Shown here: positions 1 to 64,000 of the stretch, one piece after another
Position numbering within the stretch: the stretch's first letter is position 1
How the letters are laid out: each line of letters starts with the position of its first letter
Source of the DNA: Candidatus Kapaibacterium sp.
GTDB taxonomy: Bacteria; Bacteroidota; Ignavibacteria; Kapaibacteriales; HRBIN21
NCBI GenBank assembly: GCA_025059875.1
Contig: JANXCT010000001.1
Span: 62,001 to 126,000, forward strand
Direction of reading: 5' to 3'
Length of the DNA: 64,000 bases
The notes under the pieces: generated by a model
Databases searched by the model: none
Seen by the model: the letters and a program-made list of their open reading frames with translations, nothing else
Told to the model about the DNA's origin: nothing
Translations under genes and position numbers: made by a program

Positions 1-2
1 CT

Positions 3-1301
3 AAGGCTGTCGTCTACGAGCGCTTCCACACAGCCTTGGTCCCAATCGGAGAATACCGCTGTGAGTTCGTCGGGACACGGCGTGAAAGCTATGAGCCCAA
101 CTCCCGGAAGCCCATCGTGGAAGAGGGAACACTGTGGGACGATTTGCGCCGCCGCGACTTCACGATCAATGCACTGGCAATCGCCCTCAACGCCCCGTAC
201 TGGGGAGCACTGGTAGACCTCTTCGGCGGACTATGGGACCTCCAGCGGCGCTACATCCGCACACCGTTGGATCCTGCCGTCACCTTCAACGAGGATCCAC
301 TCCGGATGCTACGGGCTGCCCGCTTCGTCGCGCTGTTAGAGGGAACTCTGGCCGAGGATGCGCGACAGGCAATGGTACGACTTGCTTCCCGTATCCAGAT
401 TGTCTCCCAGGAGCGAGTAACCGAGGAACTGCTGAAACTCCTCTCCACACCTCGCCCCAGCATAGGCTTCCTCTTGCTCTACGAGACGGGACTGCTCCCG
501 TACGTCTTCCCTGAGTTGCAGAATCTCGCTGGAGTAGAGCTCGTCCACGTTGGCAAGCAAGCATATGGGCATAAGGACGTCCTCCGCCACACCCTGCAGG
601 TGGTGGACAACGTTGCCGCCCGTAGCGATAATGTCTGGCTTCGGCTCGCTGCCCTCCTCCACGACATCGGGAAAGCAAAGACCAAGCGCTTTGTTGAAGG
701 TGTGGGTTGGACTTTCCACGGGCATGAGGAGGTTGGAGCACGTATGGCGGAGCGCATCTTCCGGAGAATGAAGCTTCCGCTCCAGCACCTACCGCATGTG
801 CAGACGCTAATTCGGCTCCACCAGCGGCCTCAGGCACTCGTCGACGAAGGCGTGACCGACTCCGCTATCCGACGCCTTATCGTGCAAGCAGGCGAAGCCC
901 TTGAGGACCTCTTCCTCCTCTGCCGCGCAGACATCACGACACGCAACCCCGTTCTAGCACAGCGATACCTGCGGAACTACGACGCTCTTCAGAAGAGGAT
1001 CGAGGACGTACAAGAACGCGACCGGCTCCGAGCTTTCCAGTCGCCAGTTCGCGGAGACGAGATCATGCAGCTCTGCAACCTGCCGCCCTCTCCCGCTGTC
1101 GGCTACATCAAGAAAGCCCTGGAGGAGGCGATCCTGGATGGCATCGTGCCGAACGACTACGAGGCTGTCAAAGCCTACCTACTAGAGCACAAAGAGGAGC
1201 TCTTAGCAGCCGCTCGTGCATACGAGGCAGACCACTTTCAGCGCAGAAGGATGGCCCGCTCCGCTCCGTCAGCAGAAAGGACAGCCCCGCCACTATCATG
1301 A
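3..1301 (+). CDS. cca: CCA-adding tRNA nucleotidyltransferase / poly(A) polymerase family, 5' partial
   Basis: Adds or repairs the 3' CCA of tRNAs. The frame is open to the left edge, so the N-terminus with the catalytic Asp pair of the nucleotidyltransferase core is missing; about 432 residues remain. Visible family signatures are the flexible-loop/strand region EFVGTRRESY, the motif RRRDFTINALAI, the RNA-binding block DPLRMLRAARF, and a C-terminal HD domain with LLHDIGK near base 655, typical of the bacterial cca-HD arrangement. It overlaps the next gene by ATGA at 1298. A need for such an enzyme fits the tRNA-Leu at 45465-45546, whose CCA end is not encoded. A poly(A) polymerase role cannot be excluded without the N-terminus. 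Confidence 0.93.
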   Translation, partial: KAVVYERFHTALVPIGEYRCEFVGTRRESYEPNSRKPIVEEGTLWDDLRRRDFTINALAIALNAPYWGALVDLFGGLWDLQRRYIRTPLDPAVTFNEDPLRMLRAARFVALLEGTLAEDARQAMVRLASRIQIVSQERVTEELLKLLSTPRPSIGFLLLYETGLLPYVFPELQNLAGVELVHVGKQAYGHKDVLRHTLQVVDNVAARSDNVWLRLAALLHDIGKAKTKRFVEGVGWTFHGHEEVGARMAERIFRRMKLPLQHLPHVQTLIRLHQRPQALVDEGVTDSAIRRLIVQAGEALEDLFLLCRADITTRNPVLAQRYLRNYDALQKRIEDVQERDRLRAFQSPVRGDEIMQLCNLPPSPAVGYIKKALEEAILDGIVPNDYEAVKAYLLEHKEELLAAARAYEADHFQRRRMARSAPSAERTAPPLS

Positions 1302-2521
1302 CCCGACTCGCCGTGTGGCCACTCTTGGTTGTCGTCACCTTGGCAAGCTGCCAGCGCGAGCGATGGGAATTGCCCTGCGGACTTTGCGGTGCAAGTAGTC
1401 GGTCCTCCAACTACGCGCACATTGCCTCCGAGCCACCCCTCCTCCCATTCCTCCGCCCCCTCCATCATCCAGATACCAGCGCTTGCCTCTTTCCCCCGCT
1501 GGCACCCTCCACTCGCCTCACAGTCGTGGCGACGGCAGCAGGGTCCATCATTGCCTTCACCCCTACTGACTCCCTGTGGACCTACAGGCTACCGAAAGGC
1601 GTCGCTGCTGCGAGCACGATGGCAGCCGACACGAGCACCCTCTACGTACTTGGGACCGATGGAGTCCTATATGCTCTCACTTTCGGCGGGAGCTTGCGAT
1701 GGCAGAAAGCTCTCTTCCAGCCACTCACAAATGGAGGCGGCCCTTATACACATCTCCTCCCGCTTCGGGACGGTGTCGTTGCCGGGGAAGTTTCCGGACG
1801 GCTTGTGCGCATCTCCTCCACGGGACAGACCCTATGGGAGCAGCGGCGGGGAGCATCTGTAGACCGATTGCCGGCAGCCGACGAGAGTGGGAATGTCTTC
1901 GTAGGGCTCACGTCGGCTGACTCCCATGGGGACACGGTGCTCTTCATTGACTCTTCTGGGCAGCAACGTTGGGCTCGTGGACTCCCGGATACTCGCTTGA
2001 GTTGCTCCCCAGTAGCTGGCAAATCTGTCTTCTTCGCCGCTGGAGTCCGGGAGGGTCCGGCAGAGTCCACCCCAGTGATTCACGCTTTCACGGCATCCGG
2101 ACAGCTCCTCTGGTCGCGGACACTACCGGCCGTACCAAGATGGCTATCTGTGGACGACGCCAACACGGTCTTCATCGTTGCCCATAGCCGCGGCATAGGG
2201 GAGCCAATCAGCGCAGTTTTCGCCTACGATAGCACCGGCCAACAACGCTGGAAGCTATACATCCAAGCTACGGTTGCAACACCGGCCATCGTCTTCTGGA
2301 ACGAGCTTCTCGTCTTCGTGCGGTATCCTAACGGTGCATTAGCAGCGTACACACTCTCTCGGGCCGACGGCTCCCTTCGAGACATGGTCTCCCTTGAGGA
2401 AGCCCCTCCTCTACTCCTTTCGCCGACCGTCGCACCCGACGGAAGCATCTTGCTCGCCTGGAGTACGCGGCTTGGTCTCCTTCGGCTTGGCGAACACCCG
2501 TGGCGATGGCTGCTCTTTTAG
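1298..2521 (+). CDS. Lipoprotein with PQQ-like beta-propeller repeats
   Basis: 407 residues. The N-terminus is a lipoprotein signal with a lipobox ending in Cys18 (TLASC). The rest is built of blade-like repeats in which a hydrophobic strand is followed by a Gly-rich turn and a Trp, for example STGQTLWEQ, SSGQQRWARG, ASGQLLWSR and STGQQRWKL, the pattern of PQQ/BamB-like propellers. It is probably a periplasm-facing outer-membrane lipoprotein acting as a scaffold or binding protein. BamB is one named possibility, but the neighbourhood gives no support for that. The start overlaps the stop of the CCA enzyme by ATGA, so translational coupling is likely. No catalytic residues are recognised. Confidence 0.8.
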   Translation: MTRLAVWPLLVVVTLASCQRERWELPCGLCGASSRSSNYAHIASEPPLLPFLRPLHHPDTSACLFPPLAPSTRLTVVATAAGSIIAFTPTDSLWTYRLPKGVAAASTMAADTSTLYVLGTDGVLYALTFGGSLRWQKALFQPLTNGGGPYTHLLPLRDGVVAGEVSGRLVRISSTGQTLWEQRRGASVDRLPAADESGNVFVGLTSADSHGDTVLFIDSSGQQRWARGLPDTRLSCSPVAGKSVFFAAGVREGPAESTPVIHAFTASGQLLWSRTLPAVPRWLSVDDANTVFIVAHSRGIGEPISAVFAYDSTGQQRWKLYIQATVATPAIVFWNELLVFVRYPNGALAAYTLSRADGSLRDMVSLEEAPPLLLSPTVAPDGSILLAWSTRLGLLRLGEHPWRWLLF

Positions 2522-2525
2522 GACT

Positions 2526-3098
2526 TTAGGACAGTACGATCTGCCGGGCTACCTCAGCCGCGACATCATTTCCCCGCAGGAGGCGAATGAGTTCCAAAGC
2601 AAAGGCAATCGCTGTGCCGGCTCCACGACTGGTGACGATTGTGCCAGCGACGACAACTGGGTCCGTCCGGTACAAGTAGGTCGAAAGCTGCTCGGCAACG
2701 CTTGGATGGCTGGTTACCGGCGTCTCAGGCTCCAAGAGCTGTTGTCGTGCCAGGATAACTGGCGCTGCGCAGATAGCAGCAATGTAGCCTTCCCGCCGTT
2801 TCTGTAGTCGGAGCAGCCGCCGTAGGTGCTCGTTTTCGGCAAGCGCTTCCGTGCCACGGCTTCCTCCGGGGATGACGATAGCAGCAAACTCCTCATCCTC
2901 TCCGATTTCCTCCAGTAGCACATCAGGCACTATCCGAACACCCCGAGAGCACACTACCATCGGACTCTCGCCAGCGACGACCACCGAAATTCCGGCACGG
3001 CGGAGCAGATCTATGACCGTAACGGCCTCCATCTCCTCAGTGCCGTTGGCGACCGGGACCAAAACGCGCATGGCTCTGTCGCCAGGATTCTTGGACAT
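2526..3098 (-). CDS. DJ-1/PfpI family protein (YajL-like)
   Basis: About 190 residues from the ATG at 3098; an internal ATG at 3071, immediately before the first strand RVLVPVANGTEEME, is an alternative start. The family fold is clear: the glutamate in GTEEME, the strand IVIPGG, and the nucleophile-elbow cysteine in AAICAAP. Members act as small-molecule or protein deglycases, chaperones or redox sensors; the exact role here is open. It lies 14 bases downstream of pyk on the same strand and so probably shares its transcript. It converges on the propeller lipoprotein with only 4 bases between the stops, leaving no room for a hairpin terminator. Confidence 0.88.
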   Translation of the reverse strand: MSKNPGDRAMRVLVPVANGTEEMEAVTVIDLLRRAGISVVVAGESPMVVCSRGVRIVPDVLLEEIGEDEEFAAIVIPGGSRGTEALAENEHLRRLLRLQKRREGYIAAICAAPVILARQQLLEPETPVTSHPSVAEQLSTYLYRTDPVVVAGTIVTSRGAGTAIAFALELIRLLRGNDVAAEVARQIVLS

Positions 3099-3112
3099 AC
3101 GCGGCAAGGCCT

Positions 3113-4591
3113 CTAAATGGTCTCTATAGAGAGCATGTTCGTCCGAGACCGTGCAACGAGAGGTCGCCCAATTGTGACGACGACACGCTCACCCGGCATG
3201 AAGTAGCCTTCGCGGCGTAGCAGCTCCTTAATCTCCTCGATCGTTTCGTCCGTCGAGCCAACGCGCTCTAAGACTATCCCCATAGTACCCCAAAGGAGGC
3301 TAACGTTCCTGGCCACCATAGCACTCTGCGTAGCAGCGATGATCGGTACAGGTGGACGCCGCTTCGAGACCAATCGGACCGTCTCTCCGGAGAGCGTCAG
3401 CGAAACGATTCCACTTACGTGGCGCTCAGCAGCTATCGCTGCAGCTGCCGCAGCGATGGCATCCGTCGTAATCTTCTCTATGCTCGACTCCCTCTCTACG
3501 AGCGTACGGACGATCTCCGGATGTGCCACGACTGCCTGTTCGGCCTCTTGGCAGATGGAGCGCATGTAGAGCACGGCCTCCGTTGGGTAGGCACCCACAG
3601 AAGTTTCTGCACTGAGCATCACAACATCCGTGCCGTCTAGGACGGCATTTGCCACATCACTTGCCTCGGCCCGTGTCGGCATTGGATTCTGTACCATGCT
3701 CTCCAGCATCTGCGTTGCCGTAATCGCCAGCTTTGCTTTGCTGTTAGCCAGAGCGATAAGACGTTTCTGCACTAACGGGACCTGAACTGCCGGAATCTCG
3801 ATTCCCAGGTCCCCGCGAGCGATCATAATCCCATCAGCCACCTGCACGATCTGCTCGATGTTAGCAAGCGCCTCGGGTCTTTCAATCTTCGCAATCACCC
3901 ACGCCATGCTCCCCGCGCTCCGCAGCAGTTCCCGAACGGTCACGACGTCTTCTGCAGAGCGCACAAAGGAGAGCGCGACGTAATCACACCCGTACCGGGC
4001 AGCGAACCGGATACCCTGGCGGTCGCGCTCCGTCAGAGTTGGCATGGAGATCCGTACGCCGGGGACATTAATCCCTTTCCGTGACTGCAAGATCCCCCCA
4101 ACGATCACCACTGCCCGTACTGCCCTCCCACGCTTTCCGCTCACGCGCAGTCGCAGCCTCCCATCGTCCAGCAGCACAGAGTCACCTTCCTTTAAATCCT
4201 TGGCAACCGTCGGATACTCGACAGGGACCACGGCGGTACCGGGAGGGAAGCTTGCCGCAGCGTTCTGGTAGTCAGCCACATCTACGATCACGACCTCCTC
4301 TCCCGCGCGCAGCTCGATGGCTCCAGATGGAAGGGTGCCAACGCGGAGCTTGGGGCCGGGGAGGTCTAAGACTATCGGGATAAAGTGCCCGATCCGCTGC
4401 TCCACCTCGCGGATCCACTGGACGTAGGTGGCATGGCTCTCCTCAGAGCCATGGGAGAAGTTTAGCCTGAAGGCGTCGGCTCCAGCGGACAGGAGCTGAT
4501 AGAGTTTCTCCGGCGACGCAACCGACGGCCCAACAGTGCAGAGGATCTTGGTGCGGTGGTATGCGGCCTGGAATCTCCGCTTTGGACCCAT
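3113..4591 (-). CDS. pyk: Pyruvate kinase
   Basis: 492 residues, normal family length. It converts phosphoenolpyruvate and ADP to pyruvate and ATP, the last step of glycolysis. Signatures in order: TKILCTVGPS at the N-terminus, FRLNFSHG, the B-domain region with LDDGRLRL, the active-site signature IAKIERPEALANI, IARGDLGIE, ITATQMLESM and MPTRAEASDVANAVLDGTD, then the C-terminal regulatory domain. The start ATG at 4591 directly precedes this conserved region. A TATTTTTG element about 120 bases upstream (4714-4721, minus) may be the promoter. The DJ-1 gene follows in the same orientation. Confidence 0.97.
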   Translation of the reverse strand: MGPKRRFQAAYHRTKILCTVGPSVASPEKLYQLLSAGADAFRLNFSHGSEESHATYVQWIREVEQRIGHFIPIVLDLPGPKLRVGTLPSGAIELRAGEEVVIVDVADYQNAAASFPPGTAVVPVEYPTVAKDLKEGDSVLLDDGRLRLRVSGKRGRAVRAVVIVGGILQSRKGINVPGVRISMPTLTERDRQGIRFAARYGCDYVALSFVRSAEDVVTVRELLRSAGSMAWVIAKIERPEALANIEQIVQVADGIMIARGDLGIEIPAVQVPLVQKRLIALANSKAKLAITATQMLESMVQNPMPTRAEASDVANAVLDGTDVVMLSAETSVGAYPTEAVLYMRSICQEAEQAVVAHPEIVRTLVERESSIEKITTDAIAAAAAAIAAERHVSGIVSLTLSGETVRLVSKRRPPVPIIAATQSAMVARNVSLLWGTMGIVLERVGSTDETIEEIKELLRREGYFMPGERVVVTIGRPLVARSRTNMLSIETI

Positions 4592-4713
4592 CTTGTTAGC
4601 CCTGTGGCCTCATCGATCGGGGTACTGGAGTCTCGGCCAGCTCCGTGGTAGGATGCAACCTCGCGCAGTGCCTGCTACGCTCGCCGCCCCTCATCCTGCT
4701 CGGCCAGCCGAGG

Positions 4714-4721
4714 CAAAAATA
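4714..4721 (-). promoter_or_regulatory. Candidate -7 element upstream of pyk
   Basis: Minus-strand TATTTTTG matches the Bacteroidota sigma-A -7 consensus TAnnTTTG exactly. It is paired with an inverted copy facing serS at 4780-4787. No TTG -33 element is visible at the expected spacing, and the leader to pyk would be about 115 bases, longer than for the other candidates. Confidence 0.4.
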
Positions 4722-4779
4722 CGGACTTCCCCTAGCCCCCTCTGGACGTGGCAGCACGCGGTACTGAGCCGAGTTTCGG

Positions 4780-4787
4780 TATTTTTG
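4780..4787 (+). promoter_or_regulatory. Candidate -7 element of serS
   Basis: TATTTTTG, an exact match to TAnnTTTG. The implied transcript start near 4794 gives a leader of about 23 bases to the chosen serS ATG at 4817. This supports that start over one further upstream. No convincing -33 box is seen. Confidence 0.5.
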
Positions 4788-4816
4788 GCTTCCTCCACAG
4801 CCCCACCGACGGGTGC

Positions 4817-6088
4817 ATGCTAGATCTGCGGCGGATTACCTCAGATCCAGAAGGGGTGGAATCTCGGCTGCGCCGTCGCGGGATCTCGGTCCAGCTTAGG
4901 GAGATCGTGGAATTGGACGCTCGGCGGCGCGAACGCATCCGCATCTTGGACTCCCTACAGCATGAGCGGAAGCTCGCCCAAGAACGCGTGGTAGCGATAA
5001 AGCGCGAGGGAGGTGACCCTGAGCCACTCCTTGCCTCTCTCCGTGCTACCGCAGAGCAGATCCGAGCCCTGGAAGATGAGCTGAGGGCGACGGAGTCTCG
5101 CCTTCAGGATCTGCTCCTCTCTCTGCCAAACATGCCCCACCATAGCGTCCCGGACGGGGCAACGTCCGAAGACAATGTCGAAGTCCGTCGGTGGGGCGAA
5201 CCGCAGCCGCAGGAATTCCGGAAGGACCACGTGGAAATTGCTAAAAGCCTCCGTCTCTTGGACTTCAGCCGTGCAGCGAAGGTAAGCGGCAGTGGTTTTG
5301 TCTTCTACACAGGCAAGGGAGCACTGCTGGAACGGGCCCTCATTAACTTCATGCTCGACTTCCACGTGCAGCGCCACGGCTACCAAGAGCTCTTCTGCCC
5401 CTTCCTCGTTCTCCCACGCTCGATGGAGGGCACAGGCCAGCTCCCCAAGCTCCGGGAGGACATGTATCACATCCCTGGCGACGATCTCTTCTTGATCCCG
5501 ACAGCCGAGGTGCCATTGACAAACTTCTTCGCTGGTGAGATCCTCTCCGCTGATTCCCTTCCCATCAAGCTCTGCGGCTATTCTGCATGCTTTCGCCGGG
5601 AAGCTGGCAGCTATGGGCGAGAGACTCGCGGCCTTGTTCGCATGCACCAATTCAACAAAGTGGAGCTCGTCAAGTTCTGTCGCCCTGAGGACTCTTACGA
5701 GGAGCTGGAGCAATTGGTAGGGGAAGTGGAAGCCGTGCTCAGGGAGCTAGGGCTCGTCTATCGCGTCGTTCTGCTGTGTGCCGGTGATCTCGGGTTCGCT
5801 AGCGCGAAGACGTACGACATAGAAGTCTGGTCGCCGTGCCAACAGCGCTGGCTAGAGGCTTCCAGCTGCTCCAACTTCGAGGACTTTCAGGCTCGACGCG
5901 CCAACATTCGGTATCGCCCGGGGCCTGGCTTGAAGCCTGCTTTTGTTCATACTCTCAACGGCAGTGGCTTGGCGACCTCGCGGTTAATGGTCGCTCTCTT
6001 GGAACAGTTCCAGACTCCAGAGGGAGCTGTGGTTGTTCCAGAGGCCCTCCGCCGCTACTGTGGCATGGACATCATTAAGCCTGACTAG
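4817..6088 (+). CDS. serS: Seryl-tRNA synthetase
   Basis: 423 residues from the ATG at 4817, which gives the canonical N-terminus MLDLRRI; the open frame extends further upstream but would include the promoter-like element. The N-terminal helical arm (about residues 25-110) is the tRNA-binding coiled coil. The class II catalytic core follows, with motif 2 around [17 protein letters not shown] and [12 protein letters not shown], the serine/adenylate region [15 protein letters not shown], and motif 3 in [19 protein letters not shown]. It charges tRNA-Ser with serine. It is a single gene divergent from pyk and is followed by the 237-base gap with repeated TGTGGAAA motifs. Confidence 0.97.
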
Positions 6089-6123
6089 CTTTCCTGGGAC
6101 TGACTTACGGGGCTGACGAAGGC

Positions 6124-6379
6124 TGTGGAAATGTGGAAAAACACTCCTTGGTGTGCCGAAGTGCTAAGTCCGATAAGGAAATTCCCACGTTTGGAAGAGC
6201 ATTGTTGGGCTGTGGATTTCGCAGGTAAATGGCATCGTGGGGTGGGGAAAAGGGACCCCTTCTAGAGCTGAGGGACTGATTTTCCACATGGGCGTGGAAA
6301 GTTAGCTGTGGAAAGGTGCAAAGAGATGTGGATAGTGCTGGCTGTAGTGGTAAGTGGTTGGCTGTTGGGGTGTGGAAAC
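6124..6379. repeat. Cluster of DnaA-box-like TGTGGA 9-mers
   Basis: Between serS and the DUF1684 lipoprotein, running just into that gene, are seven 9-mers starting TGTGGA: at 6124 and 6132 (overlapping by one base), 6211, 6307, 6327 and 6371 on the plus strand, and 6280-6288 on the minus strand. The copy at 6327-6335 (TGTGGATAG) differs by one base from the DnaA box TGTGGATAA. Most others read TGTGGAAAN. No AT-rich unwinding element is obvious and dnaA is not in the window. The sites could serve DnaA or another repeat-binding protein, or be a chance local bias. Confidence 0.35.
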
Positions 6380-6940
6380 GGTGAGCTGGAGGATGACGAT
6401 AGAGCGCCTTTCGACTCCCTTTCCCTCGTATTGGAGCGCCGGTGGAAGGATAGCCTATTCATGCACTCGCCGGATTCCCCAATCCCGAAGAGAGAGCGGC
6501 CTAAGTTCCGGGGCCTCAGCTACTACCCGCCGACTGCGGAGTTCGTTCTCCCAGCAGTCCTGCAAAAGTTCGAGCAGCCGAAAATCGTAGAACTCCCTTC
6601 TACCAAGTCAGGCGAAGTTCATCGCGTGGTGCTCTATGGGATTTTTCACATAGCCTGGCAAGACACGGTCTTCCAGCTGACTGCCTACAAGTTGTTGGGA
6701 GCGCAAGAAGATATCTTATTCGTGCCGTTTAAGGACTCCACGACAGGGCGTGAAACATACGAGGGCGGCCGCTACCTAGAGCTACCTGAGGTAGACGGAG
6801 GAGACTACTGGCTGGATTTCAACCGCGCGTACCATCCATACTGCGCGTATAACCCAGCGTATGCCTGTCCACTGGTGCCTCCAGGGAACGCGCTCCCGAT
6901 CCCGGTCCGCGCTGGCGAACGGCTACCGGCAGGCAAGTGA
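6326..6940 (+). CDS. DUF1684 family lipoprotein
   Basis: 204 residues from the ATG at 6326; a GTG at 6308 would add six residues but a less typical signal. The signal ends in a lipobox LLGC with Cys16. The mature part carries the DUF1684 landmarks: FRGLSYYPP, then the strand VVLYGIFHIAW, LFVPFKDSTTGRETYEGGRY, and the strongly conserved tail LDFNRAYHPYCAYNPAYACP followed by IPVRAGE. The biochemical function of the family is not established. It overlaps the next lipoprotein gene by ATGA, so the two are probably co-translated. The cluster of DnaA-box-like 9-mers runs over its start region. Confidence 0.85.
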   Translation: MWIVLAVVVSGWLLGCGNGELEDDDRAPFDSLSLVLERRWKDSLFMHSPDSPIPKRERPKFRGLSYYPPTAEFVLPAVLQKFEQPKIVELPSTKSGEVHRVVLYGIFHIAWQDTVFQLTAYKLLGAQEDILFVPFKDSTTGRETYEGGRYLELPEVDGGDYWLDFNRAYHPYCAYNPAYACPLVPPGNALPIPVRAGERLPAGK

Positions 6941-7548
6941 TGAGGATTCCAGCCTGGGCCATCAGTGTTGGTGTCGTTATCGGCGCGGCAGGCTGCCTTA
7001 CCTGGCGGATTCCGGAGAGGGCTCCAAGAATCGTCATCTTTGAGCTGACTCCAGAGCCGGGGATCCCGCTTAACCCTGACCCTGTGCGCTCGGCCCAAGG
7101 GGATGTGCTATTGTTCTTGCCAAAGGGATGGTTTCCCTTAGAGCTTGGGGACAAGGCACCAAGGGGAATCGTTGCGGTCGGCGTGAACCCAGAGTATACG
7201 CTCGCTGTAACAGTTGCCAAGCTCTACCCTAGGGCTCCGAGTGATACTGCTAGGCAGTATGACCTGTTGGAGCTCGCGAGGCAGAGCTTCGTGCGGCGTC
7301 AGATGAAGACGGCGGTCGGCATTCGCCTGATTGGGGACTTCGCCATCGTGAGGGTTGGTCAGAAAGCATTTGCTACGTATCGCTTTGCAGGTGTCGGACG
7401 GCATGTCCGGGTAGCTGTCTTCGTCTCTTTGCTCGGGGTAGCATACGAAGTCGCACTGGTGCCGTTGTTGTTGCGGGTAATAGAGCCTCCGCCCGAAGAG
7501 GAGCAGGAGCAACTGTTTGAGAGCATTCTGCGAGCTCTGCAGTTCTAG
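6937..7548 (+). CDS. Putative lipoprotein, unknown function
   Basis: 203 residues. A signal segment ends in GAAGC with Cys20, suggesting a lipoprotein. The mature region starts with FLPKGW-type strands and includes GDFAIVRVGQKAFATYRF, resembling the overall style of PsbP/DUF1795-like proteins, but I cannot assign a family. A hydrophobic stretch at about residues 160-180 (VAVFVSLLGVAYEVALVPLLL) may be a buried strand-helix or a membrane segment. It is coupled to the DUF1684 gene by ATGA, and a small helical protein gene follows after 12 bases, so it belongs to the operon leading into the flagellar genes. Confidence 0.65.
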   Translation: MMRIPAWAISVGVVIGAAGCLTWRIPERAPRIVIFELTPEPGIPLNPDPVRSAQGDVLLFLPKGWFPLELGDKAPRGIVAVGVNPEYTLAVTVAKLYPRAPSDTARQYDLLELARQSFVRRQMKTAVGIRLIGDFAIVRVGQKAFATYRFAGVGRHVRVAVFVSLLGVAYEVALVPLLLRVIEPPPEEEQEQLFESILRALQF

Positions 7549-7560
7549 TTCTGACAAGCC

Positions 7561-8016
7561 ATGGACATGGATTCGGGACGAGCTATGAAGCTCTCGCCTG
7601 ACACCGAAGCTGTGATAGAGTACCTCCAGGCATACTCGGGGAACACCCTGCGCAAGATGAGGGATGTGGGCTCTATCTTGGAGCTCGCTGCCCAGAGGGG
7701 AGATGCAGGGATAGCCAACGATATTATTTTCACAGGAGCTGCTCTATGGCGCACCTATCGGGTTTGGAAGCGGCTCGGCCCGTCAGATGAGGGATACAAG
7801 ACGGTTTCGGAGGCTTTCTCCGAGAGCATCACTAAGCTGCGCTATCTCCTGCACCAACTCCTAGAGGGAGCTCCAGCGCCGCTCGTTGGGCGCTTCCAAG
7901 AGGTTTACCTGCGCCTTACAGAAGGGGCTGTACGCAATCTGGTTGACTTATCGCACGATCTCTCCTGGCTTAAGCAGCTGCAGAGCGACATGCGGAGAGG
8001 GGATAGGCAGAGTTGA
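7561..8016 (+). CDS. Small helical protein of unknown function upstream of fliK
   Basis: 151 residues from the ATG at 7561; ATG 7585 (MKLSPDTE) is an alternative. It has no signal peptide or membrane segment. The sequence is almost entirely amphipathic helix, with blocks such as AVIEYLQAYSGNTLRKMRD and KLRYLLHQLLEGAPAPLVGRF. It sits 38 bases before a fliK-like gene in a plus-strand run, so a flagellar chaperone or accessory role is conceivable. No FlgN or FliS signature is recognised and that idea is inference only. Confidence 0.6.
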   Translation: MDMDSGRAMKLSPDTEAVIEYLQAYSGNTLRKMRDVGSILELAAQRGDAGIANDIIFTGAALWRTYRVWKRLGPSDEGYKTVSEAFSESITKLRYLLHQLLEGAPAPLVGRFQEVYLRLTEGAVRNLVDLSHDLSWLKQLQSDMRRGDRQS

Positions 8017-8054
8017 GGAGTCGCTCTATCCTTCAGTTTCATCACTGATGGCCG

Positions 8055-8978
8055 ATGTATCCAACGGAGCCCCTAGCACTGTGGCGTAGGATGTGTGATA
8101 GCCTCCACTTCCCTTCGGCCATAGAGGTTGGGATTCAATCTATGCGCTGGGGTCACCAGCGGAGGGCCAATGACGGGAATGGGGAAGCGTTCGCCGAGCT
8201 GCTGTGCTCCTATCTGCCACCTGTATGGATGCAGAGTACAGCGATGGGAGCAGTAGAACCGAGGCCGGCAGAGGGTGACTCTAACGAACCAGAAAAGTTA
8301 ACGCCGAATCTGGGTTTACAGCTCGCACCGGGTGCATCCGAAGGTCCTGCAGAGACTGTACAGAAGGGTCTGGAATTGCAGGTAAGGACGGTGTCAGTGG
8401 AGGTGTCCAGGGATAGCAGCTCATTGCAGGATTGCTGGGGAGCCGTAGATGGCGGGGTTGTCGAGATGTTGTCCGCAAGCGGTGTTCCTGCTGCAGAAAT
8501 TGTAGCACTCTCTGCTGAGCAGGCAATAAGAGAGAGTTCGATGTCGCAGTCTCTGGAAAGGACGGAGACTCACTTGGGGCTATGGACTCTCTTTCTGCGG
8601 GCCCTAGAATACGCAGCGGGAGTTGCCCGAGGGAAGCTTCCAACGGTAGCCCAGCTGCGTGTAGAGATTCCGTATCACGGGCACCTGCTGTTAGTGATTG
8701 CCGTTGAACAGGGAGGGATCCACGTTCAGGCCGAAACTGCCTCGCCAGAGCTCGCCTGGCAATTCTCCCTCGCGGCAGAAGAGTTGCAACGCCTGTTCAG
8801 CGAGCGTCGGCTCCACTTGAGAGAGCTCGTGGTCCAGACTCCTTCTGAGTTCAGTAACTCTCGGAAGGACACTTCTCGAGATGACCGGAGGCAGGATACC
8901 AATTGCCAAGAGGGCTTCCGGGAACGCTCCCGATTTATTCGCTCCTTTGGATGGCGCCAAACAGAGTATGTTGGATGA
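8055..8978 (+). CDS. fliK: Flagellar hook-length control protein FliK-like
   Basis: 307 residues. The N-terminal two thirds is low-complexity and probably disordered, as in FliK rulers. The C-terminal part (about residues 195-265) matches the Flg_hook/FliK_C pattern: LRVEIPYHGHLLLVIAVEQGG, then a second strand IHVQAETASPELAW and a helix LQRLFSERRLHLRELVV. FliK measures the hook and switches export specificity through FlhB. Assignment rests on this domain plus position directly before flgD and flgE, the usual fliK-flgD-flgE order. The last 40 residues are charged and variable. Overall similarity is weak, so the call is family level. Confidence 0.75.
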   Translation: MYPTEPLALWRRMCDSLHFPSAIEVGIQSMRWGHQRRANDGNGEAFAELLCSYLPPVWMQSTAMGAVEPRPAEGDSNEPEKLTPNLGLQLAPGASEGPAETVQKGLELQVRTVSVEVSRDSSSLQDCWGAVDGGVVEMLSASGVPAAEIVALSAEQAIRESSMSQSLERTETHLGLWTLFLRALEYAAGVARGKLPTVAQLRVEIPYHGHLLLVIAVEQGGIHVQAETASPELAWQFSLAAEELQRLFSERRLHLRELVVQTPSEFSNSRKDTSRDDRRQDTNCQEGFRERSRFIRSFGWRQTEYVG

Positions 8979-8990
8979 GCGGGGCCAAAC

Positions 8991-9674
8991 ATGTCGAGGG
9001 TTGGCAGTGTGGTAGCTGATATGGCTGTAGTAGGCACTGGGAATAGGGAGGAGGTACATGGTGGGGTGGGAAGGGAGGAGTTCCTGCGCCTCTTGATCGC
9101 TCAATTACAGATGCAGAGTCCGTTCCGCCCCCCCCAGGGAGAGGAGTTAGCAGTACAGCTGGCCATTTTCTCTCAACTGGATCAGCTCCTAGCTGTGCGC
9201 CGACTGCTGGGAATGCAGCTTGAGAATATGGTAGCTCTGGCAGAGACGATGGGAAACGCCGTGGCACCAGCACTAGTAGGCACACTTGTGCGGGTCGAGA
9301 GTTCTACACTCTGGCTACCCTCCGACGGGGTAGTGTGGTTCGGATACAAGCTGCCAGAAAGGGCCACGAGTGTACGGATAGAGCTCTGCTCACCAACAGG
9401 TGAGGTGGTCCGGGTTATGGAGTTTCGGGACGTACCTGCAGGGGTACACGAAGTGGAATGGGATGGGGGCTCGGCTACGGGCAGGCGACTGCCGGCAGGC
9501 TTCTACTCTATCCGCATCGTAGCTGTTGGTCAAGGCGGACAATCGCTGGTGGTCACTCCGTTCGTTGAAGGGGTCGTAGAGGCAGTCCGCTTTTCGGCAC
9601 GCGGAGGGAGCTTGGTCCTTGGAGAGCTCGAGGTGCCGCTCCGGCAGTTAATAGAAGTCCGCAGGCGTCCGTAG
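8991..9674 (+). CDS. flgD: Flagellar hook capping protein FlgD
   Basis: 227 residues. The N-terminal signature is clear at about residues 29-60: EEFLRLLIAQLQMQSPFRPP then LAIFSQLDQL, corresponding to the FLxLLVxQLxxQDP and LAxFSxLEQ motifs of FlgD. The middle and end form the FlgD Ig/tudor part, with VWFGYKLPERATSVRIEL, VEWDGGSATGRRLPAGFYSIRI and a closing strand region. FlgD caps the growing hook and directs FlgE polymerisation. It lies 12 bases after the fliK-like gene and 20 bases before flgE, consistent with one operon. Confidence 0.92.
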   Translation: MSRVGSVVADMAVVGTGNREEVHGGVGREEFLRLLIAQLQMQSPFRPPQGEELAVQLAIFSQLDQLLAVRRLLGMQLENMVALAETMGNAVAPALVGTLVRVESSTLWLPSDGVVWFGYKLPERATSVRIELCSPTGEVVRVMEFRDVPAGVHEVEWDGGSATGRRLPAGFYSIRIVAVGQGGQSLVVTPFVEGVVEAVRFSARGGSLVLGELEVPLRQLIEVRRRP

Positions 9675-9694
9675 AACAATCAGGGCAAGATGGT

Positions 9695-11016
9695 ATGCCA
9701 CTCTCACAGTCATTGATGACAGCCCAGACTTCTCTGCGGGCACATCAGCAACGGATGGACGTAATCGCCAACAATGTGGCAAATGTCAACACGATTGGGT
9801 ACAAGGCGAGTCGAGCGCAGTTCGCAGAGCACATTGTCCAGCGAATAAGCTTTGGAAGAGCACCAACGATAGCTATGGATGTTGGTGGCCTGAATCCGCT
9901 GCAGATCGGAACTGGCGTGGTCATTGGCTCTATTCTGGCCGATATGTCGCAGGGTCCACTTGGGGCGACGGACCGCCCACTGGACGCTGCTATCCGGGGT
10001 GACGGGTTCTTCGTTGTTCGCTACTATGGCCAGCAGCGTTTCACCCGGGCCGGCTCTTTCGGCCTTGATCCTCAGGGTAACCTCGTTGAGATGACAACAG
10101 GAGCGCTAGTGCAGGGATACAATGCTTTGCGCGATGGCGGTGGCCGGCTGATCTTAGATCCAGCGGGTCGCGTAGTGCTCTCTCAGAGTGTGGAGACCCT
10201 GCGGGTACCTCCGGGTCTGCGTTCCCCGGCGCGGCAGACAGAGTACGTTCGCCTCTCTGGGAACATCAGCAGGGAGATGACGGCAGGGGAGAGCTTCTCC
10301 ACTAGCGGGGTGATCTACGACTCCGCTGGTAGGGCACACGTTCTCCAGGTGGAGTTCCGTTCGACCACAATGCCTGGTGAGTTTGCGATCGCTCTGATGC
10401 TTGACGGACGGCCCGTACAGCTGCCTGCGAGTAGTTCCTCCATACGTTTCGCCGCGAATGGATTGTTGGAGTTTCCGATGGTGCTTAGAATCCCTGCTTC
10501 AGAGTTGAACGCGGCACTTGGCGGGAACTCTGCTGTGTTTGATCCCGGGAGGTCGCTGACGGTAGAATTGGCCCCAGATACCAATCGGCTTGCAGGTGTC
10601 ACGAACTTTGCTGGGCAAAGTACAGTCAGCATCGTTGAGCAAGATGGCTATGCGGCAGGCGAGCTTCTCGGTATCAGCATTGATGCCACTGGGAAGCTGT
10701 TAGGCAGCTTCAGCAACGGCCGGACGGAGGTCTTGGGACAGGTAGCGATTGCTAGTTCACCAATCCTGAAGGGTTGCTCAGAGAAGGGGGGTCTCTCTTC
10801 ACCGCAGGACCGAACAGCGGTCCTCCAATCTTGGGAACAGCTGGGGATCTCTTCCCGGGGATTCGAATTGATGGGGGCTTCCTGGAGGAAGCAAACGTGG
10901 ATCTCACCGCTGAGTTGACGGAGCTCATCACTACGCAGCGGGCGTTCGAGGCTGCTGCCCGAGTCGTGACAGTGAGCGACCAGCTCCTTGCGGAACTGAA
11001 TGCTCTGAAGCGGTGA
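9695..11016 (+). CDS. flgE: Flagellar hook protein FlgE, with a one-base frameshift
   Basis: The N-terminal rod/hook signature is intact (SLRAHQQRMDVIANNVANVN, TIGYKASRA), followed by GDGFFVV and FTRAGSF. In the starting frame the reading continues to a stop at 10918 with unrelated residues after GQVAIAS. In the next frame the expected C-terminus begins at 10756 as FTNPEGLLREGGSLF and continues through ELTELITTQRAFEAAARVV to a stop at 11016. One missing base, most simply a T in the run agTTcacc at 10754-10761, restores a single 440-residue FlgE. The combined length of 1322 bases is one short of a whole number of codons. Whether this is a real mutation or an assembly error cannot be told from the sequence. 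It is the last gene of the flagellar run. Confidence 0.9.
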
Positions 11017-11021
11017 GCTCT

Positions 11022-12326
11022 TCAAGGTTGGATGGGACCAAAGATGGTAGCAGCCCCAACGGCAACGAGAGCATCGTAGCCTCCAAAGTCGGGCATGCAG
11101 TAGTACACGAATGCCCAGAAGGAGATGCGGGTACCGGACGTATTCCCCTCCCAGATCTCGAAGGAGAGCTTCTGAACAGCTTTAGAGTCAGCGCTGAGCT
11201 CTCCGGTGGCATAGAGGTAGTTGTGTCGGCCACGGCGCAGGACTTGGCGGAGGCGGTAGAGGCGCTCTTCGGGATCGTAGCTGAGACGCCATTCGGCCGT
11301 TGCCTGCCAGTTGTTGAAGGAGCCCACGACGAAGGTCTCACTGGATGGTAGTCTTCCCTCTGGGTCCAGCACGAACTCCACAGGAACGTAGTCCTGGAGG
11401 TAGGAAGGAAGGTGCGCGGTAATGCAGGCGCCGTCGTCAGCCCATTCCCAGAAGTTCCCGTTGCGGCGTAGGTCTGCCAGTGGCAGGCGTAGAGGAGCGG
11501 CAGTGTTCGGCGGGAATTGGGCCGGATTGCTTAGGTCCAGGACCCGGTATTCATTCTGAGCCGGGAGGCGCTCAATCCGGAACAGCTTCCCTCCTGGGAG
11601 CATTCCGGCGATGCTCCAGTGATAGGTTTGCTCGTAGAGTGGCTCCGTTGATGCTGGTAGCTGTGGGTCGTGAGAAGCCAGATAGGGCTCATACCAGCGA
11701 TGATTGCGGTAGAAGGCCACCGTATGGAGGCGGTAGTCTACAGTGAGACCTGAATGAGGCCGCACCCAAGCCTCTACAGTGACTGCTGCTGGGCCGATGC
11801 CAGGAGGTGCCGCATAGAGGTCGCTGTAAACGGCAACGTGGCACTCGGCCTGGGGACTCACGGCGAAGAATCGGGATTCGGCCACCGAACGATCGGGGAC
11901 CGTGGGGTCAATGAGGAAGAGCCTCCAGTTGCCGGGATACGTGATCCTGACCTGCGGGTTCGGAATCCGGAGCTTTCCCCGGTAGGTATAGTACCGAGAG
12001 CCCACGGGTGCTGGCTCCCAGACGAAGAGTGAGGTCCCGACGATGCCGAACGAGAGGAAGGCATTCTGGCTCTCTTCCCAGTTTGGGCGGCAGTGGACGA
12101 AGCGAGCCATCAGTGCAGGGGGTACAGGAGCGTCAACGTCTACCTCCAGCGTCACGAAGGGGTAGCCTAAAGAGCCGTGGTCCCCTGCTGGAGATAGGAG
12201 CAAGATCGGGGGAGCGGTCTCGTCAGAGCCGCCGTATATCCGGATGCTCCGGACGAACCACGCCCGCTGCTCGGAGGCAATACTGGCCAGGCTAGCCAGC
12301 AGGAGGGCAAGGATGTGGCAGGTCAT
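11022..12326 (-). CDS. DUF5103 / type IX secretion plug-protein homologue
   Basis: 434 residues from the ATG at 12326, chosen because it overlaps the upstream stop by ATGA and starts a signal peptide (MTCHILALLLASLASIAS). The mature protein resembles the Bacteroidota family formerly called DUF5103 and now described as the T9SS plug protein: an N-terminal strand region VRSIRIYGG, then RFVHCRPNWEESQNAF, YTYRGKLRIPNPQVRITYPGNW, and a C-terminal domain with VVGSFNNWQ. Plug proteins are known to close the SprA translocon. That it does so here is inferred from family and from the operon with a T9SS cargo. It ends 5 bases from flgE, convergent. Confidence 0.78.
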   Translation of the reverse strand: MTCHILALLLASLASIASEQRAWFVRSIRIYGGSDETAPPILLLSPAGDHGSLGYPFVTLEVDVDAPVPPALMARFVHCRPNWEESQNAFLSFGIVGTSLFVWEPAPVGSRYYTYRGKLRIPNPQVRITYPGNWRLFLIDPTVPDRSVAESRFFAVSPQAECHVAVYSDLYAAPPGIGPAAVTVEAWVRPHSGLTVDYRLHTVAFYRNHRWYEPYLASHDPQLPASTEPLYEQTYHWSIAGMLPGGKLFRIERLPAQNEYRVLDLSNPAQFPPNTAAPLRLPLADLRRNGNFWEWADDGACITAHLPSYLQDYVPVEFVLDPEGRLPSSETFVVGSFNNWQATAEWRLSYDPEERLYRLRQVLRRGRHNYLYATGELSADSKAVQKLSFEIWEGNTSGTRISFWAFVYYCMPDFGGYDALVAVGAATIFGPIQP

Positions 12327-13111
12327 TGAGGAGTGCCAGGCTGCAGGGGCGAAGGGAGATCCAGTGGGGCAAAGACGAAGCTTACGGAAAGGGTAATGCT
12401 GTGGGCTCGCCATGCAACGCCGGAAACCAGCCGGGAGAGCCCTAACCATCCCATCAGCGCTGGCTGCAGAGCCAGATGTTGGTGCGGGACAAGGGGAAGG
12501 AGGTACCGTGCTCCCAGCCCGATGCTCACTAGGCCGGGCGCGAGGTTTGGTATGGTGCCAGAGAACTCATTTCGGACGCGACGGCCAGTATCGGTGAAGT
12601 AGCCGTAAGGCGGTTCCACCAGCCGCTCCCGTTGGGAGAAACTGGACCGGAGAACTCGGCTAAGCTGGACCCCTACCCGGAACTGCAGTTGGTGGAGCTG
12701 TTCGAATGGGTTGTACCCAAGAAGTGCGGCAAGTGTTATCGCCTCCAGGCGAGTGTAGAGCTCGTGTTCAATGACGCCTGGCACTCCGGTCCCATCAGTG
12801 GTGCTGACGGTCGTCTGCTCGACTTGGCGGAAGGACGTCTGGCGATGGCTGTATCCTCCCTCCGCCAAGAGGCGGAGTCGAGGTGCAAGGCGAAGTCCAT
12901 CGTAAGTGGCGACGATCCCCCATCCCCATCCGGCTTCTGACCTAAACCCAGGGCAGCAGTTCGGAATGGAGGGCGAGAGAGTCCGGAAGCTGGCGCTGTG
13001 GAGCGCAAACTCTCCCGCCACCCCGATGCCAGCAGCATATTGGGCCTTTGCGGAGAGGACACAAGCGAGAATCCAGATGGCAAGGTGACCCATCGGTTTA
13101 CCCGTCGTCAA
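12323..13111 (-). CDS. Outer-membrane beta-barrel protein (PorT/OMP_b-brl-like)
   Basis: 262 residues with a signal peptide (about residues 1-23, ending SAKA) and alternating hydrophobic strands typical of a small barrel, for example VQLSRVLRSSF, LVSIGLGARYLL and SITLSVSFVFAPL. It is coupled by ATGA overlaps on both sides: with the large secreted protein upstream and the plug-protein homologue downstream. This placement suggests an envelope partner of the T9SS cargo, but no specific family was recognised with certainty. PorT, PorV or simple OMP_b-brl proteins are the candidates. Confidence 0.72.
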   Translation of the reverse strand: MTTGKPMGHLAIWILACVLSAKAQYAAGIGVAGEFALHSASFRTLSPSIPNCCPGFRSEAGWGWGIVATYDGLRLAPRLRLLAEGGYSHRQTSFRQVEQTTVSTTDGTGVPGVIEHELYTRLEAITLAALLGYNPFEQLHQLQFRVGVQLSRVLRSSFSQRERLVEPPYGYFTDTGRRVRNEFSGTIPNLAPGLVSIGLGARYLLPLVPHQHLALQPALMGWLGLSRLVSGVAWRAHSITLSVSFVFAPLDLPSPLQPGTPQ

Positions 13112-16100
13112 GGCACGTACCAGAAGGGAAGCCGAAGAAAGGCCGAAGGGGTTTGCAAGGTCAGTACGTACATCCCCGCCGGTAACTTCTCTGGCCGGAG
13201 GGTGAGCTGGTAGGTTCCAGGAGCGAGGGGAGCGTCCACCAGTTGACCAAGCTCCTGCCCGCTGAGGTTCCAGAGCCGAATGCGTACGGGACCGAACTCT
13301 GGGGTACCGAACCGTAGGGTCCCTTCCCCTTGGAGGGGATTGGGGACAAGCTCGAGGAATGCTGTAGCTGTCCCAGGCGTGTAGAGCCGGTCTCCTCCCT
13401 CTCGGCAGATGTCCACGACGAAGGTGTCCACCGGAGCTTCAACAGAGAAGGCCCCGCCGCTCCAGGTAATGTCCTCCACAATCAGCGGTGTTCGGTCACG
13501 TTCGCCTAGGAGCACGCGGAAAGATGGGCGAAGTACTACAGCGTCTCCAGCAGAGAGGTTGGGAATGGGAAGCTCCAGTTGGATTCGACGCCAGCCCTGA
13601 AGGATGGTTCCCGAAGGTGTTGGTGGAAGTGGCTCTAGAACGCTTGCCCAGAGGCGGAGGGTGAGGCGAAGCGTGCTTGCTGCAATCCCTGGCTCTGGGA
13701 CCCGGATGCGGAGGGGAAGCTCTACTACGGCTCCTGGTGGGGCATGACCACCCGGCCAGAAGAGCGTGATAGGAGCCGTGCGCCGGGCGAACGTGTAGGG
13801 ATCAGACTCAGAAGAGCAGCCGTCAATGGTGACCCGGACTCGATAGCGCCCACTCCGCGGCGGGACGAAGCGCTGCCCCGTCGCCCCTGGAATTGGAACC
13901 CCAGCGCTGTCGAGCCACTGATTCCCCACGGGGGAGCTAGAGACCAGCGTGTCCCCTTCCTGCGTAATGGTGGGCTTCGGGGGGCGCGGGATGACCGTCA
14001 CAGTAATAGGCTCTGACCGCGATTCTCCACACCGATTCCGGGCAAGCACAGAGTAGGTGCCCGCCGTCCGCACGACGATAGAGACAACTCCTTGAGCGAT
14101 GGGGTCGCCGTCCCTGTACCACACGTACTCTACAGCGGGCAAAGGGGTGACGGACAGCTTCAAGGAATCCCCCTCACAGAGTCGTGGGGAGCCCTCTGCA
14201 GTGAGCACCGGAGTAGGCGGGCGCGGAAGGAGGGTGACGGTAACAGAGTCCGAAATGGCCTCTCCACAGGGGCTTCGCAGCCGCAACCAGTACGTGCCGG
14301 CTCTCGTTACTACGAGCTGTGGGGTATCGGTGGCAATCAGGGAAGAGTCCCGATACCATTCGTAGCGGGCACCTCCAACAGCCTCCACTCGCAGGAGGAG
14401 ACTATCGCCCTCACAGAGCTCGTAAGCGCCTCGGACATTGAGCCGTGGAGTCGGGAGTGTGTATAGGACTTGCACGGTGACGCTATCGGGTGAGCGAGCT
14501 CGCCCACACGGCGTGATGACCTCTACAGTGTATGTGCCGGACTGCCGCACCAGGCAGCGTGGTCCGCTACTGTCGAAGGGGACACCATTGCGATACCATC
14601 GATACTGGGCTTCAGGCTGCTGGGGGGTTGAGAGCACAGTGCTGTCGCCCGCGCAGAGGACGGTGCCTCCCTCCACGGTGATCCTGGGCGGTGTTGGAAG
14701 CGGAAGGACCTCAATGGTAATGCTGTCGGAGCGAACACTGCCGCAGGTGTTGAGGAGCTCCACCCAGTAACGCCCGGGTTGCCGCACGGTGTACTTCCAC
14801 GCTGTAGGATTCCGGAGGATTAGGATGCCGTCGCGATACCATCGGTATTCCTGGGCTGTAGGTTGAGGCTCGGTCTGCAGAACAGTGCTATCCCCTTGGC
14901 ATAACCGAGTTGGGCCTGCAACGCTCAGGAGTGGAGCCCGGAGCGGCTCGTCAACGCTCACCCGAATGGTGTCGCGGGCCCATACAGTCCCGCATTCGTT
15001 CTGGACGGCCAGCGTGTATACACCTGCAGTCCGAACGACGAGCGTGGGGCTGTCACCACCGACAGGCTGGCCATCCCGGTGCCAACGGTATGCCACACCC
15101 GGTTGCGGAGAGGCAGAGAGCACTACACTGTCGCCTTGGCATATGCGGGTTGGACCGGAGGCAGCGATCCGCGGGATGGCCGGGGGAGAGGAAGACACAA
15201 GCCGGACCTCCTGCTGGGCTGTAGCCGTCCCGCAGGGGGTTCGGATCTCCACCGTGTACCGGCCTGGTTGGCGTACGACGATCTGTGGGGAATTAGCTTC
15301 GGGGATGGGGCTGTTGTTCCGGCGCCATACGTAGGTGGCCATCTCCTGCGGCTCTACGTAGAGCACAGCGCTATCTCCTGGACATAGGATGGTGTCTGGC
15401 AGCGCTTGAATGACTGGAGGGGGTGGTGGGCGGAGAACCGTCAATGGGCCGGCAGGCTCCCCGATCGTTACGGGGCTTGAGGCCAAGACTCGGATGCGGT
15501 AATTCCGCCCTGGGGGCAAGGTGTCGGGAATGCGGGCCACGATTCTGCCGGCTGTTTGACCTGCAAGTTGTCCGATTAGGGTAGAGCGGGCAAAGTCGCC
15601 AGAAGAGTCGGAGATGACGGCCGTGAAGGCATTGTCGGCGAAGAAAGAACCTGTGGTGGAGAACTCTATCGTCACCGTGTCCCCGGCACAGAGCGGCTGG
15701 CGGAGGACCCGGCAGCGAATTGTCTCGCGGTCAAAGCGAGTCAGGACAGCGTCGGAAGGGCCGCGGCGCTGGTTCTGCACAGCGGAGAGTGTTGGGAAGT
15801 CAGCGCTCGTTGTGAAGCCGGAAGCATAGAATCCGACGCCAGTATCGGCTGCTATGCCGAGGAATGTCTCATAACCGCTGCCGCCGAAGGGTGTAGACCA
15901 CTGTAGCGTTCCGGCATAGTGGAACATAACGAGGAATGCGTCGCCGTTTCCGGCATACGGCTGTAGTGACTGCCACCGAGGGAAGTTGCTGCTGTACGTG
16001 TAGCCGCAGGCAATCACTGAGCGGTTGCGCGCAGTAGCTACACCACGGATTTCCTCCATGGCACTGCCGCCGTAGAAAGTACCCCAGAGTAGACGCCCTA

Positions 16101-17733
16101 GGCTGTCAAGACTACTCAGGAAGGCATCCAGAGCAGCGGCGCGGCGGGACTGGACGGCATTCAGCAGAGGGATGGTATCGCTGAGCGAGGCACCGCCCAC
16201 AGCAACGCAGTTCCGGCTGTCCACGGCTACAGCGTTGATGACATCCTGCCGGTTCCCACCGTAGTAGGTTGCCCATACTCGCTGGCCGGCAGCGTTCAGT
16301 TTTACAACGACGCCATCCAGAGTCCCACCACCAAACGCTGGCTGGAGGGCATTCTGAACGGCAAAGTCGGTACTGCTCGTGGAACCCACAGCCACAACTG
16401 CACCGGTGCTGTCAGCGGCAACACCTCTGAAGATATCCTCTCCGCTGCCACCGTAGTAGGTTGCCCATAGTCGCTGCCCTGTAGTCGATAGTCTCAGCAA
16501 GAAGCCATCGGAGCTGCCTCCACCGTAGGCGCTCTGAAGCGCGTTGGCGACGGGGAAGTTGGTGCTGTTCGTAGAGCCCCCGACGAAGATCGAGCTTCCC
16601 AACTGGTCGTAGGCGACCCCAAAGGCAGCTTCAATCCCGCTGCCACCGTAGTACGTCGCCCACAGCCGCTGCCCAGCGGAGTTCAGTCGCAGCACGAAGG
16701 CATCACTCGCTCCAGACAGCGAGTTCTGTAGGGCGTTCTGGATTGGGAAATTGGGGCTAGTCGTGGTGCCTACGACGACGGGGTTCCCATTGGCGTCACA
16801 AGCGATGCCGTTTCCGATGTCTGTGCTGTCCCCGCCGTAGTACGTTGCCCACAGGGGCTGTCCTGCAGGTGAGAATTTTGCAATGACGGCGTCCGAGGCA
16901 ACGGTGGTCGCCAAGGTGGACTGCAAGGCGTCCCGTACAGGGAAGTCAGGGCTGATGCTGTAGCCGACGCAGTAGACGTTGCCAGCTCTGTCCGTAGCTA
17001 CCCCAGCGAATTCCTCAGCAACGCTACCTCCGTAGTATGTGGACCAGACCACGCCGGGGTCATAGACGAGAGGAAGATGAGGGAGGGCTTCTGGTACCAC
17101 GAAGCTGAGCGTATCACCCCGGAGCACGTAGGCAGCCCTTAGTGGACGACCGCTCTGGTAGGCAATCGGAGGAAGTTCCCGCAATTGGCCGAGCTCTGTT
17201 GTGATGCGGCAGCTTCCGTCGGCTTCCAAGGCAACATTGGTGGCACCGACGTAGCGGAAGCGGACAGAGGCCAGGGCTTCGGCTCGTTGCGCGATGAGGT
17301 CGTACTTCATCCCCTGCTCCGTCCACGAGAGTCGTAGCGCGACGCCAGGGAAGAGCTCGTGCAGCGTGATGGAGCGATAGGCCCGGATACCAACGACAGC
17401 AATGCCTGGACGGTAGAAGTTGCGGTACCCGCACTCGGCCTCCTCCCCCGTCCAGGAGAAGAAGGGATTAGCGCCGATCCACTCAACGTCCACTCGGCGC
17501 AGTAGGATGCGGTAGCGGTGGTCCGCTGCAGAGAGCGTCTGTACGAAGACGTAGCTTAGGCCTTGCGTTCGGACGAAGATGCGAATTCCTGCACCCTCGG
17601 CAGCGAACAGGACTTCCGAACAAGGCTGTCCGTCGCTACGACGTAAGTAACCGGTATTCTCCCACCACACCGCCGAGAAGCAGGCTGTTGCGGAAAGTGC
17701 GGCTAACCACAGAAGGAAGGGGAAGCTTCCCAT
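13108..17733 (-). CDS. Large T9SS-secreted protein: SBBP propeller plus Ig-like array
   Basis: About 1541 residues from the ATG at 17733, which opens a signal peptide (MGSFPFLLWLAALSATAC); the frame extends 19 codons further upstream across the promoter-like element. Order: an N-terminal DUF7948-like region; seven SBBP repeats marked by (W)ATYYGG and VGxTxSxxFPxxNALQ; a linker domain; six complete and one degenerate tandem Ig-like domains of about 80 residues with CxGDS, YRWYRDG, GxYxV and CG; an adhesion-like domain; and a C-terminal sorting domain (VPNPLQGEGTLRF, LWNLSGQELGQL, LPAGMYVLTLQT). It is probably exported by T9SS and anchored or released at the cell surface. It leads the operon with the barrel and plug genes. 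Confidence 0.9.
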   Translation of the reverse strand: MGSFPFLLWLAALSATACFSAVWWENTGYLRRSDGQPCSEVLFAAEGAGIRIFVRTQGLSYVFVQTLSAADHRYRILLRRVDVEWIGANPFFSWTGEEAECGYRNFYRPGIAVVGIRAYRSITLHELFPGVALRLSWTEQGMKYDLIAQRAEALASVRFRYVGATNVALEADGSCRITTELGQLRELPPIAYQSGRPLRAAYVLRGDTLSFVVPEALPHLPLVYDPGVVWSTYYGGSVAEEFAGVATDRAGNVYCVGYSISPDFPVRDALQSTLATTVASDAVIAKFSPAGQPLWATYYGGDSTDIGNGIACDANGNPVVVGTTTSPNFPIQNALQNSLSGASDAFVLRLNSAGQRLWATYYGGSGIEAAFGVAYDQLGSSIFVGGSTNSTNFPVANALQSAYGGGSSDGFLLRLSTTGQRLWATYYGGSGEDIFRGVAADSTGAVVAVGSTSSTDFAVQNALQPAFGGGTLDGVVVKLNAAGQRVWATYYGGNRQDVINAVAVDSRNCVAVGGASLSDTIPLLNAVQSRRAAALDAFLSSLDSLGRLLWGTFYGGSAMEEIRGVATARNRSVIACGYTYSSNFPRWQSLQPYAGNGDAFLVMFHYAGTLQWSTPFGGSGYETFLGIAADTGVGFYASGFTTSADFPTLSAVQNQRRGPSDAVLTRFDRETIRCRVLRQPLCAGDTVTIEFSTTGSFFADNAFTAVISDSSGDFARSTLIGQLAGQTAGRIVARIPDTLPPGRNYRIRVLASSPVTIGEPAGPLTVLRPPPPPVIQALPDTILCPGDSAVLYVEPQEMATYVWRRNNSPIPEANSPQIVVRQPGRYTVEIRTPCGTATAQQEVRLVSSSPPAIPRIAASGPTRICQGDSVVLSASPQPGVAYRWHRDGQPVGGDSPTLVVRTAGVYTLAVQNECGTVWARDTIRVSVDEPLRAPLLSVAGPTRLCQGDSTVLQTEPQPTAQEYRWYRDGILILRNPTAWKYTVRQPGRYWVELLNTCGSVRSDSITIEVLPLPTPPRITVEGGTVLCAGDSTVLSTPQQPEAQYRWYRNGVPFDSSGPRCLVRQSGTYTVEVITPCGRARSPDSVTVQVLYTLPTPRLNVRGAYELCEGDSLLLRVEAVGGARYEWYRDSSLIATDTPQLVVTRAGTYWLRLRSPCGEAISDSVTVTLLPRPPTPVLTAEGSPRLCEGDSLKLSVTPLPAVEYVWYRDGDPIAQGVVSIVVRTAGTYSVLARNRCGESRSEPITVTVIPRPPKPTITQEGDTLVSSSPVGNQWLDSAGVPIPGATGQRFVPPRSGRYRVRVTIDGCSSESDPYTFARRTAPITLFWPGGHAPPGAVVELPLRIRVPEPGIAASTLRLTLRLWASVLEPLPPTPSGTILQGWRRIQLELPIPNLSAGDAVVLRPSFRVLLGERDRTPLIVEDITWSGGAFSVEAPVDTFVVDICREGGDRLYTPGTATAFLELVPNPLQGEGTLRFGTPEFGPVRIRLWNLSGQELGQLVDAPLAPGTYQLTLRPEKLPAGMYVLTLQTPSAFLRLPFWYVP
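13800..15430 (-). repeat. Tandem Ig-like domain array inside the T9SS cargo gene
   Basis: Six consecutive coding repeats of about 240 bases, plus a seventh degenerate one at the C-terminal side. Each encodes an opening P-x-[IL] strand, a Cys in LCxGDS, a WYRDG turn, a GxYxV strand and a second Cys before GxxxSxxxTVxV. The paired cysteines suggest one disulfide per domain. The last copy lacks the LCxGDS cysteine. Boundaries are approximate. Confidence 0.75.
15725..17055 (-). repeat. Seven SBBP propeller repeats inside the T9SS cargo gene
   Basis: Coding repeats of about 180 bases, each with a WATYYGG-like motif followed by a strand GVAxDxxGNxxVxGxT and then FPxxNALQ. The first and last copies are the most diverged (WSTYYGG and WSTPFGG). 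The pattern is that of SBBP (PF06739-type) beta-propeller blades found in surface proteins. Boundaries are approximate. Confidence 0.75.
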
Positions 17734-17763
17734 GGTGCAGAGCCTTACTCTCGAGTGCTGCTG

Positions 17764-17770
17764 CAAAATA
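17764..17770 (-). promoter_or_regulatory. Candidate -7 element of the T9SS cargo operon
   Basis: Minus-strand TATTTTG, one base shorter than the TAnnTTTG consensus. The implied start near 17757 gives a leader of about 24 bases to the ATG at 17733, matching the other candidates in the window. Confidence 0.35.
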
Positions 17771-17796
17771 CGGAGTCCCAGGTTTGCCACCGGTAT

Positions 17797-18705
17797 TTAG
17801 CCGGCGTGAGTGAGGACAATGCCAGCGATGACAAGGAGTGTCCCGAAGAGGAAAGCCAGCGACGGGACGAACCCGAAGAGCGGAAGAGAAGCCAGGATGG
17901 TCAGAACGGGTTGGAGGGTGGAGAAGATTGCTACCTTGCTCGCTTCCATGTGGCGCAGCGCTACCAACCATAGCAAGTAGCCGATGCCGGATGTGACCAC
18001 TCCCATGTAGAGAAGCTCCCCCCAGACTATGGGCGTCATTCGATCCCACCCCAGCGAGCCGTCGAGCAGCGCCCAGAAAGGCACGTAGAGGAGCCAGCCA
18101 ACGAGCATACTGGAAGCCGTTACATGGAGTGCCCCGTGTTGGAGCGAAAGGGGTTGACTGAGGACAGTGAATCCAGCCCACGCCACGCTAGCGCAGAGGA
18201 GTAAGAGGTTCCCCTGGACGTGTTCTGCTCCGAAGGCGAACTCTCGCTCCGACAGCACGGCTACGACGCCTGCGAAGGCACACCCAATACCGAGGATCTT
18301 CCGCAGGTTCAGTCGCTCCTGCCGCAATGCCCAGCTCAGAAGGAGTGCCCACACTGGCGTGAGAGCGTACATGAGCGAAGCATTGGCTGCTGCAGTCCGG
18401 TGCACTCCAGCAAAGAAACACCACTGGTTTAGCGGGACCCCAAGAGCACCGAGGAGGAGCAGCAGAAGGCGTTCACGCGCAGTCAAAGCCGAGAGTAACC
18501 AACTCCAGTGCCGATGCCAAAGGAGCCAGAGAGCAGCCCCGAGTGCAGCGAAGAACCCGCGCCATAGCAGCGCGGTCTCTGGGGAAAGCTGGTGGAGGGC
18601 GTGTTGAGCGACCAAGTGGGTGCTGGAGCCGATGGCCTGCTGGAGGATTAGCAGGAGAGTGTCGCGAGAAGCTCGGTAAGCTTGTGGTGTTGGGCTTCCC
18701 AGCAT
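17797..18705 (-). CDS. EamA/DMT-family transporter
   Basis: 302 residues from the ATG at 18705; one further upstream (18750) would lengthen it by 15 residues. It has about ten hydrophobic helices in two repeated EamA halves, e.g. LLLLLLGALGVPLNQWCFFAG and LLLLCASVAWAGFTVLSQPL, with the typical end VLTILASLPLFGF and LLVIAGIVL. It is an inner-membrane exporter or permease of metabolites; substrate unknown. Its start overlaps the end of the glycosyltransferase gene by 58 bases, so coupling within that operon is likely. Confidence 0.88.
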   Translation of the reverse strand: MLGSPTPQAYRASRDTLLLILQQAIGSSTHLVAQHALHQLSPETALLWRGFFAALGAALWLLWHRHWSWLLSALTARERLLLLLLGALGVPLNQWCFFAGVHRTAAANASLMYALTPVWALLLSWALRQERLNLRKILGIGCAFAGVVAVLSEREFAFGAEHVQGNLLLLCASVAWAGFTVLSQPLSLQHGALHVTASSMLVGWLLYVPFWALLDGSLGWDRMTPIVWGELLYMGVVTSGIGYLLWLVALRHMEASKVAIFSTLQPVLTILASLPLFGFVPSLAFLFGTLLVIAGIVLTHAG

Positions 18706-19787
18706 AGGTGTGGAGCTGCTTCGCGGCAGCGTTGGTGGTACTGTTGCCAAACGTCGGGAATTCGTAGGGTTCTAACGGCGCGCTCCAGTTCCTCAAGCGA
18801 GTAGTCCTGCGATAAGAGGATGCCAATGCGATACTGCTCAAAGAGCGCGCGGAGCGCCGGCAGGGCGGTGGCAATCGTAGGAATCCCTGCCATGCAGTAC
18901 TCAAACACCTTGTTGGGAAGGGCCAGTTCATAGCTGTGACTGAGCGGTTCGATGAGTGCTAGTCCGATATCGGCAGAAGCAGTCCACTCCAAGAGCTCGT
19001 CGTAAGGACGCCAGCCTAACCAGTGCACACGAGCACTCACGTTGAACTGCTGTGCCAGTTGCTGGAGCTTGTGCTGGTAGGCACCTCCGCCTAGGACGCA
19101 CAGAACGGCTGTCGGAAGACGGCAGAGCAGGCGGATGCTTTGTTCAATTCCGCGTCCTTCTGTGACGACGCCCTGGTAGAGCAGTACTATACTTTCCTCG
19201 GGCAGATGAAGGATGCGCCGTAGCCGATCGGAACGGGGTAGGACACGGTACCGGGGGACATTGAGGAGCACAACGGGAGCATGGCGCAGGTGGTACCGCC
19301 GCTGGAGCTCATCCGCGTCCAGTCGTCCTGAGACAACGCAGCCGTCAACCCTGCGAATGAAGGAGGCCTCTATCCATTGCAGGATTCTCTGCGTCACCGG
19401 ACGGTTGCGCAGCGAGGCTAAAGCGAAGAAGAGCTCACGGGAGTCGTAGACGACGGAGGCTCGATAGCGTTTGGCTAAGAGTGCAGCGGCTGGAAGTCCA
19501 TAGATATCCGCTGCCCAGTAAACCCGTGCGCGGAGGTGTCTCCCGTGACGCAGGAGCCAGAGCATGAGCAAGAACCACTGCTGCCATGTCCGTCGTACGC
19601 TTGGCCGTGGGCGTAGGAGGGCTGCAATTCCTCGCTGCTGCAGCCGCTGCGTGGCCTCTGCCGTACCCCAGCCTACTAGACATACCCGCCGCCCTTCCTG
19701 GGCAATGCTAAGGGCGACGTTCAACGTGCGGGCATCGTAGAGCACCTCCGACATGCTCACGATGCAGACATCCCAGTTGCTGGGCAT
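18648..19787 (-). CDS. Glycosyltransferase family 4-like
   Basis: 379 residues. The N-terminal Rossmann-like half carries EVLYDARTLNVALSIAQEGRRV; the C-terminal half carries the GT4 donor-site features LYQGVVTEGRGIEQSIRLL, VHWLGWRPYDELLEWTASADIGLALIEP and the motif ALPNKVFEYCMAGIPTIAT, whose E-(x)7-like acidic region binds the nucleotide sugar. It probably transfers a sugar to an envelope polysaccharide or glycolipid. It is separated by 1 base from the FemAB-like gene and overlaps the DMT transporter. Donor and acceptor are unknown. Confidence 0.9.
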   Translation of the reverse strand: MPSNWDVCIVSMSEVLYDARTLNVALSIAQEGRRVCLVGWGTAEATQRLQQRGIAALLRPRPSVRRTWQQWFLLMLWLLRHGRHLRARVYWAADIYGLPAAALLAKRYRASVVYDSRELFFALASLRNRPVTQRILQWIEASFIRRVDGCVVSGRLDADELQRRYHLRHAPVVLLNVPRYRVLPRSDRLRRILHLPEESIVLLYQGVVTEGRGIEQSIRLLCRLPTAVLCVLGGGAYQHKLQQLAQQFNVSARVHWLGWRPYDELLEWTASADIGLALIEPLSHSYELALPNKVFEYCMAGIPTIATALPALRALFEQYRIGILLSQDYSLEELERAVRTLRIPDVWQQYHQRCREAAPHLCWEAQHHKLTELLATLSC

Positions 19788-19788
19788 A

Positions 19789-20769
19789 CTACGAGAAGCG
19801 GTAGTGAAACGTGCTGCGAAGGATGCCGCGACTGTCGAAGCGCTCCTTGAAACGAATGAGGCTGAGCGCAGGGGTCATCGGGTCGGGTGACTTCGTGTCC
19901 TGGGAAACGCCGATGTCAACCCACTCGTAGCCTTGTTCTGTCGCCCAGCGGACGATCTCGTACATGAGGAGGTAGATGGGGCGCAGATGTTGGTACTCGT
20001 AGAGCATCATGTTGTAGAAGCACAGCACGACTTTGGAGTTGCAGAGGAACAGAAGGGAACCGGCAATCGGTGTCTCTCCGTAGTAGACCATCAGCAGGCG
20101 CAAGTGCTCGGGGACGAGGAGCTGTAACCGGTGGAGGTCCTCTAGCGAGTGAGTCGGCTTTGCTCCGTGCCGGGCTTTGTTCTCCACAAGGATGCGGTAG
20201 AACGTATCGTAGCTTTGGCTCTCTTCAACCCGTAGGCGGCCTTCTCGGAGCAGTTTGCGAATGGTTTTGCGGGCGGTCTTATCGAAGAAACGGAGGAAAT
20301 CGGTGCCGTGCCGTAGATGGATGGCGTGCGAGATGTAGTGGTATTCGAAGTCGAAGCGCCGATAGAGCATGGCGTATTCCAGGTTCTGGGAGTAGTTGCG
20401 GCTGTAGATGAATGGCGCCGGGATGAGGAAGAGTTCGCGGAGACCGATACGGCGTCCGTAGTCCAAGAGTGCGTCTACCAGTTCCAATGCCAGCGCGAAA
20501 GGAATATCTTCCGTAACAATCCCGCCGTAGCTTGCTCCAACGGGGGACCAGAGTATGCTTCCGTCACCTGTCAAGCCACCGGGCATTACTCCAACAAGCT
20601 TCCCGCCCTTGCGGAAGAGCAGGTGATGGAAGTGAAACTTCCCCGGAGGATGGTAGTCCAGGAACTGGAGGCGATGAAACATCGTGCCGTTGTTGGAGCG
20701 CGCAACGAACTCCTCCCACTCCTGGCGGTATTCCGGTCGGTATTCTTCAACGCTCACTCGGCATTCCAT
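19789..20769 (-). CDS. FemAB/GNAT-like N-acyltransferase
   Basis: 326 residues from the ATG at 20769, chosen because the alternative would overlap the histidine-kinase gene and because a TACTTTTG element lies 32 bases upstream. The C-terminal half shows the FemAB-like/BioF2 fold: RFFDKTARKTIRKLLREG, YRILVENKARHG, LLMVYYGETPIAGSLLFL, and YLLMYEIVRWATEQGYEWVDIGVSQ. These proteins transfer an acyl or aminoacyl group to cell-envelope polymers. The neighbouring glycosyltransferase and transporter suggest surface polysaccharide or glycan work. Substrate unknown. Confidence 0.85.
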   Translation of the reverse strand: MECRVSVEEYRPEYRQEWEEFVARSNNGTMFHRLQFLDYHPPGKFHFHHLLFRKGGKLVGVMPGGLTGDGSILWSPVGASYGGIVTEDIPFALALELVDALLDYGRRIGLRELFLIPAPFIYSRNYSQNLEYAMLYRRFDFEYHYISHAIHLRHGTDFLRFFDKTARKTIRKLLREGRLRVEESQSYDTFYRILVENKARHGAKPTHSLEDLHRLQLLVPEHLRLLMVYYGETPIAGSLLFLCNSKVVLCFYNMMLYEYQHLRPIYLLMYEIVRWATEQGYEWVDIGVSQDTKSPDPMTPALSLIRFKERFDSRGILRSTFHYRFS

Positions 20770-20807
20770 GGAGATCCGCGAAGGGATTACAATGCTTGGC
20801 AGGCTCG

Positions 20808-20815
20808 CAAAAGTA
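20808..20815 (-). promoter_or_regulatory. Candidate -7 element upstream of the FemAB-like gene
   Basis: Minus-strand TACTTTTG, an exact match to TAnnTTTG, placed inside the 3' region before the histidine-kinase stop at 20828. The leader to the ATG at 20769 would be about 32 bases. It suggests the FemAB-glycosyltransferase-transporter genes can be transcribed separately from the kinase operon. Confidence 0.45.
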
Positions 20816-20827
20816 CGTGGTGCACTC

Positions 20828-22372
20828 TCAGTGACTTCCCGATGCCTCCGTGGCTGGCCTGCTTGTAGGCTGGAGAGGAAGCTCAATGAGGACGGTTGTC
20901 CCTTTGCCTAAGGCACTGCGGATACGAACATGTCCTTGGTGGGCTTCTATCAAGCGTTTGACAACCCATAGCCCTAGCCCCGAGCTGAGTTCTCCACCGG
21001 TGGACTGAGCACCGAGCCAAGCTCCGCGTTGAAAGGCGTTCCGAATGTCCTCCCCGCTCATCCCTGGGCCATTGTCTTCTACCTCGATGTGGAGCCTTCC
21101 ATCCTGGGCATAAGCTCGGACGATGACTATCGCACCGGACTGGGAGTACTTGATGGAATTGCCGATCAGGTTGTCCAGCGCCTCCTCCAGCCGCTGAGGA
21201 TCAGCCAGGATTAGGGGGAGTCCTGGCTCTATCTCCCGGAGGAGGGCAATGGCTTTGCGATCAGCGAGTGGCTTGTTGCGGTAGCAGGCAGAGCGAATGA
21301 TGTCTGGAACATCGACTGGCCGCAGGTCTAACCGCAGTACTGCTGCCTCTAGGACCAGGACGCGAGAGATTCCCTGTGACAGCTCTACAATGCGCGTTGT
21401 CCTCCCCAGGATGTCGGTGATGATCTCCTGCTGTTCCCGAGTCCAGAGGTCGTAGGAGCGCAACAGCTCCACTAGGCTACGGATAGCCGACGCTGGGTTC
21501 TTGATGTCGTGAACTAGCGCGGCGAAGAGGGCATCCTTCTGCTCTTGGAGCCGCTCTAACTCTCTCTGCTTCGCCGAGAGATGCTCAACCTGCTCCTGCA
21601 GGGCTTTGTTCTCCTGTTGCAGGTGGCGGCTCCGAGCTTCAAGGGCGCTAACCTGACCTCGGAGGTTGCTCAGCTCAGCTTTGAGTTGGGTATTTTCTGC
21701 GAGGAGGGCGTCTTGCGCGGTATAGACAGGCTTGCTGTCGGAGGGATGAGCCAAACGTGCCGTAGCTTGAGTACGACGTCGCGCGCGGATTCGTGACCAT
21801 AAGAGGAGCACAAGGATACCGAAGGTAACGCCGAAAGTCGGGACGATGATCCACCAAAGCCAGCCATTTCCTGCATGGGTCGAAGCAGAAGGTGCAGATG
21901 GAGTTGAACCCTGGGAAAGCTGTTGACGAAAGCTCCGGCGTCGCTGGCTCCAAATCCGTTTCCACTCTGCTGCCCGCTGGACGTCGACGAAGAAAGAGAA
22001 AGAGACAGGCTGGGCGTACCATCCTTCTGCTGGCGCGAAGGCCTGGACAGTGAGGCTATAGGTACCTTCCGGCAGGCCAGTGTAGAGCACTCTGTCTAAC
22101 CCGATGGAGCGAAGCTGTTCGCGGTTGTCCTCGTGGCGACGCAGCCCAATGCGGAATAGGAGCGGCGTTGAGATTTGGGGACAGCGGCAGGCGAAGGCAA
22201 AGCTAATTGTGTCGGTAGGAGCTATGGCCAGGCTGTCCCATTCCCAATCTTGGAGGGCAATTCCATTCAGGGCAATCCCCCGCAGGGTGGTCTGTCGCTC
22301 TTGGGCTATCCCAAGGAGCACGGTGCTGCAGAGGACGAGGAGCTGCACCCATGTTGCTATTCGGCTACCCAT
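20828..22372 (-). CDS. Membrane-bound sensor histidine kinase
   Basis: 514 residues. Signal/anchor at 1-23; a periplasmic domain at about 25-135 resembling a lone Y_Y_Y module (GTYSLTVQAFAPAEGWY) without the usual propeller; a transmembrane segment at about 170-192; a long coiled coil rich in Leu/Gln/Glu at 222-280; HisKA with His288 in LVHDIKNPAS; then an HATPase with the N box DNLIGNSIKYS, G1 DNGPGM and G2 GLGLWVVKRLIEAH. It senses an unknown periplasmic signal. No response regulator lies beside it; the nearest is 33528-35012, about 11 kb away. It overlaps the HAD phosphatase by 16 bases at its 5' end. Confidence 0.93.
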   Translation of the reverse strand: MGSRIATWVQLLVLCSTVLLGIAQERQTTLRGIALNGIALQDWEWDSLAIAPTDTISFAFACRCPQISTPLLFRIGLRRHEDNREQLRSIGLDRVLYTGLPEGTYSLTVQAFAPAEGWYAQPVSFSFFVDVQRAAEWKRIWSQRRRSFRQQLSQGSTPSAPSASTHAGNGWLWWIIVPTFGVTFGILVLLLWSRIRARRRTQATARLAHPSDSKPVYTAQDALLAENTQLKAELSNLRGQVSALEARSRHLQQENKALQEQVEHLSAKQRELERLQEQKDALFAALVHDIKNPASAIRSLVELLRSYDLWTREQQEIITDILGRTTRIVELSQGISRVLVLEAAVLRLDLRPVDVPDIIRSACYRNKPLADRKAIALLREIEPGLPLILADPQRLEEALDNLIGNSIKYSQSGAIVIVRAYAQDGRLHIEVEDNGPGMSGEDIRNAFQRGAWLGAQSTGGELSSGLGLWVVKRLIEAHQGHVRIRSALGKGTTVLIELPLQPTSRPATEASGSH

Positions 22373-23124
22373 CCCTGGTACCTCCGCTGTCGGGGTAAGT
22401 ACCGAGGAGAGAGGCGGCGGTGATGAAGGAGGGAGTCAATCGTGCGGCGAACGTCGAACAATGACTCGTATGGGAAGAACCCGATCCCTTGCTGCTGGCA
22501 CCACTTGGCTAGCTCGCCTCGAGCGAAAACGAAGTCCGCGTAGTATGCTGGGCAAAGATCAGAGAGGCCGTCGCCGACATAGAGTATCGGCAGCTCGGGT
22601 GGAGTCCAACTGAGGAGTGCTGCCCGCTTGCAAGCAGCGCAAGGGTAAGGGCTTGGGCACGTCTCCTGGCAGCTTTCGTATGCCCAGGGGAATTCAGCCC
22701 GCAGGCGGCTGTAGCTCCATTTGAGGCGATTACAGGCAATCGGCAGTTCGGTCAGCTCTACCGCTGCTAATAAAGGCAAGATGTAGGCATCGAAGCCATC
22801 GCTGACGATGGCCACACCGATGCCTTGGTGATGACAGTAGGCTATAAGCTCTCGGACATACGGTCGTAGGCCAATAGTTTGTGCGAACGCAGCGATTTCC
22901 TCGGGTGTAAGCTCGGGCGGGAGTTCCTGGATGGCCTGGCGATAGTACTCCAGAACGGAGAGTTGGCACTGTTGCAGGCGTTGCTCTAATTCCTGAGCTC
23001 GGCTGCTGTAGCGGCGGAGTAGAGTGGTGCCGATGTCGGCTAGAGTAAGGGTCCCGTCGAAGTCGCAGAAGAGGACTGCTCGAAGGTCATCTGCGAAAGG
23101 GTATGAGCCGGGTAGCTCAACCAT
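22357..23124 (-). CDS. HAD-IB family phosphatase (MtnX-like)
   Basis: 255 residues from the ATG at 23124, which overlaps the upstream gene's stop by 8 bases and starts just before the catalytic motif I FCDFDGTLT (nucleophile Asp and general acid Asp). Motif II is IVSDGFDAYI, and motif III/IV is LPILYVGDGLSDLCP. The pattern resembles the HAD subfamily IB, including 2-hydroxy-3-keto-5-methylthiopentenyl-1-phosphate phosphatase and phosphoserine phosphatase-like enzymes. The substrate cannot be read from the sequence. A Cys-rich insert CQETCPSPYPCAACK may bind a metal or form disulfides. Confidence 0.85.
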   Translation of the reverse strand: MVELPGSYPFADDLRAVLFCDFDGTLTLADIGTTLLRRYSSRAQELEQRLQQCQLSVLEYYRQAIQELPPELTPEEIAAFAQTIGLRPYVRELIAYCHHQGIGVAIVSDGFDAYILPLLAAVELTELPIACNRLKWSYSRLRAEFPWAYESCQETCPSPYPCAACKRAALLSWTPPELPILYVGDGLSDLCPAYYADFVFARGELAKWCQQQGIGFFPYESLFDVRRTIDSLLHHRRLSPRYLPRQRRYQGWVAE

Positions 23125-23923
23125 ATTGGTAGAATCCTTGGCCAGAGACTCGACCGAGGCGGTTAGCACGGACGTACTGTCGCAGGAGTACGCAGGTTCG
23201 GTAGCGCTCTTGCCGATACTCCTCGTGGAGTGCATCCAAGATGGCAACGATGGTATCCAGGCCAATCTCATCAGCCCATTCCAGTACGCCCTTCGGATAA
23301 TTTGTCGCCAGCCGCATGGCGGTATCAATGTCGTTCGGCTCAGCAACGCGCTCCAGAACTGTGAAAGCCCCCTCGTTGATGAGCAGCGCTAAGATGCGTG
23401 GGATGATCAAGCCAACGCGGTCAGCAACGACCTCCGTGCGGAATCCGAGCGAGGCAAAGAAGTCTTTGGCTGTTGCTAAGGCCTGATTTGAAGCCGTGAG
23501 TGCCGGAGCAATTTCCAGTATATCAGAGCTCTGGAAGACGCTAGGTAGGCCGTTGAAGGCAACAACCTCAGGGTATTGGAGAGCTGCAGCGCATGCCGTG
23601 GCCGTCTCTGTGAGCCCAGACCGCAGCCAGAGTGCTCGAGGATACCGCCTCTGGAGGTTCTGGAGGGAGTTCAGTCGCTGTCGAGTAGACAGCAGGCAAG
23701 GGTCGATGACGACGGTGGGAACGTAGTCTGGCAATTGCTCCTCTGAGAGGCATTCCTGTCGTAGCTTCTCCCATAGCTCACGCCATGGTGAGGCCGCAAT
23801 CTCGTCTGAAGAGGCGAGGGCGACAGGGATCTCGTATTGGCGGCACCTTTCGGTGATTTCTTGAGCTTTTCTCGGGTGCTCTGTCAGGATTCCAACGACG
23901 ATGACGCTGAAAGTGGATGCCAT
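23117..23923 (-). CDS. 3-hydroxyacyl-CoA dehydrogenase-like protein, degenerate NAD domain
   Basis: 268 residues from the ATG at 23923. The C-terminal 3HCDH domain (about residues 168-268) is well formed: DRVGLIIPRILALLINEGAFTVLE, NDIDTAMRLATNYPKGVLEWAD and the closing GQGFYQYG. The N-terminal Rossmann half lacks the GxGxxG loop (it reads VVGILTEHPRK). At the place where the catalytic His normally stands in GxHFFNP the sequence is AFNGLPSVF, though the downstream Glu region LEIAP is recognisable. It is therefore unlikely to be an ordinary dehydrogenase and may be a structural or regulatory relative. It heads the minus-strand operon with the HAD phosphatase and kinase; a TAGTTTCG element lies at 23953-23960. 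Confidence 0.8.
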   Translation of the reverse strand: MASTFSVIVVGILTEHPRKAQEITERCRQYEIPVALASSDEIAASPWRELWEKLRQECLSEEQLPDYVPTVVIDPCLLSTRQRLNSLQNLQRRYPRALWLRSGLTETATACAAALQYPEVVAFNGLPSVFQSSDILEIAPALTASNQALATAKDFFASLGFRTEVVADRVGLIIPRILALLINEGAFTVLERVAEPNDIDTAMRLATNYPKGVLEWADEIGLDTIVAILDALHEEYRQERYRTCVLLRQYVRANRLGRVSGQGFYQYG

Positions 23924-23952
23924 CAGAGGCTCCTTCTCCTCAGGCACCTGCG

Positions 23953-23960
23953 CGAAACTA
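23953..23960 (-). promoter_or_regulatory. Candidate -7 element of the 3HCDH-like/HAD/kinase operon
   Basis: Minus-strand TAGTTTCG, one base from TAnnTTTG, giving a leader of about 23 bases to the ATG at 23923. It lies back-to-back with the plus-strand element at 23964-23971 that faces cdsA. Confidence 0.35.
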
Positions 23961-23963
23961 CGG

Positions 23964-23971
23964 TAATTTTG
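23964..23971 (+). promoter_or_regulatory. Candidate -7 element of cdsA
   Basis: TAATTTTG, an exact match to TAnnTTTG. The implied transcript start near 23978 leaves a leader of about 21 bases to the ATG at 23999 and supports that start. No -33 TTG is evident. Confidence 0.5.
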
Positions 23972-23998
23972 ACACTGGGTGCTAAGCTTGCTTTAGCG

Positions 23999-24841
23999 AT
24001 GGAGGGATCGGACAGTCAGCGGAAAAGTTTAGTCCAGCGTCTAGCCGTTGCTGCTGTGGGAATTCCTCTTGTGGTGGGAGCTGTCCTTATAGGTGGGTGG
24101 GTCTTCGCAGGATTAGTAGCTGTAGTAGCAGGGATTGCAGCTTGGGAGTACGGACAGCTCATGCAGCGGCGTGGAGTTCTTCCTCAGTGGTCATTACTCG
24201 TTGGGGGGGCAGTCGCCCAGAACTTACTGACGTTTGCTCTTGGCAGTCCCCTGGTAGCTTTAGGAATCCTCGGCCTCTCTATCGTTTTGCTCGCTTGGGG
24301 CATGGCTCTATGGTGGTGGCGTGGCTCCCCGCTGCTCAACACTGCTTCCACAGTCGCTGGAGTCTGCTATGTAGGAGGGCTGTTGAGCACGCTTATTCCA
24401 CTGCAGTGGGTGAGAGGAGGGATAGAGGTGCCTGGTGGGATGGTACTTCCTCTCTTAGCGGCTATATGGGTCGGGGACACAGCGGCCTACGCTGTCGGCT
24501 GTCGGTGGGGGCGCTATCCGCTAGCACCCAGGGTTAGCCCGAGGAAGACATGGGAAGGTGCAGTGGCCTGTTTCATCGGAACGGCCTTAGCTTTTTGGGG
24601 GCTCTTGCAGTGGTGGATGCCGGCATTTCCGGGAGGTGAGGCGCTCGCACTCGGCATGTTCCTCGGTGTGGTGGGGCAAGTCGGCGATCTCGCAGAATCG
24701 CAGCTCAAGCGGGATGTAGCGGTCAAGGATTCCTCCGCTCTTCTGCCAGGACATGGAGGCATGTTGGATCGGATTGACAGCCTCCTGTTCGCTACGCCTT
24801 GCCTTTACGCTTGGCTTGCGCTGCGAGGGTGGATTGGTTGA
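23999..24841 (+). CDS. cdsA: Phosphatidate cytidylyltransferase
   Basis: 280 residues from the ATG at 23999, chosen because the promoter-like element lies between it and earlier starts. It makes CDP-diacylglycerol from phosphatidate and CTP, the branch point of phospholipid synthesis, at the inner membrane. It has about seven or eight membrane segments and ends with the CDP-diglyceride synthetase signature: SPRKTWEGAVACFIG, then VGDLAESQLKRDVAVKDSS and LLPGHGGMLDRIDSLLF, with the catalytic acidic and Lys residues present. It is followed by a TonB-dependent receptor on the same strand. Confidence 0.96.
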   Translation: MEGSDSQRKSLVQRLAVAAVGIPLVVGAVLIGGWVFAGLVAVVAGIAAWEYGQLMQRRGVLPQWSLLVGGAVAQNLLTFALGSPLVALGILGLSIVLLAWGMALWWWRGSPLLNTASTVAGVCYVGGLLSTLIPLQWVRGGIEVPGGMVLPLLAAIWVGDTAAYAVGCRWGRYPLAPRVSPRKTWEGAVACFIGTALAFWGLLQWWMPAFPGGEALALGMFLGVVGQVGDLAESQLKRDVAVKDSSALLPGHGGMLDRIDSLLFATPCLYAWLALRGWIG

Positions 24842-24895
24842 TACGAGGGAGCTGCTACGTTCGTCGCTACTCTTACCCACTTTTGCAAGTCGCGC

Positions 24896-27433
24896 ATGGT
24901 AGTTCTCCTGCTCGTAGCTGCTAGTGCCCTCTCGGTGAATGCGCAAGTGGGGATTCTACAGGGGAGTGTCCAGGACACCGCTGGGACCCCGCTGCCAGGG
25001 GTAACGCTCCAGGTAAAGCCGCTTGGCAAGGGGACGGTGACTCGAGCACGTGGCGAGTTCCGTATGGAGCTGCCACCAGGCCGGTATCGCCTGGAAGCGC
25101 GCCTACTGGGTTATGAGCCTGAGAGTGTTGAAGTGCAAGTCGCTGCTGGATCAGTACAGACACTTCGGCTGTCACTGCGTCAGCGAGTTATCCCGTTAGC
25201 TGGCATCCAGGTCACTGGGCGCCAACCATTTCAAGCCCCTGAGGATACGCGGCCGAGTCTTATAGCTGTGGAGCCTCGACAGGTCAAGTACCGAGCGGGT
25301 GCTGTAGAGGATCTCCTGCGTACGCTGCAGGCACTCCCGGGCGTCATTGCTGTCAATGACTTCTCGTCGCAGCTCGTTATCCGGGGTTCCACGCCGGACC
25401 AGAATCTCATCCTCATTGACGGCTTTGAGGTCTTCAACCCTTACCGACTCTACGGGCTCGTTTCGATGTACAATCCAGAGACGCTTGCAGAAGTCCAGCT
25501 CTTGACGGGAGGATTTCCAGCGCAGTATGGGGATCGGCTCTCAGCGGTGCTGGACGTAACGAACCGGAGCGGGAATCGGCAGCGTCCATTTCAGGCACGA
25601 TTTGCAGCGAGCGTCGTCAATGCCAACACGGTAATGGAGGGGCGACTGCCCTTTTGGGAAGGGTCATGGTTGGTAAGCTCTCGCCGAACGTACTACGACC
25701 TCGTCGTTGGTCCTGTTATCCGAGCGCTGAAGCTAGTAGATGGTGATGTCGCGCTACCCAACTTTGGGGATATCCAGGCAAAGCTGACACTTCTCCCTGC
25801 AGCGTCGCATATCCTTTCTGCACTTGCCATCCTGAACCGGGACAATACTGAGCTGACGACGGGTGCACAGCGTCCACGCCCAGACAGCATCAGCCTGTTG
25901 GATAAGTCCTACAACATGCTCTACGGGCTGGCATGGCAGTGGCAGCTCCAGCCGGGATGGATGTCACGCCTCCAGCTCTCTGCGTACAGTAACCATGGCA
26001 GTGGTCAGTTTGGTGGGGAAGGGGGAAGCGAGTTCTTGCTGGGGAGAGAAGACCCAACCCTGGAAGACTTCCGGCACCTCCAGGACTCGCTGCGACGGTT
26101 GGGAATAGAGGTGCCTCGGCTGTTCAGTGTAGAGGGTGGAGGTTCGTTCGCGTTTCGGCGTTATGGTCTTCAGTGGGAGAGCCTGTGGGAACCTTCAGCA
26201 CAACACCGCCTCCAATGGGGAATTGGGGCCGACTGGATTCACAACGTGCTGAGCTTCCGGTTTGAGTTGGATCCGCGGCTTAAGGCTATTCGAGCCAACA
26301 ATCCCCAAATACCGGAACTCCCTGAGTCGTATGCAACAGCCATAGCCTATCCCCGGCTGAGCGCCTACGTGCAGGATCGAATTCGGCTATCGGCAGCGCT
26401 GACCTTAACGCTAGGGCTGCGATGGGACTACTTTGGCTTCCTACGCAAGGGAGTTGTTTCGCCACGTCTCGCTCTATCGTATGCCCTTTCTGCGAGCACC
26501 ACACTACGGTCCGCATGGGGACTCTACTACCAATCCCCTGGCTATGAGAAGCTGTTGGATCGGCAGGTATTCCTGGATTTCACCCATCCGCGGGCGCGTA
26601 CACTTAAGCCCGAAGCAGCGGCCCACGCGGTGGCAGGGGTAGAGCATATGCTGAATCCAGAGTGGCAGCTCCGTATAGAGGGCTACTACAAGCGCTTCTG
26701 GAACCTCATTGTGCAAGAGCGGCTCCCTGGGACGGTTTGGGTAACCTCGTTGCGACCAGGGATGGACCCTCGAAGGCCTGAGAGTTGGACCTCACCTGTT
26801 CCCGTTCCTGGGGACTCTGTCACCGTGATTCCTGTGAATGGCGCCACAGGGGATGCTTACGGGGTGGAGATCCTCCTGCAGAAGCTCTACAACTTCGGCA
26901 GTCCAGTGTATGGCTGGGTCTCGTATGCTCTTTCGTGGGCATATCGGGAACAGCAGGGGATCCGCTATCCCTTCAGCTACGATCGGCGTCATGTTGTGAA
27001 TGTCGTGCTGGGATGGCGCATTGCTCCTTGGCTGGAGCTGAATGCAACCTGGACGTACGGTACGGGCTTTCCCTGGACAGCTCCGGTTGGCGTTAAGCCG
27101 CGAGTTGTGGTAGAGCAGGACTCCACTGGGGCCCCGCGCGCCAGAGTTGACTACGATTGGCGTGGGGTTGCGTTCGTTGCGGACCGTGGGGGGTTGGGTA
27201 ACCTTAACCGCGTACGACTGCCGGACTACCATCGCTTGGACGTCCGTTTGACCACCTACGCTCAGTGGTTCGGTAAGGAGTGGAGCCTTTACGTAGACAT
27301 CGCTAACCTCTACAACCGGGCCAACGTCCTAGCGATCAGTTACCGTGTCAACCCGGAGACGCTCGCGATCGAAGAACGCCCCGTCCGGATGTTGCCTATT
27401 CTGCCTACTTTTGGAGTTACCGTGCGGCTCTAG
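24896..27433 (+). CDS. TonB-dependent receptor with CarboxypepD_reg-like N-terminal domain
   Basis: 845 residues. A short signal peptide (MVVLLLVAASALSVNAQ) is followed by a carboxypeptidase-regulatory-like Ig fold (GSVQDTAGTPLPGVTLQV, GEFRMELPPGRYRLEA), a plug domain at about 130-230 (VEDLLRTLQALPGVIAVND, SQLVIRGSTPDQNLILIDGFEVFNPYRLYG) and a C-terminal 22-strand barrel ending in an aromatic-rich strand GVTVRL. It imports a substrate across the outer membrane using TonB energy; ligand unknown. Unlike Sus pairs there is no SusD-like gene next to it. It converges on the ABC ATPase, sharing a 4-base CTAG with that gene's stop. Confidence 0.93.
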   Translation: MVVLLLVAASALSVNAQVGILQGSVQDTAGTPLPGVTLQVKPLGKGTVTRARGEFRMELPPGRYRLEARLLGYEPESVEVQVAAGSVQTLRLSLRQRVIPLAGIQVTGRQPFQAPEDTRPSLIAVEPRQVKYRAGAVEDLLRTLQALPGVIAVNDFSSQLVIRGSTPDQNLILIDGFEVFNPYRLYGLVSMYNPETLAEVQLLTGGFPAQYGDRLSAVLDVTNRSGNRQRPFQARFAASVVNANTVMEGRLPFWEGSWLVSSRRTYYDLVVGPVIRALKLVDGDVALPNFGDIQAKLTLLPAASHILSALAILNRDNTELTTGAQRPRPDSISLLDKSYNMLYGLAWQWQLQPGWMSRLQLSAYSNHGSGQFGGEGGSEFLLGREDPTLEDFRHLQDSLRRLGIEVPRLFSVEGGGSFAFRRYGLQWESLWEPSAQHRLQWGIGADWIHNVLSFRFELDPRLKAIRANNPQIPELPESYATAIAYPRLSAYVQDRIRLSAALTLTLGLRWDYFGFLRKGVVSPRLALSYALSASTTLRSAWGLYYQSPGYEKLLDRQVFLDFTHPRARTLKPEAAAHAVAGVEHMLNPEWQLRIEGYYKRFWNLIVQERLPGTVWVTSLRPGMDPRRPESWTSPVPVPGDSVTVIPVNGATGDAYGVEILLQKLYNFGSPVYGWVSYALSWAYREQQGIRYPFSYDRRHVVNVVLGWRIAPWLELNATWTYGTGFPWTAPVGVKPRVVVEQDSTGAPRARVDYDWRGVAFVADRGGLGNLNRVRLPDYHRLDVRLTTYAQWFGKEWSLYVDIANLYNRANVLAISYRVNPETLAIEERPVRMLPILPTFGVTVRL

Positions 27434-28515
27434 ATCGGGAAGACTCGACGGCCCGAGAGCGGCTCGAATAGACACCATGCGGTCTGGTGGAGATAGAGTG
27501 GGAGCCGCTCTCCAATGCGTGGGCTGGGTTCATGGACCGGGAGGCGCACTAAGAGCGGAGGTGTGGCGACTGCCGGGTGGGAGACAGCAACGACGAGTTC
27601 ATGTCCGCCATACTCTACTCCTTCGACGCGAACTTGCCCGAATAAGTACCAATCTGGCTGTGAACGAAAGGTGAGCGCTTCGGCGCGGGCACCTAAGAGC
27701 CACTCTGAGCCCTCGGGCAATGTAACCGGTAAGGGAACATGGCCTTCGCTGTCCGGAAAGTGGAGGCTTCCACTCTGGACGTAGGTCCTCAGGAGGTTCA
27801 TTGGCGGGGACCCAATGAAGCGGGCAACGGTGACAGATGTAGGCCAGTTGTAGAGCTCGGCTGGTGGCGCTACCTGGAGCAGCCGTCCTCCGGAGAGCAC
27901 TGCAACCCGGTCTCCCAGCGATAGTGCCTCTATTTGGTCGTGGGTGACGTAGAGGGCTGTAATCCCTAAGGTGCGCTGTAGGGTGGCGAGCTCAGCTCGC
28001 ATCGCTGAGCGGAGCTGGGCATCTACGTTGGAGAGTGGCTCATCGAAGAGGAATAGGCGCGGTGAACGGACTAAGGCCCGGCCTAAAGCGACGCGCTGGC
28101 GTTGACCACCGGAGAGCTGCCGGGGATATCGTTCCAGGAGCTCCACAATCCCGAGTAGCTGAGCTATCTCTTGGACCCGATTGGCAATGGCTGCTCGGTT
28201 CCATCGGCGTAGTCGGAGTGGGAAGGCAAGGTTCTCGAAGACTGTCAGGTGCGGGTAGAGGGCGTAGTTCTGAAAGACCATCCCGACATCTCGGGCATGC
28301 GGCGGCAGGTGAAGGATAGAATGCCCATCGAAGAGGATATCCCCACTGGTTGGCTCCTCAAGGCCTGCGATGAGTCGTAGCACCGTCGACTTACCACTCC
28401 CGGAGGGTCCAACGATAGTGAGGAACTCCCCGGGTTCTACGGTCAGGGTAAGTGTCTCTACAGCCGTCGTCTCCCCAAAGCGCTTTGTTACGTGCTGAAG
28501 CTGAAGTCGGGTCAT
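27430..28515 (-). CDS. ABC transporter ATPase, MalK/UgpC/PotA-like
   Basis: 361 residues. Walker A GPSGSGKST, Q-loop in GMVFQNYALYPHL, signature LSGGQRQRVALGRAL, Walker B RLFLFDEPLSNVD, switch His in YVTHDQIEA, then a TOBE-like C-terminal part (about 240-350) as in importers of sugars, polyamines or sulfate. No permease or binding-protein gene lies nearby, so the partner subunits are elsewhere or the subunit is shared. It starts 5 bases after the DnaJ-type gene's stop on the same strand, and converges on the TonB receptor with a shared CTAG. Confidence 0.9.
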   Translation of the reverse strand: MTRLQLQHVTKRFGETTAVETLTLTVEPGEFLTIVGPSGSGKSTVLRLIAGLEEPTSGDILFDGHSILHLPPHARDVGMVFQNYALYPHLTVFENLAFPLRLRRWNRAAIANRVQEIAQLLGIVELLERYPRQLSGGQRQRVALGRALVRSPRLFLFDEPLSNVDAQLRSAMRAELATLQRTLGITALYVTHDQIEALSLGDRVAVLSGGRLLQVAPPAELYNWPTSVTVARFIGSPPMNLLRTYVQSGSLHFPDSEGHVPLPVTLPEGSEWLLGARAEALTFRSQPDWYLFGQVRVEGVEYGGHELVVAVSHPAVATPPLLVRLPVHEPSPRIGERLPLYLHQTAWCLFEPLSGRRVFPI

Positions 28516-28520
28516 AGAGT

Positions 28521-29480
28521 TTAAGAGATGGTCCTGCGCAAGCGGGCCAATTGCTGGAAAAGTTCGCGTTCCTGCGGTGTCAAATTCCGGGGCAGTTCTA
28601 CTTCCAGCCGCACATAGAGGTCGCCACGCTGCTTGGGGTTGTCGTAGATTGGCATGCCTTGCCCGCTGAGGCGGAGGAGCTTGCCGGGCTGCGACTCAGG
28701 AGGGATGCGGAGTTGAAGCATCTTCCCATCCAGTGTCCGTAGTGTGGCAGTTCCGCCGAGAACCGCTGTGTATAGGTCTACCGTCAGGGTCGTGTAGAGA
28801 TCATTGCCACGGCGCTCAAAGCGGGCATGGGGAAGGACGCGCACGGTAAGCAAGAGATCACCCGAAGGGCCACCCCCGTATCCCGGGGTTCCTTTGCCTG
28901 GAATTTTCAGCACATGCCCATCGGGAATTCCAGGGCGGATCTGGATTTCAATCGTCTTGTCGCCAACTCGGAGCCTGCGTTGAGTTCCGGAAAAAGCCTC
29001 CTCCAAGGAGATCTCTACCGTTGCCGTATAGTCTTCGCCTCGGAGGCTGCCAGGATAGCTCCGACGTGTGCGACGTGTTTGGGTCGTCGTGCCACCACCG
29101 AAGAGACGTTCAAAGAACTCAGAGAATCCTGTGCTGAAGAGCTCCTCGAGGTCGGGGAAATCTTCCGTCACGAACCGAATCCGGGTGGGACCAGGAGTTG
29201 CAGAAGTCCAAGGGGACCAATCGAAAAACTCCACACGACGACCACTCTGCTGGAACTCTTTCCACTGGGCGTAGAGGCGATCATACTTTGCGCGCTTCTC
29301 GGGATCTGCTAGCACTTCGTAGGCCTCAGCAATCTCTTTGAAGCGCTCCTCAGCAGCCTTGTCTCCAGGATTGCGGTCGGGATGGTACTGGAGAGCTAAT
29401 CGTCGGTAGGCTTTCTTGATCTCCTCAGAGCTGGCCGTTGGCTGAACCCCCAGGATGCTGTAGTAGTCTTTGAACTCCAT
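28521..29480 (-). CDS. DnaJ C-terminal-domain chaperone without zinc finger (CbpA/DnaJ2 type)
   Basis: 319 residues. J-domain at 1-70 with [22 protein letters not shown] and the essential HPD in [10 protein letters not shown] short linker follows, then C-terminal peptide-binding domains with [19 protein letters not shown] and [12 protein letters not shown], and a second domain with [21 protein letters not shown]. No CxxCxGxG zinc motifs are present, so it is the CbpA type, co-chaperone of DnaK. It is transcribed with the downstream ABC ATPase (5-base gap) and is preceded by the LpxH-type gene 27 bases upstream. Confidence 0.93.
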
Positions 29481-29507
29481 ATGCTAGCTGCTCGAGCCGC
29501 TGACCTG

Positions 29508-30278
29508 CTATGAACAAGACGCAGGAGGATTTGCACCGATTGCAGCTATGAAGCGCCGGACGGGGACGAGCTCCAGACGCTCGCCATCAAAGCTAGCGAA
29601 GAGGGGTTCCTCGGTCAGCCAGCCACCGGGATTAACGTACCAGCCATTGCCAAGTGCCTTGAGAACTGGGTAGTGACTGTGTCCCAAGACGACGACGTCA
29701 TAGCCCTCCGCGAGCTTCCGGGCAGCAAAGGCTTCTAAAGAAGCCACGAGACGCTGAGGTGGAAGCGCAGTGTGCCGCCGGCTGGCGCGTGAGACCCACT
29801 GGGCCAGTTGAATGCCTATGTCGGGATGGAGTAAACGGTAGAGCGACTGGGCCCAACGGCTATGGAGGAGAGAGCGTAGGAGCTGGTAGCCTCGGTCTTC
29901 GGGCATGGTGCCATCGCCGTGGGCGATGTAGAATCGCCTGCCATTCCACAAACATCCTATCCCCTCCCGTTTCGGCTCAATCCCGAGCTCCTCCTCAAAG
30001 AAGCGCCAGTGCCCGAAGTCATGGTTACCAACGATGTAGTCAATACTGACCCCCTGTCGCCGCAGAGTTCCCAGAACTGCCACGGTATCCCAGAAGAGTT
30101 TCGGAATGACAGTCCGGTAGTCGAACCAGAAATCGAAGAGATCGCCGATGATGACCACGTGCGAGTAGCGGGAAGGCAAGCAGAGGAGGAAAGTGGTCAG
30201 GAGTTCTGCCCTCCGCCGCTGCTCGGCACGGCTGCCGCAGCCCAGGTGAACATCCCCAAAGAAGCAGACGTGAGCCAT
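29508..30278 (-). CDS. lpxH: UDP-2,3-diacylglucosamine diphosphatase, LpxH-like
   Basis: 256 residues. The calcineurin-like motifs are in order: GDVHLG at the start, GDLFDFWFDY (the FDFWF hallmark of LpxH), GNHDFGHW, HGDGTMPED, and GHSHYPV near the end. It hydrolyses UDP-2,3-diacylglucosamine to lipid X and UMP in lipid A synthesis, implying an outer membrane with lipid A. A TAnTTTG-type element (30293-30299, minus) could start the operon that continues into the DnaJ-type chaperone and ABC ATPase. The related LpxG/LpxI routes are unlikely given the motifs. Confidence 0.87.
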   Translation of the reverse strand: MAHVCFFGDVHLGCGSRAEQRRRAELLTTFLLCLPSRYSHVVIIGDLFDFWFDYRTVIPKLFWDTVAVLGTLRRQGVSIDYIVGNHDFGHWRFFEEELGIEPKREGIGCLWNGRRFYIAHGDGTMPEDRGYQLLRSLLHSRWAQSLYRLLHPDIGIQLAQWVSRASRRHTALPPQRLVASLEAFAARKLAEGYDVVVLGHSHYPVLKALGNGWYVNPGGWLTEEPLFASFDGERLELVPVRRFIAAIGANPPASCS

Positions 30279-30359
30279 TCCGCTATCTGTTGCAAACTAC
30301 GTACTTTCGTGCTAGGGGATGTCTGAGGGCAGATCCGTATCACACGTTACGGGATAGGA

Positions 30360-31589
30360 ATGCAACCCGATGAGATCATCCCTGACGTGCAGGACTACGA
30401 TCCCTACCAGCGTCCCAGCTTCACGATTGGGATTGAGGAGGAGTACATGGTGCTGGATCCCGCGACGTGGGATCTGCGTTCCCACATTGGTATGGAGCTC
30501 TTGTCGCAAGGGCGGATGATTCTCCACGAGCATATCAAGCCTGAGCTGCACGGTTCTATTGTAGAGGTCGGCACAGGGGTCTGTCGTACGATTCAGGAGG
30601 CACGGGAGCAGTTAGTGAAAATTCGGTCTGTCGTGGCCTATCTGGCACGGCGAAATGGGCTGCTCATCGGCGCTGCTAGCACTCATCCGTTTGCTCGATG
30701 GCAGGAGCAAGAAATCTATCCCGACGAGCGCTATCTGGGCATTGTGGAAGATATGCAGATCCTAGCTCGATCGCTCCTCATCTTTGGGCTCCACATCCAC
30801 ATTGGGGTTGAGAATCGGGAGACCCAAATCCAGCTTATGAACGTTATGCGATACTTCTTGCCCCACGTTTTGGCGCTGTCGACGAATTCCCCGTTTTGGA
30901 TGGGGATGAACACTGGACTGAAATCTTACCGCTCTAAAATCTTCGAGCGTTTCCCTCGGACGGCGCTCCCTGACTTCTTTGGGAGCTGGGCGGAATTTGA
31001 AAACTACGTCAAGCTGCTCATCCGCACTGGATGCATCGACAACGGCAAGAAGATCTGGTGGGACATCCGGCCACACCCATTCTTCCCAACGCTGGAGATT
31101 CGGATTTGTGACATCCCCATGCGAGTGGATGAGACAATTGCTATCACAGCCCTATGCCAAGCGATTGCAGCAAAGCTCTTCTCGCTGTACGAGAAAAACA
31201 TGAGCTTCCGTATCTACCGCCGATCGCTCATCATGGAGAATAAGTGGCGGGCTGTTCGCTACGGACTAGACGGTAAGCTGATCGACTTTGGGAAGCAGCG
31301 CGAGTTCCCCGCGCGAGACCTCATCCGGGAATTGCTAGAGTTCGTTGATGACGTCGTTGATGAGCTGGGGACTCGGCGCGAGATTGAGTACATCTACGAG
31401 ATTCTGGAGATGGGAACTGGAGCCGACCGCCAATTGGAGATTTGGCGCAGAACAGGCTCGTTGCAGGAGGTAGTGCGGTACATCCATCAGGAGACCATGC
31501 AAGGGCTGGTGCAGGATGCAGCGTCTCTTGTCAGCATGCTCCATCCTGTATCTGCAGAGCTTCTGGCAAAGTTTGAGAGAGGCGCCTGA
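30360..31589 (+). CDS. YbdK-type carboxylate-amine ligase (glutamate-cysteine ligase family 2)
   Basis: 409 residues. The family core is clear: FTIGIEEEYMVLDPATWDL, the catalytic acidic LHGSIVEVGTGVC, IGAASTHPFARWQ, HIHIGVENRE and NSPFWMG. Similarity is to YbdK, whose members show weak glutamate-cysteine ligase activity; the real substrate here is unknown. It is transcribed with the DUF58 gene, whose start overlaps its stop by one base (TGATG). The upstream region shows a TACTTTCG element at 30302-30309, one base from the TAnnTTTG consensus. Confidence 0.88.
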   Translation: MQPDEIIPDVQDYDPYQRPSFTIGIEEEYMVLDPATWDLRSHIGMELLSQGRMILHEHIKPELHGSIVEVGTGVCRTIQEAREQLVKIRSVVAYLARRNGLLIGAASTHPFARWQEQEIYPDERYLGIVEDMQILARSLLIFGLHIHIGVENRETQIQLMNVMRYFLPHVLALSTNSPFWMGMNTGLKSYRSKIFERFPRTALPDFFGSWAEFENYVKLLIRTGCIDNGKKIWWDIRPHPFFPTLEIRICDIPMRVDETIAITALCQAIAAKLFSLYEKNMSFRIYRRSLIMENKWRAVRYGLDGKLIDFGKQREFPARDLIRELLEFVDDVVDELGTRREIEYIYEILEMGTGADRQLEIWRRTGSLQEVVRYIHQETMQGLVQDAASLVSMLHPVSAELLAKFERGA

Positions 31590-32500
31590 TGCCAGTGTAC
31601 GCGGCAGAGCGCTCATGGCGCCAGTACCTGAAGCCAGAACTGCTTATGCGGCTGCAGTCTCTGGAACTGCGTGCGCGCTATGTCGTGGAAGGCTTCTTAG
31701 TAGGCCTCCATCGGTCGCCGTACCATGGCTTCAGCGTGGAGTTTTCAGAACACCGCCAGTACCAGCCTGGCGACGAACCTCGGCTCATTGATTGGAAGGT
31801 GTATGCGCGGACAGATCGCTTCTATGTCAAGCAGTTTGAGGAAGAGACCAATGTGCGGACCCTTTTGGTGTTGGACTGTAGTGCCTCTATGGGATTCCAC
31901 CACGAAGGGGTCGTCTCGAAATGGGGCTATGCAGCGGTGTATGCGGCAGCACTAGCATATCTGCTCCTCCGACAGAAGGACGCTGTTGGACTAGCTCTCT
32001 ACGCCGCGGATCTTCGCCTCTACCGGCCGCCGAGCGCACGGGCCTCCCATTTCCAGGAGATCGTCACGGCATTGGAAAGTGCCGAGCCACAGGGTGAGAC
32101 TAATGTGGCGAATGCTTTGTCACAGTTAGCAGAACGCTTGCGTCGTCGCAGCCTCGTCGTCGTGATGAGTGACTTCTTAGACGAGCCTGGCACTACTGTT
32201 CGCGCACTACGGCGTCTCCGCGCACAGAAGCATGAGGTCATTGCATTCCAGGTGTTGGAGCCTGTCGAACGTACCTTAGCGCTGGGCCGAGCAGCCGAGT
32301 TCCACGACATGGAGACAGGGGAGCGTGTGGCAGCCCATCCCTACTTCCTACGGCGCGACTATCAGCAGGCGGTGGAGCAACACCATCGGCAGTTGGCGAT
32401 GGGATGTGCTGAGCAGGGGATAGACTTCGTTGCCCTAGATACGACGGTTCCCTTTGACGTAGGGCTGCGCCACTATTTAGCGAAGCGATACCGGATGTAA
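31589..32500 (+). CDS. DUF58 domain-containing protein (vWA-like)
   Basis: 303 residues, no membrane segment. The DUF58 landmark is GLHRSPYHGFSVEFSEHRQYQPGDEPRLIDWKVYARTDRFYVKQF, read here in shorter pieces as EFSEHRQYQPGD and RLIDWKVYART. It is followed by a vWA-like MIDAS-type DCSAS in VLDCSASMGF. DUF58 proteins are usually paired with a MoxR AAA+ ATPase and Bat proteins, neither of which is present. It is coupled by a one-base overlap to the YbdK-like gene. After its stop, about 1 kb without a clear gene follows. Confidence 0.88.
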   Translation: MPVYAAERSWRQYLKPELLMRLQSLELRARYVVEGFLVGLHRSPYHGFSVEFSEHRQYQPGDEPRLIDWKVYARTDRFYVKQFEEETNVRTLLVLDCSASMGFHHEGVVSKWGYAAVYAAALAYLLLRQKDAVGLALYAADLRLYRPPSARASHFQEIVTALESAEPQGETNVANALSQLAERLRRRSLVVVMSDFLDEPGTTVRALRRLRAQKHEVIAFQVLEPVERTLALGRAAEFHDMETGERVAAHPYFLRRDYQQAVEQHHRQLAMGCAEQGIDFVALDTTVPFDVGLRHYLAKRYRM

Positions 32501-33527
32501 CGGCGCATATCCGGAGGGATGGTGACCGAACCACACTCCCAACGGTTGAGCGACTCTGCTGGATGGTACTGTGCCTTCTTCGAGCGGGCTACACTGACGT
32601 GGCTGGTGCTCGATCTGGCGACCTCCGAAGTAGTAGGAGCTTTGCACCGTGCAGCCTAGATGTTCTGGCTCCCTTTGGAACAGCTCAAGCGGATGGGCTT
32701 ACCGGAATTCCAATGCCTCTGCAAGCTGGTCCGACAGGGCCGGGCATGGTGGAGCGTTCGGGCGGACGTAGTCGTTGCCTTCCTGGTAGGGAAACGCAGC
32801 AGGTGGATGTGCAAGCGTGGTGGTTTTCCCTCTGATGGGGTTACCTTTGCTGGTACGGCTTCGTGAAACAACGAGTAAGCGGTGACTGATGCAGCGCCTT
32901 GTTTCGCAGATCGTCTGACCCTGTTAGGCAGCTTTCAGTGGGGATGGCTCACGAGGCGAGACCCACAACCCTCTGGGGCTATCCAGCTCAATCTCCGTCT
33001 CATTTAGCTTGGTGATAGTCCAGCATGCCAGGCTCTTCTCGAGCTAGCCTTAGAGAGCACGGGTGGGGTCGCAAAGCTCGCGGAGACGAAACTCGACTGC
33101 GGTCGTTCCGCGGTACAGCTCGTTTGGAGCCACGATGTGCACGCCTTAGTGGATGCCTTACCCAGCTATTCCGCGAGATGGTGCAATGCAGGAGTGTTGC
33201 ATTCGAGTGACACTTTGTTGCTGGCGTTCCCCGATGGTTCTAGTCAGCTATGCAGTGCTTGTTCTAGTCAGCTATGCAGTGCTTGTTGAGGCTGCGTCCA
33301 GAATAGTAGCGTGGTTGCTGTTCGCACGAGGGTGAAGAGTGTGAAGGCAGCTTCTATGCAGTTGCCTAGAGATACAGACGTTGGTGTTTTGCCAGAGGGC
33401 TTAGCTCGCACCCTTGAGCCTTCCTTCACGCGCGGGCCCCAGGGGGCTGGATTGAGGCTGGCGGGAGTGTATCAGATGCTGCTCCGGTCCAAGGCTATAT
33501 TGTCCGTCTGCCAGGGGTAGAGGGGTA
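32501..33527 (+). other. 1-kb stretch without a clear gene, possible decayed reading frame
   Basis: No complete gene is evident. One frame, the same as that of the preceding DUF58 gene, contains protein-like segments separated by stop codons near 32657, 32867, 32876, 33005 and 33285. Examples are WYCAFFERATLTWLVLDLA and GALHRAA, then MFWLPLEQLKRMGL from 32660, and LGDSPACQALLELALE and ALVDALPSYSARWCNA around 33008-33160. A 24-base tandem duplication at 33237-33284 keeps that frame. Other frames are also open for 60-90 codons, so this may be chance in GC-rich DNA. It could equally hold the promoter of the downstream regulator or an unrecognised RNA. Confidence 0.35.
33237..33284 (+). repeat. 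Perfect tandem duplication, 2 x 24 bases
   Basis: The 24-base unit beginning GTTCTAGTCAGC and ending GCAGTGCTT occurs twice head to tail at 33237-33260 and 33261-33284 with no mismatch. Twenty-four is a multiple of three, so it would add eight codons (SSQLCSAC repeated) to the frame discussed for this stretch. It lies about 240 bases upstream of the sigma-54 regulator. Confidence 0.85.
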
Positions 33528-35012
33528 ATGGCGGTAGGCTCTGTACAGCACCACGGAGCTGCTAACTACACGATCCTCCTCTTGGAGGATGATCCCGATC
33601 TTGGAGAGATGTTGCAGCGCTACCTTGAGCAGCGATATCGCCGTGTCTATTGGCTGACAGATCTCCCGCGAGCTGTTGTGGACTTCCCTCGGCTTCGCCC
33701 AGATTTGGTGCTACTGGATATCTTCTTGGGACAGTATAGTGGCTTGGAGCTTCTAGAGCGATTGCGAGAAGAGGGGTTCGCTACCCCTGTCATCGTAATG
33801 ACAGCCTTCTCCGACCTCAAGATGGCGGTGCGAGCGGTGAAGCTTGGAGCTGAAGACTTTGTTGTCAAGCCGATTGACATTGAGCAGTTGGAGATTGCTG
33901 TTGAGCGAGCACTGCGTAACTATGAGCTGCGGCGCCAGGTACAGCTGCTGGAGGAGCAGCTCCGACTCGAGCAGCCCCACGACATCATTGCTGTCTCCGA
34001 GAGTCTACGCTCAATCCTGGGACTGGCTAGGATGCTTGCAGCAGTTGACACGACGGTTCTCATCGTAGGCGAGACGGGCACGGGAAAGGAGCTGCTTGCA
34101 CGCTTTATCCATCGGAATTCTGCGCGAGCATCGGCACCGTTTGTGGTGATCAACTGCGGAGCGATCCCCCGAGAGCTTGCCGAGAGCGAGCTGTTTGGCT
34201 ATGAACGCGGAGCCTTCACAGGTGCTTTTGACAAAGTCCATCCAGGGAAATTCGAGTTAGCGAATCGGGGCACACTGTTTCTAGACGAAGTCTCTGAACT
34301 CCCACTGGAGCTACAGGTCAAGCTTCTTCGCGTCCTGCAAGAGAAGAGTTTCTACCGGCTTGGCGGGAAGGAGGAGGTCCAGGTAGACGTCCGCGTTATC
34401 GCAGCCACGAATCGGGATCTGGAGCAGATGGTCCGCGAGGGGAGGTTTCGGGAGGATCTCTACTATCGTCTGAACGTTGCCGTCATCCATATTCCCCCGC
34501 TGCGGGAGCGGCCGGAGGATATCCTCCCGTTAGCAACGGCCTTCGTCGACGAGTTTAACAGGCGATTCAACAAGCGTATTACAGGATTCACTCCCGAAGC
34601 GGTCTCACTGCTGATGTCGTATCCGTGGCGAGGGAATGTTCGCGAGCTCCGTAACGCGATAGAGCGGGCGGTGCTCCTAGAGCAGTCAGATGTTATCACC
34701 CGGGAGACCCTCCACTTCCTGCGGGTTCGTCCGTGGGTGGAGGGCTCTCCAGATGATGTCTTTGGAATGCTCAGGCGGTTTGAGCTGCCGCCAGGGAGGC
34801 ACTTTTTGGCGATTTCCCCTCATGGAGTTTCGTACGACGAGGTCATTAAAGATCTCATCCAGCAGGCCCTGACCATAGCACGCGGGAATGTGACGAAGGC
34901 TGCTAAGCTGCTGCGGATTACACGGGACAAGCTGGAGTATCGGATGAGAGTCTATGGCATTGATCCAAGCCAGTTTTGCTCAGATCCCGCAAGCTCCCTC
35001 AAGGACTACTAG
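33528..35012 (+). CDS. NtrC-family sigma-54-dependent response regulator
   Basis: 494 residues. Receiver at 1-125 with phospho-acceptor Asp64 (LVLLDIFLG), Lys in FVVKP; AAA+ domain with Walker A GETGTGKE at about 181-188, the sigma-54 contact loop GAFTGA at 228-233, Walker [13 protein letters not shown], and an arginine-finger region; a C-terminal Fis-type helix-turn-helix ([21 protein letters not shown]). It activates sigma-54 promoters by ATP hydrolysis when phosphorylated. Targets are unknown; flagellar/chemotaxis genes are plausible given the nearby cheR. It has no adjacent kinase. Confidence 0.95.
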
Positions 35013-35646
35013 CCAACTCTAGTGCTATACTGCCCGCAGCGCGAAGCGGGGAGAGGTGCCTAGGAGTGAAGGGCTGTCGAGGAAGTGTCCGTTGCGGCGA
35101 AATCTCACGCTTCCATGTTCCAAGTTGCGTTGGCGAACGCACCTATTTTCGAAGGGACCGTGGTGCCGCTTGGACATCTACCGTTACCGTTGCATCTGCG
35201 TACCTGCGACTGGGAATAGCATTACTTGCGGGTGCACTGGGCAGTATGGCATCCCACGGCTGGGGTACGCTGCAGCATAGCATATTCGGTGGGGGAACTT
35301 ATTCCAGCAGACGGTATTGCTGTTGGTCAGCCCAGGTGGACATTATATGCGGCAGCGGTACTGGCAACCCAGCCGCAGAAGCCTCGAGCCTTAGCACGGA
35401 GGATCCGGCAGAGGGTCCTAAAGACAGCAGCTCCAACAGCGTTGCAGCCACAGGTCAGAGTAGGGGCCCAGTCCCTGTAGCTAGTGGCTCTCTATGGGTA
35501 GCTGCAGTATCTGGAAGCGGCAGAGTTAGTCATCATTCGCGGAGTTGCGTATTATGTGCCTTCGGGACTCATGCAGTCTGCTCAAGCACGATGGCATGCA
35601 AATTGTAGAAGCTGCTTTCGGAAGTCGGTAAGACATCTAAGGTGAT
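35013..35646 (+). other. 0.6-kb stretch without a clear gene, protein-like fragments in several frames
   Basis: Protein-like runs occur in three different frames: TVTVASAYLRLGIALLAGAL near 35180-35240, ELIPADGIAVGQPRWTLYAA near 35293-35353, and LEAAELVIIRGVAYYVPSGL near 35510-35570. A reading frame of up to 210 codons spans much of it, but its composition (rich in Ser, Gly, Cys) looks like a shadow. A gene destroyed by frameshifts between the sigma-54 regulator and cheR is one explanation. No RNA or repeat was recognised. Confidence 0.3.
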
Positions 35647-36564
35647 ATGAACTCTGTGCCTGCTATGCTGCATTTTACCCCTCCAGAGGCATTCCTGCCG
35701 TTTGCTGAGGCAGCGCAGCAAGAGCCTAGCCTAAGGCACCAAACATTCCGGTGGCTGCGGGATTTCATCTATCAGCTCAGTGGCATATACATTCCTGAGC
35801 ATCGCTACTACTTTCTGAAAGCCCGCCTCCTGCGCCGTCTGGAAGCCTTAGGGGTATGCCCGTTTGAGGAGTACTGCGACCTGATTGGTAGCTCTAGTCC
35901 TCTAGCAGTGAAAGAGCGTCAGGAGCTTCTGAACAGCGTCATCCTAACCGACACGCAGTTTTTCCGGTCTCCGGAGCAGTTTGTAGCCCTTGCACGGTAT
36001 GTACTGCCCGAGCTTGCTGGTAAGCGGCGACATCTGCGGCTCTGGAGTGCGGGCTGTGCTATAGGGGAGGAGGCATACTCTCTAGCAATGGTTGTGGCGT
36101 CACAGCGGGAGACAGTACTGTCGGCTCATTCTGTGGAAGTGCTCGCGACGGATCTGAGTTCTGAGGCTATCGCAAAGGCCCAAGCTGGGAGATACCTGCA
36201 TCTCCACGGCCTGCCTGAGGAGTATCGAGGTTTTGTCAGCACATGCCATGAAGGGTACGAAGTTGTTCCAGCGGTGCGATCTTTGGTGCGCTTTTCCGTG
36301 CAGAACCTTCTCGATAGCGTCTCGGTGCGCTCAATGGCTCCCGTGGATGTTCTCTTCTGTCGGAATGTCCTCTTATACTTTGCCCCAGAGGTCCGGCGTC
36401 GGGTGGCGGCAATGCTAGTAGAGGTCTTGCGTCCAGGGGGCTATCTCTTCTTAGGGGCAGCGGAAACGCTATCAGAGCTTGTGGAGGGACAGTTGCAGTT
36501 GGTGCGTTTCTCTGGGACACTGGCTTACCGGAAGCTACAAGATGATTACGTTCCAGCAAGGTAG
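35647..36564 (+). CDS. cheR: Chemotaxis protein methyltransferase CheR
   Basis: 305 residues. N-terminal helical domain with IYIPEHRYYFLKARLLRRLEALG, then ILTDTQFFRSPEQF and the SAM-binding glycine motif LRLWSAGCAIGEEAYSLAM. The catalytic domain continues with ATDLSSEAIAKAQAG and CRNVLLYFAPEVRRRVAAML, typical of CheR. It methylates receptor glutamates using S-adenosylmethionine. No receptor, CheB, CheA or CheW gene is present in the window. It ends inside the 3' end of ahcY (19-base convergent overlap), which recycles the S-adenosylhomocysteine CheR produces; that juxtaposition may be chance. Confidence 0.95.
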   Translation: MNSVPAMLHFTPPEAFLPFAEAAQQEPSLRHQTFRWLRDFIYQLSGIYIPEHRYYFLKARLLRRLEALGVCPFEEYCDLIGSSSPLAVKERQELLNSVILTDTQFFRSPEQFVALARYVLPELAGKRRHLRLWSAGCAIGEEAYSLAMVVASQRETVLSAHSVEVLATDLSSEAIAKAQAGRYLHLHGLPEEYRGFVSTCHEGYEVVPAVRSLVRFSVQNLLDSVSVRSMAPVDVLFCRNVLLYFAPEVRRRVAAMLVEVLRPGGYLFLGAAETLSELVEGQLQLVRFSGTLAYRKLQDDYVPAR

Positions 36565-37895
36565 TCCTCTTGGTAGCGGAGCTGCTCAGGGGTGAGCTCA
36601 TCAATCCGAATTCCCATTGTCTGCAGTTTCAGGCGAGCCAGCAGCTCATCTTGCTCTGGTGTAATTGACAAGACGGCTGTCGGTAGCTGCTCGCCACGCT
36701 GAAAGGCCTCCACGAGGCGTAACTGTGCTAGGAACTGGTTGGCAAATGACATGTCCATCACCTCTGAGGGGTGTCCCTCTGCTGCTACCAGGTTTACCAG
36801 CCGCCCTCGGGCCAGCAAGTACAGGCGCTTGCCTGAGCGGAGTGTGTACTCGGTGCAGTGAGGACGGATGTCGCGCTTATGGACAGCAAGTTGCTCTAGG
36901 TCCTCGATGTTGATCTCCACGTCGTAGTGTCCTGTGTTGCAGAGGATGGCACCGTCCTTCATAAGCTCAAAGTGGTGGCGGCGAAGGACGTCGCGCATAC
37001 CAGTGGCTGTACAGAAGATGTCACCGATGCGTGCAGCTTCGTCCATAGGTAGCACTTCGAAGCCCTCCAACGCGGCTTTCAGGGCAGGGATTGGACGGAC
37101 TTCCGTGACAACGACACGGGCACCCATGCCCCGAGCCCGCCGTGCAACGCCGGAGCCGCAGTGTCCATAGCCTGCTACAACGAAGACCTTCCCGGCCAGC
37201 ATCACGGATGTTGCCCGAAGAATCCCGTCGATGGTCGACTGGCCGGTACCGTAGACATTGTCAAAGTCCCACTTGGTCTCAGCGTCGTTGACAGCGATCA
37301 CCGGGAAGGCGAGTTTGCCATGTTGGGCTCGGACCCGGAGTCGGTGGACGCCTGTTGTTGTCTCCTCCGTACCTCCAATGATCCGAGCAGCGAGTTCAGG
37401 GTATTTCTCGTGCACTGTTGTGATGAGGTCTGCGCCATCATCCAGCACTAGGTGAGGTTCGATGTCCAAGGTTCGCTCGATGCACCAGTAGTAGTCCTCG
37501 ATGTTGCCGTGCCATGCGAAGATTTTGATGCCTTCTGCAGCCAGAGCTGCGGCAACAGCGTCATTCGTTGAGAGTGGGTTGCAGCCAGACCACGCTACCT
37601 CAGCTCCAGCAGCAACCAGGGTGCGGATAAGCACGGCAGTCTCTTTGGTCACATGCAGACAGCCTGCGATCCGGAATCCGGCTAGAGGTTTGGTGGTGCT
37701 GTAGCGGCGTCGGAGTTCCATCAGAACAGGCATGTGAGCCTCAGCCCAGTCAATGAGCTTGCGCCCCTCATCAGCGAGACTGAGGCTGCGGATGCAGTAG
37801 TGGCCTGGTTTCTCATCGAGTGGCTCAGATGAACGACGAGGTGGAGGGGTAAGACGGGTGGGGCTATGGTCATGCAAGCTCGGTCCGGCCGTCAT
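36546..37895 (-). CDS. ahcY: Adenosylhomocysteinase
   Basis: 449 residues from the ATG at 37895, chosen because it overlaps the metK stop by ATGA; the frame is open further into metK. It splits S-adenosylhomocysteine into adenosine and homocysteine. Visible: [53 protein letters not shown], and the NAD-binding loop [20 protein letters not shown]. The ending [11 protein letters not shown] stands in for the usual PDHYRY tail. It forms the methyl cycle with metK directly upstream. Confidence 0.96.
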
Positions 37896-39052
37896 AGAAG
37901 GCGCTGGAGTTGTGGAACGAGGTCGAGCTGTTCCCAGGGAAACTCGGGGCGTCCGAAGTGTCCGTATACCGCTGTTTGCCGATAGATGGGGCGCTGCAGC
38001 TGAAAGCGCTCGATGATTCCTCGGGGGGTTAGGTCTATGTTGTCTTGGATGAAGCGTTCTAAGACTTCGGGCGGTACCTTGCCAGAACAGTGGGTGTTGA
38101 CGTGGATGGAAATCGGCTGTGGGATTCCAATGACGTAGGAGAGCTGGATTGTGCACTCATGGGCTAGACCTGCGGCAACGATGTTCTTTGCAAGGTACCG
38201 TGCCATGTAAGCGCCCGAGCGGTCTACCTTTGTGGGGTCTTTGCCCGAAAAGGCCCCGCCGCCGTGAGGAGCACGCCCGCCGTAAGTGTCGACGATGATC
38301 TTCCGCCCCGTCAGTCCTGTATCTCCGTGAGGGCCTCCGATCTCAAAACGTCCAGTTGGATTGATGTAGAAACGCGTGCGTTCATCCAGCAGCTGTTCTG
38401 GAATGACGGCGCGGATGACATGCTCGATGACATCCTGTTGCAATTGTGCGTGGTCCACGTCTGGGTCATGTTGAGTGGAGACCACAACGGCGCTCACCCG
38501 TAACGGCACGCCTCCCTCGGCATACTCTACAGTCACCTGAGACTTTGCGTCAGGGCGTAGGTAAGGCATAAGGTGCGGCTCTTTCTTGCGAATATGGGCA
38601 AGGCGCCGCACCAATGCGTGGGCTAGCATGATAGGGAGGGGCATGTACTCTAAGGTGGTCTCAATCCCTGGGATGGACTCGGCACATGCGTATCCGAACA
38701 TCATTCCCTGGTCTCCAGCCCCACCGCGATCGACGCCCATGGCAATGTCGGGGGATTGCCGGTTGAGGACGTTAATGATGCAGCACGACTCGCTGTCGAA
38801 GCGGTATTCAGAGCGCGTATAGCCAATTTCGCGGATGACTTGCCGCACCAGCGGCTGGAGATCCAGGAAGGCGTTGGCGCTGATCTCTCCGCCGACGACT
38901 ACGAGTCCCGTGGTGACAAAGCACTCGCAGGCGACACGCCCGTTAGGGTCCTGCTCTAGTATCGCGTCGAGCACAGCGTCCGAGATCTGGTCGCAGATCT
39001 TGTCCGGGTGCCCCTCGGAGACAGACTCCGACGTGAAGAGGTATGTCCGCAT
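37892..39052 (-). CDS. metK: S-adenosylmethionine synthetase
   Basis: 386 residues from the ATG at 39052, giving the canonical N-terminus [18 protein letters not shown]. It makes SAM from methionine and ATP. Signatures: [16 protein letters not shown], the [13 protein letters not shown] loop (signature 1), and [19 protein letters not shown] (signature 2). A TAGCTTTG element lies 35 bases upstream on the minus strand (39087-39094). It overlaps ahcY by ATGA. No SAM riboswitch is seen in the short leader. Confidence 0.97.
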
Positions 39053-39086
39053 CTCATGGGAAGGACTAACCAACTTGGGAAGTGCA

Positions 39087-39094
39087 AAGCTACA
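39087..39094 (-). promoter_or_regulatory. Candidate -7 element of metK-ahcY
   Basis: Minus-strand TAGCTTTG, an exact match to TAnnTTTG, giving a leader of about 28 bases to the chosen metK ATG. Confidence 0.45.
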
Positions 39095-39125
39095 AGTTTC
39101 GACCCCCATGGGTACCCAGAAGCGC

Positions 39126-39133
39126 TAATTTCG
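39126..39133 (+). promoter_or_regulatory. Candidate -7 element of the double amidohydrolase gene
   Basis: TAATTTCG, one base from TAnnTTTG, about 22 bases from the implied start to the ATG at 39162. It lies back-to-back with the metK element. Confidence 0.3.
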
Positions 39134-39161
39134 CCTACACTGACCGCCATTTCAGCAAGCA

Positions 39162-42100
39162 ATGGTGCGTGCGATAGCATCTGTAGCGGTATTTGCCGTT
39201 GCTGTGGTGCAGGCCTTAGGCCAACTCATTCAGACGACACCCGTGGAAGGCCTGCGGACGAAGCCAGTACGGTACCTTGCGCTGACAAATCTCACTATCG
39301 TCCCTCGGCCGGGGCAGAAGCTCGAGCGGGCAACAGTATTGATCCGAGACGAACGCATAGAGGCTGTAGGTCCGCACGTCCGAATCCCGCCAGGAGCGAC
39401 TGTGCGAGATTGTTCGGGTCTATGGCTGTACGCGGCTTTCATCGAGCCCTACTATGAGCTGCAGGTACCAACCGCTCCAGCAGCAGAGGAGGAGACGGTA
39501 GAGACCCCGAAACCAGAGGGGGCGTATCACTGGAACGAAGCTGTGCGCCCAGAGCGGCGTATAGTTGACCGGCTCGAGCTCTCGGCAGAGCAGGCGGAAG
39601 AATTCCATGCTCAAGGGTTCGCGCTGCTGCACTGTGGGAGTAGAGAGGGTATCTTCCGTGGCTATTCAGCGCTAGTGCTAGCACGTGCTGGGAAAGGGTC
39701 TGAGATCCTCTTCCGTCCCGATGTGGCCCAGTGGGTTGGGCTCCGTAAGGGGAAGTCGCGCACGCCATACCCCAGCTCCCTCATGGGTGCTCTGGCCCTT
39801 ATTCGACAGACTTTGTTGGACGCACAGTGGTACCAGCAGGCATGGACAGCCTTCCGACGCAATCCGCGGCAGGCTCGCCCTGAGGTGAATCGCTCGCTCC
39901 AAGAGCTTGCGGAAGCTCTGCAGCGGCGAGTCCCTTTCGTTGTAGAGACTCAGCACGAGCTGAATCTGCTGAGAGTTCTCTCGCTCTTCCGGGAGTTCGG
40001 GGTCCCAGCACTCTTCGTTGGGAGCGGGCGTGAGTATCGTCGCCTCTCGGAGATCGCGTCCTTCAAGCCACGTCTCATCCTCCCAGTGGCTTTTCCCGAT
40101 GTTCCGGATGTCTCCACGCCGGAAAAGGCGGCTGAGGTTTCGCTCGAGGAGCTCAAGCACTGGGATGCAGCTCCGCAGAATCCCTTCTGGCTTGACTCCG
40201 TGGGAGTCCCTTTCTGCCTGACGACCCATGGGCTTGAAGAGCGGAAGCTCTTCGGCGAACGCCTGCAGAGAGCCTTCCGGCGCGGGTTGACTCCGGAGAA
40301 GGCGCTGGCAGCTCTTACCACAATTCCGGCGGAGTTCCTCGGGATAGCGGATGTAGTTGGGACTGTAGAGCCAGGGAAGCTAGCGAACCTGTTGCTCTGT
40401 GACGGCGAGCTCTTTCAGGAGGGGACAACAATCCTCAGCGTCTTCGTTGCGGGAGAGGAGTTCAGCACAGCACCTGAACTCCCTCAAGACCTCCGAGGTG
40501 TGTGGAGTGTTACGGTCTCCGAGGGCTTCCCAACCTTTCGGCTGCGAGTGGAGGGAAAACGGCTGGCGCCGGAGGCGGTTGCTGTCTTCTGGGACACCGT
40601 CACGCTTCGGCTCCAATGGTCGCAGCAGCGCTCTGCCATTGCGTTTTCCTTTGCGGCCGACACACTCGGCATGAAGGGGGTTGTGCGCTTCTCTGGGGGC
40701 GTGGATAGTACGGCCGCTGTAGGGATTGTGCTCTTACCTGATGGACGAGTACTCCGCTGGCGTGCTCGGCGAGATTCTCTCTGGACTCCCCCGCGGCGAG
40801 TACTGCAGCGTGAGTACGCCTTAGGGCCACGGACGGTCCCGGATGGGCCATTCGGATTAGAGGCTCCGCCACCACAGCGTTCGGTCCTTCTGCGGAACGC
40901 AACCGTTTGGACGTGCTCCCCTGCTGGAGTACTGCGGAACACAGATGTTCTCCTGAAGGATGGCAAAATCGCAGCCCTCGGGCCTAACCTACAGGTCGCG
41001 GCCGATACAGTCGTCGATGCCACGGGAAAGCACTTGACCCCGGGACTCATCGATGAGCACTCTCACATTGCGATCGAGGGAGGGGTCAACGAGGCGACGC
41101 ATGCCATTACAGCAGAGGTCCGTATTGGGGACGTGGTAGACCCCGATGATGTCAACATCTACCGGCAGCTAGCAGGAGGGGTAACGGCGATCCACCTACT
41201 CCATGGTTCGGCGAACCCCATCGGTGGACAGTGCCAGCTCATTAAGCTCCGTTGGGGCAGCAGTGCGGAGGCAATGAAGTTTGAAGGTGGGCCGGCCACC
41301 ATCAAGTTTGCGTTGGGAGAGAACGTCAAGCAGTCGAACTGGGGGGATCGCTACACGCGGCGCTATCCACAGACACGGTTGGGTGTGGAAGAGATCATGC
41401 GAGATGCGTTCCGTGCTGCACTCGAATATGAAGAGGCATGGAAGCATTGGCAGGAACTTCCTCCACGGCAGCGGGAAGAGACTGTCCCACCGCGACGTGA
41501 CCTCCAACAGGAGGCCTTGCTGGAGATCCTCCGCGGTAAGCGCCTCATCCACTGCCACTCGTACGTGCAGAGCGAGATCCTAATGCTCATGCGTCTTGCG
41601 GAGGAATTCGGTTTCCGTGTTAACGTCTTCACCCACGTGTTGGAGGGGTACAAAGTCGCGCGTGAGCTGGCGCAACATGGTGCGGGAGCCTCGAGTTTTT
41701 CGGATTGGTGGGCATACAAGTTCGAGGTCTACGATGCCATTCCGGACAACCCTGCTATCATGCACGAGCAAGGGGTCCTCGTCGGCATCAACAGTGACGA
41801 TGCTGAGATGGGGCGGCGTCTGAATCAGGAGGCTGGGAAGTCGGTCAAGTATGGCGGAGTCCCAGAGGAGGAGGCCCTACGGTTCGTCACACTCAACCCT
41901 GCGCGGATGCTGCGTGTGGACCATCGGGTGGGGAGCATTGAGGTTGGCAAGGATGCCGACGTCGTCCTTTGGTCTGCTCCGCCGCTTTCGTCCTACGCCG
42001 TTGTGGAGCAGACCTACGTTGACGGGCGGCTCTATTTCGACCGACAGCAAGACCAGCGTCTCCGGCGTCGGGACGAAGAGTTGCGCCGACTGCTAGAGCA

Positions 42101-42221
42101 GCGCGCGCTCCAGGCATTGCGGGACGGTGCAAAGGCGGCTCCACCAGCTCCCCAAAAACGGCGGCTTTACCACTGTGATAATGTGGAGGATGAGGTGACA
42201 GGGTACGAGGAAGGTCGTTAG
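39162..42221 (+). CDS. Secreted double amidohydrolase; N-terminal domain lacks metal ligands
   Basis: 1019 residues with a signal peptide ([20 protein letters not shown]). Two amidohydrolase-superfamily units in tandem. The first (about residues 25-440) has the usual opening [15 protein letters not shown] where GFIDxHxH would be expected, so the HxH metal pair is replaced; a late [28 protein letters not shown] is intact. The second (about 580-1000) keeps [34 protein letters not shown] and the acidic VGINSDDAE, and ends [13 protein letters not shown]-like. The second unit is probably active on a cyclic amide or peptide-like substrate in the periplasm; the exact substrate is unknown. It converges on clpX, sharing a 4-base TTAG overlap. 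Confidence 0.9.
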
Positions 42222-43507
42222 GAGGATGCTAAACTTGAGCGGGCTTCGAGTTCGGACTCGCTGACGAGGATCGGTGCTGCCCCGCGTTCCACTGTATCGG
42301 CCGTTATGATGCAACGCCGAACTCCGCGTTGATCGGGCAGCGAGAACATAATTGGGATCATCACCTCCTCCATGACCGCTCGTAGCCCTCTGGCACCCGT
42401 TCCTCGCTCCTGGGCTCGCCGGACGATAGCCCGCAACGCTTCGGGAGTAAACTCCAGCTCCACCCCCTCCATGCGAAAGAGCTTCTGGTACTGCTTGACG
42501 ATAGCATTCTTGGGGCGAACCAAGATTTCAGCGAGCGCCTCTTCGCTGAGTGGATGAAGGGGGACGATGATCGGCAAGCGGCCGATGAACTCGGGAATGA
42601 ACCCAAACTTCAGCAGGTCGTCAGGCTCAATGTGGCGAAGGAGGCCGTAGAGGTCATCGGTATCGACTGGATCCGCGAGCCGTGCAGTGAATCCTATGCT
42701 GCTACTACGCAGGCGACGGGCAATAATCCGCTCTATTCCCTCGAAGGCTCCGCCGCAGATGAAGAGGATGTTGCGCGTGTTGACGTAGATGAGTGGCTGC
42801 TCTGGGTGCTTGCGCCCTCCCTTCGGAGGTACTCCAGCTATGGTCCCTTCCAGAATCTTCAGCAGGGCCTGCTGGACCCCTTCTCCAGAGACATCGCGGG
42901 TGATGCTTGGGGAATCGCTCTTGCGGGCAATCTTGTCTATTTCGTCGATGTAGACGATCCCACGCTCTGCTCGCTCTACGTTGTAGTCTGCATTCTGAAG
43001 GAGGTGGAGGATGACCGTTTCTACGTCGTCGCCGACGTAGCCGGCCTCGGTAAGGGTGGTAGCATCAGCGATGGCGAAAGGGACATCCAGAATTCGAGCT
43101 AGCGTCTGTGCTAAGAGCGTCTTCCCAGTGCCCGTTGGTCCAACAAGCAGGATGTTGCTCTTCTCGATCTCCACATCATCGAAGCTACCGAAGAGCTCAC
43201 GAGACTGGAGGCGCTTGTAGTGGTTGTAGACTGCTACCGCGAGCACAGTCTTGGCATACTCCTGCCCTACGATATACTCGTCAAGCTTCGCCTTGATTTC
43301 GGAGGGCTTCGGTAGGTCGGCCAGTACGCGCCGTGCCCGCTGGACTGCGCTCTGCTGGAGGATGCGAACGGAGTTCTGGATACAGATATCGCAGATGTAG
43401 ACGTCCGGTCCAGCAATGAGGCTGTTCACCTCGCTAGAGGAGCGGCCGCAGAAGGAGCACCGAAGTTCTTCGGGACGGAAATTCGGGTATCGTGGGGAGC
43501 CACTCAT
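42218..43507 (-). CDS. clpX: ATP-dependent Clp protease ATP-binding subunit ClpX
   Basis: 429 residues. The N-terminal zinc-binding domain shows the Cys4 motif (CSFCGRSS, then YICDICI). The AAA+ core has [15 protein letters not shown]-type ClpX start, Walker [13 protein letters not shown], the pore loop region and [15 protein letters not shown] (Walker B), [19 protein letters not shown] and the sensor 2 arginine in GTGARGLRA. It unfolds substrates for ClpP. It lies 5 bases after clpP and downstream of tig, the classical tig-clpP-clpX order. Its stop shares TTAG with the amidohydrolase stop. Confidence 0.97.
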
Positions 43508-43512
43508 GAGCT

Positions 43513-44181
43513 CTACTGCTTGTTTGCGGTAGGTTCACCGCGCCGCTCCAAGACTCTGTCGATGATGCCGTACTCCATCGCCTCCTGGGCTGACATGTAG
43601 TAGTCGTAGGCGGCATCTTGCCGGATCTTCTCTATTGGCTGACCTGTGTGCCGGGAGATGATCTCAAAGAGCATGTCGCGGATACGTAGCATCTCGCGGG
43701 TGTAGATCTCAATGTCGGTAGCACGCCCTTGCGTGCCTCCTAGCGGCTGGTGCATCATGATGCGGGAATGCGGCAACGCAAACCGTTTCCCTTTTGCACC
43801 TGCACAGAGGAGGAGCTGAGCCATGGAAGCTGCCAGCCCAATGCAGATAGTGCAGACGTCTGGGCGTACGTACTGCATCGTGTCGTAGATCGCCAATCCA
43901 GCGGTGACACTGCCACCAGGAGAGTTGATGTAGAGGTAGATGTCACGGTTCGGGTCCTCGCTCTCCAAGAAGAGGAGCTGGGCAATGGTGAGGCTTGCGA
44001 CGTAATCGTCAATCGGGGAGCCGAGGAAGATGATGCGCTCTTTGAGCAGCCGCGAGTAGATATCGTAGGCACGCTCTCCGCGGCTGGTCTGTTCGACGAC
44101 GATCGGAACGAGTTGTCCAACGTACTGTTGGTGAAGGCTCAGCAAGCCCACGGGGTTAGGAATGTACAGGCGGTTCTCCAT
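43513..44181 (-). CDS. clpP: ATP-dependent Clp protease proteolytic subunit
   Basis: 222 residues. Catalytic triad: Ser in [11 protein letters not shown], His in [10 protein letters not shown], and the Asp in [16 protein letters not shown]. It has the family motifs [22 protein letters not shown] and RVLERR near the C-terminus. It forms the tetradecameric protease with ClpX. Its start lies 26 bases inside the end of tig, so it is translationally coupled, and it precedes clpX by 5 bases. Confidence 0.97.
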
Positions 44182-45433
44182 GGTCCGTTGATGGAGTCAC
44201 TTCGACATGGACGCTTTGGAGCAAGAGTTGCCAGAGCTTTCGGCGTCTCAGGCTGTGGAGGAGATCGGTGTCCTCTCTGAGACGTTGCTGAAGGGCCTCT
44301 TCCGAGAGATTCAGCGAGCGTGCTAGGGTCTGGAGTTCCTCCGAGGTGAGCTGCACTTGGTACTGCTGCAGTAGGAGCAGCTCCAGGATGGAGAGTCGAG
44401 CGTAGTGATCAGCTAACTCTGCTAAGAATCGGTATATGCCACTCTCACCTTCACGCAAGTATTCCGCAGGGATACTGAGTTCTCCACGCTGCAGCGAGTT
44501 TATAAGCTCGCGGGCGATGCTATGGACGAGCGGTTTAGGGGGGACGAAGCGATAGCGCCGTGCCAGCTCAAACTCCAGTTGACTTCGCAATAAGGAGCGA
44601 GCGTAGGCTTCCTGCTGACGCTGCAGCTCCTCTCGGAGGTACGCTCGGAGCGCATCAGCGTCTTGCAAGCGTCCTTGGCTAAGTTGCTGAATGAACTCGG
44701 GGGTCAGCTCCGCAGGTTGCCGCCGACGAATTGCCTGGACAGTGATGCGATAGGTCCGCGGAGCTTGTCCAGTATCAGCACTCGGAAGGGTGTGCAGGAA
44801 GCTCTCCCCTCGGCGGATATTTAGGAGCTGCTGGCGGAGTTCTGGTAGGACATCTTCATCGTAGAGGGCAAGTGTCAGTTCCTCAGCCGGTTCGCCTACT
44901 AGAGGCGTCCCGCTCTCCGGTTCCACGGGCTGGAAGTGGAGCGTGACTTCGTGGTAGTAGTCCGTTACCTGTTCTACTCCCTCCTCGGTAGTGCCGTAAC
45001 GTAGGCGGAGGCGCTCTAGATGTGCTTCCACTTCTTCCTCACTGACGCTAACGGCTGGCATCCGAAGCTTGATGTCAGAGAGATCAATTGTTAGCTCCGG
45101 CAGGGTGTAGTAGCGGAACGTGAACCGGATCCCATCCGGAGAGCGGTTAAGGTCGGTGAGCTGTGGCTCGCCTAAGAGGGTCCAGTGCTGTTCCTGCGCG
45201 AGCTCCCTGAAGAGACGTTGTCCCAACCGTTCCAGGGCCTCGGTCTCAATCGTAGCTCCATAACGCTGTCGAATGAGCTCTATCGGAGCTTTTCCCTTGC
45301 GGAAACCTTCTATGACGAGGGTCTGCTGTGCCTTTTGGTATGCCTCCTCTAAAGTACTGGCAACTTCGGCGGCGGAGAGGCGGAGATGAAGCTCACGTTC
45401 GCAGTCAGCAATGTGCAGGACTTCGTGTTCCAC
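44156..45433 (-). CDS. tig: Trigger factor
   Basis: 425 residues. The N-terminal ribosome-binding region has the GFRKGKAP signature in [21 protein letters not shown] central PPIase-like domain is recognisable only by position, and the C-terminal half is a long helical, Glu/Leu/Gln-rich chaperone arm. It folds nascent chains at the ribosome exit. It starts the tig-clpP-clpX operon and is preceded, on the same strand and 31 bases upstream, by tRNA-Leu. The length is typical. Confidence 0.94.
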
Positions 45434-45464
45434 AGTAGGTCAGCATGCGCTAACTCATCACCCG

Positions 45465-45546
45465 TGCGGGCGGGGAGACTCGAACTCCCACGGGTTGCCC
45501 CACCAGATCCTAAGTCTGGCGCGTCTACCAGTTCCGCCACGCCCGC
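45465..45546 (-). tRNA. tRNA-Leu (anticodon TAG)
   Basis: Read on the minus strand, the sequence folds as a class II tRNA of 82 bases: a seven-base acceptor stem GCGGGCG with CGCCCGC, D-arm, an anticodon stem CCAGA/TCTGG with loop CTTAGGA giving anticodon TAG, a long variable arm, and a TTCGAGTC T-loop. The 3' CCA is not encoded (the flanking bases read CGG), so the CCA-adding enzyme at the left edge would be needed. It lies 31 bases upstream of tig on the same strand and may share its transcript. Confidence 0.93.
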
Positions 45547-45653
45547 GTAGTGAGCGGAGAGTGGAGACGGCAAAGGGAGCCGGTTTCGTGCACAGCATTG
45601 CTACAGCTATCCGTCCTGCGGCATCGGAGAGAGTATGACGGTAGGCGTTGGGG

Positions 45654-46952
45654 ATGTCTCAAGCAGTAGTCGTTGGTGCCGGGGTAGCGGGTATGTCTGC
45701 AGCGGTCCACCTCACTCTCCGTGGTTGGAGGGTGAAGTTAGTAGAGGCTGCTATCACTGTTGGCGGACGAGCTACCTCGGTGTGGGACTCCGTGGCCGGG
45801 GAGTTCGTAGACTGTGGCCAGCACGTCTTCATCGGAGCCTATCGAGAGTTCCTTGCTCTGCTTCGCATCATAGGTTCGGAGCACTTGGTCGGAAGCGGGG
45901 GACCGTTGCGCTTTCAGTTCTGGGACGGAGAACAGCACTTTCTGTTTGACGCGGGCCGGATGCCGGGGCGGCTTGGGTTCCTAGCAGCCCTGAATTGTCT
46001 GCCGGGGATGAAGGCTATAGACAAGCTTCGGCTCTTCAGAGCGCTATGGGACCTGGCAGTGCGGGGCATCCCAGAGACTCCTGTTGCTGAGTTTCTTCGA
46101 CGCTCTCGGCAGTCTCTAGCGGCGCAGAGGGCCTTCTGGTGGCCGATGACGCTGGCAACACTCAATACAACGCCAGAGGAGGCCTCGGTAACGCTGTTGC
46201 GAGTTGTGCTTCGCGAGGGCTTTTTGCAAGGCTCTGTAGCAGCCCGATTCATAGTGCCAAGTTGCAGCTTGTTGGAATTGTTTCAGCCGATAGCGGGATG
46301 GTTGGAAAGCCACGGCGGGGAACTTCGGCTCGGCGTGACTGCGGAAGCAGTGCTCTATGGCAGTTCCCAAGTATATGGAATTCGTATCCGTGGAGGTGAG
46401 CTGCTACGAGCTGACGCCGTCATACTGGCGGTCCCACCTTGGGTCTTGCCTCGGCTTTTCCCAGCATTGCTGCATCTGCCCGAGTATCGTTGCTTTCTGG
46501 AGTCTGCCAGCTACTCACCGATCGTCACGCTCTACCTTTGGCTGAGAGAGCCTCTAATGACGGAGCCTATCTGTGCCTTTGCGCATCCTGACCTCCACTG
46601 GGCTTTTCGGCGTCCGACGCGGTATGGCGCGGAAGTCGTAGCGCTCGTGACGAGTGCAGCGGATCATCTGCTGCATCTGCCGCGGCAGATGCTAGTGGAA
46701 CGCCTGCTAAAGGCTTTCGTCAAGGCCTTTCCTACGTTTCGCTTAGAGCTGGTCCTACGCCAGCGCCTCATGGTAGAGCGACGAGCAACCCTAAAGGTGA
46801 CTCCGACCTTAAATGCGCTCCGACCTTCGGGAGTGACTCAGTGGCCTAACCTTATGCTAGCTGGAGATTGGCTCCAGACAGGGTTCCCCTGCACCTTGGA
46901 AGGAGCTGCTTGCAGCGGACGTGCTGCTGCTGAGGCTCTCGCAGAGTCATGA
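45654..46952 (+). CDS. hpnE: Hydroxysqualene dehydroxylase HpnE-like FAD-dependent amine oxidase
   Basis: 432 residues from the ATG at 45654; a TTG at 45648 would add two. The dinucleotide-binding [20 protein letters not shown] is at the start, followed by [10 protein letters not shown] and [20 protein letters not shown], which is the HpnE/squalene-associated desaturase pattern. A late [26 protein letters not shown] closes the FAD site. HpnE removes the hydroxyl from hydroxysqualene in the HpnCDE route to squalene, so hopanoid or carotenoid synthesis is implied; hpnC, hpnD and a cyclase are not in this window. Confidence 0.88.
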
Positions 46953-47247
46953 CTGCTGCAATCCCACACTACTGCTGTGTCTCGGGAATCGGTGACGAAG
47001 AGACTTCCGCTGAGCCATTTATCGGTTGTAGGCTACCACTCGTTGCCAAATCCTGCCGTTCGTGAAGTCCTCTCTTTCTGCTAAGGGTAACGGTTCTGAG
47101 TTTTGCAGCGAGAGCTTGCAGTCCACTACCTTCTACCAGCACTGATTCTCCCCATCTTTGCCACCACAAAGGAGTGCTGTTAGGCGGGGTAGGGGGTAGA
47201 GGGATGCTGCTGCTCCGCAGTAAATTCGTGCAGTACAGGGCTAGAGG
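46953..47247. other. Gap between hpnE and the recombinase gene
   Basis: About 295 bases with no gene I can support. A weak open frame on the minus strand (66 codons) has no family resemblance. Near its end TAAATTCG (47221-47228) could be a -7 element for the next gene. Nothing else is recognised. Confidence 0.4.
47221..47228 (+). promoter_or_regulatory. Candidate -7 element of the tyrosine-recombinase gene
   Basis: TAAATTCG, one base from TAnnTTTG, about 13 bases from the implied start to the ATG at 47248. A Shine-Dalgarno-like AGAGG directly precedes that ATG. Confidence 0.3.
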
Positions 47248-48204
47248 ATGGTCGTGGCAGCTCGCGAGGACTTTCCAGCAGTTCGACTACGACTGACTCA
47301 GGTGCTGGATTATGTCAACGGTTTCCTCGAGTCTGCAACACAGCAGAGCGAAGCTACGCGGCAGACCTATGCCCGGACGCTTCGGGAGTTTGCTTACTTC
47401 TTCACTCGCGATCGACGCTTCTTTTTCCGCCCCCGAGATGTGGAACGCTACCGGCGGTATCTGACAAGGATTAGGCGCCTGCGACCAGCATCGGTTGCGA
47501 CGTATATGACAGCACTCCGCCGCTTTTGCCAGTACCTGGTGGACAGTGGTGTTCTAGAGCGCAACCCTGCGCGGCGAGTGCCAGGTGCCCAACGCCCGCA
47601 GCAACACAGTCGCAGCTTCCTAACGGCCGATGAAGTGCGGCGGCTGTTAGAGAGCATAGAGACGGGAACAGCTGAAGGACTTCGGGACCGAGCCCTGGTC
47701 CTCATGATGTTGGGATGTGCATGTTCGGAGCGTGAGCTCTCGTTGGCCAATATTGGCGACATTCGGCGGCAGGGGAAACGGTGGGTCATCTACCTTCAGG
47801 GAAAGGGACGGAAGGCAAAGGACGAACTCATTCCAATCCCACCGGCAGTGTACAGTGAGCTCCGAAAGTACCTGGAAGCGCGTGGCGAGGTCAGAGCTGA
47901 GGATCCTCTGTTTATCAGCTACAGTCCCCGTAGCTACGGTCAGCGGATGAGTGTTCGAGGGATTCGAGAGGTGGTCAATCAACGCCTGAAAGAGGCGGCC
48001 ATCAAGGGAGAGCGGCGGTTGCGACTAACACCGTTCTCACTCCGCCATACAGCAGGCATACTCTTGGCCGAGAGCGGGGCGTCAGTAGAGGAGATTATGG
48101 AACGAATGCGTATCCGCTGGCGTCCGACGGCTCTACTCTACTTTCGCCAGCGGGGTAGGGTAGGGAGTGACCCAGAGTTGCAAGCGCTGGTACGATTGAA
48201 GTAG
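47248..48204 (+). CDS. Tyrosine recombinase, Xer/phage-integrase family, altered catalytic residues
   Basis: 318 residues. The N-terminal SAM-like DNA-binding domain (about 15-110) and the C-terminal catalytic fold are recognisable (TRQTYARTLREFAYFF; FLTADEVRRLLE; LRDRALVLMMLG). The nucleophile Tyr298 stands in TALLYF. The usual active-site set is altered: the first Arg of GLRxSEL appears as CSERELS, the HxxR motif reads PFSLRHT with Phe263 in place of His, and the later His/Trp position is not clearly met (nearest W291). Lys186 in GKGRK is present. Distances match XerD. The enzyme may bind DNA without normal cleavage, or use a variant chemistry. It is followed by a lipoprotein and a barrel gene. 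Confidence 0.85.
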   Translation: MVVAAREDFPAVRLRLTQVLDYVNGFLESATQQSEATRQTYARTLREFAYFFTRDRRFFFRPRDVERYRRYLTRIRRLRPASVATYMTALRRFCQYLVDSGVLERNPARRVPGAQRPQQHSRSFLTADEVRRLLESIETGTAEGLRDRALVLMMLGCACSERELSLANIGDIRRQGKRWVIYLQGKGRKAKDELIPIPPAVYSELRKYLEARGEVRAEDPLFISYSPRSYGQRMSVRGIREVVNQRLKEAAIKGERRLRLTPFSLRHTAGILLAESGASVEEIMERMRIRWRPTALLYFRQRGRVGSDPELQALVRLK

Positions 48205-48228
48205 CAGCAGGAAGACGGTGACGATCGA

Positions 48229-50328
48229 ATGGTGACCCGTGACCTAGTGGAACGTACGTGGCCGAAGGCTGTGATTGCATTTCTTCTCGGCTTGGTAGGA
48301 TGTTCTGAGATCCCGACTCGGTTTCTGGCGCCGGAGGTTCCTCTCACGCTCCAGGTGCCGCTCGTAGACTCTACGCTCTTCCTTGGAGACCTGGTGGAGG
48401 ATACGTCCCAGGTAATCGTTGAACCCGGGACGGGAAATATCGCTCTGGCACTAGCAGGTGAATTGTCTCCTGTGAACCTTGCGCAGCACCTGGGTCGCAT
48501 CGAGGAACTCCGTCTGGAGCGACAATTTTCGGTCAACGAGATTGCCGGCATCCGACAACGCTTTGAAGAGTGGCAGGAACCAGTTCTGCAGACTTCACTG
48601 CGCACGCTCTTCCCTGGTCTTCCAGAGCCACCGTCGAGCGAGAGCATTCCTAGCACGAGTGGATCACTCGTCATCGACTCGCTCCTCAGACTCCCGGAGG
48701 GGATCATAGAGGTTGCCTACCGCCAAGGGGAGCTGGCGTTTGTGTTGGAGAACCGTTATCCAGTGCCGGTGGTAGTAGAAGAAGCTCCGGGATACGGGCG
48801 ACCAGGGATTGTCATACGCACGGATGGAGTAGGGGAGTGGTTCTTCCCCTTGACCGAGTTCCAGAGGAGTATTCCTGCCGGTGCAACTCGGGGACGGACG
48901 ACGGATCCTGGCGGGGAGATTCGGATGCCATTGACTGGAGTTGTGTTAGGTCAGCGCTCGCGGATCATTCTCGCAGTGAGCTCTCCAGGGAGCGGTGGGC
49001 AGGTTGTATCGTACACGTCGGAGAGCCTCTTCTCCATCTTCTGCCAGCCCCAGGAGGTTGGCATAGAGTGGGCGCGGATCGCCCCTCGGGAGTGGACAGC
49101 AGAGCTAGTGCTGGAGCTACCGCTCCCGTATGGCGCTGAGCTTACGGATGGGAAGGGCCGCAGCCTTAGGGCCCGTGTAGAGATGCGGAATGACTTGCCA
49201 CTGGGATTCCAGGGGCATAGTCGTCTGGGGCAGTTGTTGTGCGGTGCTGAGCCTCTCCAACGGGCCTTTTCGTTAGCTCCTATGAGCTCGGATACGCAAG
49301 TTGTCGAGTGCGCGGGGCCGGTATTCCTTCGCCCAGAGCCAGAAGACAACGGAGTCGTTCGAACCCTCCGACTGCGAGTTGCACTACTGGTGCAGCCACC
49401 TGGGCAACCTGTCGTGATTCGTGCGGCGGATGTCATAGAGGTAAACGTCGTCGTTGCGGAGTTTATCCTTGAGCACGCAAGCGGCACGCGCTTACCCGTC
49501 GTAAGCTTTGAGTTCCACACAGAGTCGGAGGTGTGGCTTCGGGGGAATCTTGGGCTGCTTTCGGAAGTCGAAGTGGAATTGAGCGAGGTGCTTGTTGAAG
49601 TGGAACTAGAAAACTCGGCTGCGGTGGGCTTCCGCGTAGAAGGGAGGCTCGAGATTGCTGACCGAAACAAGACTGTTATGGCGCGCTTGCCCATCCCATC
49701 ACAACAGCTACAAGCTGCCCAGGAGGAAGGAGGGGCTATTGTCCCCCAGCAGACACGTTGGGAGCTTCGCTATGCTGAAGTGCGTTTGGTCAATCGGCCG
49801 CGATTCGTGCGCTTCCTGCTCTCTGTACATCCCCAGGCCTCAGGCCACTGGGCGTTCGTAGACACTAGCCAGCTCCGTGGCAGAGTACAAGTGCTCCTCC
49901 CGCTTCGTCTTCGGGCCCAGCGTCTGCTCTACGAGCAGGAGTGGAGCTTCACTGGCGGAGAGCAACTACGTAGGCAGGGGCAGCGGGTAGAACGGGCTAC
50001 GGTCGTCATGGAGGTGAAGAATCGAATCCCGATAGCGGTACATCTCCGTCTCGTGCTATCGGACACATTGGGCTGGGTGCAGGTGCCGCCAGATGGGGAG
50101 TTGTTCGTTGCTGCGGCTCCCGTAAGCCCCTCTGGCATTGCGGTAGGGGAGCAGTATACCGTGCAGCGCTTTGAGCTAGATGAGCGGCATCTCCCTGGGA
50201 TACTGCAAGCAAATCGTCTCAAGGTTTGGTTGGCAGCTGCTACGACCGCGCAGCAGTACGTACGAATTCGCACCTCGGACTATGTTTCGCTCCGGGCGTC
50301 GCTCCGGGCGGAGCTGAGCGTTCCGTAA
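48229..50328 (+). CDS. Large lipoprotein of unknown function
   Basis: 699 residues. Signal ends in lipobox LVGC with Cys25. The mature part is beta-rich with alternating hydrophobic strands, no recognised catalytic motif and no clear repeats; it includes a helical hairpin at about 75-110 (NLAQHLGRIEELRLERQF, EIAGIRQRFEEW). It lies 24 bases after the recombinase gene and ends 20 bases before the barrel gene, so the lipoprotein and barrel probably act together at the outer membrane. I do not recognise a family. Confidence 0.72.
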   Translation: MVTRDLVERTWPKAVIAFLLGLVGCSEIPTRFLAPEVPLTLQVPLVDSTLFLGDLVEDTSQVIVEPGTGNIALALAGELSPVNLAQHLGRIEELRLERQFSVNEIAGIRQRFEEWQEPVLQTSLRTLFPGLPEPPSSESIPSTSGSLVIDSLLRLPEGIIEVAYRQGELAFVLENRYPVPVVVEEAPGYGRPGIVIRTDGVGEWFFPLTEFQRSIPAGATRGRTTDPGGEIRMPLTGVVLGQRSRIILAVSSPGSGGQVVSYTSESLFSIFCQPQEVGIEWARIAPREWTAELVLELPLPYGAELTDGKGRSLRARVEMRNDLPLGFQGHSRLGQLLCGAEPLQRAFSLAPMSSDTQVVECAGPVFLRPEPEDNGVVRTLRLRVALLVQPPGQPVVIRAADVIEVNVVVAEFILEHASGTRLPVVSFEFHTESEVWLRGNLGLLSEVEVELSEVLVEVELENSAAVGFRVEGRLEIADRNKTVMARLPIPSQQLQAAQEEGGAIVPQQTRWELRYAEVRLVNRPRFVRFLLSVHPQASGHWAFVDTSQLRGRVQVLLPLRLRAQRLLYEQEWSFTGGEQLRRQGQRVERATVVMEVKNRIPIAVHLRLVLSDTLGWVQVPPDGELFVAAAPVSPSGIAVGEQYTVQRFELDERHLPGILQANRLKVWLAAATTAQQYVRIRTSDYVSLRASLRAELSVP

Positions 50329-50348
50329 GGCAGCACGTGGCAGGTCTC

Positions 50349-51746
50349 ATGTCGCGGCAGATAGTGTTGCTCTCAGCACTCGCCACAGCTCTCTCAGCGT
50401 ACTCTCAGCCCCTTGCAGGAGCCCAAGGAGGGGCACTCAGCGCTACGGCCCTGGGGGCAGCAGCGCTGGTGGCGAATCCAGCAGGCATGTCTTCAGGGAT
50501 GAGCACATGGGAAATCGCTCTTCCGGAGTTCTCTGCAACGGTGGGCGGGATAACGCTGCGGGAGTATGCCTTCTACTTCGGCGGGGTACGCACTTCTACT
50601 GGTTGGCAACGACGCCGCCTAACTCTGGAAGAGCGCGAGGAGTTTGTACGATTGCTCGAGAGTCGGCCCCATACATTCTCCCTCCGAGCAGGAACTCTCG
50701 CAGGGGTGTGGCGTCCTAGTCCATCGTATGCTGTGGGATTCGGATCCCGAACGGAGCTCTGGCTGCGGATACAACTACCCCGGGGGACGGTAGAGGCCGC
50801 TCAACAGCCCATCATAGGGAGCGATACAGCGGAGCTGCTTGGGGGGACGTTCTCGCTGCGTGCATATTCGGTGCTAACGGCTGCCTATGCTCGGGCTCTT
50901 TGGCAAGCTGACACTATGCAAGGCTGGCGCCCTCGACGGCTCTTGGGCGGAGTCGCCCTTCATCTCTACCGAGGTCACGAGTACGTAGAGGTCCTGCCAG
51001 GAGGAAGGATACGCCTTGAACCTTTTATGCCCGAGTCCTGGGACAGCACGCTAAGCTGGGACATTAGCATACAGCAGAGGTGGCGTCTGGGAACGTCTGG
51101 CAGCGCCGCACTCCCGCTCCTTATTGGCGTAGCTCCAGCAATTGGCTGGGGGGCAGGGGTAAGCATTGGCCTCCGTTGGGAGTGGCAGACAGTGGATACT
51201 GTACCTCCCCAGGTGGCTGCAACCCTATCGTTGGAACACGCAGGGTTCCTTCGGTGGAGTCTTACCGAGGCTGTCTTGCGCTCTCGGGATACGCTCTCTG
51301 GAATTCTCGGCGAAGAGGAGGAGCTCCAGAGGCGCTACACGCCTCTAAAGGAGGCGAGCACCGTAGTCGAACGGATGCCAGCACGGCTGCGGATTGGAGC
51401 CACTGTGGAGATGGTCGCTCTTGGAGTAGAATCGCCGTTGAGACTTGCCGTAGAGTACGCACATGGGTTAGGGCCCACATGGTCATTGCCGGGTCCGAGC
51501 GCTGGGTTAGGCTTGATGTACCGAGGGCTGACGTGGATGCCACAGATAGCGATAGGGCTAATGTGGAGCCATGCACTCGGACTGCAGGTGCCGTTGGGAC
51601 TGCAGTGGACGTCACCTCGGTTCTGGGGTGTGCGTACTGTGGTTGAGGTGGCCACGAACTCGCTCCTCGGCTGGCTACTGCGGGGGACGATACGCAACGT
51701 TCATGCAGAGATGTACGTGAGGATAATGCGGCCAGCAGCTCCCTAA
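50349..51746 (+). CDS. Outer-membrane beta-barrel protein (DUF5723/PorV-like style)
   Basis: 465 residues from the ATG at 50349, the first good start after the lipoprotein stop, opening a signal peptide (MSRQIVLLSALATALSAYSQ). The mature part begins with GALSATALGAAALVANPAG, similar to the start of PorV/FadL/DUF5723 proteins, followed by about 14-18 amphipathic strands. A role as an outer-membrane channel or scaffold with the upstream lipoprotein is inferred from position. It converges on the asparaginase gene and shares a 4-base CTAA overlap with its stop. Confidence 0.72.
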   Translation: MSRQIVLLSALATALSAYSQPLAGAQGGALSATALGAAALVANPAGMSSGMSTWEIALPEFSATVGGITLREYAFYFGGVRTSTGWQRRRLTLEEREEFVRLLESRPHTFSLRAGTLAGVWRPSPSYAVGFGSRTELWLRIQLPRGTVEAAQQPIIGSDTAELLGGTFSLRAYSVLTAAYARALWQADTMQGWRPRRLLGGVALHLYRGHEYVEVLPGGRIRLEPFMPESWDSTLSWDISIQQRWRLGTSGSAALPLLIGVAPAIGWGAGVSIGLRWEWQTVDTVPPQVAATLSLEHAGFLRWSLTEAVLRSRDTLSGILGEEEELQRRYTPLKEASTVVERMPARLRIGATVEMVALGVESPLRLAVEYAHGLGPTWSLPGPSAGLGLMYRGLTWMPQIAIGLMWSHALGLQVPLGLQWTSPRFWGVRTVVEVATNSLLGWLLRGTIRNVHAEMYVRIMRPAAP

Positions 51747-52621
51747 GCCCTTTGCCACGGCTCGTCGCGGAAGAGGGCGGTCCAAATAGACCCGTCGGAA
51801 GACCCCATTCCACGGTACATCCCTAGGGTCGTGCAGAGAGCAACCGTGTTGCCGTGCAGGTCAATTCCTATGAGTCCACCGGATCCCCCTAGGGCCGCAA
51901 CTTCCCGAAGAGTCTCGTAGGCTGCCTGAGAAATGGATAGACCACCCCAAAGCATGCGGGCGTGGACACTGTAGGCAGCAACTGTGCGGATGAAGAATTC
52001 CCCAATCCCAGTCGTTGAGACTGCGCAAGAGCGGTTGTCCGCGTATGTTCCAGCACCGATAAGCGGGCTATCGCCAACTCTCCCCGGCAACTTCCGCGCT
52101 GTTCCTCCTGTAGAGGTTGCAGCAGCGAGGTTGCCATAGGCATCCAGTGCCACTGCTCCAACAGTGTCATTGGATTGGTGGGCTACTGTGCAGCAGAAGT
52201 AGTCTGGAGTTACGCTCTCGGCTCCATGCTGTAGAGCAAAGCTTTCGGCACCACTACCACAGAGCAGCACGTGGGAACTATGCTTAGCGACTAACTGGGC
52301 AGCTACGACCGGATTACGGAGTCGCCGCACAGCTGCAACAGCTCCTGCACGTCGGCTACGTCCCTCCATGACAGCGGCATCCATCTCGATGGCGCCCTCG
52401 GCATTTGGTGCGGAGCCACGTCCAGCATTGAAGAGCCCGCAGTCCTCTAAGACAGTCACCGCCGCAGTGACAGCATCAGTACTTGACCCTCCGGCAGCCA
52501 AGACGTCCATGCCGGCCCGGACAGCCTCGCGGAGGGCCTGACGGTAAGACTGTTCCATTTCCGGAGTCATCGGTGCTAAGTCGCCTGCACCGCCGTGTAC
52601 AAGGATAAGCCAGCGACTCAT
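51743..52621 (-). CDS. Isoaspartyl peptidase / L-asparaginase (Ntn-hydrolase)
   Basis: 292 residues from the ATG at 52621, coupled by ATGA to coaX upstream. The N-terminus LILVHGGAG and the segment GLFNAGRGSAPNAEGAIEMDAAVMEG are typical of the T2 family. The autoprocessing site is at NDTVGAVALDAYGN, where the Thr becomes the N-terminal nucleophile of the beta chain. STTGIGEFFIRTV and LGMYRGM follow. It cleaves isoaspartyl dipeptides and possibly asparagine. Its stop overlaps the barrel gene stop in CTAA. Confidence 0.93.
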   Translation of the reverse strand: MSRWLILVHGGAGDLAPMTPEMEQSYRQALREAVRAGMDVLAAGGSSTDAVTAAVTVLEDCGLFNAGRGSAPNAEGAIEMDAAVMEGRSRRAGAVAAVRRLRNPVVAAQLVAKHSSHVLLCGSGAESFALQHGAESVTPDYFCCTVAHQSNDTVGAVALDAYGNLAAATSTGGTARKLPGRVGDSPLIGAGTYADNRSCAVSTTGIGEFFIRTVAAYSVHARMLWGGLSISQAAYETLREVAALGGSGGLIGIDLHGNTVALCTTLGMYRGMGSSDGSIWTALFRDEPWQRA

Positions 52622-53436
52622 GCGACTACTGCCTGTAGTGGTTGTACGTGCGCCCATAGCTCTACTACCGAAGCATTTTCAAGTAGCACCTCCATGCCCT
52701 CTAAGACGAGCTCGGGACAGTACAAGAGCTTGCCCTCCCATGACTTGCTCAGTGTCATAGCAACGGGGAGGCCTCCACCACCAGAGATGACAACAGATAG
52801 TGGCTCAGCACCTATCTGCCGGGAGAAGATAGACAGGAGCTCGCGGACACCACCTACTACGCTTGCGAGTGTCCCGAGTTGGAGCGCCTCTTCAGTCGTT
52901 GTACCAATGTTCAGCTCCGATGGAGCCGTGAAAGAGAGTAGCGGCAACGCAGCTGTAGCTTTCGATAGAGCGTAGAGCTGGAGCTGAGCACCAGCAAAGA
53001 TTGCTCCCCCTCTGCAGCGCCCGTCAGTAGAGACGACGTTCACCGTAACGGCTGTTCCGCAATCGACGGTCGCTAGTGGGGGTTCAACCAAGCGGCGCGC
53101 CCCGATTAGTCCGAGGATACGGTCGATTCCAATACCTTGCACTCCTTCGTATGGCAGGATTGGATTGGTTGCTGGTAGTGCATCTGCCACATTGCAAACG
53201 AGGCACTCCACTCCTCGTTGCTGGAGGGAGCGGAAGAGAGAGCTTGTGCGGTGCGGTGCCACGGTGGCGATGAACAGTAGTGGAGAACGCAAAGAGGCGA
53301 GGAGGTCAACGACATGTAGCTCCCACGCTGCTCTCTCTGTGTAGGCTATTCGCACAGTCTGTTGGCCATAGCGGAGCTTGAGCGAAGAGTTGCCAAAATC
53401 GCACAAAACATATGTGCCCTCACACCTGCTCTGCAT
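52618..53436 (-). CDS. coaX: Type III pantothenate kinase
   Basis: 272 residues. Motifs in order: CDFGNSSLKLRY at the N-terminus (phosphate-binding DxGNS), GIGIDRILGLIGARRL, and VDCGTAVTVNVV. It phosphorylates pantothenate in the first step of coenzyme A synthesis. It overlaps birA by 17 bases at its 5' end and the asparaginase by ATGA at its 3' end; birA-coaX pairing is common and links biotin and CoA cofactor metabolism. Confidence 0.94.
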   Translation of the reverse strand: MQSRCEGTYVLCDFGNSSLKLRYGQQTVRIAYTERAAWELHVVDLLASLRSPLLFIATVAPHRTSSLFRSLQQRGVECLVCNVADALPATNPILPYEGVQGIGIDRILGLIGARRLVEPPLATVDCGTAVTVNVVSTDGRCRGGAIFAGAQLQLYALSKATAALPLLSFTAPSELNIGTTTEEALQLGTLASVVGGVRELLSIFSRQIGAEPLSVVISGGGGLPVAMTLSKSWEGKLLYCPELVLEGMEVLLENASVVELWAHVQPLQAVVA

Positions 53437-54163
53437 ATCGAATGGTGTCGCCGTCTGTTACGAACATTTTCACCCCGCTCTGCTCTACCTCTAATCTCCC
53501 ATCGTCGTGCACAGCGACCGCGCGCCATATGCCGGGCCGTCCTTCGATCCTCAGCAAGCGTCCCTCAATGTCCAGCCTGGCTCGCCAGAGCGCAATGAGA
53601 GTGGGGGAAGAGAGCGGGAGCAGTTGCTCCAGCCTCTGTAAGAGCGTCTCCAGAACTTCCTCGACACCCACGGAGAATCCAAGCAAGGCAAGGGAGGTGG
53701 CCGATGAAGCTAAGGAAGGAGGAAAGCAAGTCTGCTGGACATTGAGCCCGATCCCAACGATGGAAGCAAAAGCATGGAGCTCCGGGAGGGGTCTCTGTTC
53801 GACCAAGATCCCTGCTAACTTGCGCCAGCGTCCATCGGGGTGCCGCCCGAGAAGGTCGTTGGGATATTTCAGCAGGAATACATCGGAGCTTGCTGTCAGA
53901 GACGTGACGGTCTCCCAGACCGCAACGGCACCCAATGCCATGAGAGCTATCGTATCCTGTGGTGAGGAGGGAAAGGGCCGTCGCTGGCCTAGGGAACAGT
54001 AGACGTTCTTGCCGGGTTCCCCGATCCACGTGCGCCCACGGCGACCACGTCCATGAGACTGATAAAGGGCCGAGACGAATACCACTGGGTACTCGCGGAG
54101 GAGCTCCCGAGCTTGGTCGTTTGTCGAGATCAGGCTATCGTACCGGAAGTGCGGAATTTGCAT
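53420..54163 (-). CDS. birA: Biotin--[acetyl-CoA-carboxylase] ligase
   Basis: 247 residues, class I (no DNA-binding domain at the N-terminus, which starts MQIPHFRYDSLISTNDQA). The biotin/ATP loop GRGRRGRTW is intact, followed by KYPNDLLG and KLAGILVEQR. It transfers biotin to carboxylase carrier domains through biotinyl-AMP. A TATTTTTG element at 54179-54186 faces it, with a very short leader. It overlaps coaX downstream. Confidence 0.95.
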   Translation of the reverse strand: MQIPHFRYDSLISTNDQARELLREYPVVFVSALYQSHGRGRRGRTWIGEPGKNVYCSLGQRRPFPSSPQDTIALMALGAVAVWETVTSLTASSDVFLLKYPNDLLGRHPDGRWRKLAGILVEQRPLPELHAFASIVGIGLNVQQTCFPPSLASSATSLALLGFSVGVEEVLETLLQRLEQLLPLSSPTLIALWRARLDIEGRLLRIEGRPGIWRAVAVHDDGRLEVEQSGVKMFVTDGDTIRYAEQV

Positions 54164-54178
54164 AGCAGCTCAGTGGCA

Positions 54179-54186
54179 CAAAAATA
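54179..54186 (-). promoter_or_regulatory. Candidate -7 element of birA-coaX-asparaginase
   Basis: Minus-strand TATTTTTG, an exact match to TAnnTTTG. The implied start near 54172 leaves about nine bases to the birA ATG at 54163, so the transcript would be nearly leaderless. Confidence 0.45.
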
Positions 54187-54221
54187 GCACACACTAACTC
54201 CGGAAGCTCTTTCGTATTGGC

Positions 54222-55631
54222 TTGCTAGGTAAGTTCTTCTTGCCAGGTAGCTCTAGCTTGTATCGCAACGATACCATCTGTGCTCTGGTAACTCCCCCTG
54301 GAGTTGGGGGACTAGCGGTTGTGCGGCTTTCGGGACCGCAAGCGTTCGAGATTGCCGACCGATGCTTTCGTGGGAGTCGTTCTCTTCAGCAGGCTGCCTC
54401 ACACACAATTCATTATGGCCACTTCGTACACCGGGGGGAACTCGTTGACACGGTGACGGCTTCCGTTTTTCGGGCACCTCGCTCGTATACAGGTGAGGAT
54501 GTCGTGGAATTCGGCTGCCATGGAGGCACAATCGTAGCAGACGCAATCGTCGAGGCACTGATTGATTCCGGAGCCCGCTTGGCTGAGCCTGGGGAGTTTA
54601 CAAAACGCGCTTTCTTGAACGGGAAACTAGACTTGGTGCAAGTAGAGGCAATCGCTGACCTTATCTACGCAACCTCGGTGCCGGGTGCTCGGCTCGCAGC
54701 GCGGCAGCTGGTAGGTGGATTACGGCTGCAGCTGCAGCGGCTCCGTCAGCAGCTTCTGGAGGCTGCAGCGCTACTGGAACTCGGACTGGACTTCGCGGAG
54801 GAAGACATAGAACTCGTGTCTCGTGACGAGCTGCTCTCTCGGCTTCAGGAGGCTCGGCAATGGTGTCAGCAGGTGGCTTCTTCATTTCGAGCGGCCGAAG
54901 TCTTACGGTCGGGGTTCTTCGTTGGCTGCGTGGGATATCCGAACGCGGGGAAGTCTTCCCTCTTCAATGCTCTGCTTCAGCGTCGGCGTGCCATTGTGAG
55001 TCCTCTGCCAGGAACGACTCGAGATTACATAGAGGAGGGACTCTTCTTGAATGGAATCTCTGTTCGACTCGTTGACACTGCTGGACTACGGGAGACCGAG
55101 GATGTCATAGAGCTTGAGGGAATCGCCTTGGCAGAGCAAGTTGTTCGCCAGTGCAATCTGCTGCTTGTGGTTAACGATGTCACTCGTGGGCTGGAGCACT
55201 CCATAGAGCTTTTCCGGCAACTCCAGCAGCGGTTTCCCGAGGCGGCCTATGCATACATTCAAAACAAGGTCGACTGTCTCAGCGATGCAAGCGTGTCTTC
55301 CTCATGGGCCGGCGTAAATGTCCCTGTGTTTTGGGTCTCTGCTCTCCGGGGTGATGGAGTAGACGAGCTGCGTCGCTGGATTGGGGAGCAAGCCCGGAGG
55401 AGCGCAGAGCTAGGGGTTGACGCGCTTGTCAACGCTCGACAGGCACACGCCCTACAGGAGGTTGCCGAAGCGCTCTCCATGGCACACCAGGCTCTGTTGG
55501 AGGGGATGCCGGAGGAGTGCGTTGCAGAGGACATTCGGACAGCGGTACGCCTCATCAGCGAACTTACCGGCGATACATGGCGGGAGGAGGTTCTCAACAC
55601 TATCTTCGCACGTTTCTGCATTGGTAAGTGA
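54222..55631 (+). CDS. mnmE: tRNA uridine-5-carboxymethylaminomethyl GTPase MnmE
   Basis: 469 residues from a TTG at 54222; a TTG at 54258 (LYRNDTICAL) is an equally possible start. N-terminal folate-binding TrmE domain (DTICALVTPPGVGGLAVVRLSG; RSYTGEDVVEFGCHGG), helical domain, then the inserted G domain with G1 GYPNAGKSSLFN, G2 region PGTTRD, G3 DTAGLRE and G4 QNKVD-like. It ends in the catalytic FCIGK. It forms with MnmG the modification complex for wobble U34; mnmG lies two genes downstream. A GNAT gene is coupled at the stop (GTGA). Confidence 0.96.
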   Translation: MLGKFFLPGSSSLYRNDTICALVTPPGVGGLAVVRLSGPQAFEIADRCFRGSRSLQQAASHTIHYGHFVHRGELVDTVTASVFRAPRSYTGEDVVEFGCHGGTIVADAIVEALIDSGARLAEPGEFTKRAFLNGKLDLVQVEAIADLIYATSVPGARLAARQLVGGLRLQLQRLRQQLLEAAALLELGLDFAEEDIELVSRDELLSRLQEARQWCQQVASSFRAAEVLRSGFFVGCVGYPNAGKSSLFNALLQRRRAIVSPLPGTTRDYIEEGLFLNGISVRLVDTAGLRETEDVIELEGIALAEQVVRQCNLLLVVNDVTRGLEHSIELFRQLQQRFPEAAYAYIQNKVDCLSDASVSSSWAGVNVPVFWVSALRGDGVDELRRWIGEQARRSAELGVDALVNARQAHALQEVAEALSMAHQALLEGMPEECVAEDIRTAVRLISELTGDTWREEVLNTIFARFCIGK

Positions 55632-55651
55632 ACATCTGCTGGGGTCTGGCC

Positions 55652-56176
55652 ATGGAAGAGGACATAGTGATTCGGCCGCTGGAGGAACTTGACTTTGAGG
55701 AGTTCACGCGCCTACATCAAGAGGCGCTTCAGTTGGCCCCTGAAGCCTTTGGGTCGGATTACGACTCATACCAGGCCCTCTCTTTGTTAGACAAAGAGCA
55801 ACAGTTCGAGGCGCTACTCCACTACCCCTATAACTACCTCTTAGGCGCGTTCGTGAACGGCAGGCTTGTAGGAATAGCAGGTTTTAGCTGCGATCACACG
55901 AAGCCGAAGCTCCGTCATAAAGGGAGGATTTGGGGTATGTACATTACGCCAGAATATAGGGGGCGTGGCTTAGGGGAACAGCTTCTGCGCCGCCTTTTGG
56001 CTGCGGCAAAGGAAGACGCTCGCTGCGAGCAGGTCTACCTTTCTGTTGCTACAACGAACCAAGCAGCATACAGTCTTTACCTCAAGTTGGGGTTTGTGCG
56101 GTACGGCACCGAATACAGGGCTGTTAAGCTTGGAGACAGCTATGTTGACGAACACCTGATGATGCGCTTACTGTAG
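55652..56176 (+). CDS. GNAT-family N-acetyltransferase
   Basis: 174 residues from the ATG at 55652; a GTG at 55628 overlapping the mnmE stop would add eight residues. The acetyl-CoA-binding motif A is [24 protein letters not shown], with motif [13 protein letters not shown]. The substrate is unknown. It is sandwiched between mnmE and mnmG, with the parS-like palindrome seven bases after its stop. Confidence 0.9.
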
Positions 56177-56182
56177 ATAGAG

Positions 56183-56198
56183 TGTTTCACGTGAAACG
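56183..56198. promoter_or_regulatory. parS-like centromere site 1, upstream of mnmG
   Basis: TGTTTCACGTGAAACG matches the ParB-binding parS consensus TGTTTCACGTGAAACA at 15 of 16 bases and contains a perfect 14-base palindrome (56184-56197). It lies between the GNAT stop and the chosen mnmG start. A second, related site follows mnmG at 58097-58112. Confidence 0.85.
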
Positions 56199-56214
56199 CA
56201 TGCAGAGGGGGACT

Positions 56215-58089
56215 ATGGGACGGATTATCTGCCGGGGAGAAGGGCGATACGATGTTATCGTTGTAGGGGGAGGACATGCTGGTATCGAAGCGGCAGCTGC
56301 CGCCGCGCGGATGGGCTGCATGACAGCCTTGGTAACCATCGACGTCCGAGCAATCGGGCGCCTGTCTTGTAATCCTGCGATTGGGGGTACGGCAAAAGGG
56401 CATTTAGTCAAAGAGATAGATGCCCTTGGGGGAGTTATGGGGATATTGGCTGATCGGAGCGGGCTCCAGTTCAAGTTGCTTAATCGCTCTAAAGGGCCTG
56501 CAGTCTGGTCGCTTCGATCACAGAACGACAAACGCCTGTATCCTCTGTATGCCCTTGAGCTGCTCCTCCGGATTCCAAATCTGGATATCGTCTGCGCAAC
56601 TGTCACAGAAATCCTTGTTCACCGCGGGGGCATTCGAGGGGTTCGGACAGCGTCTGGTGAGGAGTTGCTTGCTCGAGCTGTTGTCCTTTGTTCGGGCACT
56701 TTCCTGAATGGAGTCCTCTGGACTGGCACGAAGTGTGAAAAAGGGGGACGGGTTGGTGAACCTCCTGCCGAGGGCGTTTCTGAGCTTTTGGAAGCACATG
56801 GTCTCCAGAGAGGCCGACTAAAGACAGGGACTCCACCGCGGATTGCTGCTGAGAGTGTTGAGTGGTCACGATTGGAGCCCAGCTACGGAGACGACCCGCC
56901 CCAGCCCTTCTCCCATCGGACACAGCAAGTGCGAAACCGAATTGTCTGCTACATCACCTACACAACACCCCAGACACATGACATTCTCAGAAGAGGGTTT
57001 GACCAGTCCCCGATGTTTACAGGCCTCATTCGAGGACGGGGACCTCGGTACTGTCCCTCCATCGAGGACAAGATCGTTCGCTTCCCTGAAAGAGAGTCTC
57101 ATCGCATTGTTTTGGAGCCGGAGAGCCTATGGGGGAATTCCATCTACGTCAACGGCTTTTCCACAAGCCTGCCAGAGGAGATCCAACTTGAAGGTCTTCG
57201 CAGCATTCCTGGCTTGGAGCACGCTGTTATGCTCCGGCCAGGGTACGCTGTGGAGTACGATTACTTTTTCCCTTGGCAGCTCTACCACACGCTGGAGACG
57301 AAGGCAATCCGTGGCCTCTTCCTTGCTGGCCAGGTCAACGGTACCTCAGGCTATGAAGAGGCTGCTGCTCAGGGGCTCGTGGCTGGTATTAATGCTGCTC
57401 GGTATGTTCGGGGGGAAGAGGGGTTTGTGCTGTCCCGAGCAGAGTCATACATCGGGGTTTTGATTGACGACCTCATCACCAAGATGGGGGACGAGCCATA
57501 TCGGATGTTTACGTCGCTGGCGGAGTATCGCCTCTTGCTACGACAAGACAATGCTGATCGCCGGCTGATGCGGTACGGGTATCAGCTTGGCCTCATCGAT
57601 CAGCAAACATACGAGCAGATGTGTGCCCGTACAGAAGCCATAGAAAACCTCATTAGCAACCTCCGGAAGGACTTCGTGACTCCGGAAGAAGTGAACTCAT
57701 ACCTGGAGAGCATTGGCGAGACATTGCTAGCCCAGCCTGTAACAGTAGCCCAGCTTGCTCGTCGGCCAAGAGTGGTGCTTCGTGATCTCCTGCAGAGGCT
57801 AAATGGGCGGTATTGGCAGTCGTTACAAATGCCGTCTATAGTGGAAGCTGCAGAAGTGGAGTTACGATATGAGGGGTACATCCAGCGCCAGCTACGGGAG
57901 GTAGAGATACTGGCCCAGAGCGAGCAGTTGATAATCCCTGAAGATTTCGACTACGCAAAGGTTTACGGTCTGTCGGCAGAAGCACGGGAAAAGCTGCAGC
58001 GGATTCGTCCTCGCTCACTTGGCCAAGCAGCTCGGATTGCCGGGGTTTCGCCAGCAGATGTTGCTATCCTTGTCTTTTACCTGCGGTGA
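56215..58089 (+). CDS. mnmG: tRNA uridine-5-carboxymethylaminomethyl synthesis enzyme MnmG (GidA)
   Basis: 624 residues from the ATG at 56215, preferred because a strong GAGGGGG lies just before it and because the upstream GTG (56182) and ATG (56200) would put parS inside the coding region or lack a ribosome site. FAD-binding [21 protein letters not shown], signature region [16 protein letters not shown]-like, [37 protein letters not shown] and the C-terminal GidA helical domain are all present. It works with MnmE on U34 of tRNA. The two parS-like sites flank it closely, as in other gid-par origin regions. Confidence 0.96.
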
Positions 58090-58096
58090 CTGGCAG

Positions 58097-58112
58097 GGTT
58101 CCACGTGGAACA
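58097..58112. promoter_or_regulatory. parS-like centromere site 2, downstream of mnmG
   Basis: GGTTCCACGTGGAACA matches the parS variant TGTTCCACGTGGAACA at 15 of 16 bases, with a perfect 14-base palindrome (58098-58111). It stands eight bases after the mnmG stop. The two sites differ from each other in the inner arms (TTTCACGTGAAA and TTCCACGTGGAA), both known ParB-type variants. Confidence 0.8.
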
Positions 58113-58251
58113 CCTTGCGGGACAAGGCTTGCTGAGGGATGAGAAGATGCCACTTTGGCAGAGTTGGGTCGATGGGAAGGTATATGACAACTTGTCGCTT
58201 CCTGTGAGAGGAGCGAGTTGGGGCAGCTTGTCAGTGGACCCCGAAAATCCA

Positions 58252-59184
58252 ATGAAGGTACTTATCGTTGGCGCTCGGAGTAAGACGGCGGAAGCCCTAC
58301 TCCGCTTGGTCCGTCGCCATCGGCTCCAGTGGGAGATGCTTTTGATTTCCCACCAACCGGGAGAACCGACAGTCATCCATGGGTATCCTGTGCACGTTGT
58401 CTTGGGATACTCGCGTCAGCTCCTTCGGGAGCTCTGTCGTACATGGGAGCCTGAGGTTATCGTTAATCTGGCCGCGATCACGGATGTAGACGCGTGCGAA
58501 CAGAATCGCTCGGTTGCCTGGCAGGTGAATGTTGAGCTCGTAGAGACACTCGCTAGTGTGTGTCGGATTCTGGGGGCGCACCTTATTCAGCTCTCTTCGG
58601 ACTATGTCTTCGACGGCGTTGCTGGGCCCTACGACGAGCAGGCATATCCGCGACCAATTAACTACTATGGCAGAACGAAGTTGGCAGCAGAGAACGTTTG
58701 CTGGGCTCTGGCTCCATCTGCGACAGTCATTAGAACGACCCAAATTTTTGGGACACCGGCGCCTTGGTGTTCAGATGTGGTAGGTTGGGCAGTTCGCCGG
58801 GCATTAGCTGGGGAGAGGGTTGCTGTAGCAGAGGATGTGTACACGAATCCCACCTTCGTGGATGACCTTGCACAGGCGCTCATTGTGGCTCTACAGGATC
58901 GGGTTGAAGGGGTCATCCATATTGCGGGGAGAATGTGGCTGAGCCGGTATGACTTCCTTCGGCAGGCATTTGAAATTGTGGGGTTGCCAGGACACTTGCT
59001 GGTGCCTCGGCCGGCTAGTGAGCTTTATCAGGGTAGAGCCTCGCGCCCTCGATATGGCGGATTACACTGGAGACGGGCTGAGGAGCTTTTGGGGCTTCGT
59101 CTGCGATCCCTTGAAGACGCCCTGTGGCTTACGTCCCGGCGGCTTCACTCAGTAATGGGGATGTCTGGCAAGACAGCAGAGTAG
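58252..59184 (+). CDS. RmlD/SDR-like sugar-nucleotide reductase
   Basis: 310 residues from the ATG at 58252; the open frame reaches 58105, but that would start inside the parS-like site. It keeps the RmlD landmarks NLAAITDVDACEQNRSVAWQVN, SSDYVFDGVAGPY and YYGRTKLAAE (YxxxK), and ends in a C-terminal substrate region. The first glycine loop reads VLIVGARSKTAEAL, not the usual GxxGxxG, so cofactor binding may be altered. It would reduce a dTDP-4-keto-sugar or similar. The gene shares its 3' end with thpR (40-base convergent overlap). Confidence 0.82.
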   Translation: MKVLIVGARSKTAEALLRLVRRHRLQWEMLLISHQPGEPTVIHGYPVHVVLGYSRQLLRELCRTWEPEVIVNLAAITDVDACEQNRSVAWQVNVELVETLASVCRILGAHLIQLSSDYVFDGVAGPYDEQAYPRPINYYGRTKLAAENVCWALAPSATVIRTTQIFGTPAPWCSDVVGWAVRRALAGERVAVAEDVYTNPTFVDDLAQALIVALQDRVEGVIHIAGRMWLSRYDFLRQAFEIVGLPGHLLVPRPASELYQGRASRPRYGGLHWRRAEELLGLRLRSLEDALWLTSRRLHSVMGMSGKTAE

Positions 59185-59720
59185 AGGGGGCCCTCAGGAC
59201 GTAGGATACTACGGATGAGAAGAGGCTCAAACTGCGTGAGTTGGCCGAAGTGGTAACGCAGATAGGGCTCAAGAGTCATACGGAGACGCTTAGGGGAGCG
59301 AACGTGCTTCAGTCGGGCAATGGTCACATGTGGAGTGAACGGGCGATGGTCTTCGGGAGCAAAGCCTAGGTCAGATAGGATTTGGTGAAGTTCACAGTGC
59401 ACTCGGCTGAGTTGCCCATTTCGGTCCTCCACAGGCACGTACAGCACCCGAGGCGCGTTCCAATCGGGAAAGACGCCCAGCCCAGTGAGTTCCAGATGAG
59501 AGGGATGGGGATGAAGGAGCGGTGAGAGTGCCTTGAGGAGTTTGGAGACGAGCGAGCAAGGGAGATTACCTAGGAAGGCAAGCGTAAAGTGAAGGTTTGC
59601 TGGCTCTACCCACTTGGCCCTGCAGAATGGCTGCGCAAGCTGGATGATGTGATGGTATGCCGATGCAAGCCCGTCATGGTGAACAAAACAGCCTACGAAG
59701 AGTCGCCACCTGTCTTCCAT
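59145..59720 (-). CDS. thpR: RNA 2',3'-cyclic phosphodiesterase (ThpR/LigT)
   Basis: 191 residues. The two HxTx motifs that define the 2H phosphoesterase family are present: HFTLAFLG near residue 43 and HVTIARLK near residue 127. Members open 2',3'-cyclic phosphates or join 2'-5' RNA ends. The start overlaps the end of the phosphoesterase gene by 28 bases and its 3' end overlaps the RmlD-like gene. Confidence 0.92.
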   Translation of the reverse strand: MEDRWRLFVGCFVHHDGLASAYHHIIQLAQPFCRAKWVEPANLHFTLAFLGNLPCSLVSKLLKALSPLLHPHPSHLELTGLGVFPDWNAPRVLYVPVEDRNGQLSRVHCELHQILSDLGFAPEDHRPFTPHVTIARLKHVRSPKRLRMTLEPYLRYHFGQLTQFEPLLIRSILRPEGPLYSAVLPDIPITE

Positions 59721-60406
59721 GGTAGACGGATGCCGCTAGACAGTGGACCTGCACATTTCAATGTAAAGAGTTCCCAGCTCTCGAGTTCGAGAGCACAGAG
59801 GTGGCCGTAGCCGCTTAAGTGTCCGTAGACGCAGCCGCCGTCTATGAAGACCTTGTTCCACGACAGGCTCTGTCGGAGGAGGGGCAGGGGTAGGGGAGTG
59901 TGCCCAACAATCAGGCGACGGCCACCGAGCCGGGAAGGGTCCGCCTCTACACTGCGGTCCCAGGGCATTGCCTGGGTGTCAGCGAACGGGTCTGGGATGT
60001 GGAAGTTCAGACCAGCATGGACTATGACAACGGTGTCCAGAATAGCGAAGAAGGGAAGTGTGGCAAAGAAGCTGTAGTACTCTTCGGACAGCTCTCGTGG
60101 ATGCCTGATCCTGAAACTCTGCAAGGTAGTCGCTGCTCCATTGAGGAGCCAGAGCTCAAACATCTCTTCTGAGGCCATAGCGTCTAAGAGAAGCTGCTCG
60201 TGATTCCCTCGGAGGGGCACGACCCGATATCCAGCCTGCTGTAAGTAGCGGATGAGATCAACGACTGCCTTGCTGTCTGGACCTCGATCGATATAGTCCC
60301 CGACGAAGTACACTTCGTCGGTGGTGCTCAGCCGGAGCTGCTTCCATAGGAGTGCTTCCAGCGTACGGATACAGCCGTGAACGTCTCCGATGACGAAGCG
60401 ACGCAT
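59693..60406 (-). CDS. Calcineurin-like (PPP-type) metallophosphoesterase
   Basis: 237 residues. PPP signatures GDVHGCIRTLEALLW, VYFVGDYIDRGPDSKAVVD and LRGNHEQLLLDAM, later IVHAGLNF and VGHTPLPLP. It resembles bacterial PrpA-type Ser/Thr phosphatases and symmetrical Ap4A hydrolase (ApaH)-like enzymes; which one cannot be told. It is translationally coupled to thpR downstream. It is divergent from gatB, with the short intergenic region holding an inverted repeat. Confidence 0.9.
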   Translation of the reverse strand: MRRFVIGDVHGCIRTLEALLWKQLRLSTTDEVYFVGDYIDRGPDSKAVVDLIRYLQQAGYRVVPLRGNHEQLLLDAMASEEMFELWLLNGAATTLQSFRIRHPRELSEEYYSFFATLPFFAILDTVVIVHAGLNFHIPDPFADTQAMPWDRSVEADPSRLGGRRLIVGHTPLPLPLLRQSLSWNKVFIDGGCVYGHLSGYGHLCALELESWELFTLKCAGPLSSGIRLPWKTGGDSS

Positions 60407-60447
60407 GTGACAAGCTTCGGTGGAGTTGGGGACGAAGACTGCGCGGC

Positions 60448-60463
60448 TGACAGTGGACTGTCA
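60448..60463. promoter_or_regulatory. 16-base palindrome upstream of gatB
   Basis: TGACAGTGGACTGTCA, a palindrome with a two-base centre, lies about 24 bases before the candidate -7 element of gatB and between two divergent genes. It is placed where a -33 element or operator would be, but no known regulator is matched. Confidence 0.35.
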
Positions 60464-60486
60464 CACTGACTCCGTGGCCTTTTTAG

Positions 60487-60494
60487 TAAGTTTG
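60487..60494 (+). promoter_or_regulatory. Candidate -7 element of gatB
   Basis: TAAGTTTG, an exact match to TAnnTTTG, about 19 bases from the implied start to the ATG at 60520. Confidence 0.5.
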
Positions 60495-60519
60495 CTAGCC
60501 CTGCGGCAGGAAGCACGAC

Positions 60520-61992
60520 ATGCATCCGGAGTATGAGGCAGTTATTGGGTTGGAGGTCCACGCGCAGCTAAAGACGAGGACGAAAGCCTTCTGCGGATGT
60601 TCTGCTGAGTTTGGAGCACCACCAAATACTAACACCTGCCCGGTTTGCTTGGGACACCCCGGAGCCTTACCGGTACTGAACCGGAGCGTTGTAGAATTCA
60701 CACTCAGGATTGGGCTGGCAACGAACTGCCGGATTCGACCGTATTCCCTCTTTGCCCGCAAGAACTACTTCTACCCTGATCTGCCAAAGGGCTACCAGAT
60801 TTCCCAGTACGAGGAGCCGATTTGCGAGGATGGGTGGCTGGAGATTGAGCTTGAGGACGGTACTCGCAAGCGAATCGGAATTGCGCGAATCCATATGGAA
60901 GAGGACGCAGGCAAATCGCTCCACGATGTGGATGTGGATACGCTGGTGGACTTCAATCGGTGCGGTATCCCCCTCATCGAGATCGTCAGCAAACCGGACT
61001 TGCGTTCGCCACGAGAGGCATACCACTACCTGCGCCAGATTCGGCAGCTCGTCCGGTACTTGGGGATTTGCGACGGGAACCTGGAGGAAGGCTCACTGCG
61101 GTGCGATGCGAATGTCTCGGTCCGGAGGCGTGGGGAGGTGAAGTTGGGAACAAAGACGGAGGTTAAAAACCTCAACAGTTTCCGCAGCGTAGAGAAGGCC
61201 TTGGAGTACGAGATTAACCGCCAGGTTGCAGTCTTGGAAGCCGGTGGACAAGTGCAGCATGAGACACGTCTCTGGGATGCCGTACGACAGGAGACGCGGC
61301 CAATGCGTACGAAAGAGTATGCGCATGACTATCGCTATTTTCCCGAGCCCGACTTGGTTCCAGTTGTAGTGACTCAGGAGTGGATAGAGCAAGTCCAAGC
61401 AACTCTACCGGAGCTCCCGCTCCAGCGCAAAAAGCGCTTCGTTGAACAGTATGGCCTGCCGGCATACGACGCTGGAGTCCTGTGCGAGGAGCGGGAGATT
61501 GCCGATTACTTCGAGGCTTGCTGTGCGGCCCTCCGTCACCCTTCGCTGGAGCGCTACAAGCTAGTCAGCAACTGGATCATGACGGAGGTGCTTCGGCTCG
61601 TAGGGGAGCAGCAGGGACAGGGCTTCCAAAGCCCTCTCGCGCCAGAGTACATGGCTGAGCTAGTGGAGCTCTATGCTGACGATGTCATCAGTAGCCGAAT
61701 CGCAAAGGAGGTATTTGCGGAGGCAGTGCGGACGGGGCGGTCGCCACGAAGCATCGTTGCGGAGCGCGGGCTCATACAGGTTTCTGATACGGCATGGCTC
61801 CGTGAACTGATTGAGGGTGTGATGGAAGAACACGCGGATGCCGTGGTTAAGTACCGAAGTGGAAAGACAAATGTGTTCGGGTTCCTCGTAGGCCAAGTCC
61901 TCCAGCGTTCACAGGGCCGAGCAAATCCTAAACTCGTTGCCCAGCTCCTGCAGGAGTATTTGCGCACCCAGGAGAGTCCGACAGCATCATAA
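60520..61992 (+). CDS. gatB: Aspartyl/glutamyl-tRNA amidotransferase subunit B
   Basis: 490 residues. The N-terminal signature [20 protein letters not shown] and [15 protein letters not shown], then [20 protein letters not shown], the GatB core [18 protein letters not shown], and a C-terminal tail domain ending [16 protein letters not shown]. It supplies the kinase/tRNA part of the GatCAB complex that converts Glu-tRNA-Gln to Gln-tRNA-Gln. gatA and gatC are not in the window. ilvE follows after ten bases. Confidence 0.97.
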
Positions 61993-62002
61993 GGGCGCTT
62001 CT

Positions 62003-62971
62003 ATGCCACTGAAGCCGGTACCCTACATCTGGATGAACGGACGCTTCGTGCGGTGGGAGCGTGCGCGGATCCATGTGCTCTCGCACGTTGTCCATTACGG
62101 TTCTAGCTGGTTCGAGGGCATTCGGGCGTACGCGACCCGCCGAGGGACGGCAATCTTCCGGCTGCATGATCACCTCCGTCGGTTAGAGCGTTCGCTCCGA
62201 ATGTATCACACGGAGTTGCCCTACAGCCTGGATGAGTTAGCTCGAGTGTGCGTGGAGGTGGTTGCGCGGAATCGCCTCCAAGCCTGTTACATTCGCCCAA
62301 TCGTCTACCGCGGTTACGGCGATTTGGGGGTCTACCCCCTCAACTGCCCGGTAGAAGTTGCTGTAGCAGCCTGGGAGTGGGGGGCATACTTAGGGGCTGA
62401 GGCCGTACAGCATGGGGTAGACGCTGGGGTAAGCTCTTGGCAGCGAATTGGTAGCAACACGATGCCGGCGATGGCAAAGGCAGGGGGCAACTACATGAAC
62501 TCGCAGCTAGTCCGCATAGAGGCTGCCCGCCACGGATATGCCGAAGGGATCAGCCTCGACATCTTCGGCATGGTGAGCGAGGGTAGTGGCGAGAACATCT
62601 TCTTGGTGATAGACGGTACTCTCTACACGCCGCCGCTGTCAGCTTCTATTCTACCGGGCGTAACGCGGCATACGGTTATTACGCTGGCTCGTGAGGCAGG
62701 GATTCCAGTCGTCGAAACAGATATCCCCCGCGGTATGCTCTACGCAGCTGATGAAGCGTTCTTTACGGGCACAGCAGCTGAGATTACCCCAATTCGTTCG
62801 ATAGATGGTGTCCCCGTGGGTTCTGGAACTCCAGGTCCTGTGACCCGTCTGCTCCAGGAACGCTTCTACCGGGTTGTCCATGACGGAGAAGACCCTTATG
62901 GGTGGCTTACCTTTGTTCCCCAGCAGAATAGGACCTACACTCCCCGGAGGACGCGGAGGATTGCTGTCTAG
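62003..62971 (+). CDS. ilvE: Branched-chain amino-acid aminotransferase
   Basis: 322 residues from the ATG at 62003; the frame is open into gatB. Type IV PLP fold: the N-terminal [21 protein letters not shown] and [14 protein letters not shown], the catalytic Lys in [13 protein letters not shown], then the [12 protein letters not shown] motif. It interconverts Val/Leu/Ile and their 2-oxo acids. The next gene encodes an E1-type 2-oxoacid dehydrogenase that could use the same oxo acids, pointing to branched-chain catabolism or iso-fatty-acid synthesis. Confidence 0.94.
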
Positions 62972-63004
62972 TCAGTCCCACAGCCTTGGAACCGAGCTCT
63001 GCAA

Positions 63005-64000
63005 ATGGCGAGTGCTGCAAGAAGGACTGTGAGCGTGAAAACAAAGCCTGCAGTGCGGGATGCTCGTCGTCTCCGAGATCGCCAACCGGATCCCTACGGT
63101 CCCTTTGACCCGACGGGATTCGACCGGGAGACCGTGTTGCGCTGGTATAAGCTGATGCATCTTGGGCGCCGCTTGGACGAGCGGGCCCAGTACTACCTCC
63201 GCATTGGCAAGGGTTGGTCATACCACGCTCCGTTTGCCGGACACGATGGTATCCAATTAGCAATCGGTGTGACGTTCCGTCCCGGCAAGGACTTTCTGTT
63301 TCCTTACTACCGCGATCTTCTCACATGCCTTGCTGCTGGAATCACGCCTGAAGAGATCATTCTCAATGGTCTCAGCAAGGACACGGATGTGGCAGGGGGC
63401 GGGCGTCATATGAGTAATCACTTCGCAAAGCCTTCCATCCGCATCCAAAATGTCTCTTCCACAACGGGGAACCACGCACAGCATGCGGTCGGAGTAGCGC
63501 GGGCTATCAAGAAGTATGGCGGCGACGAGATCGCGATTTACTCAGGGGGAGAATCCGCCTGTTCGGAAGGCTTCTTCTACGAAGCGGTTAATGGGGCTTC
63601 GCGTGAGCGGCTGCCAGTCATCTTCGTCATCCAGAATAATCGGTACGGCATCTCTGTGCCTGTCACTGAGCAGACAGCAAATCCAGACGTCTCGGACAAC
63701 TTCGTAGGCTTTCGGCACCTGAAAATCATCAAGTGCGACGGGCGCAATCCCTTTGACTCGTACCGGGCGATGCAGGCTGCCCGCGAGTACGTCCTCTCCG
63801 GCGCCGGACCTGCTATGGTCCACGCGGAGTGTGATCGTATCGGTTCCCACTCCAACTCTGATGACCATCGACTCTACCGCAGTCCCGAAGAGATAGAGGA
63901 GGTGAGGCGCCGTGATCCCCTCCCACGCTTCCGGAGGACGTTGATCGAGTATGGAATCGCCACAGAGGAGGAAGTCCGAAGAATTGAGGATGATAACGAG
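63005..64000 (+). CDS. 2-oxoacid dehydrogenase E1 component (alpha or fused), 3' partial
   Basis: 332 residues visible from the ATG at 63005, continuing past the right edge; a GTG at 63031 is an alternative start. Family features: VLRWYKLMHLGRRLDERAQ, AGHDGIQLAIG, FLFPYYRDLL, GGGRHMSNHF and the thiamine-diphosphate loop, here GGESACSEGFFYEAVN followed by VIFVIQNNRYGISVP. The usual GDG start of the TPP motif appears as GGE. It probably decarboxylates branched-chain 2-oxo acids (or pyruvate) given the ilvE neighbour. An alpha-beta fusion is common in this lineage and cannot be judged here. Confidence 0.9.
   Translation, partial: MASAARRTVSVKTKPAVRDARRLRDRQPDPYGPFDPTGFDRETVLRWYKLMHLGRRLDERAQYYLRIGKGWSYHAPFAGHDGIQLAIGVTFRPGKDFLFPYYRDLLTCLAAGITPEEIILNGLSKDTDVAGGGRHMSNHFAKPSIRIQNVSSTTGNHAQHAVGVARAIKKYGGDEIAIYSGGESACSEGFFYEAVNGASRERLPVIFVIQNNRYGISVPVTEQTANPDVSDNFVGFRHLKIIKCDGRNPFDSYRAMQAAREYVLSGAGPAMVHAECDRIGSHSNSDDHRLYRSPEEIEEVRRRDPLPRFRRTLIEYGIATEEEVRRIEDDNE

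Follow-up and report, generated by a model that had tools for sequence, protein, structure and literature searches.

The gene at positions 47248 to 48204 of the window (the whole 64,000-nucleotide stretch of a Candidatus Kapaibacterium contig analysed here) encodes a protein that resembles the tyrosine recombinases XerC and XerD, and yet several catalytic residues of these enzymes are replaced in it. This raises the question of whether the protein still performs recombination chemistry or has been turned to another use. The gene and its domains are as follows.

47248..48204, + strand: catalytically degenerate tyrosine-recombinase (Xer-like) gene; open reading frame with an ATG start, 318 amino acids, PF00589 match and AlphaFold2 model
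47287..47577, + strand: core-binding (SAM-like, N-terminal) domain, approximately residues 14-110, from Pfam matches and the helices of the model
47608..48159, + strand: catalytic-fold domain, approximately residues 121-304, from PF00589 and structural alignment to XerA, XerH and Cre

Pfam analysis of the window protein showed a match of residues 124-287 to PF00589 (61.3 bits, against a gathering cut-off of 27.1), and the N-terminal part matched Phage_int_SAM_1, 4 and 5, all above their cut-offs. Only SAM-like and integrase domains were seen, and no zinc finger was found by Pfam; PHROGs returned a generic integrase only, and PADLOC gave no match. The top NCBIfam scores were to XerC (TIGR02224, 99.5 bits) and XerD (TIGR02225, 95.9 bits), and missed the respective equivalog cut-offs of 335.15 and 329.6. 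An AlphaFold2 model (pLDDT 90.2, pTM 0.64) was generated from alignment A3, comprising the window protein and 34 relatives, which was derived from alignment A2 by removing the canonical sequence L091; the generic recombinase L092 was excluded from counts. The N-terminal domain of the model consists of four long helices. VIA-align matched the model to XerA (Z 20.4, 257 aligned, rmsd 12.0), XerH (Z 19.6, 279 aligned, 5.2 A) and Cre (Z ~19), where the large rmsd with XerA perhaps reflects a domain movement. A two-domain tyrosine-recombinase fold is predicted with confidence for the window protein.

We then aligned the protein with 16 canonical Xers, including both complete Xers of the window's own genome. 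The catalytic set of the window protein reads S-K-F-R-I-Y, as against the canonical R-K-H-R-H/W-Y. Conservation at these and two further positions was scored in 40 relatives of the window type (the window's own row included) and in 98 family rows. The 98-row set leaves out family f16, the divergent branch and the fragments L031 and L088, both of which were kept in the alignment scored for the window type.

47725..47727, + strand: Ser160, at the Arg I position; S in 35/40 and A in 5/40 window-type rows, R in 16/16 canonical rows
47728..47730, + strand: Glu161, conserved and family-specific; E in 97% of 98 family rows, 0/16 canonical
47803..47805, + strand: Lys186, the hairpin lysine, retained; 40/40 window-type
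48034..48036, + strand: Phe263, at the His II position; F in 40/40 window-type, H in 16/16 canonical
48043..48045, + strand: Arg266, that is Arg II, retained; 40/40 window-type
48103..48105, + strand: Arg286, conserved family-specific arginine; R in 89% of 98 family rows, 0/16 canonical
48112..48114, + strand: Ile289, at the His/Trp III position; I in 38/40 and L in 2/40 window-type, H in 16/16 canonical
48139..48141, + strand: Tyr298, at the nucleophile position, retained; 40/40 window-type, 0/6 rows of f16

All six catalytic residues were present in 16/16 controls, a group defined after the alignment had been viewed, as fetched rows from outside the family scoring at or below ~100 bits against the family profile. 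The 40 window-type rows, in contrast, have identical losses at three positions and identical retentions at the other three, and this shared pattern is far beyond chance. The acidic residue three positions past Arg I, Glu163, is also retained in the window protein. An earlier note, made from the window sequence, had claimed that Tyr298 and Lys186 are kept, that the HxxR histidine is Phe263, that the GLRxSEL arginine region reads CSERELS and that the last His/Trp position is not at its usual distance. The alignment bears out these observations: Ser160 aligns with Arg I, and Ile289 occupies the last position, with W291 lying two residues further on. The replacements were also conserved in orthologues, a check that the note had proposed. 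Its statement that most catalytic residues are replaced holds for Arg I, His II and His/Trp III, but these are only three of six (three of seven if Glu163 is counted), and Arg II is in place.

Residues nearby could in principle stand in for those lost, and the earlier note had named R162 and H267 as candidates. Residue 162 is an arginine in just 11 of the 40 window-type rows, with V, L, I, H or Q elsewhere, and R162 was rejected as a variable position. H267 was found in every window-type row but equally in 16/16 canonical Xers, and was rejected as a relocated catalytic residue on that account. W291, although invariant among window-type rows, is replaced by S, K or T in the group of relatives linked to leuS (see below). 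R288 is not a replacement arginine, because it is also present in three relatives with complete sites.

Strong matches to the window protein (E<=1e-40) were found in 41 of 99 relatives of the same order; families f2 and f3 of the order mostly have none, and the same is true of some genomes from families that do. Profile searches gave a strong match in 71/294 genomes of the class (E<=1e-40) and, across the phylum, a match in 86/395 genomes (E<=1e-32), one each, from which 36 loci outside the class were taken out of 59 matching genomes. The family is mostly single-copy, with two copies in the class genome G276. When 84,980 species genomes were scanned for two signature peptides, a search that misses family members without those peptides, 41 loci were returned. 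The weakest two (L091 and L092) are generic recombinases, and the others carry names from Kapabacteria, Ignavibacteria, Chlorobiota and Bacteroidota, the exceptions being one 'Armatimonadetes' and two unplaced bacteria.

Trees rooted with canonical Xers (quick IQ-TREE runs, with SH-aLRT as the sole support measure) recovered the family as one clade, with an SH-aLRT of 99 in both the 79-row and the 37-row tree; rows of f16 and f3 sit on long branches and their placement is unsure. Sister to this clade are three proteins with complete sites. L199 (124 bits), one of the phylum matches, has all six residues, falls outside the clade, and was counted as a complete-site relative. One of the three, among the closest complete-site relatives of the family, lies in a phage-like segment at L145 (G167:C44, 155-5112), in tandem with a second tyrosine recombinase and together with genes for a phage replication protein O and a DnaB helicase. 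The within-class tree, built after removal of near-duplicate rows, mostly mirrors the taxonomic families; vertical inheritance fits this, and the inheritance of the family looks vertical.

Analysis of the catalytic columns along the tree showed a complete six-residue site in none of the 111 aligned family rows. Arg I is missing in 110 of them, and the sole arginine at position 160 occurs in L196, which has Gln at 266. While S-K-F-R-I-Y is the pattern of most window-type rows, S-K-[Y/F/L]-R-[L/I]-Y is found in 17/25 leuS-linked rows and mostly T-K-D-R-F-I in f16. Outside the class, 16/36 loci read S-K-H-T-H-Y, with both arginines gone and both histidines kept, and Arg II is T in 22/35 rows. The sets of f54 are heavily decayed, several residues being gone, and divergent rows of f9 and f3 keep the lysine in 1/7. 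Two very divergent family-like proteins of f3, L043 (G094) and L044 (G007), lie on very long branches, with the lysine hairpin missing or gapped and the tyrosine lost in one; f3 is otherwise without strong matches. Counted along the branches, the minimum number of kept/lost changes was two each for Arg I and His III, four for Tyr, five each for His II and Arg II, and six for Lys. In the simplest history, Arg I appears to have been lost once at the base of the clade and to have returned once, in L196, with the remaining catalytic residues then lost in lineage-specific combinations. Decay of this kind is how a protein behaves when the chemistry is no longer required of it.

Sequence constraint was estimated from NG86 dN/dS in 20 family pairs, some of which share sequences. 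Values of 0.015-0.285 were obtained in 16 pairs and the other four were saturated; both pairs containing the window's own gene are among the saturated ones, so that these figures cover relatives only. The measurable relatives are under purifying selection. Across 35 family sequences, 44 columns are invariant. In addition, eight arginines (R43, R116, R122, R228, R237, R240, R286 and R288) are conserved in 87-98% of the 98 family rows, and the same positions hold an arginine in 0 to 3 of the 16 canonical Xers.

The setting of the gene was compared between lineages, beginning with its neighbours in the window.

45648..46952, + strand: upstream gene for hydroxysqualene dehydroxylase HpnE; TIGR03467, 355.5 bits against a cut-off of 283
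48229..50328, + strand: downstream gene for a 699-amino-acid protein, 24 nucleotides past the stop; no Pfam or NCBIfam match, not seen next to the gene outside the window's genus

The protein predicted at 50226-51746 likewise had no Pfam or NCBIfam match and was seen as a neighbour of the gene in this genus alone, where the order is HpnE (in some members), the recombinase-like gene, a protein of 700-800 amino acids and a putative barrel. The earlier description of the gene as heading a lipoprotein-barrel group is therefore true locally but, among the examined loci, confined to this genus, and a functional link to the lipoprotein-barrel pair was rejected as the pairing was not seen beyond it. 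Elsewhere in the order, and likewise in f13, the gene is often followed by one for an amidase, CorA or a PBP, an amidase being near the family gene in 13 loci and a PBP in 3. All 33 fetched loci of f16, f21, f23 and f24 (L122-L144, L153-L156 and L167-L172) have leuS downstream in the same orientation, with a short open reading frame in between in L137 and L155. The gap to leuS is from -10 to 100 nucleotides in 27 of the 33, six of these loci having 4-nucleotide overlaps, and the gaps of L126 and L127 probably arise from miscalled starts. Among the 28 resolved loci outside the class, 14 have an E2 acyltransferase immediately upstream, and secA is found downstream in 10. These neighbour counts are without loci in which a longer open reading frame overlapped the gene (L054, L075, L086, L164 and 8/36 outside the class). 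Scanned neighbours of family genes were chromosomal genes or had no family match. The synteny with leuS and with cell-wall genes is real; since the partner differs between lineages, we claim no shared pathway with either. Settings that are lineage-specific but stable are consistent with vertical inheritance and not with a mobile element.

We also looked upstream of the gene in five regions from the window's genus. No 10-mer was common to at least four of the five, a single imperfect palindrome occurred in one genome, and an alignment of four of the sequences was only 50% identical.

The window's genome encodes three PF00589 proteins: the window protein, a XerD above the equivalog cut-off, and a XerC-like protein with XerC as its top match (292.6 of 335 bits), the latter two with all six catalytic residues. 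The search for a second canonical pair that the earlier note had suggested thus finds a XerD and a XerC-like protein elsewhere in the genome. TIGR02225 (XerD) was above cut-off in 22/22 tested family-bearing genomes of the window's class and in all five other tested genomes outside it (f35, f40, f50 and f62). In contrast, a search with the XerD model only gave no XerD above cut-off in any of 35 carrier genomes, drawn from 13 families outside the class, G333, G337, G354, G466 and G567 among them. A miss with this model is not proof of absence, because just 4/14 well-known control genomes exceeded its cut-off and 12 of the 35 had weaker matches (E<=1e-40, 141-188 bits); nor is co-occurrence a fair test, as these genomes were picked for carrying the family. 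A related recombinase, of the L220 type, was found in 24 of the 35, the match in G623 being weak. Arg I, both histidines, Arg II and Tyr are all present in five rows of this type, in an alignment whose Lys column is misaligned in canonical rows too. G333, a single contig, has just two PF00589 proteins, the one lacking Arg I and one of the L220 type; in other genomes of its group the number rises to as many as 12, and many of these proteins have complete sites.

Two observations on recombinases fall outside these comparisons. In genome G010 (f6, 99% complete), neither the window protein nor the A3 profile found a match at E<=0.001, in searches that gave matches in 98/99 order and 284/294 class genomes, and this organism may have an unusual Xer or none. 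Chain 14 of PDB 9i5v, named ribosome-associated inhibitor RaiA and 401 residues long, matches the recombinase profile over 14-233, which suggests either that a recombinase is fused to RaiA or that gene models were joined.

How, then, should the protein be read? If it were still an enzyme, R286, R288 or E161 would have to rebuild the site together with Lys186, Arg266 and Tyr298, and the invariance of the last three in the window type and the strong, family-specific conservation of E161 and R286 are what such an enzyme would show. We regard this as very improbable, given that Arg II is replaced by T in so many rows outside the class, that f16 lacks the tyrosine, the divergent f9 and f3 rows nearly always the lysine and f54 several residues, and that R288 is shared with complete-site relatives. 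The earlier note had left the choice between a DNA-binding relative and an enzyme with a different mechanism. The second option finds no alternative catalytic set retained across the family, R162 and H267 having failed; the first is the better supported, by the preserved fold, the loss of Arg I at the base, the varied losses thereafter and the purifying selection in relatives. The progressive loss of catalytic residues, together with weak or missing matches across several of the order's families and in part of the genomes of carrier families, might also describe a functionless relic in decay. Selection in the relatives largely contradicts this, as do the open frames and the invariant columns, and we give it next to no credence.

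The protein may instead serve the Xer/dif machinery as a non-catalytic accessory subunit, joining or blocking XerC/XerD or another active recombinase at dif-like sites and tuning synapsis or strand exchange. It shares superfamily and size with XerC/D, and in the 35 genomes with no XerD over the cut-off, many with an L220-type protein, it might be half of a pair. We nonetheless consider this role unlikely: within the class every tested carrier has XerD and no partner is missing, and outside it the XerD model is one that misses 10/14 controls, applied to genomes that were picked for the family and in part have weaker matches. For the families with no XerD over the cut-off one can also imagine a lopsided Xer pair, in which the protein lacking Arg I is the non-catalytic half beside an active L220-type recombinase and chromosome dimers are resolved by a catalytic subunit working with a structural one; the window protein would then be derived from the structural member, retained alongside an ordinary XerC/D pair. 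This idea is prompted by the lack of a XerD over the cut-off, the frequency of the L220 type and the two PF00589 proteins of G333, and is no more than a lead, since carrying the family was what the genomes were selected for. Prediction of dif in 19/19 Bacteroidetes and 11/11 Chlorobi genomes, as given in a dif survey (PMC3025954), counts against it, and we think it improbable.

The preferred reading of the window protein as a DNA-binding pseudo-recombinase has a precedent in MrpR (YopR), the master repressor of the Bacillus prophage SPbeta. According to its description (PMC10516654), MrpR has lost recombinase function and did not recombine att sites in vitro. Three of its seven catalytic residues are present (E, K and Y), with V/S at Arg I, N at His II, V at His/Trp III and V257/R258 at Arg II. 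Its structure (PDB 8A0A) has the same tyrosine-recombinase fold (VIA Z 14.0), and the window protein likewise is without Arg I, His II and His/Trp III and keeps the acidic residue, Lys and Tyr, by comparison with the residue table of that paper. Unlike in MrpR, where it is shifted, Arg II is in place in the window protein, and unlike the phage-encoded repressor, the window family is chromosomal and spread through the phylum. MrpR is absent from the 6 PDB sequences matched at E<=1e-3, and its link to the window protein is structural only. As there is no sequence match and the family is not phage-borne, we describe the window protein as working like MrpR and not as a member of its group. In the same paper, Tyr-to-Phe and Tyr-to-Ala variants of MrpR had a thermal stability ~6 degrees lower and the tyrosine was tied to DNA binding by the authors, K169A behaved as wild type, and K169A and both tyrosine variants kept lysogeny in unstressed cells. 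MrpR therefore explains the retention of the tyrosine without catalysis but not that of the lysine, since K169A was as wild type.

Other relatives were compared in the same way. XerC/XerD dimer resolvases share the fold, size and domain order of the window protein and are its top NCBIfam matches, and yet it is far under their cut-offs, three of its six catalytic residues are gone and its genome has separate Xers. The repressor SroF of phage phi3T (PDB 9RD5 and 9RGL) also has the fold (Z 15.9 and 14.7); the titles of these entries describe a DNA-bound repressor, and our literature search found no paper on SroF. TnsF, the target selector of Tn6022-like transposons, reuses an inactivated tyrosine-recombinase domain for DNA targeting, and is described in PMC10293859 as having N-terminal zinc fingers, a partial catalytic domain and Tn7 genes alongside. 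The window protein, in contrast, has a full catalytic-fold domain and no zinc finger match, and no Tn7-type transposition partner turned up among the scanned neighbours. The window family was unnamed among the literature matches listed (in four of the lists the best 15 of 16, 20 of 561, 12 of 33 and 10 of 229). The streptococcal XerD-like protein encoded near scpA is a further Xer relative without catalytic residues; it was absent among the literature matches listed, one list being the best 12 of 33. The word 'inactive' does not occur in the available portion of a classification of tyrosine recombinases (PMC8138268).

Taken together, our analysis suggests that the window protein is probably an ancient, non-catalytic, DNA-binding pseudo-recombinase of the Xer superfamily, vertically inherited and working like MrpR. 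This likely reading draws on the fold, the catalytic columns, the single clade, the dN/dS values, the arginines, the stable context, the presence of XerD and a XerC-like protein alongside, and the MrpR precedent. Parts of the cutting site have been lost and many relatives keep this state, and it is thus most likely that the protein holds DNA and does not cut it. It would no longer make phosphotyrosine intermediates, and, in the manner of Xer proteins, would clamp double-stranded DNA at specific sites, between the core-binding domain and the catalytic-fold domain. By analogy with MrpR, Tyr298 may be retained for stability and binding; Arg266 and Lys186 would perhaps contact phosphate, and the gained conserved arginines could strengthen DNA binding. 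The protein would most likely be used as a regulator or an architectural DNA-binding protein, with an MrpR-like mechanism.

Several results count against this reading. The upstream search in the window's genus revealed no shared operator in its five regions, and the invariance of Lys186, Arg266 and Tyr298 seems, judged from the alignment, to exceed what a bare DNA-binding protein would need. The failure to detect MrpR by sequence also weighs against it, as do the wild-type behaviour of K169A and the maintenance of lysogeny by the tyrosine variants in unstressed cells described for MrpR. The saturation of the window gene's own pairs, the arginine at position 160 in L196 and the occurrence of R288 in complete-site relatives are to be set on the same side.

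Proteins of this kind match general models as XerC, XerD or integrase, and counts of Xer systems based on such matches would therefore be inflated. Chromosome-dimer resolution is worth checking in the 35 family-bearing genomes without a XerD over the cut-off. The tyrosine recombinases described as having become DNA-binding proteins, as found in our literature search, are phage and transposon proteins. A chromosomal, vertically inherited family that extends beyond one class would, if our reading is true, mean that the switch to DNA binding also took place early in a cellular lineage, and that it has lasted.
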